Origin: Deltaproteobacteria bacterium
GTDB taxonomy: Bacteria > Desulfobacterota > Dissulfuribacteria > Dissulfuribacterales > QOAL01
Assembly: GCA_026995935.1 (NCBI GenBank)
Contig: JALWNK010000022.1
Location: 1-64,000, forward strand
Length of the DNA: 64,000 nucleotides
Direction: 5' to 3'
A model generated the notes under the pieces. It had not been told where the DNA came from and ran no database searches. It saw only the letters and a program-made list of their open reading frames with translations. Made by a program: the position numbers and the translations under genes. This document shows positions 1 through 64,000 of the stretch, piece after piece (within the stretch, counting starts at the first letter, position 1; each line of letters begins with the position of its first letter).

Positions 1-100
1 CAGGATGCCTCCGGCGGGGCGGTTCCCTAAAAAAATTAGCACATGCCAAACCGGACAGTTTATTTGCTATAAAACCGGACAACTCTATTTGTTGACAACA
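1..100. mobile_element. Possible insertion-sequence terminus (IS21-like), remnant or edge
   Basis: Two imperfect direct repeats lie here, AAACCGGACAGTTTATTTG from about 48 and AAACCGGACAACTCTATTTG from about 72. They are followed by TTGACAACA ending at 100. Read on the minus strand the block would begin TGTTGTCAACAAATAGAG. Multiple terminal repeats and TG...CA ends are typical of IS21-family elements. In frame 1 the first 30 bases read QDASGGAVP and a stop, which may be the tail of a transposase gene lying to the left. No transposase can be identified inside the window, so the call is tentative. Confidence 0.3.
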
Positions 101-190
101 CCTGGCGGCCCAAAAAACATGAAAAATGAAACATTAAAAGTTGTGAATTCGGCCTTGCCCAAAATTCAGGATAGACTAAAGTTTTGCTTC

Positions 191-646
191 ATGAAAAAAA
201 TAGGCATTTTATCTGATACACACGGGCGCATGCCTGCAAAGGCCCTTGATGTCTTTAAGGAAGCAGACGCCATATTCCATGCAGGCGATATTGGCTCGCT
301 ATCCATCATAGAGGCCCTTGAGTCTATTGGGCCTGTTTATGCAGTAAGCGGAAATATGGATGGCAGTGGGATAAGAAGACGTTTTCCAAGAAAGGATCTT
401 ATAGAAATAGGTAGATATTGTTTTTATCTAATTCATGAGCCCCATCTTCTGGATATAGAGCCAGCCACTGCAGGAGTCCACTGCGTTGTCTTTGGCCACA
501 CCCATGTTCCTTTTAAGGAAGAAAGGGACGGAGTCCTTTTCATTAACCCCGGGAGTGCAAGCCTTCCCGGATACAAAAATCCCCCAACAGTTGCCCTTTG
601 CAGTCTAGACCGGCAGGGCATCAAGGCAGAAATTGTGTCATTGTGA
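191..646 (+). CDS. YfcE/MJ0936-family metallophosphoesterase
   Basis: This 151-residue protein is a small calcineurin-like phosphoesterase of the YfcE/MJ0936 family, whose members hydrolyse phosphodiesters with two metal ions in the cytoplasm. The start is set at the ATG at 191, which gives MKKIGILSDTHG. The open frame runs further upstream but only through the probable IS end. Metal-binding motifs are visible: the SDTHG loop, HAGDIG, SGNMDG (GNCD type) and the C-terminal FGHTHVP, followed by NPGSASLP. Length and motif order match the family. The gene is monocistronic and is followed by a hairpin terminator. The physiological substrate cannot be told from sequence. Confidence 0.88.
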   Translation: MKKIGILSDTHGRMPAKALDVFKEADAIFHAGDIGSLSIIEALESIGPVYAVSGNMDGSGIRRRFPRKDLIEIGRYCFYLIHEPHLLDIEPATAGVHCVVFGHTHVPFKEERDGVLFINPGSASLPGYKNPPTVALCSLDRQGIKAEIVSL

Positions 647-653
647 TTTCCTG

Positions 654-676
654 AAGAGCCTGGGACTCTTTTTTAG
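654..676 (+). terminator. Rho-independent terminator after the phosphoesterase gene
   Basis: AAGAGCC, a short loop and GGGACTCTT form a small hairpin with one bulge. A run of T residues follows, starting eight bases after the stop codon. Confidence 0.45.
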
Positions 677-868
677 CATGCCAAGGCGTCATCCAACGAC
701 TAAATTTTGTTTTGACTGTTTTCATACGGATTGGCCCATGTGGTCAAGATAGTAAAGCGGCTTTCAACAGGAGGCGTCAGGGAGATTATTAATAATGATT
801 GGTAAGGGTCATGGCCGTTTTTTTAAAGAAGGAAATTCATTATTCAAATTCTAGGGAAAAGTTTTTGC

Positions 869-896
869 TTGTAAAAGAAATTGTGAATTTTATAAT
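869..896 (+). promoter_or_regulatory. Candidate sigma-70 promoter for the PAS histidine kinase
   Basis: TTGTAA at 869-874 and TATAAT at 891-896 are separated by 16 bases. The -10 hexamer is a perfect consensus. The predicted start lies about 145 bases upstream of the chosen ATG, leaving a long leader. Confidence 0.4.
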
Positions 897-1048
897 AACC
901 TCCAGCGCCAATGAATAACTGATCCTTTAGTTAGTTATCTGACTAATGGCTTCCATGTGGCGTGTTGTGCTTTATGGTCTTCTTGAAACAGGGGCGTTAT
1001 CTGGTCTTCCAACCTTTTTCTGGTCTGGGAAAAGGAAGTAGTGAAATC

Positions 1049-2248
1049 ATGGAACGAAATACAAAAACAAAACAGGAGTTTTCCTCAAAGGACCTTCTGG
1101 ACTTTCTGGAACATGCCAACGATCTCGTGCAAAGCGTTTCGCCAGACGGTCGTTTTTTGTATGTAAACCGGGCATGGAAGGAGACCCTGGGCTACTCCGA
1201 CGAAGATATAAGGGATTTAAATATCTTTGATATTATAACCCCAGATTGCCAGGACAGCTGCAGGCTCCTTTTTGCAGAGCTCTTTAGGGGAAAAAGGCTT
1301 GAAAATATTGAGGCCTCCTTCAGGGCAAAGGATGGACATTTTGTTTATGTAGAGGGAAGTTGCAACTGCAGGTTTGAAAATGGTGTTCCCGTTAGCACCC
1401 GTGGAATTTTTCGCGACGTCTCAGACCGGAAAAGGGCTGAGAAGGAGAAAAAAATACTGAAAAAGAAGCTGGAAAGGGCCCAGTTTTTTGAAAGCCTGGG
1501 TGTAATGGCAGGTGGTATAGCCCATGATTTTAATAACATACTCATGTCAATATTGGGCCATCTGGAACTCCTTGGCATGAAGGCGGACAGCCGGCAAGAG
1601 GTGATAAACATTTCAAAGAAGATCGAGGCATCGGCACTGAAGGCCGTTGAACTTACCAGGCAGATGCTGGCATTTTCAGGGGCGAGCAATGTTTTTTGGC
1701 AGCTCATGGATGTTTCGTCTCTTATTGAGAACATGGGTTCTCAGCTGGCTTCCATGGTGCCTAATAACATTCAAGTCCGTTTTGAACTGGACAGGTCGAT
1801 ACCACCCATGGAACTGGACAAGTCACACATGGCCCAGGCCATTAAAAACATATTTATCAATGCCGTTGAGGCCATAGGGGATAAACAGGGAACCATTACC
1901 GTCAGGACAGGAATCCTTTCAGTGGAAAAGGGTTTTTTTAATGATGCGGTTGTAATAGACGAGATAGAAACAGGTCCTTACTGCTATATAGAGATAGAGG
2001 ATACCGGGCACGGTATCGATCCTGCCATTCATGAAAAGATATTTGAGCCTTTTTACTCTACGAAATTTCAGGGCAGGGGCCTTGGTCTTTCAGCTGCACT
2101 GGGCATTGTGCGGGGCCACAGGGGCATCATGAAAGTTGACAGTGGCCTGGGACAGGGCACCAGGATGAGGATGTTTTTCCCAGTGGCCATGAAAGGCGAA
2201 CCATGCGTGGAAAAGGATCGTTTTGAAAGGCTTCTTGCACTAAAATAG
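1049..2248 (+). CDS. PAS-domain sensor histidine kinase
   Basis: This 399-residue soluble kinase has a PAS domain at about residues 15-130 and a HisKA dimerisation helix with the phospho-accepting His159 in GGIAHDFNNILMSILGH. The HATPase domain shows the N box AIKNIFINAVEAIG, the G1 box IEDTGHGI and the G2 box GRGLGLSAALGIVRGH. The HDFNN type of H box is common in PAS-linked kinases of Desulfobacterota. The ATG at 1049 was chosen because AAGGAAG lies ten bases upstream; a GTG at 962 would add 29 residues without an SD. There is no membrane segment, so it should sense a cytoplasmic signal. No response regulator is adjacent, so the partner is unknown. Confidence 0.88.
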   Translation: MERNTKTKQEFSSKDLLDFLEHANDLVQSVSPDGRFLYVNRAWKETLGYSDEDIRDLNIFDIITPDCQDSCRLLFAELFRGKRLENIEASFRAKDGHFVYVEGSCNCRFENGVPVSTRGIFRDVSDRKRAEKEKKILKKKLERAQFFESLGVMAGGIAHDFNNILMSILGHLELLGMKADSRQEVINISKKIEASALKAVELTRQMLAFSGASNVFWQLMDVSSLIENMGSQLASMVPNNIQVRFELDRSIPPMELDKSHMAQAIKNIFINAVEAIGDKQGTITVRTGILSVEKGFFNDAVVIDEIETGPYCYIEIEDTGHGIDPAIHEKIFEPFYSTKFQGRGLGLSAALGIVRGHRGIMKVDSGLGQGTRMRMFFPVAMKGEPCVEKDRFERLLALK

Positions 2249-2333
2249 GTGGGTTCCGGCAGGGTCAACTGCCAATTGGTGTCAATATCCTGCTGGCACA
2301 AAATGGGTTCCAATATTGGGCACGTTCTAACAG

Positions 2334-2939
2334 TTGCCTCCTATAACATCAAATCGTATACTCCCCTTACCCAAGTATTTGGAGCTGCTAAGGGATATTC
2401 TTTTGAATGGGGAACTATTGGAAGTAGAAAAAAATGTCCAGTGGGCAAGAAGGCTCCATGAAGGATATGCCCAAATCCTTCTAGAAGACAGGGAATTCTG
2501 CGCCCTTCTTGCCTCATACTCTACGGAGATAGAAAGGAGCAGGGCCTTAATGGAGGAACTGGGCTTGCCAGGGCTTTGCTCTTACTGCGCAACTAAAATC
2601 CAAGGTGGAGGCTGTTGCGGAAGCCATATAGCCACATGGTATGATCCCATTGTTCTTCTTTTGAATCTGCTCATGTCTGTTGAAATCCCGGAAAAAAGCT
2701 ACTATGAGGACTCTTGCAGGTTTCTTGGAAGGGACGGATGCTCCCTTAAGGCCAGGTATCACTTTTGTGTGAATTACCTTTGCACCCGAATCTACCAGCA
2801 CCTGCATGAAGATGCCCTCACAAGGCTTAAATCCCAGTCTGGCAGGGAGCTGTTTCTGTCTTGGCAACTTGAACTGTTTCTTATGGATTTTTTCTCAAAA
2901 AGAGGCGCTAATTTCACAGGTCCTGATATTCCTTTATGA
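2334..2939 (+). CDS. Conserved cysteine-rich protein, first gene of the futalosine (mqn) operon
   Basis: This 201-residue cytoplasmic protein is not assigned to a family I can name. It carries nine cysteines, eight of them between residues 82 and 150: C82-x2-C85-x8-C94-C95, then C128-x7-C136-x8-C145-x4-C150. That spacing suggests an iron-sulfur or zinc site. The N-terminal third is helical and acidic. Its stop codon overlaps the ATG of mqnB (ATGA), so the two are translationally coupled, which implies a role linked to menaquinone synthesis or its redox balance. The start is uncertain: TTG at 2334 has no clear SD, and in-frame TTG codons near 2380-2395 are alternatives. Confidence 0.75.
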   Translation: MPPITSNRILPLPKYLELLRDILLNGELLEVEKNVQWARRLHEGYAQILLEDREFCALLASYSTEIERSRALMEELGLPGLCSYCATKIQGGGCCGSHIATWYDPIVLLLNLLMSVEIPEKSYYEDSCRFLGRDGCSLKARYHFCVNYLCTRIYQHLHEDALTRLKSQSGRELFLSWQLELFLMDFFSKRGANFTGPDIPL

Positions 2940-3589
2940 ATCGTGTCCTCATTTGCCCCACTGCCTTTGAAATGGAACCGCTAAGGCCCCTTGCCAGAAA
3001 GGCTGGCATGGATTTGCTTGTCTGTGGGGTGGGGCCAGCACAGGCCGCCTATGCAACTACAAGGTATCTGGAGAAAAATCGTACGCCGCTAATAATCCTT
3101 GCAGGCATAGGCGGGGCCTATTTGGAGCCGCTCATTGCCTCCAGGAAGGCATTTATAGCAAAAAACGAGGTGTTTGCAGACCTTGGAAGATGCACTGGTG
3201 ACGGGTTTGAGCCCATTGAAATTGGTGGAAGACACCTTAAAACCAGTTATACCCTTGTTGAAGAGGAAGAGAGTCTGGTTGAGATGGTGAAGGAAAGTTC
3301 TTATCTCGGGCTTTCTTCCATGGCAACCGTATCCTGTGTGAGTGGAAGCAGGGAGCGCGCTGCTATGATCTCCGCTTTTTTGGGCGTTGATATTGAAAAT
3401 ATGGAAGGGGCCGCAGTTGCCCTGGTGTGTAAGAATTACGGGGTCAGGCTCATGGAGCTTCGCTCGGTAAGTAATCTTTCAGGAGACACCAACAAGGCCA
3501 ATTGGGACATAAAGGGTGCGCTCCATCTTCTTGTAAAGGGTTTTGGCGAATTTGTTGAGCTGTTGGAGGCATGGCAGAAAGATAAATGA
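2936..3589 (+). CDS. mqnB: Futalosine hydrolase
   Basis: MqnB removes the base from futalosine (or its 6-amino form) to yield dehypoxanthine futalosine in the alternative menaquinone pathway. The 217-residue protein belongs to the nucleoside phosphorylase superfamily. The glycine-rich AGIGGAY segment near residue 60 and the ENMEGAAVALVC motif, with its ribose-binding Met-Glu pair, are visible. They are followed by LRSVSNLSGDTNKANWDI, a tail characteristic of MqnB. The gene overlaps its neighbours on both sides (ATGA junctions at 2936 and 3586), so it sits in a coupled cysteine-rich protein-mqnB-mqnD operon. The overlap with mqnD makes the assignment secure. Confidence 0.92.
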   Translation: MNRVLICPTAFEMEPLRPLARKAGMDLLVCGVGPAQAAYATTRYLEKNRTPLIILAGIGGAYLEPLIASRKAFIAKNEVFADLGRCTGDGFEPIEIGGRHLKTSYTLVEEEESLVEMVKESSYLGLSSMATVSCVSGSRERAAMISAFLGVDIENMEGAAVALVCKNYGVRLMELRSVSNLSGDTNKANWDIKGALHLLVKGFGEFVELLEAWQKDK

Positions 3590-4440
3590 TGAAAAGGATT
3601 CGTTTAGGCATCTCTCCTTGTCCCAACGATACGTTCATATTTTATCACCTTCTCAACCGGCAGGTCCTTCCTTTTGAGGTAGAACCTGTAATCAGAGATG
3701 TTGAAGAGCTGAACAGGCTTGTTTTTTCTGATGCACTCCATGTAAGCAAGGTTTCCTTTGGCCTTGCAGGCAAGGTGCTGGACAGATATATCATCCTGGA
3801 CAGCGGTGCTGCCCTTGGAAGAGGTTGCGGGCCACTTGTTCTTTCAAGGAAAAAGATCTCCAGAAAGGAGCTTTTACGGGCCAGGATAGCCATTCCAGGC
3901 GTTAACACCACGGCTGCCCTTCTCCTGAGGCTCTTTGTGCCCAAGGCAGAAGACCTTGTGGAAATGTCCTTTAATGAGATAGTGGGTGCAATTTGCAAGG
4001 GGGAGGTTGATGCAGGCTGCGTCATACATGAGACAAGGTTCACCTACAGGGATTTTGGCCTGGAGCTGGTGCAAGACCTGGGCAAGTGGTGGGAAGAGAC
4101 CACCAAAAGCCCCATACCCCTTGGCGGGATAGTGGCAAAGAGGTCCATTTCCATAAAAGATATGGTTATCTTGAATGAGGCAATTAAAAAAAGCATGAGA
4201 TTTGCACAGGGTAATTACCACGAGGTTTCAGGCTTTATCCGCAGGCATGCCCAGGAGATATCCCAGGAGGTCCAAAGAAAACATATAGACCTCTACGTCA
4301 ATGAGTATTCCTATGATCTTGGAGAAGAGGGGAGACAGGCCATTTCTCTGTTGTTTGAAAGTGCTAGAAAAGCGGGTCTGATCCCTTGGGGAGCGGACCA
4401 TGAAGGTCCCCTTTTTCTCTCAGATGCGGTAAGGGAATGA
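3586..4440 (+). CDS. mqnD: 1,4-dihydroxy-6-naphthoate synthase
   Basis: MqnD converts cyclic dehypoxanthine futalosine to 1,4-dihydroxy-6-naphthoate, a late futalosine-pathway step in menaquinone synthesis. The 284-residue protein has the periplasmic-binding-protein-like fold of the MqnA/MqnD family. It starts with the signature LGISPCPNDTFIFYHLL and contains the hinge segment IAIPGVNTTAALLLRLF and a later VIHETRFTY stretch with the catalytic-type histidine. Length is typical. The ATG at 3586 overlaps the mqnB stop. mqnA, mqnC and mqnE are not in this window. Confidence 0.94.
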   Translation: MMKRIRLGISPCPNDTFIFYHLLNRQVLPFEVEPVIRDVEELNRLVFSDALHVSKVSFGLAGKVLDRYIILDSGAALGRGCGPLVLSRKKISRKELLRARIAIPGVNTTAALLLRLFVPKAEDLVEMSFNEIVGAICKGEVDAGCVIHETRFTYRDFGLELVQDLGKWWEETTKSPIPLGGIVAKRSISIKDMVILNEAIKKSMRFAQGNYHEVSGFIRRHAQEISQEVQRKHIDLYVNEYSYDLGEEGRQAISLLFESARKAGLIPWGADHEGPLFLSDAVRE

Positions 4441-4469
4441 AAAACTTAAGAAGAAAGGAATCACTATAG

Positions 4470-5186
4470 ATGATCCACAATTCCAGTGTATTGACCATGA
4501 TACTGGGTGCAGGCCCGGTGGTACAGATGGTTCTTGCCCTGTTGGTCCTGATGTCTGTTCTCAGCTGGACCATCATAATCCTTAAGAGCAGGCTCTTTAA
4601 GAAGGCCTCAAGCCTGGACGAAGAATTTGACATCTTTTTTTCAGAAAGCCAAAGTCTTTCCCAGGTGGCCGGAAGAGCAAAGAGGCTGAAATACTCGCCC
4701 ATGGCCAATGTCTTTTCTACCGCCTTTGAGGAATATCAGAGGCTCAGAAGGGATGTTAAGCTTGAAAACGCCCCCCTTGACAGGAAGGTATGGATAGATG
4801 TGCTTTCAAGGGCCATCTCCAAGGGGATCAAGGTTGAGACCCAAGAGCTCGAGACAGCCCTGCCAATTCTGGCAACCATAGGAAACTCTGCCCCTTTCAT
4901 AGGCCTTTTTGGAACAGTGTGGGGCATTATGAGAAGTTTTCACGACATAGGACTTAAGGGAAGTGCCAGCCTTGCAACAGTGGCGCCTGGTATCTCAGAG
5001 GCCCTTATCGCAACTGCCGTTGGCCTTGCAGCAGCCATCCCGGCAGTGATTGCCTATAACGTGTTCATGAGTCAGTCAGGCGCAAAACAACAGGAGCTCG
5101 AGGCCTTTGGGGCAGATTTTCTAAACGAGGTGGAAAGGGAGCTCCTTTTGAGAAGGGCAGGCGTCCGTAACCACGAACATTCTTAG
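4470..5186 (+). CDS. tolQ: TolQ/ExbB-family proton-channel subunit
   Basis: This 238-residue inner-membrane protein belongs to the MotA/TolQ/ExbB family, which with TolR forms the proton-driven motor that energises TolA or TonB. One membrane span lies at about residues 17-38. Two more flank the signature ALPILATIGNSAPFIGLFGTVWGIMRSF region (about residues 128-160) and the ALIATAVGLAAAIPAVIAYN region (about 172-195). It is the first gene of a tolQ-tolR-tolA-like set and lies 29 bases after mqnD. AAAGGAA precedes the ATG. ExbB is possible, but the TolQRA order and the TolA-like third gene favour the Tol system. Confidence 0.87.
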   Translation: MIHNSSVLTMILGAGPVVQMVLALLVLMSVLSWTIIILKSRLFKKASSLDEEFDIFFSESQSLSQVAGRAKRLKYSPMANVFSTAFEEYQRLRRDVKLENAPLDRKVWIDVLSRAISKGIKVETQELETALPILATIGNSAPFIGLFGTVWGIMRSFHDIGLKGSASLATVAPGISEALIATAVGLAAAIPAVIAYNVFMSQSGAKQQELEAFGADFLNEVERELLLRRAGVRNHEHS

Positions 5187-5202
5187 CAGGGGTTGTTTGA
5201 TA

Positions 5203-5634
5203 ATGGCAATGTCTTCTAATGGAAAAAAGGGCCTTCTTTCAGACATTAACGTCACTCCACTTGTTGATGTCATGCTTGTTCTGCTCATCATCTTCATGGT
5301 CACCGCCCCCATGATGACAAGGGGTATTGATGTCAGGCTTCCTGAAACAACCGCAAAGCCCCTTCCCCAGGAAAAGAAACATGTACAGATCATCATCTCG
5401 AGAAAGGGTGATATCTGGTTGGACACCCTCCCAGTGGATGAAGGTTCCCTTAAGACCGAGCTTAGCAGACTCAAAAACGAAGGTAAGGCAGACCAGATTA
5501 TACTTAGGGCCGACAGGGACGTCTCCTATGGAGTGGTTGCCAGGGTGATGGCGGCTGCCAAGGAGGCGGGCATAGATAATCTTGGGCTTGTGACTGCACC
5601 TGAAAAGGTGGAGCCACCAGGCCGTGGCAGGTAG
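5203..5634 (+). CDS. tolR: TolR/ExbD-family protein
   Basis: This 143-residue protein has the ExbD/TolR architecture: a short cytoplasmic head, one membrane span with the proton-path aspartate in NVTPLVDVMLVLLIIFM, and a periplasmic domain. That domain includes the usual ISRKGDIWLD and ADQIILRADRDVSYG segments. The ATG at 5203 was preferred to the upstream TTG at 5197 because AGGGG lies ten bases before it. It should act with the preceding TolQ homologue and the following TolA-like protein to couple the proton gradient to the outer membrane. Confidence 0.88.
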   Translation: MAMSSNGKKGLLSDINVTPLVDVMLVLLIIFMVTAPMMTRGIDVRLPETTAKPLPQEKKHVQIIISRKGDIWLDTLPVDEGSLKTELSRLKNEGKADQIILRADRDVSYGVVARVMAAAKEAGIDNLGLVTAPEKVEPPGRGR

Positions 5635-5644
5635 CCTCCTATAA

Positions 5645-6538
5645 ATGAGAAGTCACTTTTCAAACAGGCTCTGGAAGCAGGCCCTGGTACTTGCCATTTT
5701 GTTTCATCTTGCTGTTGTTGGCGGTTTTGTGTTGGGGCCCACCCTTTTTAATACAAACAAACATCAACAGATTCCGTATACGGTAAACCTCTTTGAGCCC
5801 CAAAGCCTTGAAAAGCCTTCTGTCCCAAAGGCCCAAAAGGCACCCGTAAAGGCATCAAAGGATAAAAAACAGCTCCTTCCTGTGAAAAAGAAAGAACCGC
5901 CTCCAATGCCCAAGAAAAAGACTGCAAAGCCTGCTCCCAAGGTAGTCAAGGAGAAACCTAAGGTCAAAAAGAAGGCAGTTTCCTTAAATTCGAAAAAGCC
6001 CAAAAAGGTCAAGAAGCTCGCCAAGAAGAAGAAAGAAACAGAGAAAAAGGTGGCAAAACCAAAGGCCCGGGCCAAAAATCAGGAAAAGAAGATAGATGAA
6101 AAGATCAGGGAGATTCAAAAACGCCTTGCGGAGAAAAGAGAAGAGCAATACCTGAAAAAAAGGCTGAAGGAGCTTGCAAGAAAGGCAAAGGGTCAAGGCA
6201 GCCCTTCAGGGTCTAAAAGGCCGGGGGGATCCCAAAACCAGCAGGCCATGATTTATGGCAATTTTGTAAAGGCAAAGATTTGGCGCAATTGGCACTTTCC
6301 AAAGGCCCTTGCCAACAGAAAGGACCTTGAGGCTGTGGTAACCATTATCATTACCAAGGATGGAAGGATTCTTGACATGAGGGTAAAGAAGTATTCCGGA
6401 TTCTCCGCCTTTGACAGATCCGTATTGAAGGCCATTAAGGATTCAGCGCCCCTTCCACCTCTTCCTCCCTCACTTGGTCCTGGCCCTGAAGAGATAGACA
6501 TCAGATTTGATTTGTCAAAGGCGGGAAATCCGGTCTGA
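5645..6538 (+). CDS. TolA/TonB-like energy-transducing protein
   Basis: This 297-residue protein has one N-terminal span (LVLAILFHLAVVGGFVLG), then a very Lys/Pro-rich and coiled periplasmic stalk (about residues 45-200). A C-terminal TonB-type domain follows (about 205-297) with VTIIITKDGRILDMRVKK and ALPPLPPSL-like segments. It starts ten bases after tolR. The domain order fits either TolA or TonB. The C-terminal fold as seen is TonB-like, which is usual for TolA proteins of this phylum. The Lys-rich repeat makes the DNA here strongly A/G-biased. Confidence 0.83.
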   Translation: MRSHFSNRLWKQALVLAILFHLAVVGGFVLGPTLFNTNKHQQIPYTVNLFEPQSLEKPSVPKAQKAPVKASKDKKQLLPVKKKEPPPMPKKKTAKPAPKVVKEKPKVKKKAVSLNSKKPKKVKKLAKKKKETEKKVAKPKARAKNQEKKIDEKIREIQKRLAEKREEQYLKKRLKELARKAKGQGSPSGSKRPGGSQNQQAMIYGNFVKAKIWRNWHFPKALANRKDLEAVVTIIITKDGRILDMRVKKYSGFSAFDRSVLKAIKDSAPLPPLPPSLGPGPEEIDIRFDLSKAGNPV

Positions 6539-6544
6539 GACGCC

Positions 6545-8257
6545 ATGAACTTCTCCTTTTATCTAAGGCCCCTTTTTGTTTTGTTTTTGTCTTTAGTCCT
6601 CCTCTTCTCAGGCCTTAGAGCCTTTCCCCTTACGGACCGGGATGAGGGTGAGTATGCAACAAGCGCTTCCGAGATGATCAAAAATGGGGACTACGTAGTC
6701 CCCACACTAAACGGCAGGCCATATCTTGAAAAGCCCATCCTCTTTTTCTGGGTACTGTCTGCATCCTTCAAGGTTTTTGGGCAAAACGAACTGGCTGCCA
6801 GGCTACCCTCAGCCCTTTCGGGCCTGCTTATAATTCTAACGCTCTATGGTCTTTACTTTTTCCTTCCTGAAAGAGACTTTTCAGGTAAAAAACACCTATT
6901 TGCCATAACTTCACTGGTTCTGCTTTCTTGCCCACTTTTTCTGCTGGTTGCAAGGGCCTGTCTCACCGACATGCTGCTTAGCCTTTTTATCTGGCTTTCC
7001 ATGGCCCTTTTTTTCCTGTCTATGGAGAAGGGCAGTTCCATCTGGCTGCTGGGCCTTTCGTGGCTTTTTCTCTCCCTTGGCTTTTTGACAAAGGGACCTG
7101 TTGCTATGGCCATGTCTCTTCCTGTATTTGGTCTTTACTCCTTCTTAAGGAGGGATTTTTTATGGCTTAGGCCTGTAAGGGTGTTTACCGGAGTAGCAAT
7201 CTTCCTTGTAATAAATCTTCCCTGGTATCTGGCAATCTATGGAAGGATGGGAAATAGTTTCATTGAGACGTTTTTTCTCACCCAGAACCTTGAACGCTTT
7301 GCAAGGACGCTTCTTGGCCACGGTGGCGGCCCTTTCTTTTATCTGGCAGTGCTTGCTATCGGCCTTTTCCCTTTTTCCGCCCTGATTCCGCGCGTTATAA
7401 GAAAGGATCTTTGGCTTCTTAAAAAGGCGTTTTACAATAGCGGGCTTGAGGTAATGGAAAGACTCCGTCTCTTCTCTTTTCTGGCCACTGTCTGGATATT
7501 TGTTCTTCTGACTACAGCAGCAACCAAGCAGATAAATTACATTGTGCCTGTCCTGCCCTTTTTTTCAATCTCCATGGGCTGCCTTTTAATGGAAGAAAAA
7601 TGGCAGTGCCTTTTTTCAAAGTGGCTCTTTTTGCCCGTCTTGGCCCTTTTTTTTATATCTTGCCTTTTTTTGATTTTTGGTCTGGGTCAGGTGTGGAATC
7701 ATCTTCAGGGCCTCATACGCTTTGACAGTAGCGAATACGCCTTTCCCGTGACCCCTCCAGTTCAGCTCGCCCTGTGGGGCCTGGGGCTTTTGCTTGTTAC
7801 TGCCCTTTGTGGATATGCTTTTTTGAGAAGAGGCAGCGAGGATCTGATCACCAGGTTTTCTGCAGGGGTCTTGTTTGCAGGATTTTTTGTTATTCTTTTT
7901 CTTCCTGCCATTTGCCGGATGGTGCAGCTTCCTTCAAAGGAGATGGCCCTGGAGGTGCGAAAGGTCATAAACAAAGGTGTTGCAAAGGATGCAGGAGCGA
8001 CCCTTGCCTCCTTTGGCCTTTGGAAGCCCTCCATGATCTTTTACACAGGCCATCCAATAAAAAGGATAAAGACAAAGCATCCAGATAGGCTTGCCAAGGC
8101 GCTCTCAAGAAGGAGGCCATGTCTTGTGTTCTCAAGGGTTAGGCTTGAGGAAGAACTCAAGGAAATCAAAGGGTTTTGGCCAATTGGTGAGAGGGCAGGT
8201 TACCTTCTTGGTGGAAACCGCGAAGGATATTTGCTCATGAAAACGAAAGAGTATTAG
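6545..8257 (+). CDS. ArnT-like glycosyltransferase of the PMT superfamily
   Basis: This 570-residue integral membrane protein resembles undecaprenyl-phosphate-linked sugar transferases of the ArnT/PMT (GT83/GT39) type, which modify lipid A or other cell-surface acceptors. The catalytic first-loop acidic motif LTDRDEGEYA lies near residue 30 and is followed by GDYVVPTLNGRPYLEKP, both hallmarks of the family. About ten to twelve hydrophobic segments follow, with a soluble C-terminal tail. It starts six bases after the tolA-like gene and may be cotranscribed with it. The sugar donor and acceptor cannot be predicted. Confidence 0.85.
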   Translation: MNFSFYLRPLFVLFLSLVLLFSGLRAFPLTDRDEGEYATSASEMIKNGDYVVPTLNGRPYLEKPILFFWVLSASFKVFGQNELAARLPSALSGLLIILTLYGLYFFLPERDFSGKKHLFAITSLVLLSCPLFLLVARACLTDMLLSLFIWLSMALFFLSMEKGSSIWLLGLSWLFLSLGFLTKGPVAMAMSLPVFGLYSFLRRDFLWLRPVRVFTGVAIFLVINLPWYLAIYGRMGNSFIETFFLTQNLERFARTLLGHGGGPFFYLAVLAIGLFPFSALIPRVIRKDLWLLKKAFYNSGLEVMERLRLFSFLATVWIFVLLTTAATKQINYIVPVLPFFSISMGCLLMEEKWQCLFSKWLFLPVLALFFISCLFLIFGLGQVWNHLQGLIRFDSSEYAFPVTPPVQLALWGLGLLLVTALCGYAFLRRGSEDLITRFSAGVLFAGFFVILFLPAICRMVQLPSKEMALEVRKVINKGVAKDAGATLASFGLWKPSMIFYTGHPIKRIKTKHPDRLAKALSRRRPCLVFSRVRLEEELKEIKGFWPIGERAGYLLGGNREGYLLMKTKEY

Positions 8258-8258
8258 C

Positions 8259-8831
8259 CTAAATAGCCTCTTTTCTTCCCTTGTGAAATTGAAGCTCCAC
8301 CCTTCTCCACTTCCACATGAAGCGGGCCTTTAGATTCTCTGGCACGAAATCTGTCATTACCCTGGTCATGGAGCTGATCCTGGGATAGAGTCGGGATTTT
8401 TTGAGCAGGGGGCTGTTTGAGGGCAGGGTCAGGGTTAGTATGAAGATAATCACCGACGAAATGGCAAGGGCCTTTAAGAAGCCAAAGGCTGCCCCAAGCA
8501 ACCTGTCCACCACAGAGAGGTGGAGCACCTGGAATAGTCCCCTGAACAGTATGCCGGCAATGGCAAAGGCGAGGTAGACCACCAGGAACAGCAGAAAGAA
8601 GGCCACAAGTCCCCTCCACATGTCTGTCTTTATGAGGAAGGAAAGCCTCTGTGCCAGGTACTGGTAGTAGTTGGCAGCAACCCAGAAGCCTGCAAGTGCC
8701 CCAAGAAGGCCGGATATTGCCCTGCTAAATCCTGTAAAGAGCCCCCTTATGACTATTACAGCAAATATAAGGCCAATGACCAGGTCAAGCCAGTTTATGT
8801 TGATGGAAGATATTATGTGCAAGGGATTCAT
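8259..8831 (-). CDS. CvpA family membrane protein
   Basis: This 190-residue protein has the CvpA/colicin V production pattern: four hydrophobic helices, beginning INWLDLVIGLIFAVIVIRG near residue 11, with Gly and Ala in the helices, then a basic C-terminal tail. Homologues influence envelope homeostasis in other bacteria, but the molecular function is unsettled. The gene lies 13 bases downstream of the small winged-helix-like gene and ends almost against the convergent ArnT-like gene, with no room for a terminator between them. Confidence 0.82.
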   Translation of the reverse strand: MNPLHIISSININWLDLVIGLIFAVIVIRGLFTGFSRAISGLLGALAGFWVAANYYQYLAQRLSFLIKTDMWRGLVAFFLLFLVVYLAFAIAGILFRGLFQVLHLSVVDRLLGAAFGFLKALAISSVIIFILTLTLPSNSPLLKKSRLYPRISSMTRVMTDFVPENLKARFMWKWRRVELQFHKGRKEAI

Positions 8832-8844
8832 GGCCGCTAATTAA

Positions 8845-9135
8845 TCAGACAAGGCCCTTTCTTGCAAGGAATCTGAGCTCTTTTTCCGCCTGTTTTGCAA
8901 GTTGGTAGTAGGTGTGATTCATATGTTTTGGTTTCTTAAAGCCTCGCTTAAAAAGAAATGTCCCGTGCACCCTTTTAAGCCACCCGGACTTTTCAAGACA
9001 AACAAGAAGCTCCATGGTATCTCCAAGGTCCATGCCTATTCTTCTGGACAGGAACTTCGCACAGTCGGGTCCATTTTCCCAAAGGTCCAAAACGGCCTGC
9101 CGTTCCCTGGATGTCAGTTCACCCCACTTTTTCAT
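8845..9135 (-). CDS. Small winged-helix-like protein of unknown function
   Basis: This 96-residue basic protein is not recognised. The order of helices in SRERQAVLDLWENG, SRRIGMDLGDTMELLVCLE and the basic hairpin WLKRVHGTFLFKRG resembles a MarR- or winged-helix-type DNA-binding fold. It is followed by a Lys-rich helix. It sits between the DUF374 acyltransferase gene (8 bases upstream) and cvpA (13 bases downstream), so it is probably cotranscribed with both. It could be a regulator of that operon, or the resemblance may be superficial. Confidence 0.65.
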   Translation of the reverse strand: MKKWGELTSRERQAVLDLWENGPDCAKFLSRRIGMDLGDTMELLVCLEKSGWLKRVHGTFLFKRGFKKPKHMNHTYYQLAKQAEKELRFLARKGLV

Positions 9136-9143
9136 CGGGCGCT

Positions 9144-9806
9144 CTACCTCTTTTGCCTGGCAATTCTCTTGGCCCTGACAGATGCCTTAATAAGCTCCCT
9201 TTCCAGTTGGAGTCGGGCGTCCTCCATTCTGGTTCCACGTGTGGCTCTTGCCACGTAGAGGGGCCCACCGTATACAACGGCAACCCTGGAGAAGGGAAGT
9301 GGGAGCATTAATCTGTCCCAGCTGTTGAAATAGTAGGCAGGCCGTGCAGAGACCCCTATTGGAATGATTGGAAACCCTGTATCACGGGCAAGGACTATGG
9401 CCCCCTTTTGTGCAACGCATGGTGGACCCTTGGAGCCGTCTGCAACTATGCCGGCATTCATTTTTTTCTCCTTAAGTAGCCTTGTCATCTCCCTTATTGC
9501 CACAAGGCCCCCTTTGAGCTTTGAGCCTCTTACAGGCTTCTGCCCCCAAATTTCAAGGGCCTTGGCCACCCACTCGCCATCCTTGCTGCCGCTAACCATT
9601 ATGGCTGCTGGATAACGTCTGAAATGAAAGAGACAGTAAATGAGCGCAGAGTGCCAAAGGGCGACTATGACCTGTTGATCTTGTGCAAGGAGTTCTTCAG
9701 AAAGGGGATGCCTGTCAAGGACCAGGCGGCAGGTAGAAAGCCAGGCCTCAACCATGCGAAGAAGCATCCTGAGCCGTCTGTCGTTGTTGTTGCACTTGGG
9801 GGCCAT
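9144..9806 (-). CDS. DUF374 lysophospholipid acyltransferase-like protein
   Basis: This 220-residue protein matches the DUF374 branch of the LPLAT superfamily, acyltransferases that act on lipid or lipid A-type acceptors at the inner membrane. The catalytic-type histidine is in VALWHSALIY near residue 52. The conserved block GIVADGSKGPPCVAQKGAI and the following DTGFPIIPIGVSA complete the acceptor pocket. The ATG at 9806 lies nine bases after the nucleotidyltransferase gene, so the two are cotranscribed. This suggests a shared envelope-glycolipid role, which is inference. Confidence 0.83.
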   Translation of the reverse strand: MAPKCNNNDRRLRMLLRMVEAWLSTCRLVLDRHPLSEELLAQDQQVIVALWHSALIYCLFHFRRYPAAIMVSGSKDGEWVAKALEIWGQKPVRGSKLKGGLVAIREMTRLLKEKKMNAGIVADGSKGPPCVAQKGAIVLARDTGFPIIPIGVSARPAYYFNSWDRLMLPLPFSRVAVVYGGPLYVARATRGTRMEDARLQLERELIKASVRAKRIARQKR

Positions 9807-9815
9807 GGGTGCACC

Positions 9816-10724
9816 TTACGCCTTTAGTATTCCAAAGGGGGTGACAATGGCATCCTTGATCTCTCCATCCATATTGAGGCTGGTCTTGGGCCAGACCACA
9901 ACATTTTTAAGGGAAAGGGTGCCTGAAAGACTGGCATCCCTTCCAATTATAACCCGTTTTGCAAGCCGGACAGTGTCTGAGACACAGTCTGAGTTTAAAA
10001 GGCGGTCTTGCCCCTTGATGGCGAGCAGGCCAAAATTTGCCTCAAGGTAACCCCGTGGTGTCCCAATGTCTTGCCACATCCACTTTTCATCCCTGGCTAT
10101 CTCCTCTGCCCTGCATGCTCCAATTTCTGCCCCTTTGTCAATAAGCTGCTGAATGAATGGAATCAGGGGAAAGGGGGTTGAAGGCGCCTCTTTAAAACAT
10201 TCTGGTCTGAAAATGGCAATTCCGGTGTAGGCCAAAAGGTCTTTGCCTTTGCCCTTAAAGGATATAATTTTTGAAAATTTACATCTTATTTTGTTGAAAA
10301 GGGGATTGCTGTGGAGACAGAGGAGTGCCAGGGCACCTGATCTTTTTGTAAATTCCCTGAAGAGACTCGTAATAGAAAGGTTTGAGATTATATCTGCGTT
10401 ATAGACGAGGAGCGGTCTGTCGTATCCAAGTTTTTCAAAGAGATTTTTTATTGCACCACCGGTATCCAGGAGGACTTCCTCCTTGAGCAAGGTTACATGT
10501 TTTCCGCAGGGGCTTACGGTTTTCCAGGTTTCCATCTTCTCCGTCAGGTGATGGCAGTTTACTGCGATTTCATCAATGCCCTCGGATCTAAGTTTCAAAA
10601 CGAGACGGTCCAGGGCCGGCATATCTAGAACTGGAAAAAGGGGCTTTGGAATCTTCTGGGTCAAGGGCAAAAGTCTTGTGCCCTTGCCGGCTGCCAGGAT
10701 GAGACAGCGGCAATCAGGACGCAT
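9816..10724 (-). CDS. Sugar-phosphate nucleotidyltransferase (MurU/GMP-type)
   Basis: This 302-residue protein has the NTP-transferase fold, with the signature AAGKGTRLLPLTQKIPKPLF at the N-terminus and the metal-binding aspartate in VYNADIISNL near residue 110. The C-terminal third could be a short left-handed-helix tail. Its length lies between MurNAc-1-phosphate uridylyltransferase (MurU) and mannose-1-phosphate guanylyltransferase. The product is probably a nucleotide sugar for envelope glycans. It starts an operon with the DUF374 gene, or continues one from tatA 24 bases upstream. The precise sugar is unknown. Confidence 0.8.
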   Translation of the reverse strand: MRPDCRCLILAAGKGTRLLPLTQKIPKPLFPVLDMPALDRLVLKLRSEGIDEIAVNCHHLTEKMETWKTVSPCGKHVTLLKEEVLLDTGGAIKNLFEKLGYDRPLLVYNADIISNLSITSLFREFTKRSGALALLCLHSNPLFNKIRCKFSKIISFKGKGKDLLAYTGIAIFRPECFKEAPSTPFPLIPFIQQLIDKGAEIGACRAEEIARDEKWMWQDIGTPRGYLEANFGLLAIKGQDRLLNSDCVSDTVRLAKRVIIGRDASLSGTLSLKNVVVWPKTSLNMDGEIKDAIVTPFGILKA

Positions 10725-10748
10725 GTGGGGGTTGATTTGAAGCTGATA

Positions 10749-10970
10749 TCAGGAGGCCGTTGTCTTTTCTCTGGCCGTCTCTTGGATTTCAGCAGGTTTT
10801 TTTTCAGCCGGTTCCTTTTGTACCTCCTCGTCTATTTCCTTAAGGCCCTTTTTAAAGGCCCTGAGCCCTTTTCCAAGGCCTGCCCCAATTTCAGGAAGCT
10901 TTTTGCCACCAAACAAAAAAAGTGCAATAATAAGAATTACCAAGAGTTCCTGTGTCCCTAATCCAAACAT
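10749..10970 (-). CDS. tatA: TatA/E-type twin-arginine translocase subunit
   Basis: This 73-residue protein has the TatA layout: an N-terminal membrane helix starting MFGLGTQELLVILIIALFLF, the GGKKLPEIGAGLG hinge, an amphipathic helix and an acidic/basic tail. TatA oligomers form the channel for folded, often cofactor-bearing proteins. GGAGGAAACC precedes the ATG. It is separated from ccsA by 21 bases and is probably cotranscribed with the cytochrome c assembly genes. A second tatA lies at 13261-13446. No tatC is in the window. Confidence 0.93.
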   Translation of the reverse strand: MFGLGTQELLVILIIALFLFGGKKLPEIGAGLGKGLRAFKKGLKEIDEEVQKEPAEKKPAEIQETAREKTTAS

Positions 10971-10991
10971 GGTTTCCTCCAGTGGCTGTCT

Positions 10992-11837
10992 TTAACTTGA
11001 TCCGTAACTGTGCAGCCCTGATAAAAGAAAGTTTACACCAAAATAGGTGAAAATGACAGAAACAAAACCGATAATGGACAGATAGGCGATCTTTTTGCCT
11101 GCCCATCCCCGGACAAACCGTGCATGCAGGGCAGTGGCATAGACGAACCAGGTTATGAGGGACCAGGTTTCCTTCGGGTCCCAGCTCCAGTAGGTTCCCC
11201 ATGCCTGGTTTGCCCAGACTGCGCCGGTTATGATACCAACCGTGAGCCACAGGAAGCCAAAGATTATGGTCTGGTGCATGAGCTCATCCAAGGTTCGGCG
11301 CGAAGGTAGGGCATCCAGCAGGTAGGAGGAACCCCTGCCGTCTCCCCTTATGAGGTACATGATGCCGAAACCGCAGGCCACGGCAAAGGAGGCATAACCC
11401 AGGAAACAGGTTATGACGTGCGCCAGGAGCCAGTTGCTTTGAAGGGCAGGGATAAGCGGCTGGATGGCGTCTTGAACATTGGGGCTGAAGGATGCGTAGG
11501 CCATGGCAAGGCAGGCAAAGGGTGTTGCAAAGGCCCCTATTACCCGGTTTTTTGTCTTGAACTCCACTACCAGGTAAACCAGCACGGTGACCCAGGAAAA
11601 AAATACCAGGGATTCATAGAGGTTTGATAGGGGAGCGTGTCCGTAACCCATGAGATAGGATTCACGCCAGCGCAAGGCTATTCCTGCTGTTTGCATCACA
11701 AAGCCCGCAACTGTCACTACTGTTCCCAGGATTCCCACCTTTTCCAGCCTGAAAATCCAGTAAAGTAGGTAGATGGCAGTGGCCCCAAGATAAACGAAGG
11801 TGGTAAGGCTTAGTATGTAAGAGCTGCTAAGATGCAT
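10992..11837 (-). CDS. ccsA: Cytochrome c assembly haem-handling protein CcsA
   Basis: CcsA works with ResB (Ccs1) in system II cytochrome c maturation, carrying haem across the membrane to apocytochromes. The 281-residue protein has about eight membrane helices. It carries the tryptophan-rich haem-binding segment WGTYWSWDPKETWSLITW, with further histidines in flanking helices (ATALHARF, SGLHSYG). The ATG at 11837 overlaps the last base of the resB stop (TGATG), so the pair is translationally coupled. A GTG one codon earlier is possible. This implies the organism makes c-type cytochromes. Confidence 0.93.
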   Translation of the reverse strand: MHLSSSYILSLTTFVYLGATAIYLLYWIFRLEKVGILGTVVTVAGFVMQTAGIALRWRESYLMGYGHAPLSNLYESLVFFSWVTVLVYLVVEFKTKNRVIGAFATPFACLAMAYASFSPNVQDAIQPLIPALQSNWLLAHVITCFLGYASFAVACGFGIMYLIRGDGRGSSYLLDALPSRRTLDELMHQTIIFGFLWLTVGIITGAVWANQAWGTYWSWDPKETWSLITWFVYATALHARFVRGWAGKKIAYLSIIGFVSVIFTYFGVNFLLSGLHSYGSS

Positions 11838-13210
11838 CACTTTTCTCCTATCTGTTTGTCTATTGCCTCTTTGACCCTTTCAAACTCCCTTTCGAAGGAG
11901 ACCTTGTTCTTATTTGTCTGGCCCGCAAGTATCACGTGGAGTTTTTCTCCATCCTTTCCCATCCAAAGCCACAATCTGCGGTGGCCAACCCAGAATACAA
12001 TGGCAAAGCCTATCACCATCATGGTGCATCCGAGCCATACAATCCAGACGCCTGGGTCCTTCTTGACCTGGAGCCCAGTCATGTACTTTTCCTTTGCGGA
12101 GACAAGGGAGAGGCGGAAGGAATTGTCACCCAGGCTCACCTCCCTGTCGTGGCCTTCAAGTAGCCAGACCGCATCACCGTTGCTTCCAGAAGGATCTCCA
12201 ACGTAAACCCTTGCCGCAGGGGCCCCGTGCACATTTGGAAGGTACTTGATTATGCCCACCATGAGTTTCTTTTCAGGCCAAAGGCCCTTGTCGAAGGCGG
12301 ATAGATCCAGAACCTTCTGTTTCCCGTCACTTGACACTATCCGTATCTTCAGATCTGGAACAGACTGGTAAGAAGACTGGTAAAAGGTAATGCCTTTATA
12401 GGTGAGTGGTGAGTTAACCAGGATGGATTTTTTTACCACCTCCTTGCCCTTGTCGATTATGGCAAGGTCTGATTTGAAAAGCTTGGGCGCACCAGTTGGA
12501 TAAAAATCTACCTCGAATTTGTCACACCTAAGGGCAAAGCCCAGGGGAATCTTCTTGATATTTCCGTGGGAATCCATCTGGACGGCATGATCTGTGCTTT
12601 CGCCCTCAAGGAGCATGATTCTTCCCTTAAAGCCGGTGAATGAGCCCAAAATGGCACCTGCAAAGATCACAAGAACGCTTACATGAATAAGGTACACACC
12701 CCAGTAGCTCCATTTGCCCCTGTCTGAAAGATAGAGCTTGCCTCCATCAACGTTTTCCCTTGCCTCCGGCTTACCGGCAAGGCCTGAAAAGGTCTTTACA
12801 AGCCTGGATTGGAGATCTACTGGGTTTGTTTTTTGAGCGGTCTCCCATTGGGCCTTAAATGGGCGTCTTAAGAGGTCGTTCCTGCCCATCTCCAGGTAGT
12901 TGCGCCTGAAGAGGCGCAAGGTGTACGGCAGTCTCTTGATGGTGCAAACAATCAGGTTTACGCTGAAAAGACCCATGAGCGCGAGATACCACCAGGCATG
13001 GTAGGTGTCGTAGAGGTGAAGGGTCCTTATGATCTTGAAATAAAAAGGGCCATACTTTTCTAAATAGAATTGGAGGCTTTCTCCCTGGGGAAGAACGGTT
13101 CCTATAATGGATGTAAGTGCCAGTATGATGAAAAGGAATATGGCAAGTTTGACAGAGGAAAAAAACCGTACCACTATATTGGACTCAGAATGAACTCTTT
13201 TCGTTTTCAT
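11837..13210 (-). CDS. resB: Cytochrome c assembly protein ResB/Ccs1
   Basis: This 457-residue ResB family protein keeps apocytochrome cysteines reduced and receives haem from CcsA in system II maturation. It has three N-terminal membrane spans within residues 1-200 (from VKLAIFLFIILALTSIIGTV), a long periplasmic domain and a last span near 395-420 (IVWLGCTMMVIGFAIVFW). Length and topology are normal. It is coupled to ccsA and follows the small tatA paralogue by 50 bases, giving the order tatA-resB-ccsA-tatA. Confidence 0.92.
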   Translation of the reverse strand: MKTKRVHSESNIVVRFFSSVKLAIFLFIILALTSIIGTVLPQGESLQFYLEKYGPFYFKIIRTLHLYDTYHAWWYLALMGLFSVNLIVCTIKRLPYTLRLFRRNYLEMGRNDLLRRPFKAQWETAQKTNPVDLQSRLVKTFSGLAGKPEARENVDGGKLYLSDRGKWSYWGVYLIHVSVLVIFAGAILGSFTGFKGRIMLLEGESTDHAVQMDSHGNIKKIPLGFALRCDKFEVDFYPTGAPKLFKSDLAIIDKGKEVVKKSILVNSPLTYKGITFYQSSYQSVPDLKIRIVSSDGKQKVLDLSAFDKGLWPEKKLMVGIIKYLPNVHGAPAARVYVGDPSGSNGDAVWLLEGHDREVSLGDNSFRLSLVSAKEKYMTGLQVKKDPGVWIVWLGCTMMVIGFAIVFWVGHRRLWLWMGKDGEKLHVILAGQTNKNKVSFEREFERVKEAIDKQIGEK

Positions 13211-13260
13211 AGGCCTAATCTCTGGAGTCTAGCTGGGGATGGATAGGGTTGAGGGGTATT

Positions 13261-13446
13261 TTATTTGTCTTGTTTTTTGGGCTCGTCGTCCGGGCTGTCT
13301 TTTTCTTCATCTTGTTTAAGGGACCTTTTAAAGTTGCTTATGCCTTTTCCCAGGCCTTCTCCTATCTGGGGAAGTTTTCCCGCCCCAAATACAATGAGAA
13401 TTATAAAAAGTATTACTAAAAGCTCCGGTAATCCCAGCCCAAACAT
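13261..13446 (-). CDS. tatA: Second TatA/E-type translocase subunit
   Basis: This 61-residue TatA paralogue begins [20 protein letters not shown], with the hinge [13 protein letters not shown] and a short acidic tail rich in Asp and Lys. The ATG at 13446 was chosen because GGGGAG lies just upstream; an earlier in-frame start adds eight residues that do not fit the family. It precedes resB on the same strand. Its Asp/Glu-rich tail differs from the 73-residue paralogue, so the two may have different partners or expression. Confidence 0.9.
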
Positions 13447-13622
13447 ATTTTCTCCCCAGACGGCAGACAAGAGAAATATCTGCTATAGGTAATTAATAAA
13501 AAATGCACTGGCGAGTCAGTTTAATGCCCACAAAGTCTACTGTCAATTGTCAATGAAACGCTTTAAAAGTCCCTGCACTTTTTGGGCTTGATGCAAAGGG
13601 TGACTCCTTATAACCTTTGGAC

Positions 13623-16026
<2,404 letters not shown>

Positions 16027-16040
16027 CTAATTAAAAAGGC

Positions 16041-17474
16041 ATGAAGCACAAAAACAGCCAGCAAAGCCTGCTTATTGTGGATGATAAGCAGGACATGCTG
16101 AAGCTTTTAAAACAGGTTATAGGTTCCAAGCTCGACTGCCAGGTGGATGTTGCAGAATCTGGTTATGAGGCAGTTGAGCAAGTTAAAAAAAGAGACCACG
16201 ATGTGGTTCTTACAGATATCAAGATGCCGGATCTTGACGGTCTTTCCCTCATGAAGGAGATACTGGCCTTTGATCCCACTATCTCGGTCATAATTATGAC
16301 CGGTTATGCCACGGTGGAAGGAGCAGTGGAGGCACTTAAGGAAGGGGCCCTGGACTTTTTCCAAAAGCCCTTTGATAACGATATGGTAATTCATGCCGTC
16401 AAGAAGGGTTTTGAGAGGACAAACCTGCTCAGGGAAAACAGGCGGCTTCAGGAACAGCTCCATTCGGTAAAGGAACAGTACGGCTTTGTCGGAAAGTCCG
16501 CAAGGCTCAAAAAGGTGCTGGAGCTCATGTCCAGGGTGGCAGACACCGATGTTACTGTGCTTATTCGGGGTGAAAGCGGCACAGGCAAGGAGGTGGCTGC
16601 ACGGGCCCTTCACCAGATGAGCAGAAGGCGGAACAAGAAGATGATAACCGTCAACTGCCCGGCACTTCCTGAGCACATTCTTGAAAGCGAGCTCTTTGGC
16701 TATGTGAAAGGTGCCTTTACAGGCGCGGATGCAGACAAGGAAGGGCTCTTTCTTGCTGCTAACGGATCCACCATTCTCCTTGATGAAATTGCAGACATAC
16801 CCCTTTCCATCCAGACAAAGCTTTTGCGGGTACTCCAGGAAAAGGAGATCCGCCCCCTTGGAACCACAAAGTCAATCAAGGTGGATGTCAGGGTAATTGC
16901 CTCCACAAATCAAGACCTTGAAAAGAAGATAGAAGAGGGGACCTTCAGGGAGGATCTTTTCTACAGGTTGAATGTGGTTACGGTAACCATGCCCTCCCTT
17001 AAGGAGATCGCCGAGGATATACCGCTACTTGCCCAGAGTTTCCTAGAAAAGTACTCCAAGGAATATGGCAAAGAGGGTCTGGAATTTGCCCCAGAAAGCA
17101 TCAGGTGTCTTATGCAGAGGGAGTGGAAGGGAAACGTAAGACAGCTCCAAAATGCGGTCAAAAGGGCAGTGCTTCTTGCCTCAGGCAATGTGATATGGCC
17201 TTCAGACATACCCACGGATAACGGCAAGGACTCAGGGATCCAGATGCTCACCATGCCGTGTGTCTCCCACCTGCCCTACAAAAAGGCAAAGGAAGAGGTG
17301 ATAAACCGTTTTTCCGTGGCCTACCTTACCAAGGTACTTCAGGAATCAAAGGGAAACGTTACCCTTGCTGCCAAGAGGTGCGGCCTTGAAAGGCAGAGCC
17401 TTCAGCGTCTGCTAAGGAGGTACAAGGTTGATCCTTCAGGATTCAGGGTCAAAACAGACGCTCAAAAGGTGTAA
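16041..17474 (+). CDS. NtrC-family sigma-54-dependent response regulator
   Basis: This 477-residue regulator has a receiver domain with the phospho-accepting Asp59 (VVLTDIKMPDLDG), an AAA+ domain and a C-terminal Fis-type helix-turn-helix. The AAA+ domain carries the Walker A motif GESGTGKE, the sigma-54 contact loop GAFTGAD, Walker B LLDEIAD and the GNVRQLQNAV segment. The C-terminal helix-turn-helix is GNVTLAAKRCGLERQSLQRLL. It activates sigma-54 promoters when phosphorylated. No kinase is adjacent; it follows guaB by 14 bases, and its 3' end overlaps the convergent Nudix gene by 26 bases. The target genes are unknown. Confidence 0.93.
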   Translation: MKHKNSQQSLLIVDDKQDMLKLLKQVIGSKLDCQVDVAESGYEAVEQVKKRDHDVVLTDIKMPDLDGLSLMKEILAFDPTISVIIMTGYATVEGAVEALKEGALDFFQKPFDNDMVIHAVKKGFERTNLLRENRRLQEQLHSVKEQYGFVGKSARLKKVLELMSRVADTDVTVLIRGESGTGKEVAARALHQMSRRRNKKMITVNCPALPEHILESELFGYVKGAFTGADADKEGLFLAANGSTILLDEIADIPLSIQTKLLRVLQEKEIRPLGTTKSIKVDVRVIASTNQDLEKKIEEGTFREDLFYRLNVVTVTMPSLKEIAEDIPLLAQSFLEKYSKEYGKEGLEFAPESIRCLMQREWKGNVRQLQNAVKRAVLLASGNVIWPSDIPTDNGKDSGIQMLTMPCVSHLPYKKAKEEVINRFSVAYLTKVLQESKGNVTLAAKRCGLERQSLQRLLRRYKVDPSGFRVKTDAQKV

Positions 17475-17976
17475 TTTTTCTCTCCTTTATTAGCTCCATC
17501 AAGAAGTAGCTGTCCGGAGTAAATTTTTCCTGGGCAATGAGCCGTGCAAGGGTCTCCTTATCAGCAAAAATGGCCTCCTGTACCTCTTCCTCTTGCGGAC
17601 GGACAGGGCCTTGGTGGCTGCATGAAAAAAGCCTGCCCCAAAGTCTGTTGACATCGTCTTGATAAAAAAAGTCAAGGTGTCTTTTGAGGTTCCGGGTTTT
17701 TATGCCCGTTTCTTCCTCAAGCTCCCTCAGGGCAGAGTCTAGGTATCCCTCCCCGTAAGCAACAACTCCTCCTGCCGCCATTTCCCAAAGGCCTGGGTAT
17801 ACATCCTTTGAAAGGGTGCGTTTCTGCAAAAGCAGTCTTCCCTTTGGGTCAGTGACCATGATGTAAGTAGACCTGTGGATGAGCCTCTTTGCACGCATAA
17901 TGGCACGGGTTGTGCCGCCAAGAGGCCGGTTTTTTTCATCAACTATCCAAACCAGTTCGTCTTTTGGAGAAGTCAC
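17449..17976 (-). CDS. Nudix hydrolase
   Basis: This 175-residue protein carries a complete Nudix box in GGVVAYGEGYLDSALRELEEETG (G-x5-E-x7-RELEEE pattern), so it hydrolyses a nucleoside diphosphate linked to another group. The N-terminal WIVDEKNRPLGGTTRA and the STYIMVTDPKGRLLLQKRT segment resemble the YfcD/isopentenyl-diphosphate-isomerase-like branch. The start is a GTG without a strong SD. The 3' end overlaps the sigma-54 regulator gene on the other strand. Substrate unknown. Confidence 0.85.
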   Translation of the reverse strand: MTSPKDELVWIVDEKNRPLGGTTRAIMRAKRLIHRSTYIMVTDPKGRLLLQKRTLSKDVYPGLWEMAAGGVVAYGEGYLDSALRELEEETGIKTRNLKRHLDFFYQDDVNRLWGRLFSCSHQGPVRPQEEEVQEAIFADKETLARLIAQEKFTPDSYFLMELIKERKITPFERLF

Positions 17977-18103
17977 GTGCTTTTTGTGAAAAAAGTATTA
18001 ACCCATGTTGCATGAAGGAGCTTTTGTGATACCTTTAATCCAGCCTGAATGGTTATTCATTTCTTTTTGCTTCTTTATATTACTTCACAGGAGGAAAAGT
18101 CAA

Positions 18104-19828
18104 ATGTCACAAAGGATAGTTGTCATAGGTGGTGTGGCAGCAGGGCCAAAGGCGGCCTGCAGGGTAAAAAGACTCCTGCCGGATGCAGAGGTGACTCTTA
18201 TTGACCAGGATGATCTTATCTCCTATGGAGGATGCGGCATACCATACTTTGTTTCAGGGGACGTAGCAGATGAAAAAGAGCTTCGTTCAACAAGTTTTCA
18301 CATGGTCAGGGATGAGAGGTTTTTTAGGGAGGCCAAGGGAGTTGACGTAAGAACACTTACCAGGGCCGTATCCATAGACAGAAAGGAAAAGGTTGTACAC
18401 TTAGAAGACGTGAAGACAGGGGATAAGGACACCATTTCCTATGACAAGCTGGTAATAGCAACAGGAAGCCGTCCAAACGTGATTCCAGTTCCTGGGCATG
18501 ATCTAAAGGGTATATTTACCATTAGCAGCCTTCACAAGGCCATTGACATAAAAGGGCTTTTGGCCCAGGGAAAGGTCGAACGCGCAGTGGTCATTGGAGG
18601 AGGTGCCATTGGCATTGAGATGGCAGAATCCCTGGCAGACCTGTGGGGAATTGAGACAAAGATCGTTGAGTTCATGCCCCAGGTTCTTCCAAGGATAGTT
18701 GACAGGACCATAGCCTCCATGGTGGAGCAGCATCTCAGGGAAAACAACGTGGAGGTGTTTACCAGCGAGGCGGCCCAGCGTTTTGAGGGAAATGATGAGG
18801 GCTGGGTGAAAAAGGTGGTCACCAACAACAGGGAGCTTCCCTGTGACCTTGTGATTATGGCTGCAGGAGTAAGACCCAGGGGAGAGCTGGCAAGGGATGC
18901 AGACCTTGAGGTGTCTCCTTACGGGGCAATAGTCGTGAACCAGAGGATGCAGACATCTGATCCTGATATCTATGCTGCAGGGGACTGCGTGGAAACCTAC
19001 AATCTTGTCACTGGTAAAAAGGCCTACGCTCCCCTTGGTTCGGTGGCCAACCGGCAGGGCAGGGTGGTTGCAGATAACCTAGCCGGGATTCCAAGCAGGT
19101 TTGACGGCGTGGTTGGAAGTTTCATAATGAAGGTCTTTGATGTTTGTGTCGGCTCAACTGGCATAAGCACGGAAGTAGCCCAGGCAGAGGGGTTTGATGC
19201 GGTTTCTGCCATGGCTGTCCAGTCCGACAGGGCGCATTTTTTTCCAACCCAGGCCCTCATGTTCAACAATCTCATTGTAAACAGGACGGACAGGCGGGTG
19301 CTTGGGCTTCAGGGGTTTGCCAAGATGGGGGATGGGCTCCTTGCAAGGCTGAATGCTGCAGCTGGTATGATAGCAAGGCGGGCCGTGATAGAGGATTTCA
19401 GCAACCTGGAGCTTGCCTATGCACCTCCCTTCTCCACTGCAGTGGACGTTCTGAATGCAGCTGCCAACGTGGCGGACAACCTGGTCTCTGGCAGGCTTAA
19501 GACTGTGCCAACCGAGGAGTTTGTTGCATGGATGGACGGGAAGGCGGATCATCCAGACTGGATGGCCCTTGACCTTCGCCACCCCAGGGAGGCAGAGCCG
19601 TGGGTCAAGGCGTTTCCTGAAAAGTGGTATGCCCTTGTCTACGACAAGGTGAGAGAAAACTATGAGAAGCTTCCCAGGGATAAGACCCTCATCATAATAT
19701 GTAATGCAGGCACCCGTTCTTATGAGATACAGGTATTTTTGCGTTCAAAGGGAATGGATAACACCCTTGTGCTTCCAGGAGGGCTGAACGTCATAAGACG
19801 ACTTGGCGTAAGCTGGTGGCAGCAGTAA
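18104..19828 (+). CDS. CoA-disulfide reductase / NADH-dependent sulfur reductase with C-terminal rhodanese domain
   Basis: This 574-residue flavoprotein joins a pyridine-nucleotide-disulfide reductase (FAD loop VVIGGVAAGPKAA, NAD loop VVIGGGAIGIEMAE) to a C-terminal rhodanese domain. The reductase part has the single redox Cys44 in SYGGCGIPYFVSG expected of CoA-disulfide and NADH-polysulfide reductases. The rhodanese cysteine is in IICNAGTRSYE. The family reduces CoA disulfide, CoA persulfide or polysulfide with NAD(P)H in the cytoplasm. AGGAGG lies nine bases before the ATG at 18104, which settles the start; the frame extends further upstream. It is followed by a DsbC-like gene. A paralogue lies at 55726-57420. 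Confidence 0.9.
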   Translation: MSQRIVVIGGVAAGPKAACRVKRLLPDAEVTLIDQDDLISYGGCGIPYFVSGDVADEKELRSTSFHMVRDERFFREAKGVDVRTLTRAVSIDRKEKVVHLEDVKTGDKDTISYDKLVIATGSRPNVIPVPGHDLKGIFTISSLHKAIDIKGLLAQGKVERAVVIGGGAIGIEMAESLADLWGIETKIVEFMPQVLPRIVDRTIASMVEQHLRENNVEVFTSEAAQRFEGNDEGWVKKVVTNNRELPCDLVIMAAGVRPRGELARDADLEVSPYGAIVVNQRMQTSDPDIYAAGDCVETYNLVTGKKAYAPLGSVANRQGRVVADNLAGIPSRFDGVVGSFIMKVFDVCVGSTGISTEVAQAEGFDAVSAMAVQSDRAHFFPTQALMFNNLIVNRTDRRVLGLQGFAKMGDGLLARLNAAAGMIARRAVIEDFSNLELAYAPPFSTAVDVLNAAANVADNLVSGRLKTVPTEEFVAWMDGKADHPDWMALDLRHPREAEPWVKAFPEKWYALVYDKVRENYEKLPRDKTLIIICNAGTRSYEIQVFLRSKGMDNTLVLPGGLNVIRRLGVSWWQQ

Positions 19829-19877
19829 ATTCTTTGTGGTAGCCTTAGCGAAAATCGAATCGGGAGTGTGCATTTCT

Positions 19878-20639
19878 ATGAAACATTATTTAAAGACAGC
19901 ATCAGCTCTTTTTTCACTGGTTTTTCTCTTTTCTTTTTTCACAGTCGACGTGGCATCTGCCACATCCTCTTGCCCTTCAAAGGAGAGGCTTTCTGCTGCC
20001 ATACAAAAGACCTTCAGGCAGCGCCTTGAAATAGTAAATGTGAAGCCAGCAGGTTCATCTGGCCTTTGCCAGATACAGATACGATTCAGGAACCAGAACA
20101 GACTCATCTACTCTGACGCAAAGGGTGACTATCTCATTGCCGGCCAGCTTTTCAGCACGAAGGATGGCAAAAATCTCTCCCGGGAGGCAATGACAGAGAT
20201 AAACCGTCTGACAAAGGAAGAGATGAAGAAACTTGACAGTCTCGTTGCCTTTTCTGTTGGTAAAAAGGGACCTGTCATTTACTTTGTAACCGACCCCCAC
20301 TGCCCATACTGCAAAAAGGCCGAGCAGATAATAGAGCCCATGGCCAAGGAGGGAAAGCTGCAGGTCAAGTATGTACTTTTTCCCCTGAAATTCCACAAGG
20401 GCGCAAAGGAGGAGTGCATCTCCATAATCTGTGACAAGAAGGGCCTTGAGGGCTTTAAGAACAGGTACAGGTCAGAGAATCAGTGTGAAAAGGGCAAAAA
20501 GCAGATAAATGATTCCATCAACTTCCTTATGGGCAAGGGAATTACTGGCACTCCCACATACATATTCCCTGATGGAAGGTACCATTCTGGCGTGATGGAT
20601 AAAAAGGCATTGGAGGCAAAACTTTCCAAGACAAAGTAG
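19878..20639 (+). CDS. DsbC/DsbG-like periplasmic thiol-disulfide protein
   Basis: This 253-residue exported protein has a signal peptide of about 28 residues ending near DVASA. A small N-terminal dimerisation-type domain follows, then a thioredoxin domain with the active site C142-P-Y-C145 and the cis-proline in GTGITGTPTYIFP-type context. This is the layout of DsbC/DsbG disulfide isomerases, which correct or reduce disulfides in the periplasm, for example in cytochromes. GGGAG precedes the ATG. It lies 49 bases after the CoA-disulfide reductase gene and ten bases before the AICAR formyltransferase gene. Confidence 0.85.
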   Translation: MKHYLKTASALFSLVFLFSFFTVDVASATSSCPSKERLSAAIQKTFRQRLEIVNVKPAGSSGLCQIQIRFRNQNRLIYSDAKGDYLIAGQLFSTKDGKNLSREAMTEINRLTKEEMKKLDSLVAFSVGKKGPVIYFVTDPHCPYCKKAEQIIEPMAKEGKLQVKYVLFPLKFHKGAKEECISIICDKKGLEGFKNRYRSENQCEKGKKQINDSINFLMGKGITGTPTYIFPDGRYHSGVMDKKALEAKLSKTK

Positions 20640-20649
20640 GAGAAGAGCC

Positions 20650-21942
20650 ATGGCTGACATGAAACAGATGTACAAAAAGATACTTGGTGACCATTTCCCA
20701 ATGGAGATGAAGATTTCTTTTGGTGACCAGGAGCTTGTTTACAAAAAGCGGACCTGGAAGATACCAAATCCCTCTACGGGCGAAATAGAGGAAAGGGGCC
20801 TCAGATACGGCGAAAACCCGGACCAGGAGGCTGCCCTCTATGAGTTGGTAAATGGTAATCTTGTCCTTGGAGACTGTGCCTTTATAACCCCGGGCAAGGG
20901 GCTTGTGAGTGCCATTACCGAAGAGGACATGATCCAGGCCGGGAAACACCCAGGCAAGATTAATCTCACCGACGTGGACAATTCTCTTAACATATTGAAG
21001 TATCTCATGAAGACACCGGCATGTGTGATTGTAAAGCACAACAACCCGTGTGGTGTTGCCAAGTCGGACTCCATTGCAAGTGCATTCACCAAGGCACTAC
21101 GAGCAGACAGGGTGGCTGCCTTTGGAGGATGTGTTGCCTTGAACAGGCCCGTTGACAAGGAGACAGCCGAGGCCATCAGCCAGCAGTATGTGGAGGTGGT
21201 GGCTGCGCCTGAGTATGAAGAGGGTACGGTGGATATCCTTTCCCAGAGAAAAAACCTGAGGATCATAAAGATTCAGCGGATAGAACAGCTTGAATCGTAC
21301 TGGGACCTTCGTTTCGTAGACTTTAAAAGCCTTATAGACGGGGGCATCATAGTGCAGCAGTCCCCTGTCAACAAGATCCGTTCCAAGGATGATCTCAAAC
21401 CGGCAGAGTGTGAGTACCAGGGAAAGGTCTACAGGATAAAGAGACTCCCAACCGAGCAGGAATACGAAGATATCATCTTCGGCTGGGCAGTGGAGCAGGG
21501 AATTACCTCAAATTCTGTCATCTACGTGAAAAATGGTGTCACTGTTGGAATAGGCACAGGAGAACAGGACAGGGTAGGGGTTGCCGAAATAGCAGTCTAC
21601 AAGGCCTATACCAAGTATGCTGACATACTCTGCTGGGACAAGTACGGCATTCCCTACAAGCAGCTTGAGCTGGAGGTGGAAAAGGGCGACAGAGACAAGG
21701 CGCAAAAGGAGGAGATCGACGAGCAGGTAAAGCGTGACAGGGGTAATATACCGGGCTCCACCATGGTCTCGGATGCCTTCTTTCCCTTCAGGGACGGGGT
21801 GGACGTTGGCATAAGGCAGGGGGTTACTGCCATTGTCCATCCAGGAGGCTCGGTCAGGGACTGGGAGTCCATTGAGGCATGCAATGAGGCCGACCCCCCT
21901 GTTACAATGGTCTTTACAGGCCAGCGGGCATTTAAACACTAA
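20650..21942 (+). CDS. Stand-alone AICAR formyltransferase (PurH C-terminal domain type)
   Basis: This 430-residue protein matches the AICAR transformylase domain of PurH. The LRYGENPDQEAALYELV motif, which opens that domain, is at about residue 50, and the catalytic KHNNPCGVA motif follows. VASDAFFPF-type and GIGTGEQDRV segments lie toward the C-terminus. It should transfer a formyl group from 10-formyl-THF to AICAR in purine synthesis. The N-terminal IMP cyclohydrolase (MGS-like) domain of ordinary bifunctional PurH is absent. The split form is known in Desulfobacterota; a separate cyclohydrolase gene is expected elsewhere. AGGAG precedes the ATG. Confidence 0.88.
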   Translation: MADMKQMYKKILGDHFPMEMKISFGDQELVYKKRTWKIPNPSTGEIEERGLRYGENPDQEAALYELVNGNLVLGDCAFITPGKGLVSAITEEDMIQAGKHPGKINLTDVDNSLNILKYLMKTPACVIVKHNNPCGVAKSDSIASAFTKALRADRVAAFGGCVALNRPVDKETAEAISQQYVEVVAAPEYEEGTVDILSQRKNLRIIKIQRIEQLESYWDLRFVDFKSLIDGGIIVQQSPVNKIRSKDDLKPAECEYQGKVYRIKRLPTEQEYEDIIFGWAVEQGITSNSVIYVKNGVTVGIGTGEQDRVGVAEIAVYKAYTKYADILCWDKYGIPYKQLELEVEKGDRDKAQKEEIDEQVKRDRGNIPGSTMVSDAFFPFRDGVDVGIRQGVTAIVHPGGSVRDWESIEACNEADPPVTMVFTGQRAFKH

Positions 21943-21991
21943 AAAATACTGGGGCACCAGACAGATTCCACGGAATTTGAGGTGCACTGTT

Positions 21992-22387
21992 ATGAACTGG
22001 GAAAAGAAGATGATTGAAGAGATAAGGCTTGAAAATGGCCTAAGGGTTGAATTTTATGACTACTCCCGCAAGGTGGCCGGGGACAGGTGGCTCATTGGGC
22101 TTCTTGTCAAGATACCAATGAAGGTTGAAAGATCTGATTTCAGCGCCTTTGAGGACGCAGATTCCCTCTACAACCAGTTCCTGGAGCAAAATGGGCCTGA
22201 GATATCCTTTCAGCTCCAAAAGGAGCGAAACTTTATAGACGAGAGGGAAAAGTCAGAGGTATTCAGCGCCCTCCTTTCAAACCTGAAAAAGCATGCCTTG
22301 AGCTACATGGGCCATCCTGAATTTTCCTCAAGTTTCAAAAAGAAAAAGATAGAGGAGTTTAAGGAAAGGCTTTCGTGGTGGCAGTAG
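21992..22387 (+). CDS. Conserved hypothetical protein
   Basis: This 131-residue protein is not recognised. The predicted protein is soluble, charged and alpha/beta in character. It starts with MNWEKKMIEEIRLENGLRVEFYD, which looks like a beta-hairpin segment, and ends in a Lys-rich helix. The ATG at 21992 has GAGGTG nine bases upstream. The gene follows the AICAR formyltransferase by 49 bases, and its last 13 bases overlap the start of the hydrolase gene, so all three are probably cotranscribed. Confidence 0.7.
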   Translation: MNWEKKMIEEIRLENGLRVEFYDYSRKVAGDRWLIGLLVKIPMKVERSDFSAFEDADSLYNQFLEQNGPEISFQLQKERNFIDEREKSEVFSALLSNLKKHALSYMGHPEFSSSFKKKKIEEFKERLSWWQ

Positions 22388-23190
22388 AGTCCCTTAAGGC
22401 CCTGGATAAGAGCGGGGTAGCAAGTACCCTTTTCAGGGAGGCAGGCCTTAAAAGGGCAGAGCCTCCCTCTTGTATCTTGGATTTTTTAGACAGGTCCGGG
22501 CAAAGGCTTTGTGCCAGGATTTATAAGGGGCCACCTGAAAATCCCCACATCTTCTATTTTCCTGCTGAATACGAAACGGATTCTACCCTGCATCTTCTTG
22601 GAACCGGGCTTGTCTCTGTTGGTTTTTCCCTGGTTGCCTTTGAGTACAGGGAAATAGGGCAGAGCCAGGGTGATTTTTCCTTTGCACAGGTTTTTGAGGA
22701 CGCAGGACTCTTTTACCAAGCTTCAAGGCTTTGGATGGAGGAGCAGGGAAGAGGCGGAGACGTGGCCCTCATGGGGCGGTCCTTTGGTTCGGCAGTTGCC
22801 CTTGATCTTGCTGCAAGAAAGGAAAAGGAACTCTTGTGCCTGATAATGGAGAGCGCATTTGACTCTGCACGGGTATTTCTTGAGCGCTCAGGAGTTGATC
22901 CTTCACTCATTCCAGAAGGCCCGTTATTTGAAAACCGGTTAAAGATGGCAAGTTTTAAAAAGCCTGTGCTCTTCATTCACAGCCCCAGGGATACCATACA
23001 GAGCCTTACAGAGGTGGAATGGCTCGTTTGTGAAAGCCGTTCAAAGGCCACTCAGTTTCAAATAGCACCTTCCGGCACAAGGCAGGAGCTTGCAGGCCAG
23101 GTTGGGGAACTCTATCTCGAGGTGGTGCAGCAGTGGGTGAATCTTAGGCGCGGGGTAAGACCCCCGCGGAAAAGAAGGCCCAGAACCTAG
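22375..23190 (+). CDS. Alpha/beta-hydrolase fold protein
   Basis: This 271-residue protein has an alpha/beta-hydrolase core. The nucleophile elbow GRSFGSAVALDLA has Ser as catalytic residue near position 141, an oxyanion-type segment lies before it, and the acid is in LFIHSPRDTIQSL. The family is close to serine aminopeptidase S33/lysophospholipase-like enzymes. The GTG at 22375 overlaps the end of the preceding gene; a later start is possible. The C-terminal tail is Arg/Pro-rich. Substrate unknown. Confidence 0.78.
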   Translation: MVAVESLKALDKSGVASTLFREAGLKRAEPPSCILDFLDRSGQRLCARIYKGPPENPHIFYFPAEYETDSTLHLLGTGLVSVGFSLVAFEYREIGQSQGDFSFAQVFEDAGLFYQASRLWMEEQGRGGDVALMGRSFGSAVALDLAARKEKELLCLIMESAFDSARVFLERSGVDPSLIPEGPLFENRLKMASFKKPVLFIHSPRDTIQSLTEVEWLVCESRSKATQFQIAPSGTRQELAGQVGELYLEVVQQWVNLRRGVRPPRKRRPRT

Positions 23191-23193
23191 GGC

Positions 23194-24207
23194 TTAATCC
23201 CAGACCCCGTCAATGGCCCCACCGCACTTTGGGCACTTGCCCTGCTCAAGCTTGTTTTCAAGGATGCTGAATCCGTACCTTGCAATTACCATTTCCCCAC
23301 AGGAGGGACAGTAGGTGTTCTCTCCCCCTTCTCCCGGGATATTGCCCTCGTAAACGTATTTCAGCCCTTCTTCAAGCCCGATTTCCCTTGCCCTTCTAAG
23401 GGTCTCCACCGGCGTTGGTGGCCTGTCGAGCATCTTGTAGGTTGGATGAAAGGCCGTTACGTGCCAGGGAATGGATTCTGACACGCCTTTTATGAACCTT
23501 GCAATCTCCCTTAGCTCCGCGTCTGTATCGTTCCAGCCTGGGATAATGAGGGTGGTAACCTCTACCCAGATCCCCAACTCATGCATGAGTTTTATTGAGT
23601 CAAGCACAGGCTCAAGCCTTGCCTTGCAGACCTCCCTGTAGAATTTTTCAGTAAAGGCCTTAAGATCAATGTTTATGGCGTCAAGAAACTGGGTGCTGTG
23701 TTCGCATGTCTCGGGTGTCATGTAGCCGTTACTTACAAAGACGTTCTTGAGCCCCTTTTCCCTGGCCTTGACCCCTGTGTCATAGGCGAATTCGTAGAAA
23801 ATGGTTGGTTCCACATAGGTGTAGCTTATGCTTTTTGAACCACTTGTAATGGCATCTTGTACCACCTGAGCGGGCGTGGCATCCTGGCCGGTTATGGCCC
23901 CATTGTTGAACCTGGGGAACTGGCTTATCTGCCAGTTTTGACAGTGAAGGCACTGAAAGTTGCACCCAACCGTTGATATGGAGTAGGAGCGAGAGCCAGG
24001 AAGAAAGTGAAACAGGGGTTTTTTCTCTATGGGATCAACGTTTTGAGAGATGAGCTTTCCATAGACCAGGCTTTCAAGTGTTCCGTCCCTGTTTTCCCGA
24101 ACCTGGCAAATTCCACGTCTTCCCGGTTTTATCTTGCATCTGTGGGAGCAGAGATTGCACTTAACGCTTTTGTCTTCCTGCCTTTGGTAAAGATACGCCT
24201 CCTTCAT
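23194..24207 (-). CDS. amrS: AmmeMemoRadiSam-system radical SAM protein
   Basis: This 337-residue radical SAM enzyme has the CX3CX2C motif C82-x3-C86-x2-C89 in GCNFQCLHCQNW. It also has an N-terminal extra cysteine cluster (CNLCSHRCKIKPG and GICQVREN) and a C-terminal zinc ribbon (CPSCGEM and CPKCGG). This is the AmrS / PflA-like architecture of the AmmeMemoRadiSam set, whose chemistry has not been established to my knowledge. The partner AmmeMemoRadiSam A (AMMECR1-like) and B (MEMO-like) genes are not adjacent here. It faces the alpha/beta-hydrolase gene convergently, three bases away. Confidence 0.88.
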   Translation of the reverse strand: MKEAYLYQRQEDKSVKCNLCSHRCKIKPGRRGICQVRENRDGTLESLVYGKLISQNVDPIEKKPLFHFLPGSRSYSISTVGCNFQCLHCQNWQISQFPRFNNGAITGQDATPAQVVQDAITSGSKSISYTYVEPTIFYEFAYDTGVKAREKGLKNVFVSNGYMTPETCEHSTQFLDAINIDLKAFTEKFYREVCKARLEPVLDSIKLMHELGIWVEVTTLIIPGWNDTDAELREIARFIKGVSESIPWHVTAFHPTYKMLDRPPTPVETLRRAREIGLEEGLKYVYEGNIPGEGGENTYCPSCGEMVIARYGFSILENKLEQGKCPKCGGAIDGVWD

Positions 24208-24290
24208 TGCCTTCTCCTCCTTTTTGCTCTTTTTTTGAATATAAGCATGAAAGCCTTGGTGTCTAAACGTTGAAGTAAAAAAAGCGTTTT

Positions 24291-24362
24291 TAAAGTCAGA
24301 CTTTACCTTTTAAGGCCAATTTCCGATAAAGAAAACAGTCAGGTGCTTCTTAGGGGCACCTG
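24291..24362. promoter_or_regulatory. Palindrome and hairpin in the amrS-cheD divergent region
   Basis: A perfect 15-base palindrome, TAAAGTCAGACTTTA, lies at 24291-24305. A perfect 7-bp hairpin, CAGGTGC with a nine-base loop and GCACCTG, lies at 24340-24362, just before the SD of the CheD-like gene. The first could be an operator for either divergent gene. The second could be a leader RNA structure. Neither has a known name. Confidence 0.35.
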
Positions 24363-24386
24363 TAAGAAACTTCAGGAGAAGCTTCC

Positions 24387-24854
24387 ATGCAAGAAGTCAT
24401 TGTGGAAAGGGCCTCTATGGCCGTAAGCAGCAGGCCTTCGACTGTTATTACTGCCAGGAGCCTGGGTTCCACCTTGGCAGTCATCGTAACTGACCCGTGT
24501 GCAGGGGTTGCAGGTATAGGGCACTGCGTACTTCCAGGAACATCTGGAAAAAATCAAGCTACGCCCACTGTACTTGAACAAATGAGGGAACTTTTCAAGC
24601 ACATGCTTCAAGAAGGGGCATCTGCCAAGGATATGAAGGTGTTCTTGTGTGGAGCCGCTACCTTTCTGCATGAACCAAAGGAGATGGCCCTGGGGGTAAA
24701 GCTTTATCAAAAGGCAGTCAAGGCCCTTGAGAAAAATGGCCTTTCCGCAAGTGGAGAGCACGTGGGAGGCCCCCTAAACAGGAGCGTCTCCGTGGAGGTA
24801 GGCTCCGCAAATGCCCGCGTTATTCTTCCAGATAAAAAGGAGATCCTGATATGA
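24387..24854 (+). CDS. CheD-like protein lacking the catalytic cysteine
   Basis: This 155-residue protein has the fold signature of CheD, the chemoreceptor glutamine deamidase. The expected block LGSC...D...G..H..LP is present as SLGSTLAVIVTDP followed by GVAGIGHCVLPG, and the later VFLCGAATFL and SGEHVGGPLNRSVSVEV segments match CheD. The catalytic cysteine is replaced by Thr, while the histidine is kept. By family knowledge such a protein should not deamidate receptors and may act only as a binding partner. CAGGAG precedes the ATG. Its stop overlaps the start of an HDOD-domain gene (ATGA), so the two are coupled. No chemotaxis operon is nearby. Confidence 0.8.
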   Translation: MQEVIVERASMAVSSRPSTVITARSLGSTLAVIVTDPCAGVAGIGHCVLPGTSGKNQATPTVLEQMRELFKHMLQEGASAKDMKVFLCGAATFLHEPKEMALGVKLYQKAVKALEKNGLSASGEHVGGPLNRSVSVEVGSANARVILPDKKEILI

Positions 24855-25723
24855 ATACAGCCCTGTGTCCAGATTTTACCCTTGAGGCGGTATATGAATC
24901 CATGGCCTCACTTCCTGTCTTTCCCAAGATTGTCCATGAGGCGCTTCGCGTCCTGGACAATCCGGAGAAAAACATTTCCGACGTGGCAAAGATCATCAAA
25001 CTGGACCATGGGCTTGTTGCAAATATTCTAAAACTGACAAATTCTGCCATGTTTGGTCTCAGCCAGCAGGTCTCCGACCTTGAAACCGCCCTGGCCCTCC
25101 TAGGACAAAACAGGATCAGGGAGGTCCTCATAGCAAGTGCAGCAATGCCGTATCTTTCAAGGGACCTTCACGGCTACGAGATGTCGCCGGAGGATCTTTG
25201 TTTTCATTCCGTAGGTTGCGCCATGATTTCCGAGGTGGTGAGTCAGAGGCTTGGTTTTGGCCGGTCTGCAGAGCTTTTTACTGCAGCAATCCTCCATGAT
25301 GTAGGGAAGATTGTTCTTGATATCTATGTTGGTCCCAGGCTCTTGGAGGTGCTTGATCGGTCAAGGCGTGATGACAGCGATTTTTCCGTTGCAGAATGGG
25401 AGGTTATTGGGACTGATCATGCAGTTGCAGGCTCCTCCATCCTCCAGCAGTGGGAATTCCCCAGGGACATCTGCAGGGCGGTTCGCACCCATCACGATCC
25501 TGATCTCTACATCCAAAACAGGCTTTCGGCCATGCTTGCCTTTTGTAACATCCTGGCCGTCCAGCTTGGCCTTGGTGTGGGGGCAGACGGTTTCAGGTAC
25601 AGGATCTCTGATGAGCTATTGTACGTTCTAGGATGTGATGAGAAGGACTATCTGGATTGTTTGGAGCTTTCCTTAAGGGCCTTGGAGGATGCTAGAGAGG
25701 TTATTAACCTCATATACGCCTGA
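24851..25723 (+). CDS. HDOD-domain signalling protein, coupled to the CheD-like gene
   Basis: This 290-residue protein is almost entirely an HDOD domain (about residues 15-215), an HD-GYP-related module thought to act as a signalling scaffold. It has the helix pattern LPVFPKIVHEALRVLDNPEKN, ILKLTNSAMFGLSQQ and an HD-like AAILHDVGKIVLD motif. The HD pair is intact in this copy. The ATG overlaps the stop of the CheD-like gene, so equal synthesis is likely and a complex is plausible. Two more HDOD proteins lie within the next 9 kb. Confidence 0.88.
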   Translation: MNTALCPDFTLEAVYESMASLPVFPKIVHEALRVLDNPEKNISDVAKIIKLDHGLVANILKLTNSAMFGLSQQVSDLETALALLGQNRIREVLIASAAMPYLSRDLHGYEMSPEDLCFHSVGCAMISEVVSQRLGFGRSAELFTAAILHDVGKIVLDIYVGPRLLEVLDRSRRDDSDFSVAEWEVIGTDHAVAGSSILQQWEFPRDICRAVRTHHDPDLYIQNRLSAMLAFCNILAVQLGLGVGADGFRYRISDELLYVLGCDEKDYLDCLELSLRALEDAREVINLIYA

Positions 25724-25774
25724 GTGGTTTTCTAAATAGTGTCTTATCTCCTAAGGTCTTCTGCGAAAGGCGCC

Positions 25775-26485
25775 TTAAATGTCTTTCAGGGGGCACTTAT
25801 GGCAAACAGGCCTTCTTTTTTTGCAAAATTCCTTGCCCAATCGCACATAAAGGGCGTGAAATTCATTGAAGAGGCAGGTATCAACGGGAAGGTTGTCCAT
25901 GAAGAGTTCCTGTATGTCATGATAATCTGCCAATGCAGGGTCGATCAATTCATGGTTTGAGAGGACTCTAACGGTGTAGGCATCTACAACAAAAACGGGT
26001 TTACCGAGTGCATACAAGAGTATGCTGTCTGCAGTTTCAGGTCCAATTCCGTGGATTTCGAGGAGCATTTGGCGAAGCTGGGTGGTTTCCGCCTGTGCCA
26101 TTAGCTCCATGTTGCCTTGAAAGACATCTTCGAGAAACTTGACAAAGCATTTTAGCCTCTTCGCCTTTACGTTGTAGTAGCCGGCAGGCCTTATGAGCCC
26201 TGCAAGCATGGCGGGTGGAAGTTCAAGGATGGCCCTGGGTTCAAGAAGTTTTTGTTTCTTTAGGTTGTCAATGGCCTTCTCCACGTTTTGCCAGTTGGTG
26301 TTTTGTGTGAGTATGGCACCAACGGCGATTTCAAAGGGTGTCTGTCCTGGCCACCAGTACTGCGGACCAAAATGGTCATAGAGCCGCCAGAACATATCCA
26401 GTAGCACTTCAGAGGCCCCTGAAGGCCTGAATTCAGCTATTACGGCCTCAAGATGGGATCTTTTACATGCTGGTTGCCGTTTCAA
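25775..26485 (-). CDS. HhH-GPD DNA glycosylase, MagIII/MpgII-like
   Basis: This 236-residue protein has the HhH-GPD fold of the endonuclease III superfamily. GAILTQNTNWQNVEKAI and the hairpin EIHGIGPETADSILLYALG are followed by the catalytic aspartate in FVVDAYTVRVL. Glu occupies the position of the lyase lysine (GxGxK), so it should be a monofunctional glycosylase. Overall it resembles the 3-methyladenine glycosylases MagIII and MpgII. Three cysteines of the C-x6-C-x2-C iron-sulfur loop are present (FCKKRRPVCHKC), but the protein ends before the fourth would occur. It starts inside the end of the HDOD gene (23-base overlap). Confidence 0.82.
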   Translation of the reverse strand: MKRQPACKRSHLEAVIAEFRPSGASEVLLDMFWRLYDHFGPQYWWPGQTPFEIAVGAILTQNTNWQNVEKAIDNLKKQKLLEPRAILELPPAMLAGLIRPAGYYNVKAKRLKCFVKFLEDVFQGNMELMAQAETTQLRQMLLEIHGIGPETADSILLYALGKPVFVVDAYTVRVLSNHELIDPALADYHDIQELFMDNLPVDTCLFNEFHALYVRLGKEFCKKRRPVCHKCPLKDI

Positions 26486-27590
26486 TTAGTCTCTCGGTCT
26501 CCTTCAGGTCCTGAATCAAGTCCTTGGTCAGGAGCCTATTAGGAGACCATTTTTTGTCAAGGCCAATGGATTTTAGAAATTCGGGATTGATTGCCATGGC
26601 GCAGGGCTTTGAGTCCCAGTACCCTGCCACGTTGGCCAGCTGATCGCTAAGGGCAACAAGGGCAGTTGGAAGTTTTGCGTGGGCGGGGATGTCGTCCCAG
26701 TTGGAAAACGAGGGATGGTGGTGATAGGAAATGGTTGTGCAGAGGATTTCAGGGAGTTTCCAGTAGGTGGTGAGAAGATAAGCCATACGGCAGTGATCTA
26801 TGCCGTAGGCCTGATCTTCCCTGACTACTGAAACCAGTGAGCACTCTTCCTCTTCGGAATCCTTATCTTGACCCTGATCGGGACTCAAGCCCCGTAATAG
26901 AAACTTTCCAACATCGTGAAGCAGGGAACATGTGATAACAGTTGGCCCTATCTCATTTCCCCTGCTTCCTATCTTGAAAAGTACATGCTTGGCACATGTG
27001 GCAGTTGCTGCAGCGTGTCTCCAGAGGGCCTTGATTTCAGAAGGTGATATTTCAGCCAGGGATTTCAAGGCAGACTGGGCAAGGAGCTGGTTTACAAGGA
27101 TCCACAGCTCATTAAAACCAAGGATGACCACTGCGTGTTGTAGGGAGGTGATTCTTTGAGTGCAAAAGGCCGCAGAATTGACCACCCTCAAAACCTTAGA
27201 TGAAAGAACCGGGTCTGTGGATACCAGTTGGACGATCCTCTTGATGCTCGTTTCCGGATCGCTTAAAAGATGGGAAAGCTCCATGATGGCACTGGGAAGT
27301 TCCGGGCTCTGTCTGATTATGTCAATAAGGGCTGCATCTTCATCGGTTATGGGTCGTTCCGGGCTTGGTCTCGAATATTCCAGATAATTGGCAAACCGTA
27401 CGCCCTCTATTTCATCGTCCTGGTCCACGGGGGTTTCGGGGATATCAAGAGAATCTTCGTCTTGTTCCGGGGAAGCAGAATACTCGAAAGCGGAAGCGCC
27501 CTTGCTGGTGTCGGCCCTGTTGAATACGAGCAAGAGCAGAATAATTACTGCAACAGAAGAAACCGATGCGATCACAAGTGCAAGGGCCAA
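26463..27590 (-). CDS. Membrane-anchored HDOD-domain protein
   Basis: This 375-residue protein has one N-terminal membrane helix (residues 1-22), an acidic linker with repeated Asp/Glu, and an HDOD domain at about residues 85-290. The domain includes SPELPSAIMELSHLL, KVLRVVNSAAF and TCSLLHDVGKFLL, so the HD pair is present. It starts with TTG at 27590, preceded by AGGAGG eight bases upstream. The gene for a small membrane protein lies 15 bases upstream on the same strand, and the DNA glycosylase gene overlaps its end. Role unknown; probably signal scaffolding at the membrane. Confidence 0.85.
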   Translation of the reverse strand: MALALVIASVSSVAVIILLLLVFNRADTSKGASAFEYSASPEQDEDSLDIPETPVDQDDEIEGVRFANYLEYSRPSPERPITDEDAALIDIIRQSPELPSAIMELSHLLSDPETSIKRIVQLVSTDPVLSSKVLRVVNSAAFCTQRITSLQHAVVILGFNELWILVNQLLAQSALKSLAEISPSEIKALWRHAAATATCAKHVLFKIGSRGNEIGPTVITCSLLHDVGKFLLRGLSPDQGQDKDSEEEECSLVSVVREDQAYGIDHCRMAYLLTTYWKLPEILCTTISYHHHPSFSNWDDIPAHAKLPTALVALSDQLANVAGYWDSKPCAMAINPEFLKSIGLDKKWSPNRLLTKDLIQDLKETERLIETATSM

Positions 27591-27605
27591 GGGTTGTTCC
27601 TCCTC

Positions 27606-27941
27606 CTACTCCTCTCTGATAAAAAAGAAGTAGATCCATGTGCCTAAAACAGCCACGCACGTGGTGCCAAAGGAGGCAATGTTGTTCAGCTTAAGCTCAC
27701 CATTTTGGGGAAGCATGTGGACGCACGCGTACCAGAACACCATGCACCCAAGGAGAAAGACAAGGGTCTTTCTGAACTTTAGTGCAAAAAGCACAAGGGC
27801 AACTATAATTGCAGGAATGAGGTAATGGGGGTCTGACATCATCTGCAAAGGATCAATGCTGGAGACCTGCTTGATGATGTTTTCGCTCTTCAGCATTTCA
27901 AGCACACTGTCCCACTGGATATTTATGAGTTTGAAGGTCAT
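27606..27941 (-). CDS. Small membrane protein of unknown function
   Basis: This 111-residue protein is not recognised. It has an amphipathic N-terminal region and three hydrophobic helices, YLIPAIIVALVLFALKF, TLVFLLGCMVFWYACVHM and CVAVLGTWIYFFF. Start choice: AAGGAGG lies five bases before the ATG at 27941, while an ATG six codons earlier has no SD. It is the first gene of the minus-strand group leading into the HDOD protein and lies divergent from the M48 peptidase gene. Confidence 0.75.
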   Translation of the reverse strand: MTFKLINIQWDSVLEMLKSENIIKQVSSIDPLQMMSDPHYLIPAIIVALVLFALKFRKTLVFLLGCMVFWYACVHMLPQNGELKLNNIASFGTTCVAVLGTWIYFFFIREE

Positions 27942-28053
27942 AGCATCCTCCTTTTCCATTTATCGGATTAAATGGGTCTTAGCTGAAAAGGCAGTGCGGA
28001 TTTTTTGCGTGTTTTAGGCTGAAAGAATATGGTTGCAATGATACAATCCTGCC

Positions 28054-29865
28054 ATGCCTTACGGACAGATTATAGAGCTCATGGTGGCACTGATCCTCTT
28101 GGAGAGTGCGCCAGAGACTTCTAACCAGCATGTTGGCATTAGCAACATCCTTTTTCTTTTTATTCTCAAGATAGCTGCATGGTTTCTCTTTTGTCGATGG
28201 AACAGTAATCGGCTCAGTGCAGGTAAGGGTGCAGTAAAACCAGAAGCCTTGGAATGGCTGGCGCTTGTCCCCTTGACGGTTGATTTTTATTTGTTGGATC
28301 TTGGTGCCCTTCTTACTCCAATTGCAAGTTATATACATATTCCCTCTCTGGTTGATATTATTGGCCTGTTTCTCTTCATTTTCTATCTTGCCATAGCTTG
28401 GCAGGCGTTGGGCAGGATGGCTGGCGAGGCTGTTCGCTACCGCCTTGCCCTTAGAAGGGCAAGCCTTCTTTTGCCTATCCTTCTGCCCTATGTAATAATC
28501 ACTATGGCCTTGGATATCCTTGTTCAGCTTCCAGTTCCGTGGTTACACAGGCTTTTTACCGGTCCAAATGCCTCTCTTTATATATTTCTTATTCTCATCA
28601 TTTTTTTTCTGTTTTTCCTCCCGGGCCTGGTAAAAATACTTTGGAAATGCAGGCCCCTTCCCGCCTCTGGACTTCGCAAAAGGATAGAGGAGGGGCTTGA
28701 GAGGCAGAGAATCAGTTTTTCCGATATCCTTATCTGGCCGGCTGGTGAGGCCATGGCCTGTACTGCCGCTGTTATCGGAATCGTGCCAGGGTTCAGGTAC
28801 GTGCTTTTGACCCCGTGCCTGATTCAAAATCTGCTGCCTGAGGAAATAGAGGCAGTCATAGCCCATGAGGCCGAGCACGTAAGACGCAAGCACCTTGTCT
28901 GGTATATTGTGTTCCTTGCCTCCTATTCCCTGGTTCTCTACAGGTTGACTGATCCCCTTTTGAGTTTCGCCATGTCCCACCCGTCAACGCTCAAGTATCT
29001 CATGGAAATGGATAACCTGCCTAAATCGCTTTCGGGCCTCCTGGTGGCCGCCTTTCTGGGCCTGCTGACCTTTTTGTTTTTTCGTTTTGTCCTTGGCTAT
29101 TTTATGAGAAACTTTGAACGGCAGGCAGACGTGGCGGTTTTCAGGGTCCAGGGGCATCCCTTTGCCTTGATAAGTGCACTCAGAAAGGTTGCCCTTCTTT
29201 CGGGTATGGATCCGGCAAGGCCCAACTGGCATCATTTCAGTATTGAAGAGAGGATTAATTTTCTGGAAGAGGCCTTCAATGACAGGAGCGTGCTTAGACA
29301 CCATGAAAAGAGGCTTTTTTTTGCAAAGGGTGTGTTTGTTTCTTTGTCCCTGGTCCTGATTCTCATGCCAAGCTTTCTGCCTATTGAGTCCTGGCAGCAC
29401 AAGGCCCGGGTAAACTCTGCCATTTTTGTCTACAACCAGTTCATTAAACAAAACAGAAAGGACCCGGACTGGCTTGCCCAGGCAGGGAGTGTCTTTTTTG
29501 AAAATAAAATGTACCATCTTGCCGAAAAGGCATATAAAGGAGCCCTGAAGATAGATCCGGACAACCCTGATGTCATGAATAACCTGGCATGGCTTTACAT
29601 AAAGGCAGAGGATAAGCGCTTTTATCACCCGCGCCAGGCCCTTCTGCTAGCCATGTCAGCAGCCAGTCAGAAGCCGGAGAGCTACATCCTGGATACCCTG
29701 GCGGAGTGTTTATATGCAAACGGCTATGTAAAGAGGGCAATTGAAACAGAAAAACTGGCCCTCGAGAAGGCCAATAAAAACAAGGATTATTACAGGAGGC
29801 AGTTGATGAGGTTTGTTTCTGAATGGAAGAGACAAAAGGTCAAAAAATTCAATAAAGACCGTTGA
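28054..29865 (+). CDS. M48-family metallopeptidase with C-terminal TPR repeats
   Basis: This 603-residue protein has about six membrane helices flanking an M48-type zinc protease motif H271-E-A-E-H275 in EAVIAHEAEHVRRKHLVW. The active site should face the cytoplasm or membrane surface, as in HtpX-type quality-control proteases. The C-terminal part (about residues 465-590) carries TPR helices such as YHLAEKAYKGALKIDPDNPDV, suggesting substrate or partner binding. The M48-TPR fusion recalls BepA-like proteins, but this one is polytopic. The 3' end overlaps the convergent kinase gene by 17 bases. Confidence 0.85.
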   Translation: MPYGQIIELMVALILLESAPETSNQHVGISNILFLFILKIAAWFLFCRWNSNRLSAGKGAVKPEALEWLALVPLTVDFYLLDLGALLTPIASYIHIPSLVDIIGLFLFIFYLAIAWQALGRMAGEAVRYRLALRRASLLLPILLPYVIITMALDILVQLPVPWLHRLFTGPNASLYIFLILIIFFLFFLPGLVKILWKCRPLPASGLRKRIEEGLERQRISFSDILIWPAGEAMACTAAVIGIVPGFRYVLLTPCLIQNLLPEEIEAVIAHEAEHVRRKHLVWYIVFLASYSLVLYRLTDPLLSFAMSHPSTLKYLMEMDNLPKSLSGLLVAAFLGLLTFLFFRFVLGYFMRNFERQADVAVFRVQGHPFALISALRKVALLSGMDPARPNWHHFSIEERINFLEEAFNDRSVLRHHEKRLFFAKGVFVSLSLVLILMPSFLPIESWQHKARVNSAIFVYNQFIKQNRKDPDWLAQAGSVFFENKMYHLAEKAYKGALKIDPDNPDVMNNLAWLYIKAEDKRFYHPRQALLLAMSAASQKPESYILDTLAECLYANGYVKRAIETEKLALEKANKNKDYYRRQLMRFVSEWKRQKVKKFNKDR

Positions 29866-31738
29866 CGTTGGTCTTTTTCTCCTGTCCCTCAAGCACTGAA
29901 TTGACCACCTCAAATAGTTCCTTCATCTTGAATGGCTTTTTGAGGTAGGGAAGATTGTATTTCCTTAAGAAGTTGATGGTTTCTATGTCAGACACTATGC
30001 CTGTGGTAAATACCACCTTTTTTTCATACTCAGGAAACTCCACTAGAAGCCTTTCGTAGAGTTCCATACCGTTCATTTCGGGCATTTTGAGGTCTGAAAT
30101 AATAAGATCCACCTTTTGTCTTCTGAGCTTTTCCAGGGCCTCTCTGCCGTTTAAGGCCTTAAGGGTATGAAATTTTTGGGAAAATACCTCAATTAACAGC
30201 TCTGATATCTCATACTCGTCATCCACCACCATGACCCAAGGCTTTCTCGCGAGGTCCAGTTTTACCACATTATTATCCTCTGTGACTATTTCTATACCTG
30301 ATTTTGCTGCATAGGCGGGAAGTTTGATTATAAACTCGGTCATGCCTGGGCGCGAATTGACTTTGATGTCGCCTCCATGTTCCTTTATGATTCCATGGCA
30401 GATGCTGAGTCCAAGTCCTGTTCCATCCTTCTGGGATTTGGTGCTGAAGAAGGGATCAAATATCTTCCTGATTATGTCCTGGGAAATGCCTGGTCCGTCA
30501 TCGGTTATCCTGATTATGACATGGTCGTCCCTGGACTCTGTACATACGGATATTTTGCCTCCGTTTTCCGAAAGGGCATCCACAGCATTTTTCATGACGT
30601 TAGTCACTACCTGCTCGATCTGGTGCGGATCGGCCATGACGTAGGGAATGGATGGTTCAAGCCTCTTTTCTATCCTGATGGACATACCTCCGCTGATATA
30701 GGTAGAGACAAGGTTGCAGGAATTTTCAATTATGTCATTGAGATTGCAGTCAATCTTTGTGGGCTTCTCCCTCCTTGAAAAGAGCAGAAGGGAGTTGACG
30801 ATTCTCTTGGCACCTTCAGACGCCGAACGTATGGCTTCTATGGCCCTTTCAAGTTGCTCCCTGTTCATGTCCGCCGAAAGTATCTCTGCGTAGCCGAGAA
30901 TGGGCGTGAGTTTATTGTTGAGTTCGTGTGCAACAGAGGCCATCATCTCTCCCATGGTGGCCAGACGTTCAGCCCGCACCAGTCTGTTCCACAGGATGTC
31001 CCGCTCGGTGATCTCCCGGCATATGAAAATAACACCGTTTTCAATGTGTTCTCCCAGGGTATTGGCAAGCCTGAGTTCCACAGGCACGGTGTTTCCCTTG
31101 CAATCGCGAAATACCACCTCCTCCATGAAAAACGCCCCCGGAGACCGATTCAGAAGCTCAATCTTTGTTTGCAGCTGTTCCTGGAAGCCAAAGTCCACGA
31201 AATCGAGTATGGGCCTTTTTATGAGATTTTTTAAGGGGCAATTAAGTATGGCAGCCATCTTTGGGTTGGCATATTGAATGAGTCCATCTTTCACAATGAG
31301 ATAGCCCTCGTTCATATCCTCTATGAGGGCCCTGTAGCGTTCCTTGGCCAGGGCGATTTCATCCATCATTGAGATATGTTCCAGGGCCCTCTGGAGAGCA
31401 TGGTATAGAAGGTCGAACTCAAAGGGCTTCATCACGTAATCAAAGGCGCCGTTTCTAAGGGCGTCCACGGCATTATCCAGGGAGGCATGTCCAGTCATCA
31501 CTATGACCCTGGTTTTTGGGCAATATTCCCGGCAGTATTTTAATATGTCAGAGCCTGTCCCATCTTCCAGGTAGTAGTCTGTTACCACAATGTCAAAGAA
31601 ACGTTCAGCCAGCAATGACAGGCCTTCGCTGACACCCGGGCAGACAGTGGCATGAAAGCCAGAGTGATCCAGCAGAAGCTTAAGGGTGTCCCTCATCTCC
31701 TTTTCGTCATCAACTACCAGGACTGTCCCAGAAATCAT
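29849..31738 (-). CDS. REC-PAS-histidine kinase-REC hybrid sensor
   Basis: This 629-residue hybrid has an N-terminal receiver (Asp54 in VVTDYYLEDG), a PAS domain (about 135-245) and HisKA with His271 in VAHELNNKLTPILGY. HATPase boxes MKNAVDALSEN, ITDDGPGISQ and GLGLSICHGII follow, then a C-terminal receiver with DLIISDLKMPEMNG. There is no membrane segment. Its ATG overlaps the stop of the HDOD-GAF-PAS kinase gene by four bases, so the two kinases are coupled and may form a phosphorelay. It ends over the M48 gene. Confidence 0.9.
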   Translation of the reverse strand: MISGTVLVVDDEKEMRDTLKLLLDHSGFHATVCPGVSEGLSLLAERFFDIVVTDYYLEDGTGSDILKYCREYCPKTRVIVMTGHASLDNAVDALRNGAFDYVMKPFEFDLLYHALQRALEHISMMDEIALAKERYRALIEDMNEGYLIVKDGLIQYANPKMAAILNCPLKNLIKRPILDFVDFGFQEQLQTKIELLNRSPGAFFMEEVVFRDCKGNTVPVELRLANTLGEHIENGVIFICREITERDILWNRLVRAERLATMGEMMASVAHELNNKLTPILGYAEILSADMNREQLERAIEAIRSASEGAKRIVNSLLLFSRREKPTKIDCNLNDIIENSCNLVSTYISGGMSIRIEKRLEPSIPYVMADPHQIEQVVTNVMKNAVDALSENGGKISVCTESRDDHVIIRITDDGPGISQDIIRKIFDPFFSTKSQKDGTGLGLSICHGIIKEHGGDIKVNSRPGMTEFIIKLPAYAAKSGIEIVTEDNNVVKLDLARKPWVMVVDDEYEISELLIEVFSQKFHTLKALNGREALEKLRRQKVDLIISDLKMPEMNGMELYERLLVEFPEYEKKVVFTTGIVSDIETINFLRKYNLPYLKKPFKMKELFEVVNSVLEGQEKKTNVNGLY

Positions 31739-34305
31739 AAGGTTCCCTCCCCTCCTGAGTCACGTTGACTTGCTACTGGGATCCTGATCAGGAAAAACGC
31801 TCCAAACCCTTCTCTTTCGGTTAAGGATATGTCTCCTCCACAGGCCTTAATAAGACCGTAACAGACAGACAGGCCAAGGCCAGAATTTTCTTTTCCCTTG
31901 GTGGTTACAAAAGGTGAAAATATCTTCCCTTTAATGTCTTCCCTGATTCCTGGGCCTGTGTCTCCAAATTCTACCACAACCTCCAGGTCTTGCTTGTAGG
32001 CCTTGAAAAAGATCTCCCCATCTTCCCCAATGGCCTCTTCTGCGTTTTTGAAAAGGTTTAAAAATATCTGTTTTAATTCATCCTCGGAAATGGCAACCGC
32101 CGGTAATTGCCCTGAAACCTCTTTTCTTATGCCAATCCTTTTTTCTTTGAGTCCAGGACCAACCAATGCCTCCAACTCTGATAACACCTCGTCTACCTTT
32201 GCAGCAGGAGCACGTGATGACATGGAAGCTGGTCTATTTTGTCTTGAAAAGTCACTCAACTTCCTGATAATCCTGGTAACCCGGTCTATTTCAGAACCAA
32301 TGGCGTCTATTGTCTTGTCCTCGATCTTGCCGGTCTCTTTCTGTATCTTGAGAATCTTTAACAGGTTTTTAATAATTCCAAGGGGATTGTTGACCTCATG
32401 AACCACCTTTCTGGCCACTTCGCTTGCGGCCCCCATTCTTTCTGTGAGTATGAGTTTTTCCTGGGCCCTTTTCAGCTCTTGTGTCTTTTTGACCAGTTCT
32501 TTTTCAAGCCAAAGGGCGCGTTTTTGTCTTTCCGATTCAAGCAGTACAGAATCTGTAATATCCCTGATGAAAAACAGAAGTCTCTCAGTCCCTCCAACCA
32601 CCAGGGGTGTCACCTGGATATCCAGCCACACGAATTTGCCGTCTGGCAGCTCTATTTTTTTTTGTGCAATGGGGATAATTTGTGACTTGTGTTCGAAACG
32701 GATAGTAGCAGGGTTTAGGTCCTCACCTAAAAGGGCGGAAATGCTTAGTTCCTCCAGCATCCTTGAACTTAGGCCAAGAAGGTTCTTTCCTTGCGGGTTC
32801 ACATAACTGATTGTGCCAGAGCTGTCCGTTATGACGATTCCCATGGGGCACTTCTTTACCAGGGCCTCGTTTAAGATATGCTCCTTTTCCCACAGTTTTC
32901 TGTATGAGATCCCCTTTAGGACACTGGCAATTTCCCTGGCCAGGAGCTGAATGAGCCCGAGCCCCTCCCTGATTTCTGGCCACTTTTCTTTCTCAACCTT
33001 CAGGGCGAGCCCCCCTATCTTGTCCCGGCCAGCCACAAGGGGAACAGCAAGGAAATCTCCATGAAGGTATTCCCTTATCTGTTTATCTATTATGTGGATA
33101 GATTCTTTTTGAAGGTATTCCCGGCTGAATACCGGTTTGCCGCTGTCAAAGGCGCGGTTCCAAATGGACTCCTTAAGGTTGACTACGAGGATCTGGCTGG
33201 CAAGAGAGTCATCTTCTGAACCTCTTGCACATACCCCCTTCAGACAGTTGTTGTAATATTGAAACAAAAGGCCGCCTTGTATCTCGGTGAGAGTAGCAAA
33301 GGCAGTAAAAAGGGCATCGTGGAGATCTTTTTGCGAGCGTACCGCAAGAAGAGATTCGAGCACACCTACCACTGTGGCAAGGTCCATGCTCTTGTCCCTG
33401 AGGAGGGAAGATGCATGAGGTTGATCCTTGAGCTTTGGGGTCTCCTTCCTCTCTCCCAGGTCAAGACCAAGTTCTTGAGCCGTATTTTTTAGCATGGTCC
33501 TGACCTTGTGGAAGGTGTCTTGGAGCTCTTGTTCACTTGGTTGAAATCCCAACATCCTGAACCGCTCCAGGATTTCCGTAATTGAACTGCTGCTTTTCCC
33601 TGTCAAATAGTGAGCTGAAATGTCAGACAGATATACTATGCGGAGAAAAGGTGTTGCCTGCGCCAGTTCATGGGGGTCTTCATGATGAAAACGGACAGCT
33701 GTTCTAATAGTGACAGGTAAACGCCACTGTTTAACCAGTTCATGGCCTTCTACAGTGTGGTCCCGTCCACAAATCTTGGTTTCCGATTCCAGTATCGTCT
33801 GGCCCGTCCTTGGGTTCTGAACGATTTTGTCATAGACATCAGGCCATCTCATAACGAGGGAAAGCTGGCCAATATCGTGGAGTAGTCCGGCCAGGAAGGC
33901 CTCTTCTTGAGGAAAAGCCAGTTCAAGCAGATTTACAAGTTCCTTGCATAAAAGGCCACAGCAGAGACTGTGGTTCCAGAATTCTGCCAAAGAAAAGTTT
34001 TCCGGGACATTAATGGAAGAAAGGGTCTGACAGACACCAGCCGTTATTGCAACATGCCTCAATGTTGAAATGCCCAGGTTTAAAGCGGCCTGAGTAATGG
34101 ATTTGACAGGTTGACCCGGGTTGATAAGGGCGGAATTGGCTATTTTCAGTATGTGTGTGCAAAGGGATGGGTCCTTGCTGGCAAGGTCCGCCAATTCTTT
34201 GACAGATTTTTTTTCATCGTCAGTAGCTTCAATTAGTTTGAGGATAACTGTAGGGAGTGAGGGTAGTACAGGTCTTGGTAATGTTTTTGGACAAGTCGTG
34301 GTCAT
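31735..34305 (-). CDS. HDOD-GAF-PAS-histidine kinase
   Basis: This 856-residue soluble protein begins with an HDOD domain (about 10-215) containing ILKIANSALINPG and AGLLHDIGQLSLV. It continues with a GAF-type domain (about 310-460) and a PAS domain (about 480-595). The kinase core then has VVHEVNNPLGIIKNLL as H box and LFKNAEEAIGEDGE, FGDTGPGIRED and GLGLSVCYGLIKACGG as ATP boxes. An HDOD head on a histidine kinase is unusual but occurs in Desulfobacterota. It is the first gene of the pair with the hybrid kinase. A TTGAAA / TAGTTA promoter lies upstream. Confidence 0.9.
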   Translation of the reverse strand: MTTTCPKTLPRPVLPSLPTVILKLIEATDDEKKSVKELADLASKDPSLCTHILKIANSALINPGQPVKSITQAALNLGISTLRHVAITAGVCQTLSSINVPENFSLAEFWNHSLCCGLLCKELVNLLELAFPQEEAFLAGLLHDIGQLSLVMRWPDVYDKIVQNPRTGQTILESETKICGRDHTVEGHELVKQWRLPVTIRTAVRFHHEDPHELAQATPFLRIVYLSDISAHYLTGKSSSSITEILERFRMLGFQPSEQELQDTFHKVRTMLKNTAQELGLDLGERKETPKLKDQPHASSLLRDKSMDLATVVGVLESLLAVRSQKDLHDALFTAFATLTEIQGGLLFQYYNNCLKGVCARGSEDDSLASQILVVNLKESIWNRAFDSGKPVFSREYLQKESIHIIDKQIREYLHGDFLAVPLVAGRDKIGGLALKVEKEKWPEIREGLGLIQLLAREIASVLKGISYRKLWEKEHILNEALVKKCPMGIVITDSSGTISYVNPQGKNLLGLSSRMLEELSISALLGEDLNPATIRFEHKSQIIPIAQKKIELPDGKFVWLDIQVTPLVVGGTERLLFFIRDITDSVLLESERQKRALWLEKELVKKTQELKRAQEKLILTERMGAASEVARKVVHEVNNPLGIIKNLLKILKIQKETGKIEDKTIDAIGSEIDRVTRIIRKLSDFSRQNRPASMSSRAPAAKVDEVLSELEALVGPGLKEKRIGIRKEVSGQLPAVAISEDELKQIFLNLFKNAEEAIGEDGEIFFKAYKQDLEVVVEFGDTGPGIREDIKGKIFSPFVTTKGKENSGLGLSVCYGLIKACGGDISLTEREGFGAFFLIRIPVASQRDSGGEGTL

Positions 34306-34356
34306 TAATTTGTACGAGTTGTTGGACGAAGCAGCGTTAGCGTATTATTAGTAAAA

Positions 34357-34385
34357 TAACTAACTTTTTTAATGGAATTTTTCAA
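34357..34385 (-). promoter_or_regulatory. Candidate promoter for the HDOD-kinase operon
   Basis: On the minus strand TTGAAA (34385-34380) and TAGTTA (34362-34357) are 17 bases apart. They lie about 50 bases upstream of the ATG at 34305. Confidence 0.4.
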
Positions 34386-34447
34386 GTAAAATCATTAAAC
34401 TTTCCAACTTTTTAACAGACTTTTAACAAAATTTTTAATCTTTTGTT

Positions 34448-34512
34448 AGGCCCTTTCAATCAGGTTCGACTGTTTAGCAAGTTATACAATAACTTGATGT
34501 TGGGCCTTTTTT
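34448..34512 (+). ncRNA. Candidate structured small RNA or attenuator
   Basis: AGGCCC at 34448-34453 can pair with GGGCCT at 34502-34507, and TTTTTT follows. The enclosed segment contains a perfect 8-bp hairpin, CAAGTTAT-ACA-ATAACTTG (34478-34496). TTAACA and TTTTTAAT upstream could be a promoter. The form, a closed stem with an inner hairpin and terminal T-run, fits a small RNA or a terminator with a long loop. The inner palindrome alone could be an operator. Confidence 0.35.
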
Positions 34513-34540
34513 AAAAACTAAATTTTGTGGTTTCTCGGTC

Positions 34541-34569
34541 TTTACAAAGCTCAAAATTTAGGTTTAATC
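34541..34569 (+). promoter_or_regulatory. Candidate promoter for yjbQ
   Basis: TTTACA at 34541-34546 and TTAATC at 34564-34569 are 17 bases apart. They lie about 60 bases before the ATG. The -10 is weak. Confidence 0.3.
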
Positions 34570-34628
34570 TAACTAAACTGTAGTAAACATATCGACACGT
34601 CTTTAGATTTCTGAAAGTGGGGATAAAC

Positions 34629-35033
34629 ATGCCGGGACTCCTGGAGGTAGAGGTTAGCACCAGTGCACAGACCGAATTTATAGATATTACAGAAAAGGTC
34701 AGGCTGGCTGCGAAACAGCTTGGAATCAGCTCTGGAATAGTGATGATTTACTGCCCCCATACCACAGGGGCAATAACCATTAATGAGGGAGCCGATCCGG
34801 CCGTCCGAAGGGACGTTGTTGCCGTCTTGAACCACATGGTGCCATGGAATTTTGACTACAGACACCTGGAAGGTAATTCTCCTGCACATGTCAAAGCGTC
34901 CCTCATAGGTGCTTCGGAACAGGTGATAGTGGAAGACGGAAAACTTATGCTGGGAACCTGGCAAAAGATATTCTTCTGTGAGTTTGATGGTCCCAGAAAA
35001 AGGCGTATTTGGATAAAGATGATTTCGGCATGA
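34629..35033 (+). CDS. YjbQ/UPF0047 family protein
   Basis: This 134-residue protein belongs to the YjbQ/UPF0047 family, small trimeric proteins for which a weak thiamine-phosphate synthase activity has been reported in other species. The conserved core is visible: IVMIYCPHTTGAITINEGADP, a His-rich-type segment near NHMVPWNFDYRHLEGNSPAH, and VEDGKLMLGTWQKIFFCEFDGPR. The ATG at 34629 has GTGGGGAT upstream. A direct role in thiamine supply is uncertain even though thiC and thi4 lie 5 kb away. Confidence 0.9.
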   Translation: MPGLLEVEVSTSAQTEFIDITEKVRLAAKQLGISSGIVMIYCPHTTGAITINEGADPAVRRDVVAVLNHMVPWNFDYRHLEGNSPAHVKASLIGASEQVIVEDGKLMLGTWQKIFFCEFDGPRKRRIWIKMISA

Positions 35034-35167
35034 ATCTTTCTTAAACCTATCAATTGTCATATCCGTATCTTAAGCGCTCAGTCTGTTTTATGGGTTAAAA
35101 ACTGTTTTATGGTTACATATTGTGAGAGCGGCGGAACAATGCAGTGTCGATTCTAAGGAGGAGGATA

Positions 35168-36616
35168 GTGGCAACCAGTAAGCCCAATCAGAATGCAGGC
35201 GTTAATCTATTGGAGTTGTTCATGGCCTTTATGGCAGTGAACATTGCCTTGACTTTTCTTGGCGGGCTCTGTCAAGAATCTGACGAGAATCTCCTGGTTC
35301 GCGAGGCACAGTTGCCTGAAGGGCCTGCAAAAGCCCTTTACGATTTTGAGGAAACATATTTTACAGAGCCCTTCCTTGTCTCTGAAGAAGTCTCTGATAA
35401 CCTGATAGAGCCTGCATCTTGTTCCATAGAACCCTCGTTGCAACGTGAGGTGTCCGGGCCGAAACTCGTTCAAATCAAGGGGGTGCTCAAAAAGGGAGAA
35501 TCCCTGATTGGTTGTTTAAGGCGATATAAAATAGGCGCCAAGACGAGCTACAGGCTTCTCAAAACCCTTGGAAGGGCCATCAACCTTCACAGGTGTCTCC
35601 CAGGTGAACAGTTTACGGTCACCCTTTCCCAGGAAGGGCAGGTCATAGCCCTTAACTGGGAAAAAGGTCCCTTTGAGGAATATCAAGTTGTTCTGGATAA
35701 AAACGGTGCCTATAAACTGTCGAAGGCACCTGTTACCATTGAAAACAGGGTGGTCAAGGTCACAGGCCAGATTACCGGTGGCCTTTATGACTCCTTTGCG
35801 AACTACGGCTTGGGGGCAAAGGTCGCCAGAAAGTTTACAGAGATTTTTTCAACCAAGGTGGACTTCAACTCAGATATCAGGGCAGGGGACTCCTTCTCAA
35901 TCATTTTTAATAAGTATTACAAAAATGGTGCATGTATCGGAACAGGCAGGATCCTTGCCGCAAAGTACTGTCCACTTGGAGGAGGTTGCATTGAGGCCTA
36001 CTATTTCAAGGAAGCAGGTCAAAGGACCAGGGGCGGCTACTTTGGTCCAGATGGGAGCTCTCTTTCAAATTCGTTTCTCAGGTCTCCTCTAAAGGTCTAC
36101 AGGATAACCTCACGTTTCACTAGCAGGAGATTACACCCTATACTTAAGGTGTACAGGCCCCATTATGGCGTAGATCTTGCAGCTCCTGTTGGTACACCCG
36201 TAATGGCAGTGGCAGATGGGAGGGTGACCTTCACAGGCTGGCAGCGGGGTTATGGACGTATTGTGGTATTGAGGCACAAGGGAGGCTACAAGACGTACTA
36301 CGGACACCTGTACAGGTTTGCAAAGGGGTTAAAGAAAGGGAAAAAGGTCCTGCAGAAACAAATTATTGGCTATGTGGGTAGGAGCGGATATGCAACAGGT
36401 CCGCATCTTGATTACCGCGTCTGGCACAATGGACATTTTGTGAATCCTTTCAGGATGCGTATTGCAACGTTGCAAAAGCTTGAAGGTAAAACGCTCAACA
36501 GGTTTCTCGATAAATACAAAGGGCTACAGGCCCTACTAAATGATGATGTATCACCAGGTATTATTTCAGTCAAAAAGGAGACCATCAACAAGAAACCAAA
36601 TGACTTTACCGGTTAG
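35168..36616 (+). CDS. M23-family (LytM) peptidoglycan endopeptidase
   Basis: This 482-residue envelope protein has an N-terminal membrane anchor (FMAFMAVNIALTFLGGL) and a long middle region with OapA/LysM-like pieces. The C-terminal M23 domain (about residues 320-430) shows HYGVDLAAPVGTPVMAVADG with the zinc His and Asp, and TGPHLDYRVW with the HxD-type motif. It should cleave peptide crosslinks in peptidoglycan. The GTG at 35168 follows AAGGAGGAGG closely; an upstream frame start at 35144 is less likely. It is followed by a lytic transglycosylase gene six bases away. Confidence 0.87.
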   Translation: MATSKPNQNAGVNLLELFMAFMAVNIALTFLGGLCQESDENLLVREAQLPEGPAKALYDFEETYFTEPFLVSEEVSDNLIEPASCSIEPSLQREVSGPKLVQIKGVLKKGESLIGCLRRYKIGAKTSYRLLKTLGRAINLHRCLPGEQFTVTLSQEGQVIALNWEKGPFEEYQVVLDKNGAYKLSKAPVTIENRVVKVTGQITGGLYDSFANYGLGAKVARKFTEIFSTKVDFNSDIRAGDSFSIIFNKYYKNGACIGTGRILAAKYCPLGGGCIEAYYFKEAGQRTRGGYFGPDGSSLSNSFLRSPLKVYRITSRFTSRRLHPILKVYRPHYGVDLAAPVGTPVMAVADGRVTFTGWQRGYGRIVVLRHKGGYKTYYGHLYRFAKGLKKGKKVLQKQIIGYVGRSGYATGPHLDYRVWHNGHFVNPFRMRIATLQKLEGKTLNRFLDKYKGLQALLNDDVSPGIISVKKETINKKPNDFTG

Positions 36617-36621
36617 TTGAC

Positions 36622-37518
36622 ATGAGAAGATTTATTACTGTTTTATTCATCATATGTCTTTTCTTTGCCATGTCGGGAGTTGTGTTTCCTGAAGATGCAG
36701 CAGATCAGCCGCTAAAGGAGTGTGCAGGTATCGACCCGGTCTTCAGGGCACTTGCCCAATCCCTTGTGAAAGACGGTTTTAAGGCCTCGGAAGTATGTGC
36801 CATCTTTGCAAATCCCGCAGTCAAATTCAACCCCCAGGTGATGCCCAGAAAGGTTGTGCATAGAGAGGCCTCCCTGCACTACGATATCTTTCTGGAAAGA
36901 CAGCGTATCAAGCGGGCGAGACGGTATCTTGACAGTAAGAAGAATCTCTTTGCATCAGTTGAAAAGGAGTACGGAATTCCAAAGGAGGTAAAGGTCGCCA
37001 TCCTCCTGGTGGAGACAGATCTTGGCAGGTACCTGGGCTCAGACCTGGCCCTTAATAATCTGGCGAGCATGGCCGTTGCATCAGATTTCAACAAGGTCAG
37101 GGCCTATCTTCCGGACTCTTACAAAAAGCTCAGCAGAAGGGAAAGGAAAAGGATACAAAGAAAACTTGAGGCAAAGTCCAAGTGGGCCTACTCAGAACTC
37201 AAAAGCCTCATTATTTACGCCAACCTTAACGGACTTGATATCCACAAGATAAAGGGCTCCATCTTTGGTGCCATTGGGCTTTGTCAGTTCATGCCATCAA
37301 ATGCCCTCAGGTTCGGTGTAGACTTCAACAAGGATGGAAAGGTGGACCTCTTTGATCCTGCAGATGCATTGGCAAGCATGGCAAATTATCTTCAATTCTA
37401 TGGATGGAAGCCAAACATCCATAAAAAAGGCCAGATAAGGGTAATAAAGCACTACAATCACAGCACCCCATACGCTAGAACGGTTCTGAAGGTGGCCGAA
37501 AAGGTAAGACAGATCTGA
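36622..37518 (+). CDS. MltB-like lytic murein transglycosylase
   Basis: This 298-residue protein has a signal peptide of about 23 residues and the MltB/SleB fold. The catalytic glutamate is in ILLVETDLGRYLG, and NNLASMAVASDF, GAIGLCQFMPSN and DLFDPADALASMANYLQFYGW follow in the usual order. It should cleave peptidoglycan glycan strands with 1,6-anhydro product formation. It lies six bases after the M23 endopeptidase gene, so the two hydrolases are cotranscribed and probably cooperate. Confidence 0.87.
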   Translation: MRRFITVLFIICLFFAMSGVVFPEDAADQPLKECAGIDPVFRALAQSLVKDGFKASEVCAIFANPAVKFNPQVMPRKVVHREASLHYDIFLERQRIKRARRYLDSKKNLFASVEKEYGIPKEVKVAILLVETDLGRYLGSDLALNNLASMAVASDFNKVRAYLPDSYKKLSRRERKRIQRKLEAKSKWAYSELKSLIIYANLNGLDIHKIKGSIFGAIGLCQFMPSNALRFGVDFNKDGKVDLFDPADALASMANYLQFYGWKPNIHKKGQIRVIKHYNHSTPYARTVLKVAEKVRQI

Positions 37519-37522
37519 TCCC

Positions 37523-38716
37523 TTGGTAATTAAAGACCTCTATACCCAACGGATACGTGCCTTCCAGGCCAAAATGGAAACTGAAGGGATTGAGGTTGCC
37601 CTTGTAAGGCAAAACAGTGATCTCTTCTATTTCACTGGAACGGTTCAAGATGCACATCTTCTAATTCCCTCGGAAGGATCTCCTTTTTTCCTGGTGTGGA
37701 GAAGCTTTGAAAGGGCCCTAAAGGAAAGTCCTTTATCAGACCTTGGCCTTGTTAGGCCACTTCGGGGTCTTAGCCATTTTCTGGAGATGTTGGAGACCTT
37801 GGGGCTTAAGGGAGCAGGGAGCATTGGTCTTGAACTTGATGTCCTTCCTGCCTCTCTTTTCATTTTTTACACTCAGAAGGCGTGGCCGCAGGCCCAGTTC
37901 ACAGATATATCTCCCCTTATTAGAAGACTTAGAAGCATAAAGGACACCTATGAGGTTGAGTGTATAAGGGGAGCGTGCACCCAGGCCCACAACGCCCTTA
38001 AAAAGGTACCAGAGATCTTAATGCCTGGCATGACAGAGCTTGAGCTTGCTTCCCTGATAGAGGCAGAGCTTAGACGCCAGGGTCACTGCGGGCTTATGCG
38101 TATGAGGATATGGAACCAGGAGATGGGTATGGATCAGGTAGTGTCTGGAAGTTCTGGTGCTGTGCCTTCCTGGACCAATACCCCAGTTGGAGGTAGCGGA
38201 CCCCATCCGGCATTTGGAATGGGCGCCTCTTTCAAGAAAATCCGGGAAAACGAAGTGGTGAGCGTTGATCTTGGGGGCTGGTACAAGGGATACAGTTGCG
38301 ACATTACAAGGCCTTTTATCAGTGGGAGACCGCCGGAAATAGTCCTTGATGCATTTAATATGGTGAAGGAGCTTATCTCACTGCTCCAGTCGAGGATTTT
38401 ACCTGGTGTGGCTGCCGGAGAGATCTACGATATTGCTGTGGATTACATGGAAAAGGCGGGAATGTCTCAAAACTTTATGGGAGCAGGATCAGGCCGTGTT
38501 AGCTTCATTGGTCACGGCCTTGGCATAGAGCTTGACGAGTATCCCTTTTTCTCCAAGGGAAACAAGATGGTGCTTGAACCGGGTATGGTGTTTGCGCTTG
38601 AACCAAAGATAATCCTGCCAGATTATGGGGTAATCGGCCTCGAAGATACATTTCTTTTGCAAGACAATGGATGCATTAGGTTGACCATTGATAGCCAGGA
38701 GCTTACTCTTATTTAA
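37523..38716 (+). CDS. M24-family aminopeptidase (Xaa-Pro type)
   Basis: This 397-residue protein joins a creatinase-type N-terminal domain to an M24 metal-binding domain. Metal ligands are visible in order: VDLGGWYKGYSCDITRPF (two Asp), GHGLGIELDE (His), EPGMVFALEP (Glu) and GLEDTFLL (Glu). This is the Xaa-Pro aminopeptidase/dipeptidase group, cytoplasmic peptide turnover. The start TTG at 37523 follows the transglycosylase stop by four bases but has no good SD. Substrate specificity is unproven. Confidence 0.87.
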   Translation: MVIKDLYTQRIRAFQAKMETEGIEVALVRQNSDLFYFTGTVQDAHLLIPSEGSPFFLVWRSFERALKESPLSDLGLVRPLRGLSHFLEMLETLGLKGAGSIGLELDVLPASLFIFYTQKAWPQAQFTDISPLIRRLRSIKDTYEVECIRGACTQAHNALKKVPEILMPGMTELELASLIEAELRRQGHCGLMRMRIWNQEMGMDQVVSGSSGAVPSWTNTPVGGSGPHPAFGMGASFKKIRENEVVSVDLGGWYKGYSCDITRPFISGRPPEIVLDAFNMVKELISLLQSRILPGVAAGEIYDIAVDYMEKAGMSQNFMGAGSGRVSFIGHGLGIELDEYPFFSKGNKMVLEPGMVFALEPKIILPDYGVIGLEDTFLLQDNGCIRLTIDSQELTLI

Positions 38717-38743
38717 AAATTATGGAATGTCACTTGCCCGTTC

Positions 38744-38772
38744 TTGACAAAGCATTTTGGTTATGATAACCA
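38744..38772 (+). promoter_or_regulatory. Candidate promoter for the tRNA pair
   Basis: TTGACA at 38744-38749 is a perfect -35. TATGATAACC follows about 12-17 bases later and offers a weak -10. The tRNA-Lys gene begins at 38810. Confidence 0.45.
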
Positions 38773-38809
38773 TTGCCACCTACCGTTACAAAACGGGCCC
38801 AACGCTTTA

Positions 38810-38885
38810 GGGCCGTTAACTCAGTCGGTAGAGTATCTGCCTTTTAAGCAGAGAGTCGCTGGTTCGAGTCCAGCACGGCCCACCA
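38810..38885 (+). tRNA. tRNA-Lys (anticodon UUU)
   Basis: A full cloverleaf reads from GGGCCGT to ACGGCCC, with an A discriminator and encoded CCA. The anticodon stem TCTGC/GCAGA holds the loop CTTTTAA with TTT at positions 34-36. The T arm contains GGTTCGAGTCC. Confidence 0.95.
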
Positions 38886-38886
38886 G

Positions 38887-38964
38887 GTCCCCGTCGTCTA
38901 GCCCGGTCCAGGACACCGGCCTTTCACGCCGGCAACAGGGGTTCAAATCCCCTCGGGGACGCCA
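38887..38964 (+). tRNA. tRNA-Glu (anticodon UUC)
   Basis: The gene starts one base after tRNA-Lys. The acceptor stem GTCCCCG/CGGGGAC is followed by GCCA. The anticodon stem CCGGC/GCCGG holds the loop CTTTCAC with TTC as anticodon. The T arm GGGGTTCAAATCCCC is perfect. Confidence 0.95.
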
Positions 38965-38975
38965 CTTTGAAACAA

Positions 38976-38999
38976 AAAGGGAGCCAATTGGCTCCCTTT
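38976..38999. terminator. Bidirectional terminator between tRNA-Glu and thi4
   Basis: A perfect palindrome, AAAGGGAGCCAA and its complement, spans 38976-38999. T-rich DNA lies on one side and A-rich on the other, so it can end both the tRNA transcript and the convergent thiC-thi4 transcript. Confidence 0.85.
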
Positions 39000-39035
39000 T
39001 CTCTTTTATTTTCCCCTTGAGTTACCTGAAAATTA

Positions 39036-39806
39036 TCAGGAGCAGCACTCCTCAAGAAGTCCTGCAAGTTTCTTTCCAGAAAGGAGCATTCCTCCGAAAA
39101 TTGGCCCCATGCGGAAGCCTCCGTAAACGGCTGCCGTAGACATGCCGCAAACGAAAAGTCCGGGATATACTTCCTTTGTGTTGGTAACAACTGCCTGCTC
39201 GGCGGTTTCTGCAAACATGGATCTTTCTCCCATGGGTTTACCTGTGGGGGTGTTTAGCTTTACGTCGTTTTTGTTGGAAAAGGTTCTCACCACGTCATGG
39301 TCATGCCCTGTGGCATCAACCACGGCCTTTGCCTCAAAGGTTATTGGGTCAACTGGAAGGTGCGCAAGCTGGGTAAGGCTGCTGTTTACAACAACGCCTG
39401 TCACCCTTCCATCCCTGACCAGCAGGTCTTCACATTCCGTCAGGTTGAAAATGTTCACGCTCCTTTTGGTTGCTTCAAAGATGAGGCCTGATGCGAAGTT
39501 TATGGAGTCCACACAGAAGTAGTTGTCCCTGTATGGTTTGCACGGTATTCCAAAGTCATCCAGCACGCCCTTGGCCTCTTCCTGTATGATCACGTACTTG
39601 TAACCCATTCCGCCTCCCCAGATTCCACCACCTGGAGACAGCCGCTTTTCAAGTATGGTGATGTTAAAGCCCTTTTGTGCAAGATAGCCACCTGCAACAA
39701 GGCCGCTTGGGCCCCCGCCAACAATCACGACATCGCTCTCAAGTGCCCTATAGAGGCTTTCAACATGGTTTTCCACTATTCCCCTGGTTATGTCTATTTC
39801 TCTCAT
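39036..39806 (-). CDS. thi4: Thi4-family thiamine thiazole synthase
   Basis: Thi4 makes the thiazole precursor of thiamine from NAD, glycine and a sulfur source. The 256-residue protein has the FAD/NAD-type loop VIVGGGPSGLVAGGYLA, then LEKRLSPGGGIWGGGMGY and VVDATGHDHDVVR, all Thi4 hallmarks. The region that holds the donor Cys in eukaryotic Thi4, or His in archaeal forms, reads LAHLPVDPIT, with neither residue at the expected place by my alignment from memory. The ATG at 39806 was chosen because GGGAG lies eight bases before it. It follows thiC by 14 bases. Confidence 0.9.
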   Translation of the reverse strand: MREIDITRGIVENHVESLYRALESDVVIVGGGPSGLVAGGYLAQKGFNITILEKRLSPGGGIWGGGMGYKYVIIQEEAKGVLDDFGIPCKPYRDNYFCVDSINFASGLIFEATKRSVNIFNLTECEDLLVRDGRVTGVVVNSSLTQLAHLPVDPITFEAKAVVDATGHDHDVVRTFSNKNDVKLNTPTGKPMGERSMFAETAEQAVVTNTKEVYPGLFVCGMSTAAVYGGFRMGPIFGGMLLSGKKLAGLLEECCS

Positions 39807-39820
39807 GTCCATTCTCCCTG

Positions 39821-41107
39821 CTAAGATGTCTTATTATCCTTTTGTTCCTTTAACACCAGAAATACGCAGTATTCTCCGCACATGGTACAAGCACCCTCTC
39901 CTGAACGTTCCTTTCTAACCCTTCGGGCAGTCTCCGGGTCAATGGAAAGCTCGATCTGCCTGTCCCAGTCAAGGGCCTTTCTTGCCTTTGAAAGCTCGTT
40001 GTCCCACTGGATGGCCCCTGGGATGTTCTTCGCTATGTCTGCCGCATGGGCAGCGATCCTCGCGGCTATGACCCCGTCAAATACGTCCTGTTCTGTAGGA
40101 AGGCCAAGATGTTCTGAAGGAGTCACGTAGCAGATGAAATCTGCCCCAGACATTCCTGCTACCCCAGCCCCAATGGCAGATGTTATGTGGTCGTATCCTG
40201 GAGCCACGTCCGTAACAATGGGTCCAAGAAGATAAAGGGGGGCATTGTTTGTGAGTTTCTTGATGCGTTTTACCGACTTTTCAACAAGGTGCAAGGGCAC
40301 ATGCCCCGGACCTTCTATCATGACCATGACACCCCTTTCAAAGGCGCGCTTTTGTAGCTCGCCAAGGATGACCTGTTCTCCTACCTCAAGGCTGTCCGAT
40401 GCGTCAAAGAGCGCCCCTGGCCTCATGCCATCCCCAAGGCTAAGAACGCAGTCATATTCTTCTGCCAGATCCAGCAGCCTGTCATAGTATTCATAGAGGG
40501 GATTTTCCCTGCCAGTATTCCTGATGTAGGCGGCAGTGATTGCTCCACCCCTTGAAACAATCCCCTCAAGCCGAAACTCAGGCGGAAACTTGTCTATCAA
40601 AGATTTCACAACGCCGCAGTGTACTGTTACAAAATCCACGCCTTCCTTCATCTGCCTTTCAATGCAGTCGAAGAATTCGTCAACGTCAAGCTTTATGACA
40701 GCGCCCCTTTTTATCCTCGCCATGGTGGCGGCCTCGTATATGGGCACAGTGCCAACCGGAACCGTTGACTCTCTAAGGATCACCTCTCTTATCTCAACTA
40801 TGTTGTCTGCAAGGGAAAGATCCATAACAGCGTCGGTTTTGGCCCTGAGTGCTGCCGCAAGTTTCTTCTTCTCGTATTCAATGGAGGAGGTAAGGGTGCT
40901 TGCGCCTATGTTTGCGTTCACCTTGGTCTTTACTCCATTTCCCACGACCATTGTTCCGCGACCTGTACGATATCCAAGGACAACTGCAGTCCCTTCCAGG
41001 ATGTTCTTTATGAGCACAGGTGTAGCGATGTTCTCTTTTTCAGCCAGGTGTTTCAGTTTTTCAGGCACCTGTCCTTTTCTTAGTTCCTGAAGCAAGGTTT
41101 GAGACAT
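39821..41107 (-). CDS. thiC: Phosphomethylpyrimidine synthase
   Basis: ThiC rearranges aminoimidazole ribotide to hydroxymethylpyrimidine phosphate by radical SAM chemistry. The 428-residue protein shows NANIGASTLTSS near residue 68, DVAPGYDHITSAIGAGVAGM and the C-terminal cluster motif CTMCGEYC that binds the 4Fe-4S. It is of the shorter bacterial/archaeal type. The ATG at 41107 is preceded by GGAGGAAACA; an ATG four codons earlier lacks spacing. A TPP riboswitch precedes it, so thiC-thi4 should shut down when TPP is abundant. Confidence 0.96.
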   Translation of the reverse strand: MSQTLLQELRKGQVPEKLKHLAEKENIATPVLIKNILEGTAVVLGYRTGRGTMVVGNGVKTKVNANIGASTLTSSIEYEKKKLAAALRAKTDAVMDLSLADNIVEIREVILRESTVPVGTVPIYEAATMARIKRGAVIKLDVDEFFDCIERQMKEGVDFVTVHCGVVKSLIDKFPPEFRLEGIVSRGGAITAAYIRNTGRENPLYEYYDRLLDLAEEYDCVLSLGDGMRPGALFDASDSLEVGEQVILGELQKRAFERGVMVMIEGPGHVPLHLVEKSVKRIKKLTNNAPLYLLGPIVTDVAPGYDHITSAIGAGVAGMSGADFICYVTPSEHLGLPTEQDVFDGVIAARIAAHAADIAKNIPGAIQWDNELSKARKALDWDRQIELSIDPETARRVRKERSGEGACTMCGEYCVFLVLKEQKDNKTS

Positions 41108-41140
41108 TGTTTCCTCCAAGGGTAGATGGCTTAAAATAAA

Positions 41141-41167
41141 AAAGGCCGTCCAGCATTGGGCGGCCTT
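41141..41167 (-). terminator. Riboswitch-controlled terminator before thiC
   Basis: On the minus strand GGCCGCCC, a six-base loop and GGACGGCC form a strong stem with one G-U pair, followed by a long T-run. It lies between the TPP aptamer and the thiC SD. A 7-bp hairpin GATCTTA/TAAGATC just upstream may take part in switching. Confidence 0.85.
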
Positions 41168-41191
41168 GAGTGATCTTACTGAATTTTAAGA

Positions 41192-41287
<96 letters not shown>

Positions 41288-41302
41288 AACTTTTCTAATG
41301 CA

Positions 41303-41331
41303 CTACTATAATAACATGGAGGTTTAGTCAA
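41303..41331 (-). promoter_or_regulatory. Promoter of the thiC-thi4 operon
   Basis: TTGACT (41331-41326) is followed after 15 bases by TATAGT, or after 17 by TAGTAG. It lies immediately upstream of the riboswitch. Confidence 0.55.
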
Positions 41332-41455
41332 GAAGTTAATAGACCAGGGGCACTTCCCCAGGCCCTCCTGCATCAATCAGGTGTTTTAGTGTTTTTGAGT
41401 TGAAAAAAATCCATGCTGAAGTAAAGCTGTTAAAAAATATTTCCTGGAGGATGCC

Positions 41456-42865
41456 GTGGCAAAGATTCAATTTTTTGGCGCAGCCCAGACGGTCACAGGC
41501 TCATGTCACATGCTTAAGTTCGGAAAACGCCGTTACATCCTGGATGCAGGCCAGTTTCAGGGCCCATGGGAGATAGAGAAACTTAATTATACAGGTTTTG
41601 GCTTTAAGCCCTCAACCCTTGACGGCATGATCCTCAGCCACGGCCACCTGGATCACTGTGGAAGGATACCCCTTCTTCAAAAGGGCGGGTTTTCAGGCAA
41701 CATCTACTGCACTCCTCCCACCGTTGATATCTCCTTGCTTATCCTCATGGACGCAGCCCACGTACTCAAGGAGGAGTTTGTCTGGAAGAAAAGGCGGCTT
41801 ACAAGGGCAGGGATCAAGGTCATGGAGCCGCTTTTTTCCCTGGAAGACGTGTATTACAGCCTGGAGCTTTTTGGCCCGGCGGTTCCCTATGGGAAAAAGG
41901 TGGGGCTTGCCCCAGGGATAGACCTCACCTTTCACCTAAACGATGCCGGCCATGTTCTGGGTTCTTCGCAGATTGTTATAGAGTACAGGGACAGGAGGGG
42001 ACAAAAGAAAAAACTCCTCTATACCGGTGACCTTGGAGACGGTGGCCGCCCCCTGGTAAGTGACCCAACCCCCCCCGAAAAGGATGTAGACGCCCTCATA
42101 ATGGAATCAACATACGGAGACAGGGATCATAAGTCCTACGAATCCTCGGTTCAAGAGCTTGAGGAGGCCATTACCACCACTGTCAAAAGAAGGGGGGCAG
42201 TTCTGATTCCCACCTTTGCCCTTGAAAGGGCCCAGGAGATACTCTATCACATCGGGATGATGAAAAGGAGTGGTAAGCTCTCTAAAAGGGTGCCTGTGTT
42301 TTTAAACAGCCCCCTTGCCATAAACCTTACCCGAATCTATGAGAAACACTGCAACTACTGCAATCACGATAACTTTGGCAAATCAAGAAAGGGGCCATCA
42401 CCCTTTGAGTTTCCAGGCCTTTATTTTACAGAGACCCCAGAGGAGTCAAAGGCCATTCACAACGTCCAGGGGCCAAAGATAGTCCTTGCGGGAAGCGGCA
42501 TGATGACAGGCGGTAGGATAAAGCATCACTTGAAGCATCTTTTGTGGAAAGAGAACACCACCTTGATCATCGTGGGTTACCAGGCAGAAGGCACTCTTGG
42601 AAGAAAGATAGTTGACGGCGCAAAGGAGGTAAAGATATTTGGCGAGCCCATAGCCGTGCGGGCAAGGGTGTACACAATAAACGGCTTTTCTGCCCATGCG
42701 GACCGCACAAATCTCCTTAATTACGTGAAAAAGGCAAGGCCCAAGAGGCTCTTTATAGTCCACGGCGAGCCCAGGTCCCAAAGCGCCCTGGCTTCAACGG
42801 TGAGGAAGGTGCTGCCACATACGGAGGTGCATGTTCCAAGGCTGAAGGAGTCCTTCACGCTTTGA
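41456..42865 (+). CDS. Metallo-beta-lactamase/beta-CASP RNA-processing nuclease family protein
   Basis: This 469-residue protein has the MBL fold with the zinc motif SHGHLDHCG near residue 62, DAGHVLGSS and TGDLGDGG. The beta-CASP insert has ESTYGDRDH, and the later NGFSAHADRTNLL and FIVHGEP motifs complete the core. It matches the CPSF73-like/YsH1-type RNA nucleases found in many bacteria, which act on RNA in the cytoplasm. The GTG at 41456 has GGAGG six bases before it. No RNA partner is nearby. Confidence 0.9.
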   Translation: MAKIQFFGAAQTVTGSCHMLKFGKRRYILDAGQFQGPWEIEKLNYTGFGFKPSTLDGMILSHGHLDHCGRIPLLQKGGFSGNIYCTPPTVDISLLILMDAAHVLKEEFVWKKRRLTRAGIKVMEPLFSLEDVYYSLELFGPAVPYGKKVGLAPGIDLTFHLNDAGHVLGSSQIVIEYRDRRGQKKKLLYTGDLGDGGRPLVSDPTPPEKDVDALIMESTYGDRDHKSYESSVQELEEAITTTVKRRGAVLIPTFALERAQEILYHIGMMKRSGKLSKRVPVFLNSPLAINLTRIYEKHCNYCNHDNFGKSRKGPSPFEFPGLYFTETPEESKAIHNVQGPKIVLAGSGMMTGGRIKHHLKHLLWKENTTLIIVGYQAEGTLGRKIVDGAKEVKIFGEPIAVRARVYTINGFSAHADRTNLLNYVKKARPKRLFIVHGEPRSQSALASTVRKVLPHTEVHVPRLKESFTL

Positions 42866-42910
42866 AAGTCGGCTGACCTGACTTGAATGGATGTAGATAA
42901 GGGGGGCGGA

Positions 42911-43288
42911 TCAGGACAGGAGCTTTTCAACTGCCTCCTTAAGTTTTTGAACGTCAAAGGGCTTGCCCATTATGAAATCTGCGTTTTTTTCCTGGGCAAG
43001 CTCTTCTGCGTGGTAGCCATAGCCTGTTATGGCAATTACGGGAATTTCAGGATGTTCTTTTTTTAGTATGGAGATGATTCCTATCCCGCTTACGTATGGC
43101 ATTGCTATATCTGTAATGACAAGGTCGTAAGGGCGCTCCTTTATGCGGTTAAGACCTTCGAGGCCATCTGCGGCTGTCACTGTCTCATAGCCCAGAAAGG
43201 TGAGGTAGTCTTTTAACATGCTCCTTACCTCGTCATCATCTTCCACAACCAGGACCACCCTTTTCGCATCAGCCTTGTCTTTGGACAT
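42911..43288 (-). CDS. Single-domain CheY-like response regulator
   Basis: This 125-residue receiver domain has the acidic pair in VVEDDDEV, the phospho-accepting Asp in DLVITDIAMPYVSG near residue 59, the switch threonine in VIAITGYGY and the conserved Lys in MGKPFDV. There is no output domain. It is two bases after the gene of a 146-residue unknown protein, so they are cotranscribed. The cognate kinase is not adjacent. Confidence 0.9.
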   Translation of the reverse strand: MSKDKADAKRVVLVVEDDDEVRSMLKDYLTFLGYETVTAADGLEGLNRIKERPYDLVITDIAMPYVSGIGIISILKKEHPEIPVIAITGYGYHAEELAQEKNADFIMGKPFDVQKLKEAVEKLLS

Positions 43289-43290
43289 GA

Positions 43291-43731
43291 TCAGGTATAG
43301 TCTCCTCGCGTTATCTTGATTTTCTCAACAACAGACAAAATGGCAATCTGGTCTATGGTTTTTCTTAAGGGATCACTGGTGTCAAGTTGCTCTTTAAGTG
43401 CCTGAAGCTCCCTTGAGCTCGTATCCAGTGCCCCGGCAACAGACTCCATGGATGTCCTGCCAGATGGCCTTTCAAGGAGGCCGGCCAGGTGGTTGAGCAG
43501 TGTCAAGGTATCTTCCCCCCTGGAAATGGCCTGTTTCTGGGCATCATTCAGATCCACCTGGGATATTACGGAGCCAGGGGCTAAAATGGAGTCAATTTCT
43601 TGAGGCCTTTCACCCTTAGCTTTTTCCAAAATCTGCGAAAAAGTCGCCCCGGATTCCTTCGTCTTTTCAGCCCCGGAATTTTTTGAAGATACCTTATTTA
43701 TAAGCGCACTAAAGGGATTTTCAACTTTCAT
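43291..43731 (-). CDS. Conserved hypothetical protein with C-terminal RGDY motif
   Basis: This 146-residue protein is hydrophilic and mainly helical, with no signal peptide or membrane span. It ends VVEKIKITRGDYT. From memory, similar proteins with an RGDY tail occur widely in Desulfobacterota, sometimes near motility or signalling genes; I cannot name the family. GGAGG lies seven bases before the ATG. It is the first gene of a pair with a CheY-like regulator, so it may be its output or partner. Confidence 0.7.
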   Translation of the reverse strand: MKVENPFSALINKVSSKNSGAEKTKESGATFSQILEKAKGERPQEIDSILAPGSVISQVDLNDAQKQAISRGEDTLTLLNHLAGLLERPSGRTSMESVAGALDTSSRELQALKEQLDTSDPLRKTIDQIAILSVVEKIKITRGDYT

Positions 43732-43854
43732 AGCCAGCCTCCAATTTCTTTATCGTATTTATTTTTGTGTTTATGTCAACAGTTAGTGGCACTTTTTTCC
43801 CAGCCTTTTGGGAAATAAATGCCCTGCCTTTTAGTAATGCATGGGGCCAGGTAC

Positions 43855-43883
43855 TTGCCCTATTTTTTCCATGTAATTATCAT
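43855..43883 (+). promoter_or_regulatory. Candidate promoter immediately before ispG
   Basis: TTGCCC (43855-43860) and TATCAT (43878-43883) are 17 bases apart. Transcription would begin almost at the ispG ATG (43890), which would leave little or no leader. The match is moderate. Confidence 0.3.
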
Positions 43884-43889
43884 GCAGCC

Positions 43890-44972
43890 ATGGAAACACA
43901 AAACAAACCCCCAAAAAGACCCACCAGAACCATCCAGGTTGGCCATGTTGCCATTGGCGGAGACAATCCTGTTGTGGTCCAGTCCATGTGCAACACCGAT
44001 ACCAGGGACGTCCAGTCCACTGTGAACCAGATAAAGAGGCTCGAAGAGGCCGGGTGTGAAGTCATTCGAGTTGCAGTCCCTGATATGGAGGCTGCACAGG
44101 CCATTTCTGAGATAGTAAAAGCAATATCCATACCGCTAATTGCCGACATCCATTTTGACTGGAGGCTGGCAGTTGCAGCCATGGAAGCAGGGGCAAAGGG
44201 CATACGGATAAATCCAGGTAACATAGGAGGACTTTCCAGGCTCAAAAAGGTGGTGGACAAGGCAAAGGAATACTCTGTCCCCATCAGGATTGGCGTAAAT
44301 TCAGGCTCCCTGGAAAAGGATATAAGGGCAAAGTATGGACATCCAGTGCCTGAGGCCCTGGTGGAGAGCGCACTCAGAAACATAGAACTCGTCACTGACA
44401 TGGGCTTTGACCAGATAAAGATTTCCATAAAGTCCTCGGATGTCCTTGATACGGTATCTGCCTACAGGCTTCTGTCCGAGAAGACGGACTTTCCCCTTCA
44501 CCTCGGTGTTACCGAGGCTGGAGGGCTCATTGCCGGAACGGTAAAGAGTTCCGTTGCCCTGGGGGCCCTTCTTATGGAGGGCATAGGGGACACCATGCGC
44601 GTATCCCTCACCAGGGACCCTGTGGAGGAGGTACATGTGGCCTATGAGATACTGAAGGCGGTGAAGCTTCGCCAAAGGGGCCCGGAGATCATTTCATGCC
44701 CAACGTGTGGCAGGTGCGAGATAGATCTTTTTTCCATTGCAGAGGAGGTGGAAAAGAGGTCTCGAAGCATATCAAAGCCCATAAAGCTTGCCGTCATGGG
44801 GTGCATAGTCAACGGCCCCGGAGAGGCCCGGGAGGCTGATCTTGGCCTTGCTGGAGGTAAGGGTGTTGGAATCATCTTTCGGGGTGAAAAGATACTAAAG
44901 AAGGTGAAGGAAGAGGAGCTCCTTGATGCCTTTTGGAAAGAGGTGGAGGGGCTTGTAGAATCGGCTGAATAG
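43890..44972 (+). CDS. ispG: (E)-4-hydroxy-3-methylbut-2-enyl-diphosphate synthase
   Basis: IspG (GcpE) converts MEcPP to HMBPP in the MEP pathway for isoprenoids, which also supplies the menaquinone side chain. The 360-residue protein has the TIM-barrel N-terminal part (VVVQSMCNTDTRDVQSTVNQI, IPLIADIHFDWRLA) and the C-terminal 4Fe-4S motif CPTCGRCEIDL with MGCIVNGPGEAREADLG. The ATG at 43890 was chosen because the frame upstream is not protein-like. There is no clear SD. It is followed by proS 46 bases later. Confidence 0.95.
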   Translation: METQNKPPKRPTRTIQVGHVAIGGDNPVVVQSMCNTDTRDVQSTVNQIKRLEEAGCEVIRVAVPDMEAAQAISEIVKAISIPLIADIHFDWRLAVAAMEAGAKGIRINPGNIGGLSRLKKVVDKAKEYSVPIRIGVNSGSLEKDIRAKYGHPVPEALVESALRNIELVTDMGFDQIKISIKSSDVLDTVSAYRLLSEKTDFPLHLGVTEAGGLIAGTVKSSVALGALLMEGIGDTMRVSLTRDPVEEVHVAYEILKAVKLRQRGPEIISCPTCGRCEIDLFSIAEEVEKRSRSISKPIKLAVMGCIVNGPGEAREADLGLAGGKGVGIIFRGEKILKKVKEEELLDAFWKEVEGLVESAE

Positions 44973-45018
44973 CCACGAGCGCATAAATCTTGTGGTGCTT
45001 GGATCAGGTGCTTAGACA

Positions 45019-46731
45019 ATGAGATATTCAAAATACTTTATTCCCACGCTGAAGGAGGTTCCGGCTGAGGCGGAAATTGCATCTCACAAGCTCATGTTGA
45101 GGGCCGGAATGATAAGAAAGCTGGCCTCTGGCCTATACACCTACCTGCCCCTGGGCCTGAGATCCATCAGAAAGGTGGAGGCCATAGTTCGCCAGGAGAT
45201 GAACAGGGCAGGGGCCATTGAGCTTTTGATGCCCATGGTGCAGCCGGCAGAGCTCTGGAAGGAAAGCGGAAGGTGGGACCATTACGGAAAGGAGCTTCTC
45301 CGTTTCAAGGACAGACACGGCAGGGACTTTTGTCTCGGCCCCACCCATGAGGAGGTAATAACCGACCTTGTAAGAAAGCACATAAGGTCCTACAGGGACC
45401 TTCCCTTGAACCTCTATCAGATACAGACAAAGTTCAGGGACGAGATAAGGCCCAGGTTTGGGCTCATGAGGGCAAGGGAGTTCATCATGAAAGACGCCTA
45501 CAGTTTTTCCGCAAGTGCTGAGTCCCTGGATGAGATTTACCAGGCAATGTACAAGGCCTACTGCCGCATATTTGAACGGTGCGGTCTTGATTTCAGGCCT
45601 GTGGAGGCAGACACGGGAAGTATTGGAGGGCATGCCTCCCACGAGTTCATGGTACTGGCAGAGACTGGGGAAGACGACATAGCCTGTTGCACGGCCTGCT
45701 CATATGCTGCAAATACCGAGCTTGCAGAGGTCAAACCTAAGTCTCAAATGGAGCCCTTTTCCCCTGGCACCTCCACGCTCAAGAAGGTTGAAACTCCGGG
45801 TAAAAAGAGCGTTGAGGACGTTACTGACTTTCTGAATAAGAAGGCCAAAGAGCTGGTAAAGACCCTTATATTCCTTGCGGATGAAAGGCCAGTTGCGGCC
45901 CTTGTCCGCGGGGACCACGAGCTCAACGAGGTAAAGCTAAAGAGGGTGCTTGGGGCTGAAAATCTCGAGATGGCAGGGCCTGATGCGGTGGAAAGGATTA
46001 CAGGGGCACCCGTCGGGTTTGCAGGGCCCAAGGGGCTTACTTCTGACGTAAGGGTTGTGGCAGACCACGCAGTAGCCTACATGAAGGACTTTGTGGCAGG
46101 GGCAAACGAGGAGGATGCTCACTTTGTGGGCCTTAACTGGAAAAGGGACCTTGAGCCGCCTGAGACCCATGACATCCGGGTCATCACTCCAAGGGATCCC
46201 TGCCCCAGGTGCGGCAGTGCCATAGAAATAAAAAGGGGAATAGAGGTGGGCCACATTTTCAAGCTTGGCACCAAGTACAGCGAGGCAATGGGCGCCACCT
46301 TTCTTGACAGCACCGGAAAAGAAAAGCCAATTATCATGGGGTGTTATGGGATAGGTGTGGGAAGGACAGTTGCCGCTGCCATTGAACAGAACCATGATGA
46401 AAGGGGTATAATCTTCCCTTCACCCATTGCCCCCTTTGAAGTGATAATCTCTGTGATTAATGTCAAGGATAAAGATATGCTTTCCATGGCCGAGGCGCTC
46501 TATGATAGCTTGTCCCAGGCAGGGCTTGAGGTGCTTCTGGATGACAGGAATGAAAGGCCTGGGGTGAAATTCAAGGATTCAGAGCTCATTGGAATACCGG
46601 TGAGGGTAACCGTGGGTAAAAAGGCCGTTAAAGAGGGGCTTGTTGAGCTCACAAACCGGCAAACCATGGAAACCCGCCTTGTTGCCCAAAAAGACTTGTT
46701 AGAGGAGGCAAAGGCCTTCATTAGTAAATGA
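45019..46731 (+). CDS. proS: Prolyl-tRNA synthetase
   Basis: This 570-residue class II synthetase is the bacterial ProS with an editing domain. Motif 2 is in [21 protein letters not shown] and motif 1 lies in the preceding segment. The INS editing domain occupies about residues 225-400, and [16 protein letters not shown] marks motif 3. The C-terminal anticodon-binding domain begins near 470 ([20 protein letters not shown]). Length is standard. Its stop overlaps the start of the (p)ppGpp synthase gene (ATGA). Confidence 0.96.
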
Positions 46732-48878
46732 TAAGAATCAACGATATTCTCGATCAGATTCACAGCTACATGCCCGATGCGGATACGAGCCTTGTGGAAA
46801 AGGCCTATGTCTACTCTGCAAAGGTGCATGCAGGCCAGATGCGCCTTTCCGGAGAGCCCTATCTTTCCCATCCCCTGGCAGTCGCCTACATACTTGCCCA
46901 GCAAAAGCTTGATCTATCTAGCATAACCGCAGGACTTCTTCACGACGCCGTAGAGGACACCCTTTCCACAATTGAAGAGATAGAGGAGATGTTTGGGCAG
47001 GATGTGGCAAGGATTGTGGACGGTGTCACCAAGATCAGCCAGATAAATTTCCAGAGCAAGATACAGAAACAGGCTGAAAACATCAGGAAGATGATCCTTG
47101 CCATGTCCAAGGATATAAGGGTCCTTCTGGTTAAGCTTGCAGACAGGCTCCACAACATGCGCACCCTCCAGTATCAAAAGGAGCGAAAGAGGATAAAGAT
47201 TGCGCGGGAGACCCTTGACATATATGCGCCCCTTGCCAGCAGGCTAGGAATAGACTGGATAAAGCGGGAGCTTGAGGACCTGGCGTTTTCCTTTCTTTAT
47301 CCGGAAGAATACCAGGAGCTTAAACAGGAAGTGGAGGCAAGGCTTGGTGCCAGAAAGGCCTACGTGGAGGAGGTCAAGGAGATCATCTCAAAGAAGATGG
47401 CCGAATACAGCCTCTCCTGCCGGGTGCTTGGGCGACCAAAACATCTCTACAGCATCTTCAGAAAAATGCGGAGGCAAAACGTAAGCCTTGACGAAATATA
47501 CGATCTTATCGCCTTCAGGATCATCTTGAAGACCGTTACCGAGTGCTACGAGGCCCTTGGTATTGTTCATTCCCTTTGGAAACCGGTGCCAGGCCGTTTC
47601 AAGGACTACATCTCCCTTCCAAAGGCCAACATGTACCAGTCTCTACATACTACGGTCATAGGTCCCTACGGGGAGAGGATGGAGATACAGATCCGCACCG
47701 AGGAGATGGACAAGGTTGCCACAGAGGGTATTGCAGCCCACTGGCTCTACAAGGAGGGCAAGATCCTCAAGAAGGATCAGCAGCGCCAGTTCGAATGGCT
47801 GAAGAGATTAATGGAATGGCAGAAGGAGCTTGAGGACCCGCGGGAGTTCCTCGAATCTGTCAGGATGGATCTCTTCCCTGACGAAGTGTATGTGCTTACT
47901 CCCAACGGGGAGATTAAGGAGTTTCCCATGGGGGCAACTCCAATAGATTTTGCCTATTCCATTCATACCGAGGTTGGGCACCACTGCGTTGGGGCAAAGG
48001 TCAATGGCAAGATGGTCCCTCTCAAGTATCAGCTTCAAAACGGGGACGTGGTGGAGATCATCACATCAAAGCACCACAAACCAAGCAGGGACTGGCTCAA
48101 GATCGCAAGAACAAGCCGAGCAAGGGCAAGGATCCGCCAGTGGATAAAGACAGAAGAGAGGGAGAAGAGCCTTGCCCTTGGAAAGGATCTGTGTCTGAGA
48201 GAGTTCAAAAAGCACAGGCTCGATTTTTCCTCCTTTCTCAAGGAGGATGCAGAAGAGGTGGCAAGCTCCCTTTCCTTTAAGACCGTTGATGACATGCTTA
48301 TAGCAGCCGGCTACGGCAAGATTTCTCCTTCCCAGATAGTTCGTAAGTACGTAAAGATCAAGCACGTTGAGGACCTCGAGGAGGCAATGGAGCAACAGGA
48401 GGTCCAGGCACAGTCCAAGACCAGAAAGCCCCAGGGCGAGGGCATCCAGATCCAGGGCCACGATGACATCATGATCCACCTTGCAAAGTGCTGTACTCCG
48501 GTTCCGGGTGATGAGGTGATAGGCTATATAACAAGGGGCAGGGGCGTCACCATACACCGGGAGGACTGTCCAAATGTGACATCCCTTGAGCCAGACAGGA
48601 AGATAGAGGTCACCTGGACCACAGATGATGGGGTAAATTATCCTGTGATGTTAAATGTGGTTACTGCTGACGAAAAGGGGATGCTTGCCGCGGTGAGCAA
48701 TGCCATAAGCGCTGCAGAGGCGAATATCCTTGAGGCAAAGGTCTATACAAGCCCTGACAACAGCGCCCATTTCACCTTTGTGGCCGAGGTTAGGGACAGT
48801 ACCCACCTGAAGAAGGTTATCTCTGGAATAAAAAAGGTGAACGGTGTGATGAGGGTTGACAGACAGACATCTGTCTGA
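46728..48878 (+). CDS. Bifunctional (p)ppGpp synthase/hydrolase (RelA/SpoT)
   Basis: This 716-residue Rel protein makes and degrades (p)ppGpp. The HD hydrolase domain has [11 protein letters not shown] and [11 protein letters not shown] with [12 protein letters not shown]. The synthetase domain has [12 protein letters not shown] and [17 protein letters not shown], and the RIQIRT-type [10 protein letters not shown] is intact. TGS ([18 protein letters not shown]), a Cys/His conserved segment ([13 protein letters not shown]) and an ACT domain complete the usual long form. Both activities appear intact. It is coupled to proS. Confidence 0.95.
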
Positions 48879-48914
48879 CACTCATAGGTCTATTCGTAAT
48901 TTCAACGGGGTGAT

Positions 48915-49124
48915 TTACTCTGCCTTTTTCCTGATAATGGGTTTTTCTATTTTTCCAGAGCGTATGCACCTTGTACAGACCCTCATGCGCCTTGTCCTTC
49001 CGTTGACATTCACTCTGACGCTTTGAAGGTTTGGAAGCCACCTTCTCTTGGTGTGATTGTTTGCGTGGCTGACATTGCAACCTGTCCTTGGGCCCTTTTT
49101 GCATATTTCACAGACCTTGGCCAT
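48915..49124 (-). CDS. rpmB: Ribosomal protein bL28
   Basis: This 69-residue L28 has the zinc-type (C+) cysteines, [10 protein letters not shown] at the start and [12 protein letters not shown] near the end, with [18 protein letters not shown] between. It is monocistronic; a TTGAAA/TATAAA promoter lies upstream. Confidence 0.97.
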
Positions 49125-49172
49125 GGCTCATATCCTCTCAATCCATTTGTTTTTGGTTAATCAGGTCCAAGC

Positions 49173-49201
49173 TTTATAATCCCTTCGTCTTAAAGTTTCA
49201 A
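49173..49201 (-). promoter_or_regulatory. Promoter of rpmB
   Basis: On the minus strand TTGAAA (49201-49196) and TATAAA (49178-49173) are separated by exactly 17 bases, about 50 bases before the rpmB start. Confidence 0.6.
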
Positions 49202-49259
49202 GAAGAAAGAGTCGAATTAATAGTCAAGGACGTCTTGAAGTCGTCTTCAGGAGTAAATT

Positions 49260-49601
49260 ATGAAAGATAAGAGAAGACAGCAAAGGCATTCTGTAATTCT
49301 TAAGGTGGATTACAGGGACGTTAACAAATTCTTTACAGACTTTGCCGAGAATTTGAGCGCAGGGGGGATGTTTATTGCCACAAGAAAACCCCTGCCTCCA
49401 GGCACTATCATAACAGTTGAGTTCATGCTTCCTGATACCTCTGTCAAGATAAAGACCAAGGCGGAGGTGGTGTGGGCAAGGAAATCAACACTTTCTCCTT
49501 CGCAAAAAAGGGGCATGGGTATACGGTTTAATGACTTGACAGAGGAGGACAAGAAGAAAATTGATTTCCTGGTTTCAAGGCTCAAGATGGGCCTTGTTTG
49601 A
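49260..49601 (+). CDS. PilZ-domain protein
   Basis: This 113-residue protein is a single PilZ domain, a c-di-GMP receptor. RRQQRHSVIL provides the RxxxR motif and NLSAGGMFIAT the DxSxxG-like motif; GMGIRFNDL follows at the end. It is of the type found with motility and adhesion systems in myxobacteria and Desulfobacterota. AGGAG precedes the ATG. The neighbours give no clear target. Confidence 0.9.
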   Translation: MKDKRRQQRHSVILKVDYRDVNKFFTDFAENLSAGGMFIATRKPLPPGTIITVEFMLPDTSVKIKTKAEVVWARKSTLSPSQKRGMGIRFNDLTEEDKKKIDFLVSRLKMGLV

Positions 49602-49615
49602 TGGGAAGTTTCTGG

Positions 49616-50680
49616 CTACAAAATGAGCATGGCGTCTCCGTAACTGAAAAACCTGTAGCCCCTTCTGATGGCCTCCTCGTAGGTCTGGATGATCCTTTGC
49701 CTGCCTGCAAATGCGCTAACGAGCACGAGAAGTGAGGAGCAAGGCAGGTGAAAATTGGTGAGCATGGCGTCTGTCAGGTGGAATCGAAATCCTGGATAGA
49801 TATAGAGATCACACGGGCCTGAAAATTCGCATATGTCTCCCATCTCTTTATAGACAAACTCAATGGTGCGGACAGATGTGGTGCCAACTGCAAATATCCG
49901 CCCTCCTGATTTTTTGGTGCCTTTAATGAGCTGTGCGCTTTGTTTTTTAACGCTTACCCATTCACTGTGAATTTTGTGTTTTCTTATGTCCTCTGTCCTT
50001 ATGGGGGAAAAGGTGCCGTAGCCAACATGCAGTGTTACGGGAGCAATCTTCACCCCTCTTTCCCTGATTGATTCAAGTATCTCCTCATTGAAGTGGAGGC
50101 CTGCCGTGGGGGCTGCCACCGAGCCCACATCTTGCGCGTAAACGGTCTGGTATCTAGTCCTGTCAAAATCCCTGTCTTCCCTTTTTATGTAAGGGGGCAG
50201 GGGCATCCGGCCCACCTTTTCCAGCACGGGGAGAAGCCCTCCTGGAAAATTTTCATCTATATTAAGAAGAATGTCCACCTGCCCGTTTTCGTACTTTTTT
50301 TTGACCACTATTTCGAGAAGATCAGAAAAGGTGACGGTTGTGCCTGGCCTTGCAGGTTTTGAGCTCCTGCACAGGGCCCTGGCTTTATACATGCCTTTTC
50401 CCTTTTCTCTTGGCAGCTCAAGAAGAAGAAATTCTATCCTTCCTCCCGTAGGCTTTTTCCCAACAATCCTTGCAGGAAATACCCTTGTCTTGTTGATTAC
50501 AAGACAGTCCCCCTTTTTAAAAAATCTTGATATTTCCCTGAAACGCAGATGTTCTTTGCTGCCGGTCTCTTTGTGGAGTACAAGCAGTCTGGACTCCTCC
50601 CGCCTATTTGAGGGAACCTGGGCTATGGAATCTGGTGGGAGATTGTAATGGTAGGAGGAAAGGAGAAAATCCTTTTTCAT
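49616..50680 (-). CDS. queA: tRNA preQ1(34) S-adenosylmethionine ribosyltransferase-isomerase
   Basis: QueA transfers the ribose of SAM to preQ1 in tRNA to form epoxyqueuosine. The 354-residue protein has LPPDSIAQVPSNRREESRLL at the N-terminus, GDCLVINKTRVFPARI, and the conserved YAQDVGSVAAPTAGLHF and GYGTFSPI blocks, then NFHLPCSSLLVLVSAFAG. The ATG at 50680 overlaps the stop of the upstream DUF2065 gene. An upstream extension to 50752 is overlapped by that gene and is unlikely. Confidence 0.95.
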   Translation of the reverse strand: MKKDFLLSSYHYNLPPDSIAQVPSNRREESRLLVLHKETGSKEHLRFREISRFFKKGDCLVINKTRVFPARIVGKKPTGGRIEFLLLELPREKGKGMYKARALCRSSKPARPGTTVTFSDLLEIVVKKKYENGQVDILLNIDENFPGGLLPVLEKVGRMPLPPYIKREDRDFDRTRYQTVYAQDVGSVAAPTAGLHFNEEILESIRERGVKIAPVTLHVGYGTFSPIRTEDIRKHKIHSEWVSVKKQSAQLIKGTKKSGGRIFAVGTTSVRTIEFVYKEMGDICEFSGPCDLYIYPGFRFHLTDAMLTNFHLPCSSLLVLVSAFAGRQRIIQTYEEAIRRGYRFFSYGDAMLIL

Positions 50681-50877
50681 GTAAAGATTCCGGTTCGTTG
50701 TGCAAGGTAGCAAAGTAGGAGCCCAAGGCACATAAGAAAAAGGCCCATCCACCTGAGCCCTTCTGAAGGCATCTCCTGTATCTGTTTGAGAAATACCTTC
50801 ATCTTTTCCGGAAAGGCAAAGTATGGAAGTCCCTCTATGACCATTATCAGCCCAATGACAGTAACAAAAAGCTTCAT
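50677..50877 (-). CDS. DUF2065 small membrane protein
   Basis: This 66-residue protein has two hydrophobic helices, LFVTVIGLIMVIEGLPYFAF and WMGLFLMCLGLLLCYLA, separated by a short charged loop. This is the DUF2065 (YjeT-like) pattern, function unknown. It is coupled to queA by a four-base overlap. Confidence 0.82.
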   Translation of the reverse strand: MKLFVTVIGLIMVIEGLPYFAFPEKMKVFLKQIQEMPSEGLRWMGLFLMCLGLLLCYLAQRTGIFT

Positions 50878-50957
50878 ATTTTTATCTCCTGCAAATTGAC
50901 AAGGCTAAGATAATAGCTCAGCCATTTTCGGCAACCGTTTGAAAAGGCGAATGTTTA

Positions 50958-51794
50958 TCAGGACCTGGAAAGAAGATGGGGGATGTCTTTTCTGGAAAGC
51001 TCTCGTCTTATGCCAAACCTTGTGAGAACAAAGTCATATTTTACCGGGTCCTCTGGGTTCAGACTTTTGAAGGCCTCTGTTATTTCAATGGCAGTGATGA
51101 GGTTGGCCTGTTTCCTGCGGGTTAACCCAAGGTCTCTTGCTATGTTAAACATGTGAGTGTCAAGCGGCACCAAAAGATCCCTGGGGCTTAAGCATGTCCA
51201 GCCACCTGGGTCAACGTCGTCCCTTCGGACCATCCATCTCAAAAAAAGAAAAAGGCGTTTGCAGGCGCTCTTTTTCCTGGGGTCTGGCAACAGATACGAT
51301 TTTTCAAGGCAGGCCATTTCAAGGAGCGCGCTTACAAAGGCAGAGAGCCTCTTGACAACCAGGCATGGCAGGTTTTCGTGTACTTCTCCTGCCTTTAAAA
51401 AGGACTCCTCCAGGGTATCGTATCTTTCAATGAGACCTTTTAACCCCATCAGGAATCGTGTCATCTCCCTGGCCTTGGTAAATCGGTAGTTGAAGTCTGA
51501 AAATATCTTTTCGATATCCGTCTGGCTTCTGCTTAGAAGAAAGGCCCTGGGGCGCATCTCCATCTTCTCAAGGCAAATAGAGATGCTTTTTAATATCTGT
51601 GATACCCTTCCGTATGCAAGTGATGCAGCTATGAGCCCCGCAACTTCCCGTTCCTTTGGATCCTTGAAAAGATAGAGAAACTCAAGGGGGTCTGGATGGA
51701 CGAATTTCCTTTTGTTGTACTTTGAGTAGAGGGCCTCAAGGCCCTCTAGCAGTTGATTTTCCGAGTTTGACAAGGCTTTACGATAACTTATCAA
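50958..51794 (-). CDS. TIGR02757-family conserved protein
   Basis: This 278-residue soluble protein matches the TIGR02757/DUF2400 family of unknown function. It shows DPLEFLYLFKDPKEREVAGLIAASLAYGRV near the start, the WMVRRDDVDPGGW segment and LLVPLDTHMFNIARDLGL, typical family blocks. The fold may resemble an HhH-type DNA-binding protein. It lies five bases after the FmdB gene at the end of the ORP-type operon, so it may be read through from it. Confidence 0.88.
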   Translation of the reverse strand: MISYRKALSNSENQLLEGLEALYSKYNKRKFVHPDPLEFLYLFKDPKEREVAGLIAASLAYGRVSQILKSISICLEKMEMRPRAFLLSRSQTDIEKIFSDFNYRFTKAREMTRFLMGLKGLIERYDTLEESFLKAGEVHENLPCLVVKRLSAFVSALLEMACLEKSYLLPDPRKKSACKRLFLFLRWMVRRDDVDPGGWTCLSPRDLLVPLDTHMFNIARDLGLTRRKQANLITAIEITEAFKSLNPEDPVKYDFVLTRFGIRRELSRKDIPHLLSRS

Positions 51795-51799
51795 CCCAT

Positions 51800-52051
51800 C
51801 TATCTATTCTTGCCACAGCAAGAACCAGGCCCTGAGCATCCAGGGGCAAGCCCTGGGCGTGATCCGCAACATCCTGTATCCTTGGGGCCAGGCATGGAGA
51901 CGGGGCTGTGCCCTGTTAGCGAAGAGGTGGGAGACATGATTTTCTTGAGGCTCCTTGAGCCACACTGTGGACACTCAGGCTCAAGGGACGAAAATACGAG
52001 TATTTCGCTAACCTTTTTGCAGTCTTGGCACTCGTATTCATAGATGGGCAT
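51800..52051 (-). CDS. FmdB-type zinc-ribbon protein with Cys-rich tail
   Basis: This 83-residue protein starts MPIYEYECQDCKKVSEIL, with a second CPQCGS pair near residue 27, the FmdB zinc-ribbon pattern. The C-terminal tail adds further cysteines (CCGSRPGLAPGC, SCCGKNR), which may bind metal or clusters. FmdB is thought to act in regulation, but this is unproven. It lies 20 bases after the NifX-like gene in the ORP-type cluster. A paralogue lies at 57497. Confidence 0.86.
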   Translation of the reverse strand: MPIYEYECQDCKKVSEILVFSSLEPECPQCGSRSLKKIMSPTSSLTGHSPVSMPGPKDTGCCGSRPGLAPGCSGPGSCCGKNR

Positions 52052-52071
52052 TTTTATATCTCCTTCGGATC

Positions 52072-52440
52072 CTAATGGGCACAGCTGTGCCCGTGTCCGT
52101 GCTCATGGCCTGAACATGTTGGACCGCTCATCCCCGTAAGCCCTCCGCTTAAAAATGCCTCAACCACTTTGGCCGGGTCCTGAGGGCTTATGCCTGCAGT
52201 GACCGCTATGCCAGCCTGGTTAAGGAGTTCCACTGCCCTGGCCCCTATGCCTCCGCATATTACGTGGCTGACCCCCAGTTCCTTGAGCCACCTTGGAAGC
52301 ACGCCTGGTTCGTGGGGAGGCGGAGTCTTAAGGGAACTTGCCTTGACATTGTTTTGTTCTATTTCAACAATGGCAAACTGTGGTGCATGGCCAAAATGGC
52401 TGCACAGAAGGCCGTTTTCTACAGGTATTGCCACCTTCAT
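52072..52440 (-). CDS. NifX/NifB-family (ORP-like) metal-cluster protein with His-rich tail
   Basis: This 122-residue protein is of the dinitrogenase iron-molybdenum cofactor-binding family, to which orange protein (ORP) belongs; ORP carries a Mo-Cu-sulfide cluster in Desulfovibrio. It has SHFGHAPQFAIVEIE and VICGGIGARAVELLNQAGI in the usual places. A C-terminal CSGHEHGHGHSCAH tail should bind metal. Its start overlaps the stop of the Mrp gene (ATGA). Mixed context and motif evidence; nitrogenase is not implied. Confidence 0.87.
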   Translation of the reverse strand: MKVAIPVENGLLCSHFGHAPQFAIVEIEQNNVKASSLKTPPPHEPGVLPRWLKELGVSHVICGGIGARAVELLNQAGIAVTAGISPQDPAKVVEAFLSGGLTGMSGPTCSGHEHGHGHSCAH

Positions 52441-53330
52441 GACTTTTCCTCCTGGCTTTTTTCTTCTTCCTTTTTCCTCAAGGCCATGGTCTGGGTAACA
52501 TTTATCACGTTCTGGCAGATCCTTTCAAAGGCCTCTGCAGTGTGACTGTTTGGATACATTGCAAGGATGGGTTTTCCGGCATCTCCAGTGGTAACGATTC
52601 GCGGATCCACAGGGACTTTGCCCAGGAAGGGTATGCCTGTTTCCTCTGAAAGCCTCTCTCCGCCGCCTCGTTTGAATACGTCTATGGCCTTTCCGCAATG
52701 GGGGCAGATCATGCCGCTCATGTTTTCTACAATTCCGATAATGGGCATGCCCACCTTTTTGCAGAACGAAATGGACTTTCTCACATCCAAAAGGGCAACC
52801 TCCTGAGGGGTCGTGACGACAACTGCATATGCATCGGGAATGGTCTGGGCCACAGTCATCTGTTCATCCCCTGTGCCTGGAGGCGCATCAATGACCAGAT
52901 AGTCGAGCTTTCCCCACTCGATATCATAGATGAACTGCCTGATGGCAGACATCTTCATGGGCCCCCTCCACATGACTGCCGAATCCTTTTCCGGCAGAAG
53001 GGGTTCTACAGACATGAACTTGAGGTTTGGCGAATAGTATACTGGGCCCACTGTGCCGTCAGGCCTTCTCTGTAATTCTCCCCTTTCAAGGCCCAGCATC
53101 TTGGGCACATTTGGTCCATGAATATCAACATCCAGAAGGCCCACGTAGAAATTTTGCAGGGAAAGGCCCACTGCAAGGTTTATGGAGACGGTGCTTTTGC
53201 CAACGCCTCCCTTTCCACTCATGACCATGATTTTATGTTCGATCTGAGACAGCTTTTCCCTTATTTTCTCATCCTGTTCATTAAGTACAGGGTTTGCCGT
53301 CTTCTTTTCTTCTCGTGTGTTCTGGCTCAC
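52437..53330 (-). CDS. Mrp/NBP35-type P-loop ATPase
   Basis: This 297-residue ATPase has the deviant Walker A MSGKGGVGKSTVSINLA, switch segments DVDIHGPNVPKML and VIDAPPGTGDEQM, and the C-terminal cluster motif MICPHCGKAIDVF with the CxxC pair. Proteins of this family bind and transfer iron-sulfur clusters. It lies in the ORP-type operon between a MinD/ferredoxin ATPase (nine bases upstream) and the NifX-like gene, as MRP/ORP genes do in Desulfovibrio. Confidence 0.93.
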   Translation of the reverse strand: MSQNTREEKKTANPVLNEQDEKIREKLSQIEHKIMVMSGKGGVGKSTVSINLAVGLSLQNFYVGLLDVDIHGPNVPKMLGLERGELQRRPDGTVGPVYYSPNLKFMSVEPLLPEKDSAVMWRGPMKMSAIRQFIYDIEWGKLDYLVIDAPPGTGDEQMTVAQTIPDAYAVVVTTPQEVALLDVRKSISFCKKVGMPIIGIVENMSGMICPHCGKAIDVFKRGGGERLSEETGIPFLGKVPVDPRIVTTGDAGKPILAMYPNSHTAEAFERICQNVINVTQTMALRKKEEEKSQEEKS

Positions 53331-53339
53331 TTTTTCCTC

Positions 53340-54203
53340 CTATAGGTTTTTTTGGATTTGTTGCCAGATATTTGCTACACTTTGGGCTGCCTTGCAATCC
53401 TTAAATTCAAAAAGGGTTTTGCCGGCCACCAGGCTGTCAACCACTGCCTTGTCAAAGGGAATTTTCCCAGCCAGTTCAATCCTTGAGTCCTGGCAGAAAT
53501 TCTCTATCTGGGCGCAGATTTCCCTATTTAGGTCCCACTTGTTTACCACAACCTTTGCCGGGACCTTGAAATGTTTTGAGAGTTCTATCACCCTTTGAAG
53601 GTCGTGTAAGCCAGATTCCGTCGGTTCCGTCACGATTACAACAAGGTCTGCTCCAGAAAAGGATGAGATAACAGGGCACCCAATACCTGGAGGGCCATCC
53701 ACTAAAATGAGTTTGGCACCTTCTTTTTCCGCCCTTTCCCTGGCCTTCTGCTTTACAAGGGAGACAAGCTTGCCGGAATTTTCTTCCCCTGGCTTTAACT
53801 CTGCATGGATCAGGGTTCCATGCCTGGTGCTTGAAACAAACCAGTATCCGCAGTGGTTGGGTTCAAGGTCTATGGCCTTCTCTGGACAAAAGTGGGCGCA
53901 GACGCCGCAGCCTTCGCAGGAGAAATCGTCCACCTCTGCGTATTCGTTCATTATAACGGCATCGTACCTGCAAAGTTCCGCGCAGGTGTTGCATGCCGTG
54001 CACCTGTCCTTGTTGACCATCGCCTTGACCCCAGAGACGAAGTCGTGGGTCTCTGTCCTTTCAGGGCGAAGTATAATGTGAAGATCCGCTGCATCTACGT
54101 CGCAGTCTGCAAGTAACCTGCTCGTGACAAGTGAGGAGAAGGCCGCTGTTAGAGTTGTTTTGCCTGTACCGCCTTTTCCGCTTAGAATCAGAAGTTCCTT
54201 CAC
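53340..54203 (-). CDS. MinD/ParA-type ATPase with inserted ferredoxin domain (Orp-like)
   Basis: This 287-residue protein has the P-loop SGKGGTGKTTLTAAF, an inserted 2[4Fe-4S] ferredoxin domain near residues 62-112 (CTACNTCAELCRYDAV and CEGCGVCAHFCPEKAI) and VDGPPGIGCPVISS. This architecture is that of Orp3/Orp4 of the Desulfovibrio orange protein complex. The role is thought to be metal-cluster handling or positioning. It overlaps its neighbour gene by four bases. The two copies in the cluster may form a heterodimer. Confidence 0.9.
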   Translation of the reverse strand: MKELLILSGKGGTGKTTLTAAFSSLVTSRLLADCDVDAADLHIILRPERTETHDFVSGVKAMVNKDRCTACNTCAELCRYDAVIMNEYAEVDDFSCEGCGVCAHFCPEKAIDLEPNHCGYWFVSSTRHGTLIHAELKPGEENSGKLVSLVKQKARERAEKEGAKLILVDGPPGIGCPVISSFSGADLVVIVTEPTESGLHDLQRVIELSKHFKVPAKVVVNKWDLNREICAQIENFCQDSRIELAGKIPFDKAVVDSLVAGKTLFEFKDCKAAQSVANIWQQIQKNL

Positions 54204-55036
54204 CTTGAAATTTCCTCTATGAGTTCGTTGAATTTCTCCTTTAGCCCGTGCTCAACTTCTACAATGGGAACCCCTTTGGCATAGGCGCTTGCTGCCTCCC
54301 TGGAGAAGGGTATCTCCATCAGAAGGGGCAGGCCCTGGTCCTTGCACCAGTTTTTAACACCCAGGTCCCCTACCCCTGACTTGTTTATTATCACGCCCGT
54401 GGGAATGCCAAGGGTTGAGATGGTGGAGGCGGCAAGTTTAAGGTCGTGAAGGCCAAAGGGTGTCGGTTCAGTAACAAGTATTACAAAGTCCGTATCTCTT
54501 ACCGTCTTTATTACAGGGCAGGATGTGCCAGGAGGTGCATCAAGAATAGTTAGCCCCTTTTTTTCCTCAAAAAGGGTCTGTTTCTTCACCTCCTTTATCA
54601 AAGGTGAGGACATGGCCTCTCCGATTCTCAGTTTACCCTGGAAAAAGTCAATTTCTCCTGCCTTTCCCCATTCGATTACCCCAATGTTGCGTCTTTCTTC
54701 CCGGACCGCATCCTGTTCGCAGACAAGAAAGCATCCGCCGCATGAGTGACACATGTCCGGAAATGTCATAATAGTCTTCCCGAATACGGTTACGGCGTTG
54801 AACCTGCAAATGTCACGGCATTTTCCGCAATAGTTGCAACGGCTTTCGTCTATACCTGGAACTGGGAGATGGAATTTTCTCGAGCCCTCTATTTCTGGGC
54901 GCAGGAAAATGTGGCTGTTTGGCTCCTCCACATCACAGTCAACAAAGGTGACCGGTTGCCCTGATGACAAGGCAAGGCAAACAGCCACAGTAGTCTTGCC
55001 AGTGCCACCCTTTCCGCTGGCAACGGCTATTTTCAT
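54200..55036 (-). CDS. Second MinD/ParA-type ATPase with inserted ferredoxin domain
   Basis: This 278-residue paralogue has SGKGGTGKTTVAVCLALS at the start and a ferredoxin insert with CNYCGKCRDICRFNAV and CHSCGGCFLVCEQDAV, each giving a 4Fe-4S site. LDAPPGTSCPVIKTV follows. It overlaps the NifX-like gene upstream and the next ATPase gene downstream by four bases each, which makes a tightly coupled operon. Differences from the first copy lie mostly outside the cluster motifs. Confidence 0.9.
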   Translation of the reverse strand: MKIAVASGKGGTGKTTVAVCLALSSGQPVTFVDCDVEEPNSHIFLRPEIEGSRKFHLPVPGIDESRCNYCGKCRDICRFNAVTVFGKTIMTFPDMCHSCGGCFLVCEQDAVREERRNIGVIEWGKAGEIDFFQGKLRIGEAMSSPLIKEVKKQTLFEEKKGLTILDAPPGTSCPVIKTVRDTDFVILVTEPTPFGLHDLKLAASTISTLGIPTGVIINKSGVGDLGVKNWCKDQGLPLLMEIPFSREAASAYAKGVPIVEVEHGLKEKFNELIEEISR

Positions 55037-55491
55037 CTTCCTCTCCCCTTGCCTTTACCCTGGCATCCACAACCCCTGTTTTTCCCCTGGCCAGATTCTG
55101 CCTGCCAGCCGGTTCTTGGTGAGGGAGACGAAGTGTGGGCATGGCAATCCGGACCATGAGAAAATTCGGCGCTCCCTGAACGAAAGGCCTCAAGTGCCTC
55201 TTGGATCGTTCCGGAAACTTCGGATACTACCTTTATCCCTGCTGCCTGAAGTATAGCGAAGGCCTTGGGGCCAACCCTGCCGGTCAGGACCACCTCTGCC
55301 CCAGATTGGGCAACCATGGTTGCCGCATTGATGCCAGCCCCGTGGGCGGCCTCCTGGGAGGCACGGTTGTCTATTACATCCACTATTTGTGAATTTTCCG
55401 GGTCAACGATAACAAAGTAGCTGGCCCTCCCAAACCTAGGGTCTACGTTTGATTCCATGGTGGTTCCTGTGGAGCTTATTGCGATTTTCAC
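55033..55491 (-). CDS. NifX/NifB-family protein, first gene of the ORP-type operon
   Basis: This 152-residue protein has the dinitrogenase iron-molybdenum cofactor-binding fold: RFGRASYFVIVDPENSQIV, VVLTGRVGPKAFAILQAAGI. It adds a C-terminal tail with HGPDCHAHTS and CGCQGKGKGRG, rich in Cys and His, so it could hold a metal cluster. The promoter at 55587-55615 faces it. It is coupled to the MinD-type gene. Whether it binds a Mo-Cu cluster as ORP does is inference. Confidence 0.87.
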   Translation of the reverse strand: MKIAISSTGTTMESNVDPRFGRASYFVIVDPENSQIVDVIDNRASQEAAHGAGINAATMVAQSGAEVVLTGRVGPKAFAILQAAGIKVVSEVSGTIQEALEAFRSGSAEFSHGPDCHAHTSSPSPRTGWQAESGQGKNRGCGCQGKGKGRGR

Positions 55492-55586
55492 GGATTATCT
55501 CCTTTATGTGGGCATATGGGCATGTTTAGCCAAATACCAAGTTCTATAAGAAAAAAGAAGTCAAAGTATCAGCATTAACAAAAAGA

Positions 55587-55615
55587 AAATTAGGAATAAC
55601 CCGTCTGGGTGTCAA
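55587..55615 (-). promoter_or_regulatory. Promoter of the ORP-type operon
   Basis: On the minus strand TTGACA (55615-55610) and TAATTT (55592-55587) are separated by exactly 17 bases. They lie about 95 bases upstream of the first ATG. No sigma-54 element of GG-N10-GC form was found, unlike some orp operons. Confidence 0.6.
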
Positions 55616-55725
55616 TATTTTTTTTGAGCAAACGACAAAAATTATTGTGCCCATTCTCAACAGTGATTAGTGGTGATATAAAAGTAAGTGAGCGTATGTA
55701 ACAAAACAAAACAAGGAGGCACATG

Positions 55726-57420
55726 ATGGGCAGGAAAATTGTGGTAATAGGAGGGGTGGCCTGTGGCCCCAAGGCGGCGTGCAGGGCCAAGAGGCTTGAT
55801 CCATCTGCAGAGGTGATCATCGTTGAAAAGGGTGAAGAGATTTCCTACGGTGCCTGCGGTCTTCCCTTTTACCTGGAAGGAGAGGTGCCAGACGTAAAGG
55901 ATCTTACCACAACTCCGGTTGGGGTGGTAAGGGACGTCAACTTCTTTAAGGCCGTAAAGGGCGTTGACGTGCTCCTAAACACCGAGGCTGTTTCAATAGA
56001 CAGAAAAAAGAAGGAGGTGCTTGTAAGAAACGTTAAGGACGGTTCTGAGCAGACACTTTTCTACGACAAACTTGTACTTGCCACTGGGAGCAGCCCAGTC
56101 AGGCCTCCAATCCCTGGAATAGACCTTGCAGGAATCCACTGTCTCAAGACCCTAACCGACGGAGTCAGGCTCAAGAAGGCCATGGAGGAGGCCCCTGGGA
56201 AAAATGCTGTGATTGTTGGTGCAGGCCTTATAGGCATGGAGTGTCTCGAGCCACTTTTGAATGCGGGTTTCAATGTCCATGTGGTAGAAAAACTTCCCTT
56301 TGTACTGCCTGCCCTTCTTGATGAGGAGATGGCAGTCCCCCTCATGAAACACATTACGTCAAAGGGTGTTACCTTCCATCTTAATGACGGGGTTTCAAGC
56401 TTTGAGGGAAACGGAAGGGTTCAGAAGGTGAAGACCGAAAAGACGGAGATAGCGGCGGATCTTGTTCTTCTTGCAATCGGTTTCAGGCCGAATATTAAAC
56501 TTGCCCAGGATGCTGGGCTTGAGACTGGCCCCATGGGAATAAAGGTTGATGCCCACTTAAGGACATCAGATCCTGACATATACGCAGGCGGTGACTGTGT
56601 GGAGTCCTACAATATCGTTACTGGGAAACCCATGTATGCGCCCATGGGTTCAACGGCCAACAAGCACGGCCGCATAATCGGAAACAACCTTGCGGGATGG
56701 AACTCCACGTTTTCAGGGATATGCGGGACAGGTGTCTGCAACATCCTGGGATTTAACGTGGCAAGAACAGGGCTTACCGAACGGGATGCCAGGAATGAGG
56801 GAATGGAGGTGCTAACAAGCCTTTGTCCTGCACCTGATAAGCCCCACTACATGAAGGATGCCAAGCTTATTCATCTTAAGATGGTTGCAGAAAAATACAG
56901 TGGCAGGCTTCTTGGTGTGCAGATACTGGGGCCTGGAGAGGTGCTTAGCCGCGTTGATACTGTCGCTGCCATACTAAAGTCTGGTGGTACCGTTGACGAC
57001 TGTTTTGAAACAGACATGGCCTATGCTCCTCCATTTTCACCAGCACTTGATAATCTCATCGTTGCGGCAAATGTCATCCAGAACAAGAGGGACGGGCTCA
57101 TAAGGTCCTATGCGCCTGCTGAAGTAAAGGCAAAGCTGGACAGGGGAGATGATTTTATCTTTCTGGATGTAAGGACTCCCAAGGAACTGGAACAGATGAG
57201 GCTTCCCTATGAAAATGTTGTGCATATTCCTTTGGGAATGGTCAGGAAAAAGGCCTCAGAGCTTCCCAGGGACAAGGAGATAATATGTCTTTGCAAGATT
57301 TCCCTGAGGGGTTACGAGGCGGCAAGGATGCTTGAGGCAGAGGGTTTTGATCCGGGAAAGATATGGTTGCTGGATGGCGGCCTTGTTGCCTGGCCCTATG
57401 AGAAGATAGTCAACATGTAA
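55726..57420 (+). CDS. Second CoA-disulfide reductase / NADH-sulfur reductase with rhodanese domain
   Basis: This 564-residue flavoprotein is a paralogue of the protein at 18104. It has VVIGGVACGPKAACRAKR at the N-terminus, the redox cysteine in SYGACGLPFYLEG near residue 44, VIVGAGLIGMECLEP as the NAD loop and a C-terminal rhodanese domain with IICLCKISLRGYEA as active loop. It should reduce a CoA- or polysulfide-linked disulfide with NAD(P)H. The ATG at 55726 follows AAGGAGG by six bases; an ATG at 55723 is too close. It is divergent from the ORP-type operon. Confidence 0.9.
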   Translation: MGRKIVVIGGVACGPKAACRAKRLDPSAEVIIVEKGEEISYGACGLPFYLEGEVPDVKDLTTTPVGVVRDVNFFKAVKGVDVLLNTEAVSIDRKKKEVLVRNVKDGSEQTLFYDKLVLATGSSPVRPPIPGIDLAGIHCLKTLTDGVRLKKAMEEAPGKNAVIVGAGLIGMECLEPLLNAGFNVHVVEKLPFVLPALLDEEMAVPLMKHITSKGVTFHLNDGVSSFEGNGRVQKVKTEKTEIAADLVLLAIGFRPNIKLAQDAGLETGPMGIKVDAHLRTSDPDIYAGGDCVESYNIVTGKPMYAPMGSTANKHGRIIGNNLAGWNSTFSGICGTGVCNILGFNVARTGLTERDARNEGMEVLTSLCPAPDKPHYMKDAKLIHLKMVAEKYSGRLLGVQILGPGEVLSRVDTVAAILKSGGTVDDCFETDMAYAPPFSPALDNLIVAANVIQNKRDGLIRSYAPAEVKAKLDRGDDFIFLDVRTPKELEQMRLPYENVVHIPLGMVRKKASELPRDKEIICLCKISLRGYEAARMLEAEGFDPGKIWLLDGGLVAWPYEKIVNM

Positions 57421-57450
57421 AAAGGTAAAGGAGAGGTAAGGAAGTAAGTA

Positions 57451-57494
57451 AAGGCCCTTTGGCCGCCCTTTCGGAAGAGATGGCCAAGGGCCTT
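57451..57494. terminator. Bidirectional terminator between the reductase and FmdB genes
   Basis: AAGGCCCTTTGGCC (57451-57464) pairs with GGCCAAGGGCCTT (57482-57494) with one bulged base. A T-run follows on the plus strand. Confidence 0.75.
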
Positions 57495-57496
57495 TT

Positions 57497-57754
57497 TTAT
57501 GATTTTGTATGTCCGGGAAGGTTTATTTGGGTGCAGCTTCCTGACTGACACTGGTTGGTGGTATAGGACGGTGTGGAACTGGAAGGGGAGGTGCCTTTGG
57601 ATTGACCGCTTGCAATATTTGCAGCGCTCATGAGCTTACCCACATCCGGGCTTGAACATTTGGCACAGCGGACGTCTCCCATCTCCTCTTTGGACATGAG
57701 AAGAAGCTCAAACACGTAACCGCAACTTCTGCACTGAAATTCGTATATTGGCAT
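57497..57754 (-). CDS. FmdB-type zinc-ribbon protein
   Basis: This 85-residue protein starts MPIYEFQCRSCGYVFELLL, with CAKCSSPDVGKLM as second pair, the FmdB zinc-ribbon signature. The tail is Ser/Gln-rich and ends with one CQSGSC pair. GGAGG lies just before the ATG at 57754; an earlier start adds eight non-conserved residues. It lies downstream of the porin-like gene, past its terminator. It is similar to the copy in the ORP-type operon. Confidence 0.84.
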   Translation of the reverse strand: MPIYEFQCRSCGYVFELLLMSKEEMGDVRCAKCSSPDVGKLMSAANIASGQSKGTSPSSSTPSYTTNQCQSGSCTQINLPGHTKS

Positions 57755-57793
57755 GATTTTTCCTCCACTTAGGTGCAATTTTTAAACAAAAAA

Positions 57794-57822
57794 GGAAGGA
57801 GGTGGTCAAGCCCCCTCCTTCC
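57794..57822 (-). terminator. Terminator after the outer-membrane protein gene
   Basis: GGAAGGAGG and CCTCCTTCC form a perfect 9-bp stem. A T-run follows on the minus strand (TTTTTTGTTT). Confidence 0.8.
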
Positions 57823-57853
57823 TGGTTTCACGTCTTTTTCCTGTCAGGTCCTT

Positions 57854-59506
57854 TTAGAAGTAGACCTCGAAGGTTGCATAGATGTTGTCCATCTGGTTCA
57901 CAGGGGCAAAGAACTGGGCCATTCTTGGATCCTTGCCCACGTCGTCAACATCCCAGGGCTTTCCGAGCCAGCTTCCGCTTCCAGTGTAGTTTATCCAGTA
58001 GTACTGGTAGCCTATCCTCATGAATACCTTGGCGTACTTGGAAATTGCCTCTCCTGCAGGCACATCCCATATCCAGTAAACCTCGCCCACGTGTCCACGT
58101 GTGGCAAGTTTGCTGAGGTAGAGATCGTCAGCAGCAGGTGTGAAGTTTATCCAGTAGCGGGAGCCAAAGTTGTATTCGAAACCGATCTTGCTCCTAAGGC
58201 TTTCCACTGGAATCCTAAGACCGGCGTATGCAGCCCAACCCCAGTGGTTTTGCTTGGTGGTATCGGTGGGATCGGTAAGAAGGCCGTATCCCATGAAGTT
58301 TCTGCCCCTGTCGTCCGTACGGCTGAGACCTCCACTTACAAACCAGTCTATTCCGCGGAACCTATCCATATAAACAAAGCTTGCATGGTAGATATCACCA
58401 AGGTCTGACGTGGCATCCACCCTTTCAGGTGTGCCCGTTGTCATGCCTGCAAATGGCATGGTGTTGCTGGAAATACTCCTGCCCTCCATGAGATCGGGAA
58501 TGTCAGCTGCTCTGAAAAACTGGAGGTTGGCGAACCTGTGGTTCTCTGTGTCGTTTATGATATCCCAACTGAATCCGTAGAGATCGGTGTCATCAAGGCC
58601 TGCCGTGGGATTGTCCTTTGAATCAAAGCCTGCCTCGTAACCACGGCCGTAGCAGATACGTATCTTACCAGGCCAGGGGTTGGTGTACATGTAGCCGAGG
58701 GTTGCACCGTCAAAGGTCCAGTCAACACCCAGGGCTACAGGGGTGGCATAACGGCTGTCGTAGTTGTATCTGAGCTGGGCAGGGGGGCCGTCCACGGTTG
58801 GACGCCTTCCTACAGATATCCATATGGGAAGGTTCATTATATTTGTCCAGTTTACGTAGGCCATTTCAACCCTGAGGGTGTTGTCATTGGGACGGCGGCT
58901 GATGTTTGGATCCCACATGAACCCGTTGCCACCGAAGGGATATGCCGTCTTGGCAGAACTTTCCATTCCCCAAATTTTATACATGGTCAGCCTTCCCTTG
59001 AAGGTGACGTTTTCAGTGGCCTTTACCTTTAGGCCAAGGCGCAGCCTGTTGGTGTACAGAGTGTCGTTATTGAAATCATCCGCCTCTTTCTTGGAAGGCA
59101 TTGGGCCTTGCATGCCGCCCTGCATCCACCTTCCAAGCTCAATGGCATCGTAATAAGACCTGGCGTGTGCCCTTGTTGAATCAAGACGAAAACGATAGTC
59201 GCCGAATACCTCAAAGCGGCCCACCCCATTAGTCATCATGTCTTCAAACTGGTCTGAAAGGTCATCAAGATCGTCAGCAGTGTCTTCCTGTTTGGACTTA
59301 AGGGCCTCAAGCTCCCTCTGCAGGGCAGCATTGGTTCCCTTTGTTTTGACCTCCTTCAGCTCCTTCTTTACCTGAGCAAGCTCACGGCTTAACTGCTCAA
59401 TCTTTTTTAAGAGCTGGTCCGTACTAGGGGATGCATACCCTCCTGCAAAGACCCCGGCTGGAAAAACCAGACCAAGGAACAGCAAAATTCCCAAAAATTT
59501 TTTCAT
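57854..59506 (-). CDS. DUF3373-like outer-membrane beta-barrel protein
   Basis: This 550-residue protein has a signal peptide (MKKFLGILLFLGLVFPAGVFA) and an N-terminal coiled coil (about residues 30-75, LLKKIEQLSRELAQVKKEL). A long barrel region follows with alternating aromatic strands and the C-terminal YATFEVYF with aromatic end typical of outer-membrane proteins. It matches the DUF3373-type porins seen in Desulfobacterota and Campylobacterota. GGAGGG precedes the ATG at 59506. It has its own promoter and terminator, so it is likely highly expressed. Substrate unknown. Confidence 0.88.
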   Translation of the reverse strand: MKKFLGILLFLGLVFPAGVFAGGYASPSTDQLLKKIEQLSRELAQVKKELKEVKTKGTNAALQRELEALKSKQEDTADDLDDLSDQFEDMMTNGVGRFEVFGDYRFRLDSTRAHARSYYDAIELGRWMQGGMQGPMPSKKEADDFNNDTLYTNRLRLGLKVKATENVTFKGRLTMYKIWGMESSAKTAYPFGGNGFMWDPNISRRPNDNTLRVEMAYVNWTNIMNLPIWISVGRRPTVDGPPAQLRYNYDSRYATPVALGVDWTFDGATLGYMYTNPWPGKIRICYGRGYEAGFDSKDNPTAGLDDTDLYGFSWDIINDTENHRFANLQFFRAADIPDLMEGRSISSNTMPFAGMTTGTPERVDATSDLGDIYHASFVYMDRFRGIDWFVSGGLSRTDDRGRNFMGYGLLTDPTDTTKQNHWGWAAYAGLRIPVESLRSKIGFEYNFGSRYWINFTPAADDLYLSKLATRGHVGEVYWIWDVPAGEAISKYAKVFMRIGYQYYWINYTGSGSWLGKPWDVDDVGKDPRMAQFFAPVNQMDNIYATFEVYF

Positions 59507-59570
59507 GGCAACTCCCTCCATTTTTTTGTACTCCCTACATACAAGAAAAACATATTACCATTAAAATTGT

Positions 59571-59599
59571 TCATTAATTCATTAAGGTGAAAATGTCAA
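59571..59599 (-). promoter_or_regulatory. Promoter of the outer-membrane protein gene
   Basis: On the minus strand TTGACA (59599-59594) and TAATGA (59576-59571) are separated by exactly 17 bases. They lie about 65 bases before the start. Confidence 0.6.
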
Positions 59600-59627
59600 G
59601 CTGACTCATACAAGAAGGGGGCACGGC

Positions 59628-60212
59628 ATGACAGGTTGCTTTCAAGAAAATAGTGGGATTGGCAGGAAAATTATAAAGTATGCAAGGCTGCTTTATAAAA
59701 AAGGACTGGTTGCAGGGGCAGATGGAAATCTCAGTGTAAGGCTTGATAATGACAGAGTTCTTGTTACTGCATCTGGGGTCCATAAGGGGCTCATGGGTCC
59801 TGAGGAATTGATAGTGGTGGATAATAGGGGTAGGCAAGGGGCAGGGACGTCCAAGGCCTCAAGCGAGGTGCCCATGCACCTGGCAATTTATGAGAAGATA
59901 GGGGATGCAAGGGCCATAATTCATGCCCATGCACCATGGACAACTGCAGCAAGCCTGAAAAGGGATCGCCTTGATCTGAGTATTCTGGCAGAAGGAAGAA
60001 TCCTTTTTCCAGAGGTCAAGGTGGTACCCTTTTCCCCTCCTGGAAGCGTTGAGCTTGCCGAGGCTGCAGCAAGGACGGCGGCAGAAAACAGGGTCTTTAT
60101 TTTAAAGGCCCACGGAGTTGTGGCATGGGGGAAAGACCTGAAAGAGGCCTTTTGTCTCATAGAGGCCCTTGAGCATAACGTAAAGACAATGGCCCTTAGA
60201 AACTACTTCTGA
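59628..60212 (+). CDS. Class II aldolase family protein
   Basis: This 194-residue protein belongs to the class II aldolase/adducin (fuculose-1-phosphate aldolase-like) family. GADGNLSVRLDND, VTASGVHKG, SSEVPMHLAIYE and the zinc ligands IIHAHAPWTTAAS with LKAHGVVAWGKD are all visible. AAGGGGG precedes the ATG. It could act in sugar-phosphate or methionine-salvage chemistry (MtnB-like); the substrate cannot be decided. It runs convergent to the LD-carboxypeptidase gene with no gap. Confidence 0.88.
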   Translation: MTGCFQENSGIGRKIIKYARLLYKKGLVAGADGNLSVRLDNDRVLVTASGVHKGLMGPEELIVVDNRGRQGAGTSKASSEVPMHLAIYEKIGDARAIIHAHAPWTTAASLKRDRLDLSILAEGRILFPEVKVVPFSPPGSVELAEAAARTAAENRVFILKAHGVVAWGKDLKEAFCLIEALEHNVKTMALRNYF

Positions 60213-61094
60213 CTAGTCCGGCAAAAGAAGGCCCCTTTTTCCTTCTATTTTATAGTTCCTTCCTAAAAGAAGTGGCATGTTCTCTCTGGCGTGTCCGGCT
60301 GGAATATCCGTAATTACAGGCCTTCCAAGGTCGTATAGTCTGTCTTTTATCAGAGAATTGAGCCTTTTCCCTACTGAGGCCTCTTCCCTTTTGAGCACAA
60401 AGGAGCCCGTGGCTATGCCTGAGACCTTTTTTAAGGCCCCGCATTCAATCAGGTGTGTGAGCATCCTGTCTATTCTGTAGATGTCCTCGCCGCAGTCTTC
60501 CAGGAAACATATTGAATCTTCCCACTCTGGTTCAAAGGGCGTACCTACTGTGTGACAAAGGCACGTCAGATTTCCGCCAATAAGCTTTCCCTGGCATGTG
60601 CCTGAAACAAGGGGCCTGCCCTTTAGACTTGGAAGCCTGCCTGTGAGCAAAAACTCGTAAAGGGACATCCTGCTTCTGATATCTGTAGCTTTCAGCGTGG
60701 ATAGCATGGGGCCGTGCAGAAAGGTATGTCCAAGGTTTACGATCTTTGAGGCAAGAAATGTCGTGTCGCTAAAGCCCACGAAAACCTTTTTGCAAAGTTT
60801 ATTGAAAAGTCTGTCAAAATCCACCATGCCAAGCCAGCGCAGGGTTCCATAGCCACCACGGGTAAACATGATTATGTCTTGATTTGCCATAGCCACCAGT
60901 TCCTGGAACAGTCGTGCCTTGACCTGATCTGACGAGGAAAGGTAGGGAAGGTGTTCATTTTGTTTGCCAATTTCTCCGAAAAGGGAAAATGAAGGCACTT
61001 TTCGCCCAGGGAACTCTCGGCTAAAAAATGCCATTGCCTCGCTTATTTTCTGGGGGTCAGAAGGGGATGCTGGCTCAAAAACTGCTATATTCAT
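60213..61094 (-). CDS. LD-carboxypeptidase (S66 family)
   Basis: This 293-residue protein is an S66 LD-carboxypeptidase, which trims the terminal D-Ala from muropeptides during peptidoglycan recycling. The catalytic Ser109 is in VGFSDTTFLASK, preceded by TRGGYGTLRWLG, and the PAGHARENMPLLLG segment near the C-terminus carries the catalytic His. GGNLTCLCHTVGTP matches the family. It is divergent from the dnaJ-like gene. Confidence 0.9.
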   Translation of the reverse strand: MNIAVFEPASPSDPQKISEAMAFFSREFPGRKVPSFSLFGEIGKQNEHLPYLSSSDQVKARLFQELVAMANQDIIMFTRGGYGTLRWLGMVDFDRLFNKLCKKVFVGFSDTTFLASKIVNLGHTFLHGPMLSTLKATDIRSRMSLYEFLLTGRLPSLKGRPLVSGTCQGKLIGGNLTCLCHTVGTPFEPEWEDSICFLEDCGEDIYRIDRMLTHLIECGALKKVSGIATGSFVLKREEASVGKRLNSLIKDRLYDLGRPVITDIPAGHARENMPLLLGRNYKIEGKRGLLLPD

Positions 61095-61108
61095 GTGGCG
61101 TCAAATCC

Positions 61109-61136
61109 TTGACTTTGTAAAGGCAGACCTTAATGT
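61109..61136 (+). promoter_or_regulatory. Candidate promoter for the DnaJ-like gene
   Basis: TTGACT (61109-61114) and TAATGT (61131-61136) are 16 bases apart, about 80 bases before the ATG. No CIRCE-type element was seen. Confidence 0.4.
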
Positions 61137-61216
61137 TTAATATGGTTCATACCTGACGATTTTCCTTTAATAAGTCAGTTTAATACAACAAAAGTTTAAA
61201 GAGGTAAGGGTTAAAG

Positions 61217-62191
61217 ATGACTCAGTCAAAAGATTACTACAAGATATTGGGAGTATCCAAGGATGCAAGCCCTGAAGAGATAAAAAAGGCCTTCAGGAAG
61301 CTTGCATTAAAATATCATCCTGACAAGAACAAGGGGAATAAGGAGGCAGAGGAGAGGTTCAAGGAGATAAACGAGGCCTATGCCGTGCTGAGTGACCCCA
61401 AGAAGCGCAAGGAATACGACGCCTTTGGGTCACAGGAGTTTCACAGGCACTACAGTCAGGAAGACATATTCAGGAATTTCGACTTTTCTTCCATCTTTCA
61501 GGACCTTGGCATTGGCGGGGATGGATTTACCAGGATCATTTTTTCCTCTGGCGGCGGAGGCGGAATGGGGTCCATATTCGATGACCTTTTCTCTGCCCAA
61601 GGGGGTGCAGATTATGGGCGTGCAGGCCGGGCCCATCCCCATGGAGATCGTTTTGTATATCAGCAGCCCCAGCCAAAGGGACAGGACGTGATCCTGGATC
61701 TTTACGTCACCCCACAAGAGGTGATTAATGGAGACAAAAAGATAATTTCCCTCCAGACAGGGGGTTTCCCGGAAAAGATATCTGTCACCATACCTAAGGG
61801 AATCGGACAGGGGAAAAAGATCAGGGTTCCCGGAAAGGGAGTGCAAGGACCAGGAGGAAGGGGTGATCTCTATCTAAGGGTAAACATTTCCCTTCCGCCA
61901 GGGTTCTATTTCGACAAGGACGGGAACCTCGTACACGACAAGTATATCAGGTTTTCAGAGGCATGCCTCGGAACAAAAGTGGATGTCCCTGGTATAGACG
62001 GGACGACCCTGAAACTCAAGATTCCTGCAGGTACACGGTGTGGTCAGAAGATGAGGCTCAGGGGCAAGGGACTTCCCTCTGGCACTGGCGCAAGGAATGA
62101 CCTTTTCGTGAGAGTCCTGGTTGATGTGCCAAAGAGCCTGACAAAGGAACAGAGAAGGGTGATAGAGGAGCTTAAAAAGGCAGGTCTTTAA
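61217..62191 (+). CDS. DnaJ-type co-chaperone without zinc finger (CbpA-like)
   Basis: This 324-residue J-protein has the J domain (residues 5-70, HPD at 34-36 in KYHPDKNKG). A Gly/Phe-rich linker with GGGGGMGS follows, then the two C-terminal beta domains ([20 protein letters not shown] and later). The cysteine-rich zinc finger of DnaJ is absent, so it is the type II/CbpA form. It should act with DnaK. GAGGTAAGGG precedes the ATG. It ends at a strong bidirectional terminator. Confidence 0.92.
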
Positions 62192-62194
62192 AAC

Positions 62195-62229
62195 AACAAA
62201 AGGGCGCATAACCCAGGCGCCCTTTTGTT
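62195..62229. terminator. Bidirectional terminator after the DnaJ-like gene
   Basis: AACAAAAGGGCGC (62195-62207) and its exact complement (62217-62229) form a 13-bp stem with T- and A-rich flanks. Confidence 0.85.
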
Positions 62230-62309
62230 ATTTATGGTCTCAAGGGCCCTTAACGTGTCCTTGACATGGACTGATTGTTCGTGTTAACAGTTGCACGCAA
62301 ATTTTCTTG

Positions 62310-62385
62310 GCCCCCGTAGCTCAGGGGATAGAGCACAGGATTCCTAATCCTGGTGTCGCACGTTCGAATCGTGCCGGGGGCACCA
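62310..62385 (+). tRNA. tRNA-Arg (anticodon CCU)
   Basis: The cloverleaf reads GCCCCCG to CGGGGGC, with an A discriminator and encoded CCA. The anticodon stem CAGGA/TCCTG holds the loop TTCCTAA, anticodon CCT. The T arm GCACGTTCGAATCGTGC is perfect. Confidence 0.95.
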
Positions 62386-62395
62386 GAAAAAATTC

Positions 62396-62431
62396 AATAA
62401 AACCCACTGACTATAACTGGTGGGTTTTATT
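62396..62431. terminator. Terminator after tRNA-Arg
   Basis: AATAAAACCCAC (62396-62407) pairs with GTGGGTTTTATT (62420-62431), and more T residues follow. Confidence 0.85.
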
Positions 62432-62526
62432 TTTTACACCTACGGCCTGTAAACCGGCTAGCCTTATCCGGGTTGAATATTTTCGGCCTCTCAGGGACAA
62501 GTGGTCATCTGGTTAGGAATTCGTCT

Positions 62527-63318
62527 TTATTGGATCTCGAACTTGAGAGTGGTCTCTATCTTGACGGGAGGCGAGAGTGTCTTTGGTGGGTGAGGCAGTG
62601 GACTCGACCTTTCAAGTGTTTTGATTGTTGCCCGATTGAGGTCTTTATATCTCGAAGGCTTTATGATGGAGGTATCTAATATAGTCCCATCACTTCCTAT
62701 GAGAAATGAAACCATCACTTCTCCCTCTCTACCAAATATGCGTGCATTGTACGGATAAGACTTGTTTTGTTCGATTATGGCTCTTACCTTGCTGAGATAG
62801 TCTCTAAGGCCCTTTTGACTGATGGTTGCCCCGGCACGATCAATCCTCTTTAAGGTGCCTGGGCGCCTTTTAGATGGTGGAAAAGTTTCTTTAGCTGTCG
62901 ATTTCTTCTTTTGTTTGGGCCCTTTTACTGCTTTACCCTTCTTCTTTGTTCGCTTATTCTCTAGCCTTTTAATGGGGGCAGCTAGTTTCTGGATTGCCCC
63001 TTTATTAGCGGTATCCCTTTTCTGCAGGGCTTTTTTTACATGGGTCTTCTCAATCTCTCTTTTTGCTTCCTTAAGGCGTATCCTTTTGGGTCTAGCCCTT
63101 TTCTTATTCTTCTTTTCCCTTGCATTTTTCTCTTTTTCTTCTTTTTTGGGGGAGTTTGACTCTATTGCAAAGGCCCTTCCTCCTAGGACAATCTCGATTC
63201 CATGGGGTCTCGTCTCCTTGGGCCTTTCGTCAAAGGAAATGAACATAAAAAAGACATGTATCGCAAATGAAACCAATATGGAAAGCAAGAACCTGGCCTT
63301 TATATCTGTTTCATACAT
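62527..63318 (-). CDS. TonB-like energy transducer
   Basis: This 263-residue protein has one N-terminal span (FLLSILVSFAIHVFFMFI), a very Lys/Arg-rich linker (about residues 55-160) and a C-terminal TonB domain. That domain includes VMVSFLIGSDGTILDTSIIK and a LPHPPKTLSPPVKIETTLKF tail. The ATG at 63318 has AGGAT just before it; a TTG eight codons earlier is possible. It lies 42 bases downstream of exbD and forms the second Ton/Tol-type set in the window. Confidence 0.85.
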   Translation of the reverse strand: MYETDIKARFLLSILVSFAIHVFFMFISFDERPKETRPHGIEIVLGGRAFAIESNSPKKEEKEKNAREKKNKKRARPKRIRLKEAKREIEKTHVKKALQKRDTANKGAIQKLAAPIKRLENKRTKKKGKAVKGPKQKKKSTAKETFPPSKRRPGTLKRIDRAGATISQKGLRDYLSKVRAIIEQNKSYPYNARIFGREGEVMVSFLIGSDGTILDTSIIKPSRYKDLNRATIKTLERSSPLPHPPKTLSPPVKIETTLKFEIQ

Positions 63319-63360
63319 GGATCCTAATCCATTTACCTTCAAACTGGGATGAGTAAATTT

Positions 63361-63783
63361 TCAGGAAGTGTCCCTTTGGGTTGAGATCATCACCTTTTTA
63401 ATACCTGCTTCCTTGGCCATGTCCATGATCTTAACTACCCGCTCAACAGCTACATCCTTTTCAGCCCGCAATTCAAGACCTTCTTGTTTGGCTCTGGGCG
63501 AAAGCCCCTCTAAGCGCTTTCGGATTCCATTTTCGGTAGCCTGTCTCCCATCAATAAAGAGATCTCCATTCCTTTTTAGGGCTACCACTATCGGCCCTTT
63601 GGTTTGGGTCTCTCCCCTGGAACTTGGAGGGAGATTCACTAAAAACTGCTGTTCTTCAATAAAGTTACTGACCAGCATAAAGTAGATGAGTAGGAGGAAT
63701 ACGATGTCTATGAGAGGTGTTATGGGGATGGATATGCTGTGTGTAGCCCTTAAGACGTGCCTCCTTCCCCTGAGCCTTCTCAT
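63361..63783 (-). CDS. exbD: ExbD/TolR-type protein
   Basis: This 140-residue protein has the ExbD pattern: a basic N-terminus, a span with the proton-path Asp in ITPLIDIVFLLLIYFMLVS and a periplasmic domain with VVALKRNGDLFIDG and LRAEKDVAVERVV. Its start overlaps the stop of exbB by four bases. It should act with that ExbB and the TonB-like protein. Confidence 0.9.
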   Translation of the reverse strand: MRRLRGRRHVLRATHSISIPITPLIDIVFLLLIYFMLVSNFIEEQQFLVNLPPSSRGETQTKGPIVVALKRNGDLFIDGRQATENGIRKRLEGLSPRAKQEGLELRAEKDVAVERVVKIMDMAKEAGIKKVMISTQRDTS

Positions 63784-64000
63784 GGTCTCGTCTCCTCTGT
63801 GTCTTCACGCCAAAGTGCTATCATATAGGTGAAGGCCGTGTGATGTAGCTCATCCTCTAGTCCACTGATCCGTGCAGTTAGTATCTTGTGGAATACCATA
63901 AGGGGTATGGCCACGCTCAACCCTACGGCTGTAGTCAGCATTGCCTCCCATATACCGCCGGCGAGGCTGTGTGCATTCACTTGGCCACCCGCTTTTTCTA
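63780..64000 (-). CDS. exbB: ExbB/TolQ-type proton-channel subunit, partial
   Basis: The open frame continues to the window edge without a stop, so the start lies outside. The visible 73 or so residues include AGGIWEAMLTTAVGLSVAIPLMVFHKIL, the last membrane span region of ExbB. The C-terminus is charged. It is coupled to exbD. Confidence 0.88.
   Translation of the reverse strand, partial: EKAGGQVNAHSLAGGIWEAMLTTAVGLSVAIPLMVFHKILTARISGLEDELHHTAFTYMIALWREDTEETRP

Follow-up and report, generated by a model that had tools for sequence, protein, structure and literature searches.

The CheD-like gene and its HDOD partner

CheD is a chemoreceptor glutamine deamidase whose known partner is CheC; to our knowledge, the roles of HDOD proteins are mostly unknown. 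The stretch of DNA analysed here (the window, 64,000 nucleotides from a Deltaproteobacteria bacterium of the order Dissulfuribacterales) carries one gene of each kind, side by side on the forward strand. The upstream gene (24387-24854, +) encodes a CheD-fold protein of 155 aa without the full catalytic triad, and the downstream gene (24851-25723, +) encodes an HDOD protein of 290 aa. Both coding sequences score above the curated Pfam cut-offs, i.e. 37.3 bits against the CheD family PF03975 (cut-off 25, E 3e-9) and 165 bits against PF08668 (cut-off 22.9, E 2e-48). The stop codon of the first gene overlaps the start codon of the second, as a preliminary description of this DNA had stated; the overlap is 4 bp long (ATGA), and both starts are preceded by an AGGAG-like stretch. 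The AlphaFold2 model of the CheD-like protein has a mean pLDDT of 92, and its best match in the PDB is chain 2f9z_C, the CheD of T. maritima (TM 0.83, E 1.8e-13). The PDB relatives of the HDOD protein are 3hc1 and 3m1t. There is no further PF03975 match in the genome that contains the window.

The preliminary description had also claimed that LGSC reads LGST in a CheD fold that keeps the histidine of GIGH. Both motifs are found in the sequence (residues 26-29 and 43-46, respectively), and the fold is supported by PF03975 as well as by the match of the model to 2f9z_C. When aligned with 2f9z and with 58 canonical CheDs, the window protein has Thr29 (codon 24471-24473, +) where the catalytic Cys would be and His46 (codon 24522-24524, +) in the place of the catalytic His, a residue that is kept here and lost in most members of its clade. 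Six residues before the Cys, canonical CheDs have a conserved Thr which we take to be T21 of T. maritima CheD, a member of the catalytic triad. In the alignment to 2f9z and the canonical rows this position is Ala23 (codon 24453-24455, +). The window protein thus reads A23-T29-H46 where a canonical CheD has T-C-H, i.e. two of the three catalytic positions are lost. Judged from these residues, the protein is a CheD family member that lacks defining residues of a functional deamidase, and deamidation by it seems very unlikely. The NCBIfam deamidase models (cut-offs of at least 223 bits) do not discriminate in this respect, since the window protein reaches 52.7 bits at best against a cut-off of 240 and a canonical CheD from a chemotaxis operon (L041) also stays below with 128 bits.

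Conservation of the pair and of its residues

Genes of the same type, here termed pseudo-CheDs, are found next to an HDOD gene in 32 of the 46 genomes of the order. An alignment of the clade matched 38 of the 46, and 32 of these 38 were of the pseudo type. The distribution follows the families: 32 out of 35 genomes in families f1 and f3-f11 have a pseudo-CheD, and the six matching genomes of family f2 have none, the CheDs that were read there being canonical. Every genome that carries a CheD of this clade has the HDOD gene adjoining it (32/32), so the fixed pairing across genomes proposed earlier does occur, and the gap between the two genes is -4 in 24 of the 30 loci measured. In G021 a pseudo pair (L025) coexists with a canonical one (L033), the latter adjoining a CheR gene and lying close to MCP-signalling matches. 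In another genome the CheD match is divided between two frames, 102 and 103 aa long, which overlap (G035:C5:146917-147371), possibly because of a frameshift or a sequencing error.

The Cys position can be read in 31 of the 32 clade members. It is occupied by T (16), A (4), C (4), G (4), S (2) and N (1), the His position by V (16), H (6), I (4), Q (3), L (1) and Y (1), and the Thr position by A (25), T (3), G (2) and V (1). Not one of the 31 rows combines T, C and H. In comparison, Cys and His are each present in 58 of 58 canonical CheDs and Thr in 93% of them; this set includes L107 and leaves out L127, four fragments and seven rows of a second CheD-like type described below. As four of the 31 rows carry a Cys, this residue is not strictly absent from the pseudo-CheD clade, and all four read A-C-V. 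Within the clade, the His of the window protein is common only to its nearest relatives (L003-L006 and the fragment L008) and to L023.

The change at the Cys codon could have been an isolated mutation or a sequencing error, which the preliminary description itself had named as a way for its reading to fail. This explanation can be regarded as refuted, for LGST or LGAT is present in every one of the eight congeneric genomes in which the site can be read (L002-L007, L010 and L011), and the other genera of the order have A, G, S or N there. The loss of the Cys is thus real, recurrent and lineage-wide. The further expectation that Thr at this position would recur only next to HDOD genes was not borne out: with 16 of 31 rows carrying T and the rest A, C, G, S or N, the residue is not diagnostic, and CheDs that have the Cys are paired with HDOD just as well.

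The pseudo-CheD clade is under purifying selection. Nine genome pairs were tried, of which three were saturated; the six pairs with unsaturated dS gave omega values of 0.057, 0.078, 0.146, 0.095, 0.148 and 0.174 for the CheD-like gene, the last one from few changes. The clade also has near-invariant residues of its own, namely F93 (90%), P97 (97%), Y107 (87%), H125 (84%), N131 (87%) and E152 (100%). The position of H125 is Asp in 76% of canonical CheDs, and the R-N conserved at positions 105-106 of canonical CheD is lost in the pseudo clade.

One might suppose that translational coupling to the HDOD gene is all that preserves the CheD-like gene, the latter being a remnant in decay. The 4-bp overlap found in most genomes would fit this idea, as would the faster evolution of the CheD-like gene in comparison to its partner (dN 0.148 vs 0.067 for G000/G007). 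It is nevertheless a very improbable explanation, given omega values of 0.06-0.17, matches that have no stops inside and conserve their length, the new near-invariant positions, and a fold that is predicted with high confidence.

The HDOD partners have a signature of their own. The motif HHDPDLY (25490-25510, + in the window) is specific to the clade of the pseudo pairs: it is present in 30 of 32 HDOD proteins encoded next to a pseudo-CheD, the other two having HHDPDIY, and in 0 of 59 HDOD proteins of canonical pairs.

Canonical CheD-HDOD pairs, fusions and the origin of the unit

Canonical CheDs are also paired with HDOD genes. In loci L036-L041 the canonical pair lies among chemotaxis genes. 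MCP, CheW, CheR, receiver (CheY-like) and CheX genes were identified by Pfam in L041 and CheB by Pfam in L040, the other loci being read by eye. In L040 and L041 the order is MCP-CheW-CheR-CheD-HDOD-CheY-CheX, followed by a second CheD or by CheB.

The breadth of this linkage was investigated by scanning a collection of species genomes with an alignment of the HDOD partner only, i.e. with no CheD information. In 62 of the 80 loci found, a CheD gene lies directly upstream of the HDOD gene (9 pseudo, 2 intermediate and 51 canonical), a proportion that is not a rate for HDOD proteins at large because the 80 are the most similar ones. The other 18 loci have no upstream CheD by the rule used, and among them is L107 with a CheD that ends just before the HDOD match. 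The titles of the records, with the labels of metagenome-assembled genomes as deposited, include Thermodesulfobacteriota, Planctomycetota, Cloacimonadota and Neomarinimicrobiota as well as Verrucomicrobia, Kiritimatiellae, Armatimonadota and Krumholzibacteriia. A check from the CheD side, using the 30 loci with the best PF03975 matches from 197 genomes of the phylum, gave a downstream HDOD gene in 17, a fusion in 1 and neither in 12; two of the 17 (L191 and L210) had turned up earlier in the analysis. The HDOD pairing is thus not specific to Cys-less CheDs, since 51 of the 62 paired loci are canonical and lie in che operons where inspected.

The two domains also occur in one polypeptide. CheD-HDOD fusion proteins of about 450 residues, in which LGSC and the His are kept, were found in nine genomes of the order. 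Several of them adjoin CheR (e.g. in G009:C9 the fusion begins at 25.9 kb and CheR lies at 27.6 kb), and the domains were confirmed by Pfam for two fusions, of which one belongs to a named locus from Desulfobacterales. As far as sequences can tell, such fusions argue for a physical association of the two domains; because they keep an active CheD, the association that they indicate is of the active type and not of the pseudo type. In the trees, the fusions (L043-L051, L097:12660-13988 and L187:595-1953) do not group with the pairs of separate genes.

The origin of the pseudo pair was examined with a maximum likelihood tree of 109 CheD sequences, leaving out L008, whose N-terminus is on another contig, and the fragments L090, L125 and L096. 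The 31 pseudo-CheD rows form one clade (support 100/95), and its sister group consists of L082 and L083 (support 98/95). These two CheDs (L082:3528-4019 and L083:6519-6995, Thermodesulfobacteriota) are HDOD-paired and of an intermediate type, i.e. Thr and Cys are kept and the His is replaced by Ile (T-C-I), which makes them useful for testing the order of the catalytic losses. The pseudo clade together with L082 and L083 is nested among canonical HDOD-paired CheDs, and after removal of the three catalytic columns the pseudo clade still occupies one side of a branch (SH-aLRT 90).

The HDOD tree, built from a chosen subset with 26 of the 59 canonical partners, has the same general course. The 32 HDOD partners of the pseudo-CheDs form one clade (support 97) that is sister to the HDOD proteins of L082 and L083 (support 99) and nested among those of canonical pairs, the nearest being the partners in L033 and L035 from the same order. 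Since the nested clades match, both genes descended together from a canonical pair, and since both are nested in canonical pairs, the HDOD pairing is older and wider than the loss of the Cys. The pseudo-CheD/HDOD pair outside che operons is therefore a derived offshoot of a che-operon module. The earlier proposal of a pseudo-CheD/HDOD module outside chemotaxis stands as regards the loss of the Cys and the fixed pair, but the pairing itself derives from a module of che operons.

Neighbourhood and possible role of the pair

Among 28 neighbourhoods, compared by clustering of genes between loci and with Pfam names for the window genes only, no chemotaxis gene was recognised beside the pseudo pair, in agreement with the preliminary description, which had placed the pair outside a chemotaxis operon. 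The pair is the only unit common to all 28. Up to 20 of the 28 loci have upstream genes (radical SAM, hydrolase and others) in common, and the downstream side varies. The shared upstream genes were considered as a hint of another pathway, but they look like background synteny, only the pair being present throughout. In the window, the divergent gene upstream of the pair (23194-24207, -) encodes a radical SAM protein whose cluster is present in 20 of the 28 neighbourhoods. The window encodes two further HDOD proteins, one with an N-terminal hydrophobic stretch (26463-27590, -) and an HDOD-PAS-histidine kinase (31735-34305, -); on the HDOD tree they are at most 28% identical to the HDOD protein of the pair, and 9-10 genomes of the family retain genes in these positions.

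The genome that contains the window has 11 MCP signalling matches, 2 CheA-type matches, 1 CheR and FliG. No match to CheC (PF04509) was found in it using a model of 38 positions, with which a distant CheC could be missed; 10 of the 46 genomes of the order have such a match. The pair and CheR occur jointly in 32 of 35 genomes from families f1 and f3-f11, and neither occurs in the other three, G011, G017 and G018, which are 98, 88 and 55% complete, respectively. Only in G011 is the joint loss firm, and this genome is also without FliG. The pair is present without a FliG match in G025, G031, G033 and G037 (66-89% complete). The phylogenetic profile of the pair, compared with those of CheR, CheA, FliG and MCP, agrees with a chemosensory role, G011 being the one firm loss on which it rests. 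As the unit sits among non-chemotaxis genes, such a role is suggested by ancestry and by this thin co-occurrence, and the pair is probably still tied to chemosensory signalling.

The comparison with known systems is instructive. The window protein has the same fold, the same Pfam family and a similar length as the CheD deamidases (PF03975, 2f9z, B. subtilis CheD), but its Thr and Cys are replaced (in most relatives also the His) and it is not in a che operon. With the canonical CheD-HDOD pair the window pair shares gene order, spacing, the HDOD partner and ancestry on both trees; in the loci inspected the canonical pair adjoins CheR, CheY-like, CheX and CheB genes, whereas the window pair does not. 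According to excerpts of PMC3513319, CheD binding in B. subtilis matters more than the deamidase activity, and excerpts of PMC8235581 report a translational coupling of cheC to cheD. The CheD of B. subtilis is thus likewise encoded with a partner and important mainly through binding; the partner there is CheC, whereas the partner gene of the window pair is HDOD. A stand-alone HD-domain gene has also been described in delta-proteobacterial che clusters, namely the group alpha clusters of Geobacter, but according to the excerpted part of PMC2577667 such clusters are confined to Geobacteraceae, and it does not tie this gene to cheD. In the open-licence literature we found no paper that mentions both CheD and HDOD, no mention of the pair in the titles and abstract beginnings of work on the HDOD domain with chemotaxis or CheY, and, among the papers listed, nothing relevant about a Cys-less or pseudoenzyme CheD. 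The canonical pair of che operons was accordingly not found named in print within that literature, and it may be described elsewhere.

The best reading of these data is, in our view, that a relocated, catalytically dead CheD has taken on a new role, as an adaptor or binding partner of the HDOD protein, the physical binding being inferred. The unit descends from a canonical CheD-HDOD pair within a chemotaxis operon. Its two genes ended up side by side at a site away from any che operon, the CheD lost its Thr-Cys-His triad, and the two proteins then diverged together under purifying selection. The present CheD-like protein would no longer deamidate; its old substrate cleft or a neighbouring surface may bind the HDOD partner, and it may tether this partner to chemoreceptor arrays or control its activity. 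HDOD is the most likely partner because it holds the place of CheC beside CheD and because fusions occur, and a CheD that acts by binding has a precedent in B. subtilis (excerpts of PMC3513319). We lean, with somewhat more than even confidence, towards a module in which CheD and HDOD bind each other without catalysis by CheD and which continues to serve chemosensory signalling. In canonical operons, too, HDOD may replace CheC as the partner of CheD. The wider proposal, that CheD-HDOD is a widespread and undescribed bacterial signalling module with HDOD standing in for CheC, which in one order left the che operon while its deamidase turned into a dedicated non-catalytic regulator of the HDOD protein, is put forward tentatively and at somewhat less than even confidence.

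Two other explanations keep the CheD-like protein functional. It could be a non-catalytic receptor binder that acts alone, the HDOD gene being merely co-transcribed and its product not bound. In its favour, the CheD of B. subtilis acts mostly through its binding to receptors and to CheC (excerpts of PMC3513319), and the genome that contains the window has 11 MCP-type matches with this protein as its only CheD. We consider it unlikely, since the HDOD linkage has outlasted the departure from the che operon and is present in 32 of 32 genomes, the HDOD partners form a matching clade with its own HHDPDLY motif, and CheD-HDOD fusions exist. The protein could also still be an enzyme with an altered active site, using another nucleophile or catalysing another reaction, e.g. 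through H125, E152 or, in four rows, the Cys. Here the Cys site is free to vary (T/A/C/G/S/N, with at least 10 changes inside the clade on the tree built without the catalytic columns), the His is lost in 25 of 31 rows, and no clade-wide nucleophile takes the place of the Cys at that site. The fully kept CheD fold of the AlphaFold2 model, several new near-invariant polar residues and the purifying selection speak for such an enzyme, which on balance seems quite improbable.

That CheD and HDOD are linked across many phyla, and in nature also fused, points to HDOD as a second partner of CheD, and it assigns HDOD proteins a position in chemosensory signalling that can be tested. Moreover, the order supplies a separation-of-function series made by nature, which comprises the active pair, the active fusion, an intermediate that lacks just the His, and the dead CheD; with it the binding role of CheD can be parted from its enzymatic role.

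A second, longer Cys-less CheD-like protein occurs in or near the same che operons (L041:4020-4541, L095:5054-5557, L101:7848-8360, L124:5925-6464, L134:5951-6454, L192:2718-3233 and L193:2688-3200). The motifs at the Cys site of these proteins are LGSA, LGSS, VGSS, TGSG, LGSG and VGTG, and five of them that are in the tree group apart from the clade of the window protein; the Cys was therefore lost independently. Che operons with such a second CheD can hold one active and one Cys-less CheD. Close relatives of the second CheD-like proteins keep LGSC (L040:6203-6682 and L119:5114-5620).
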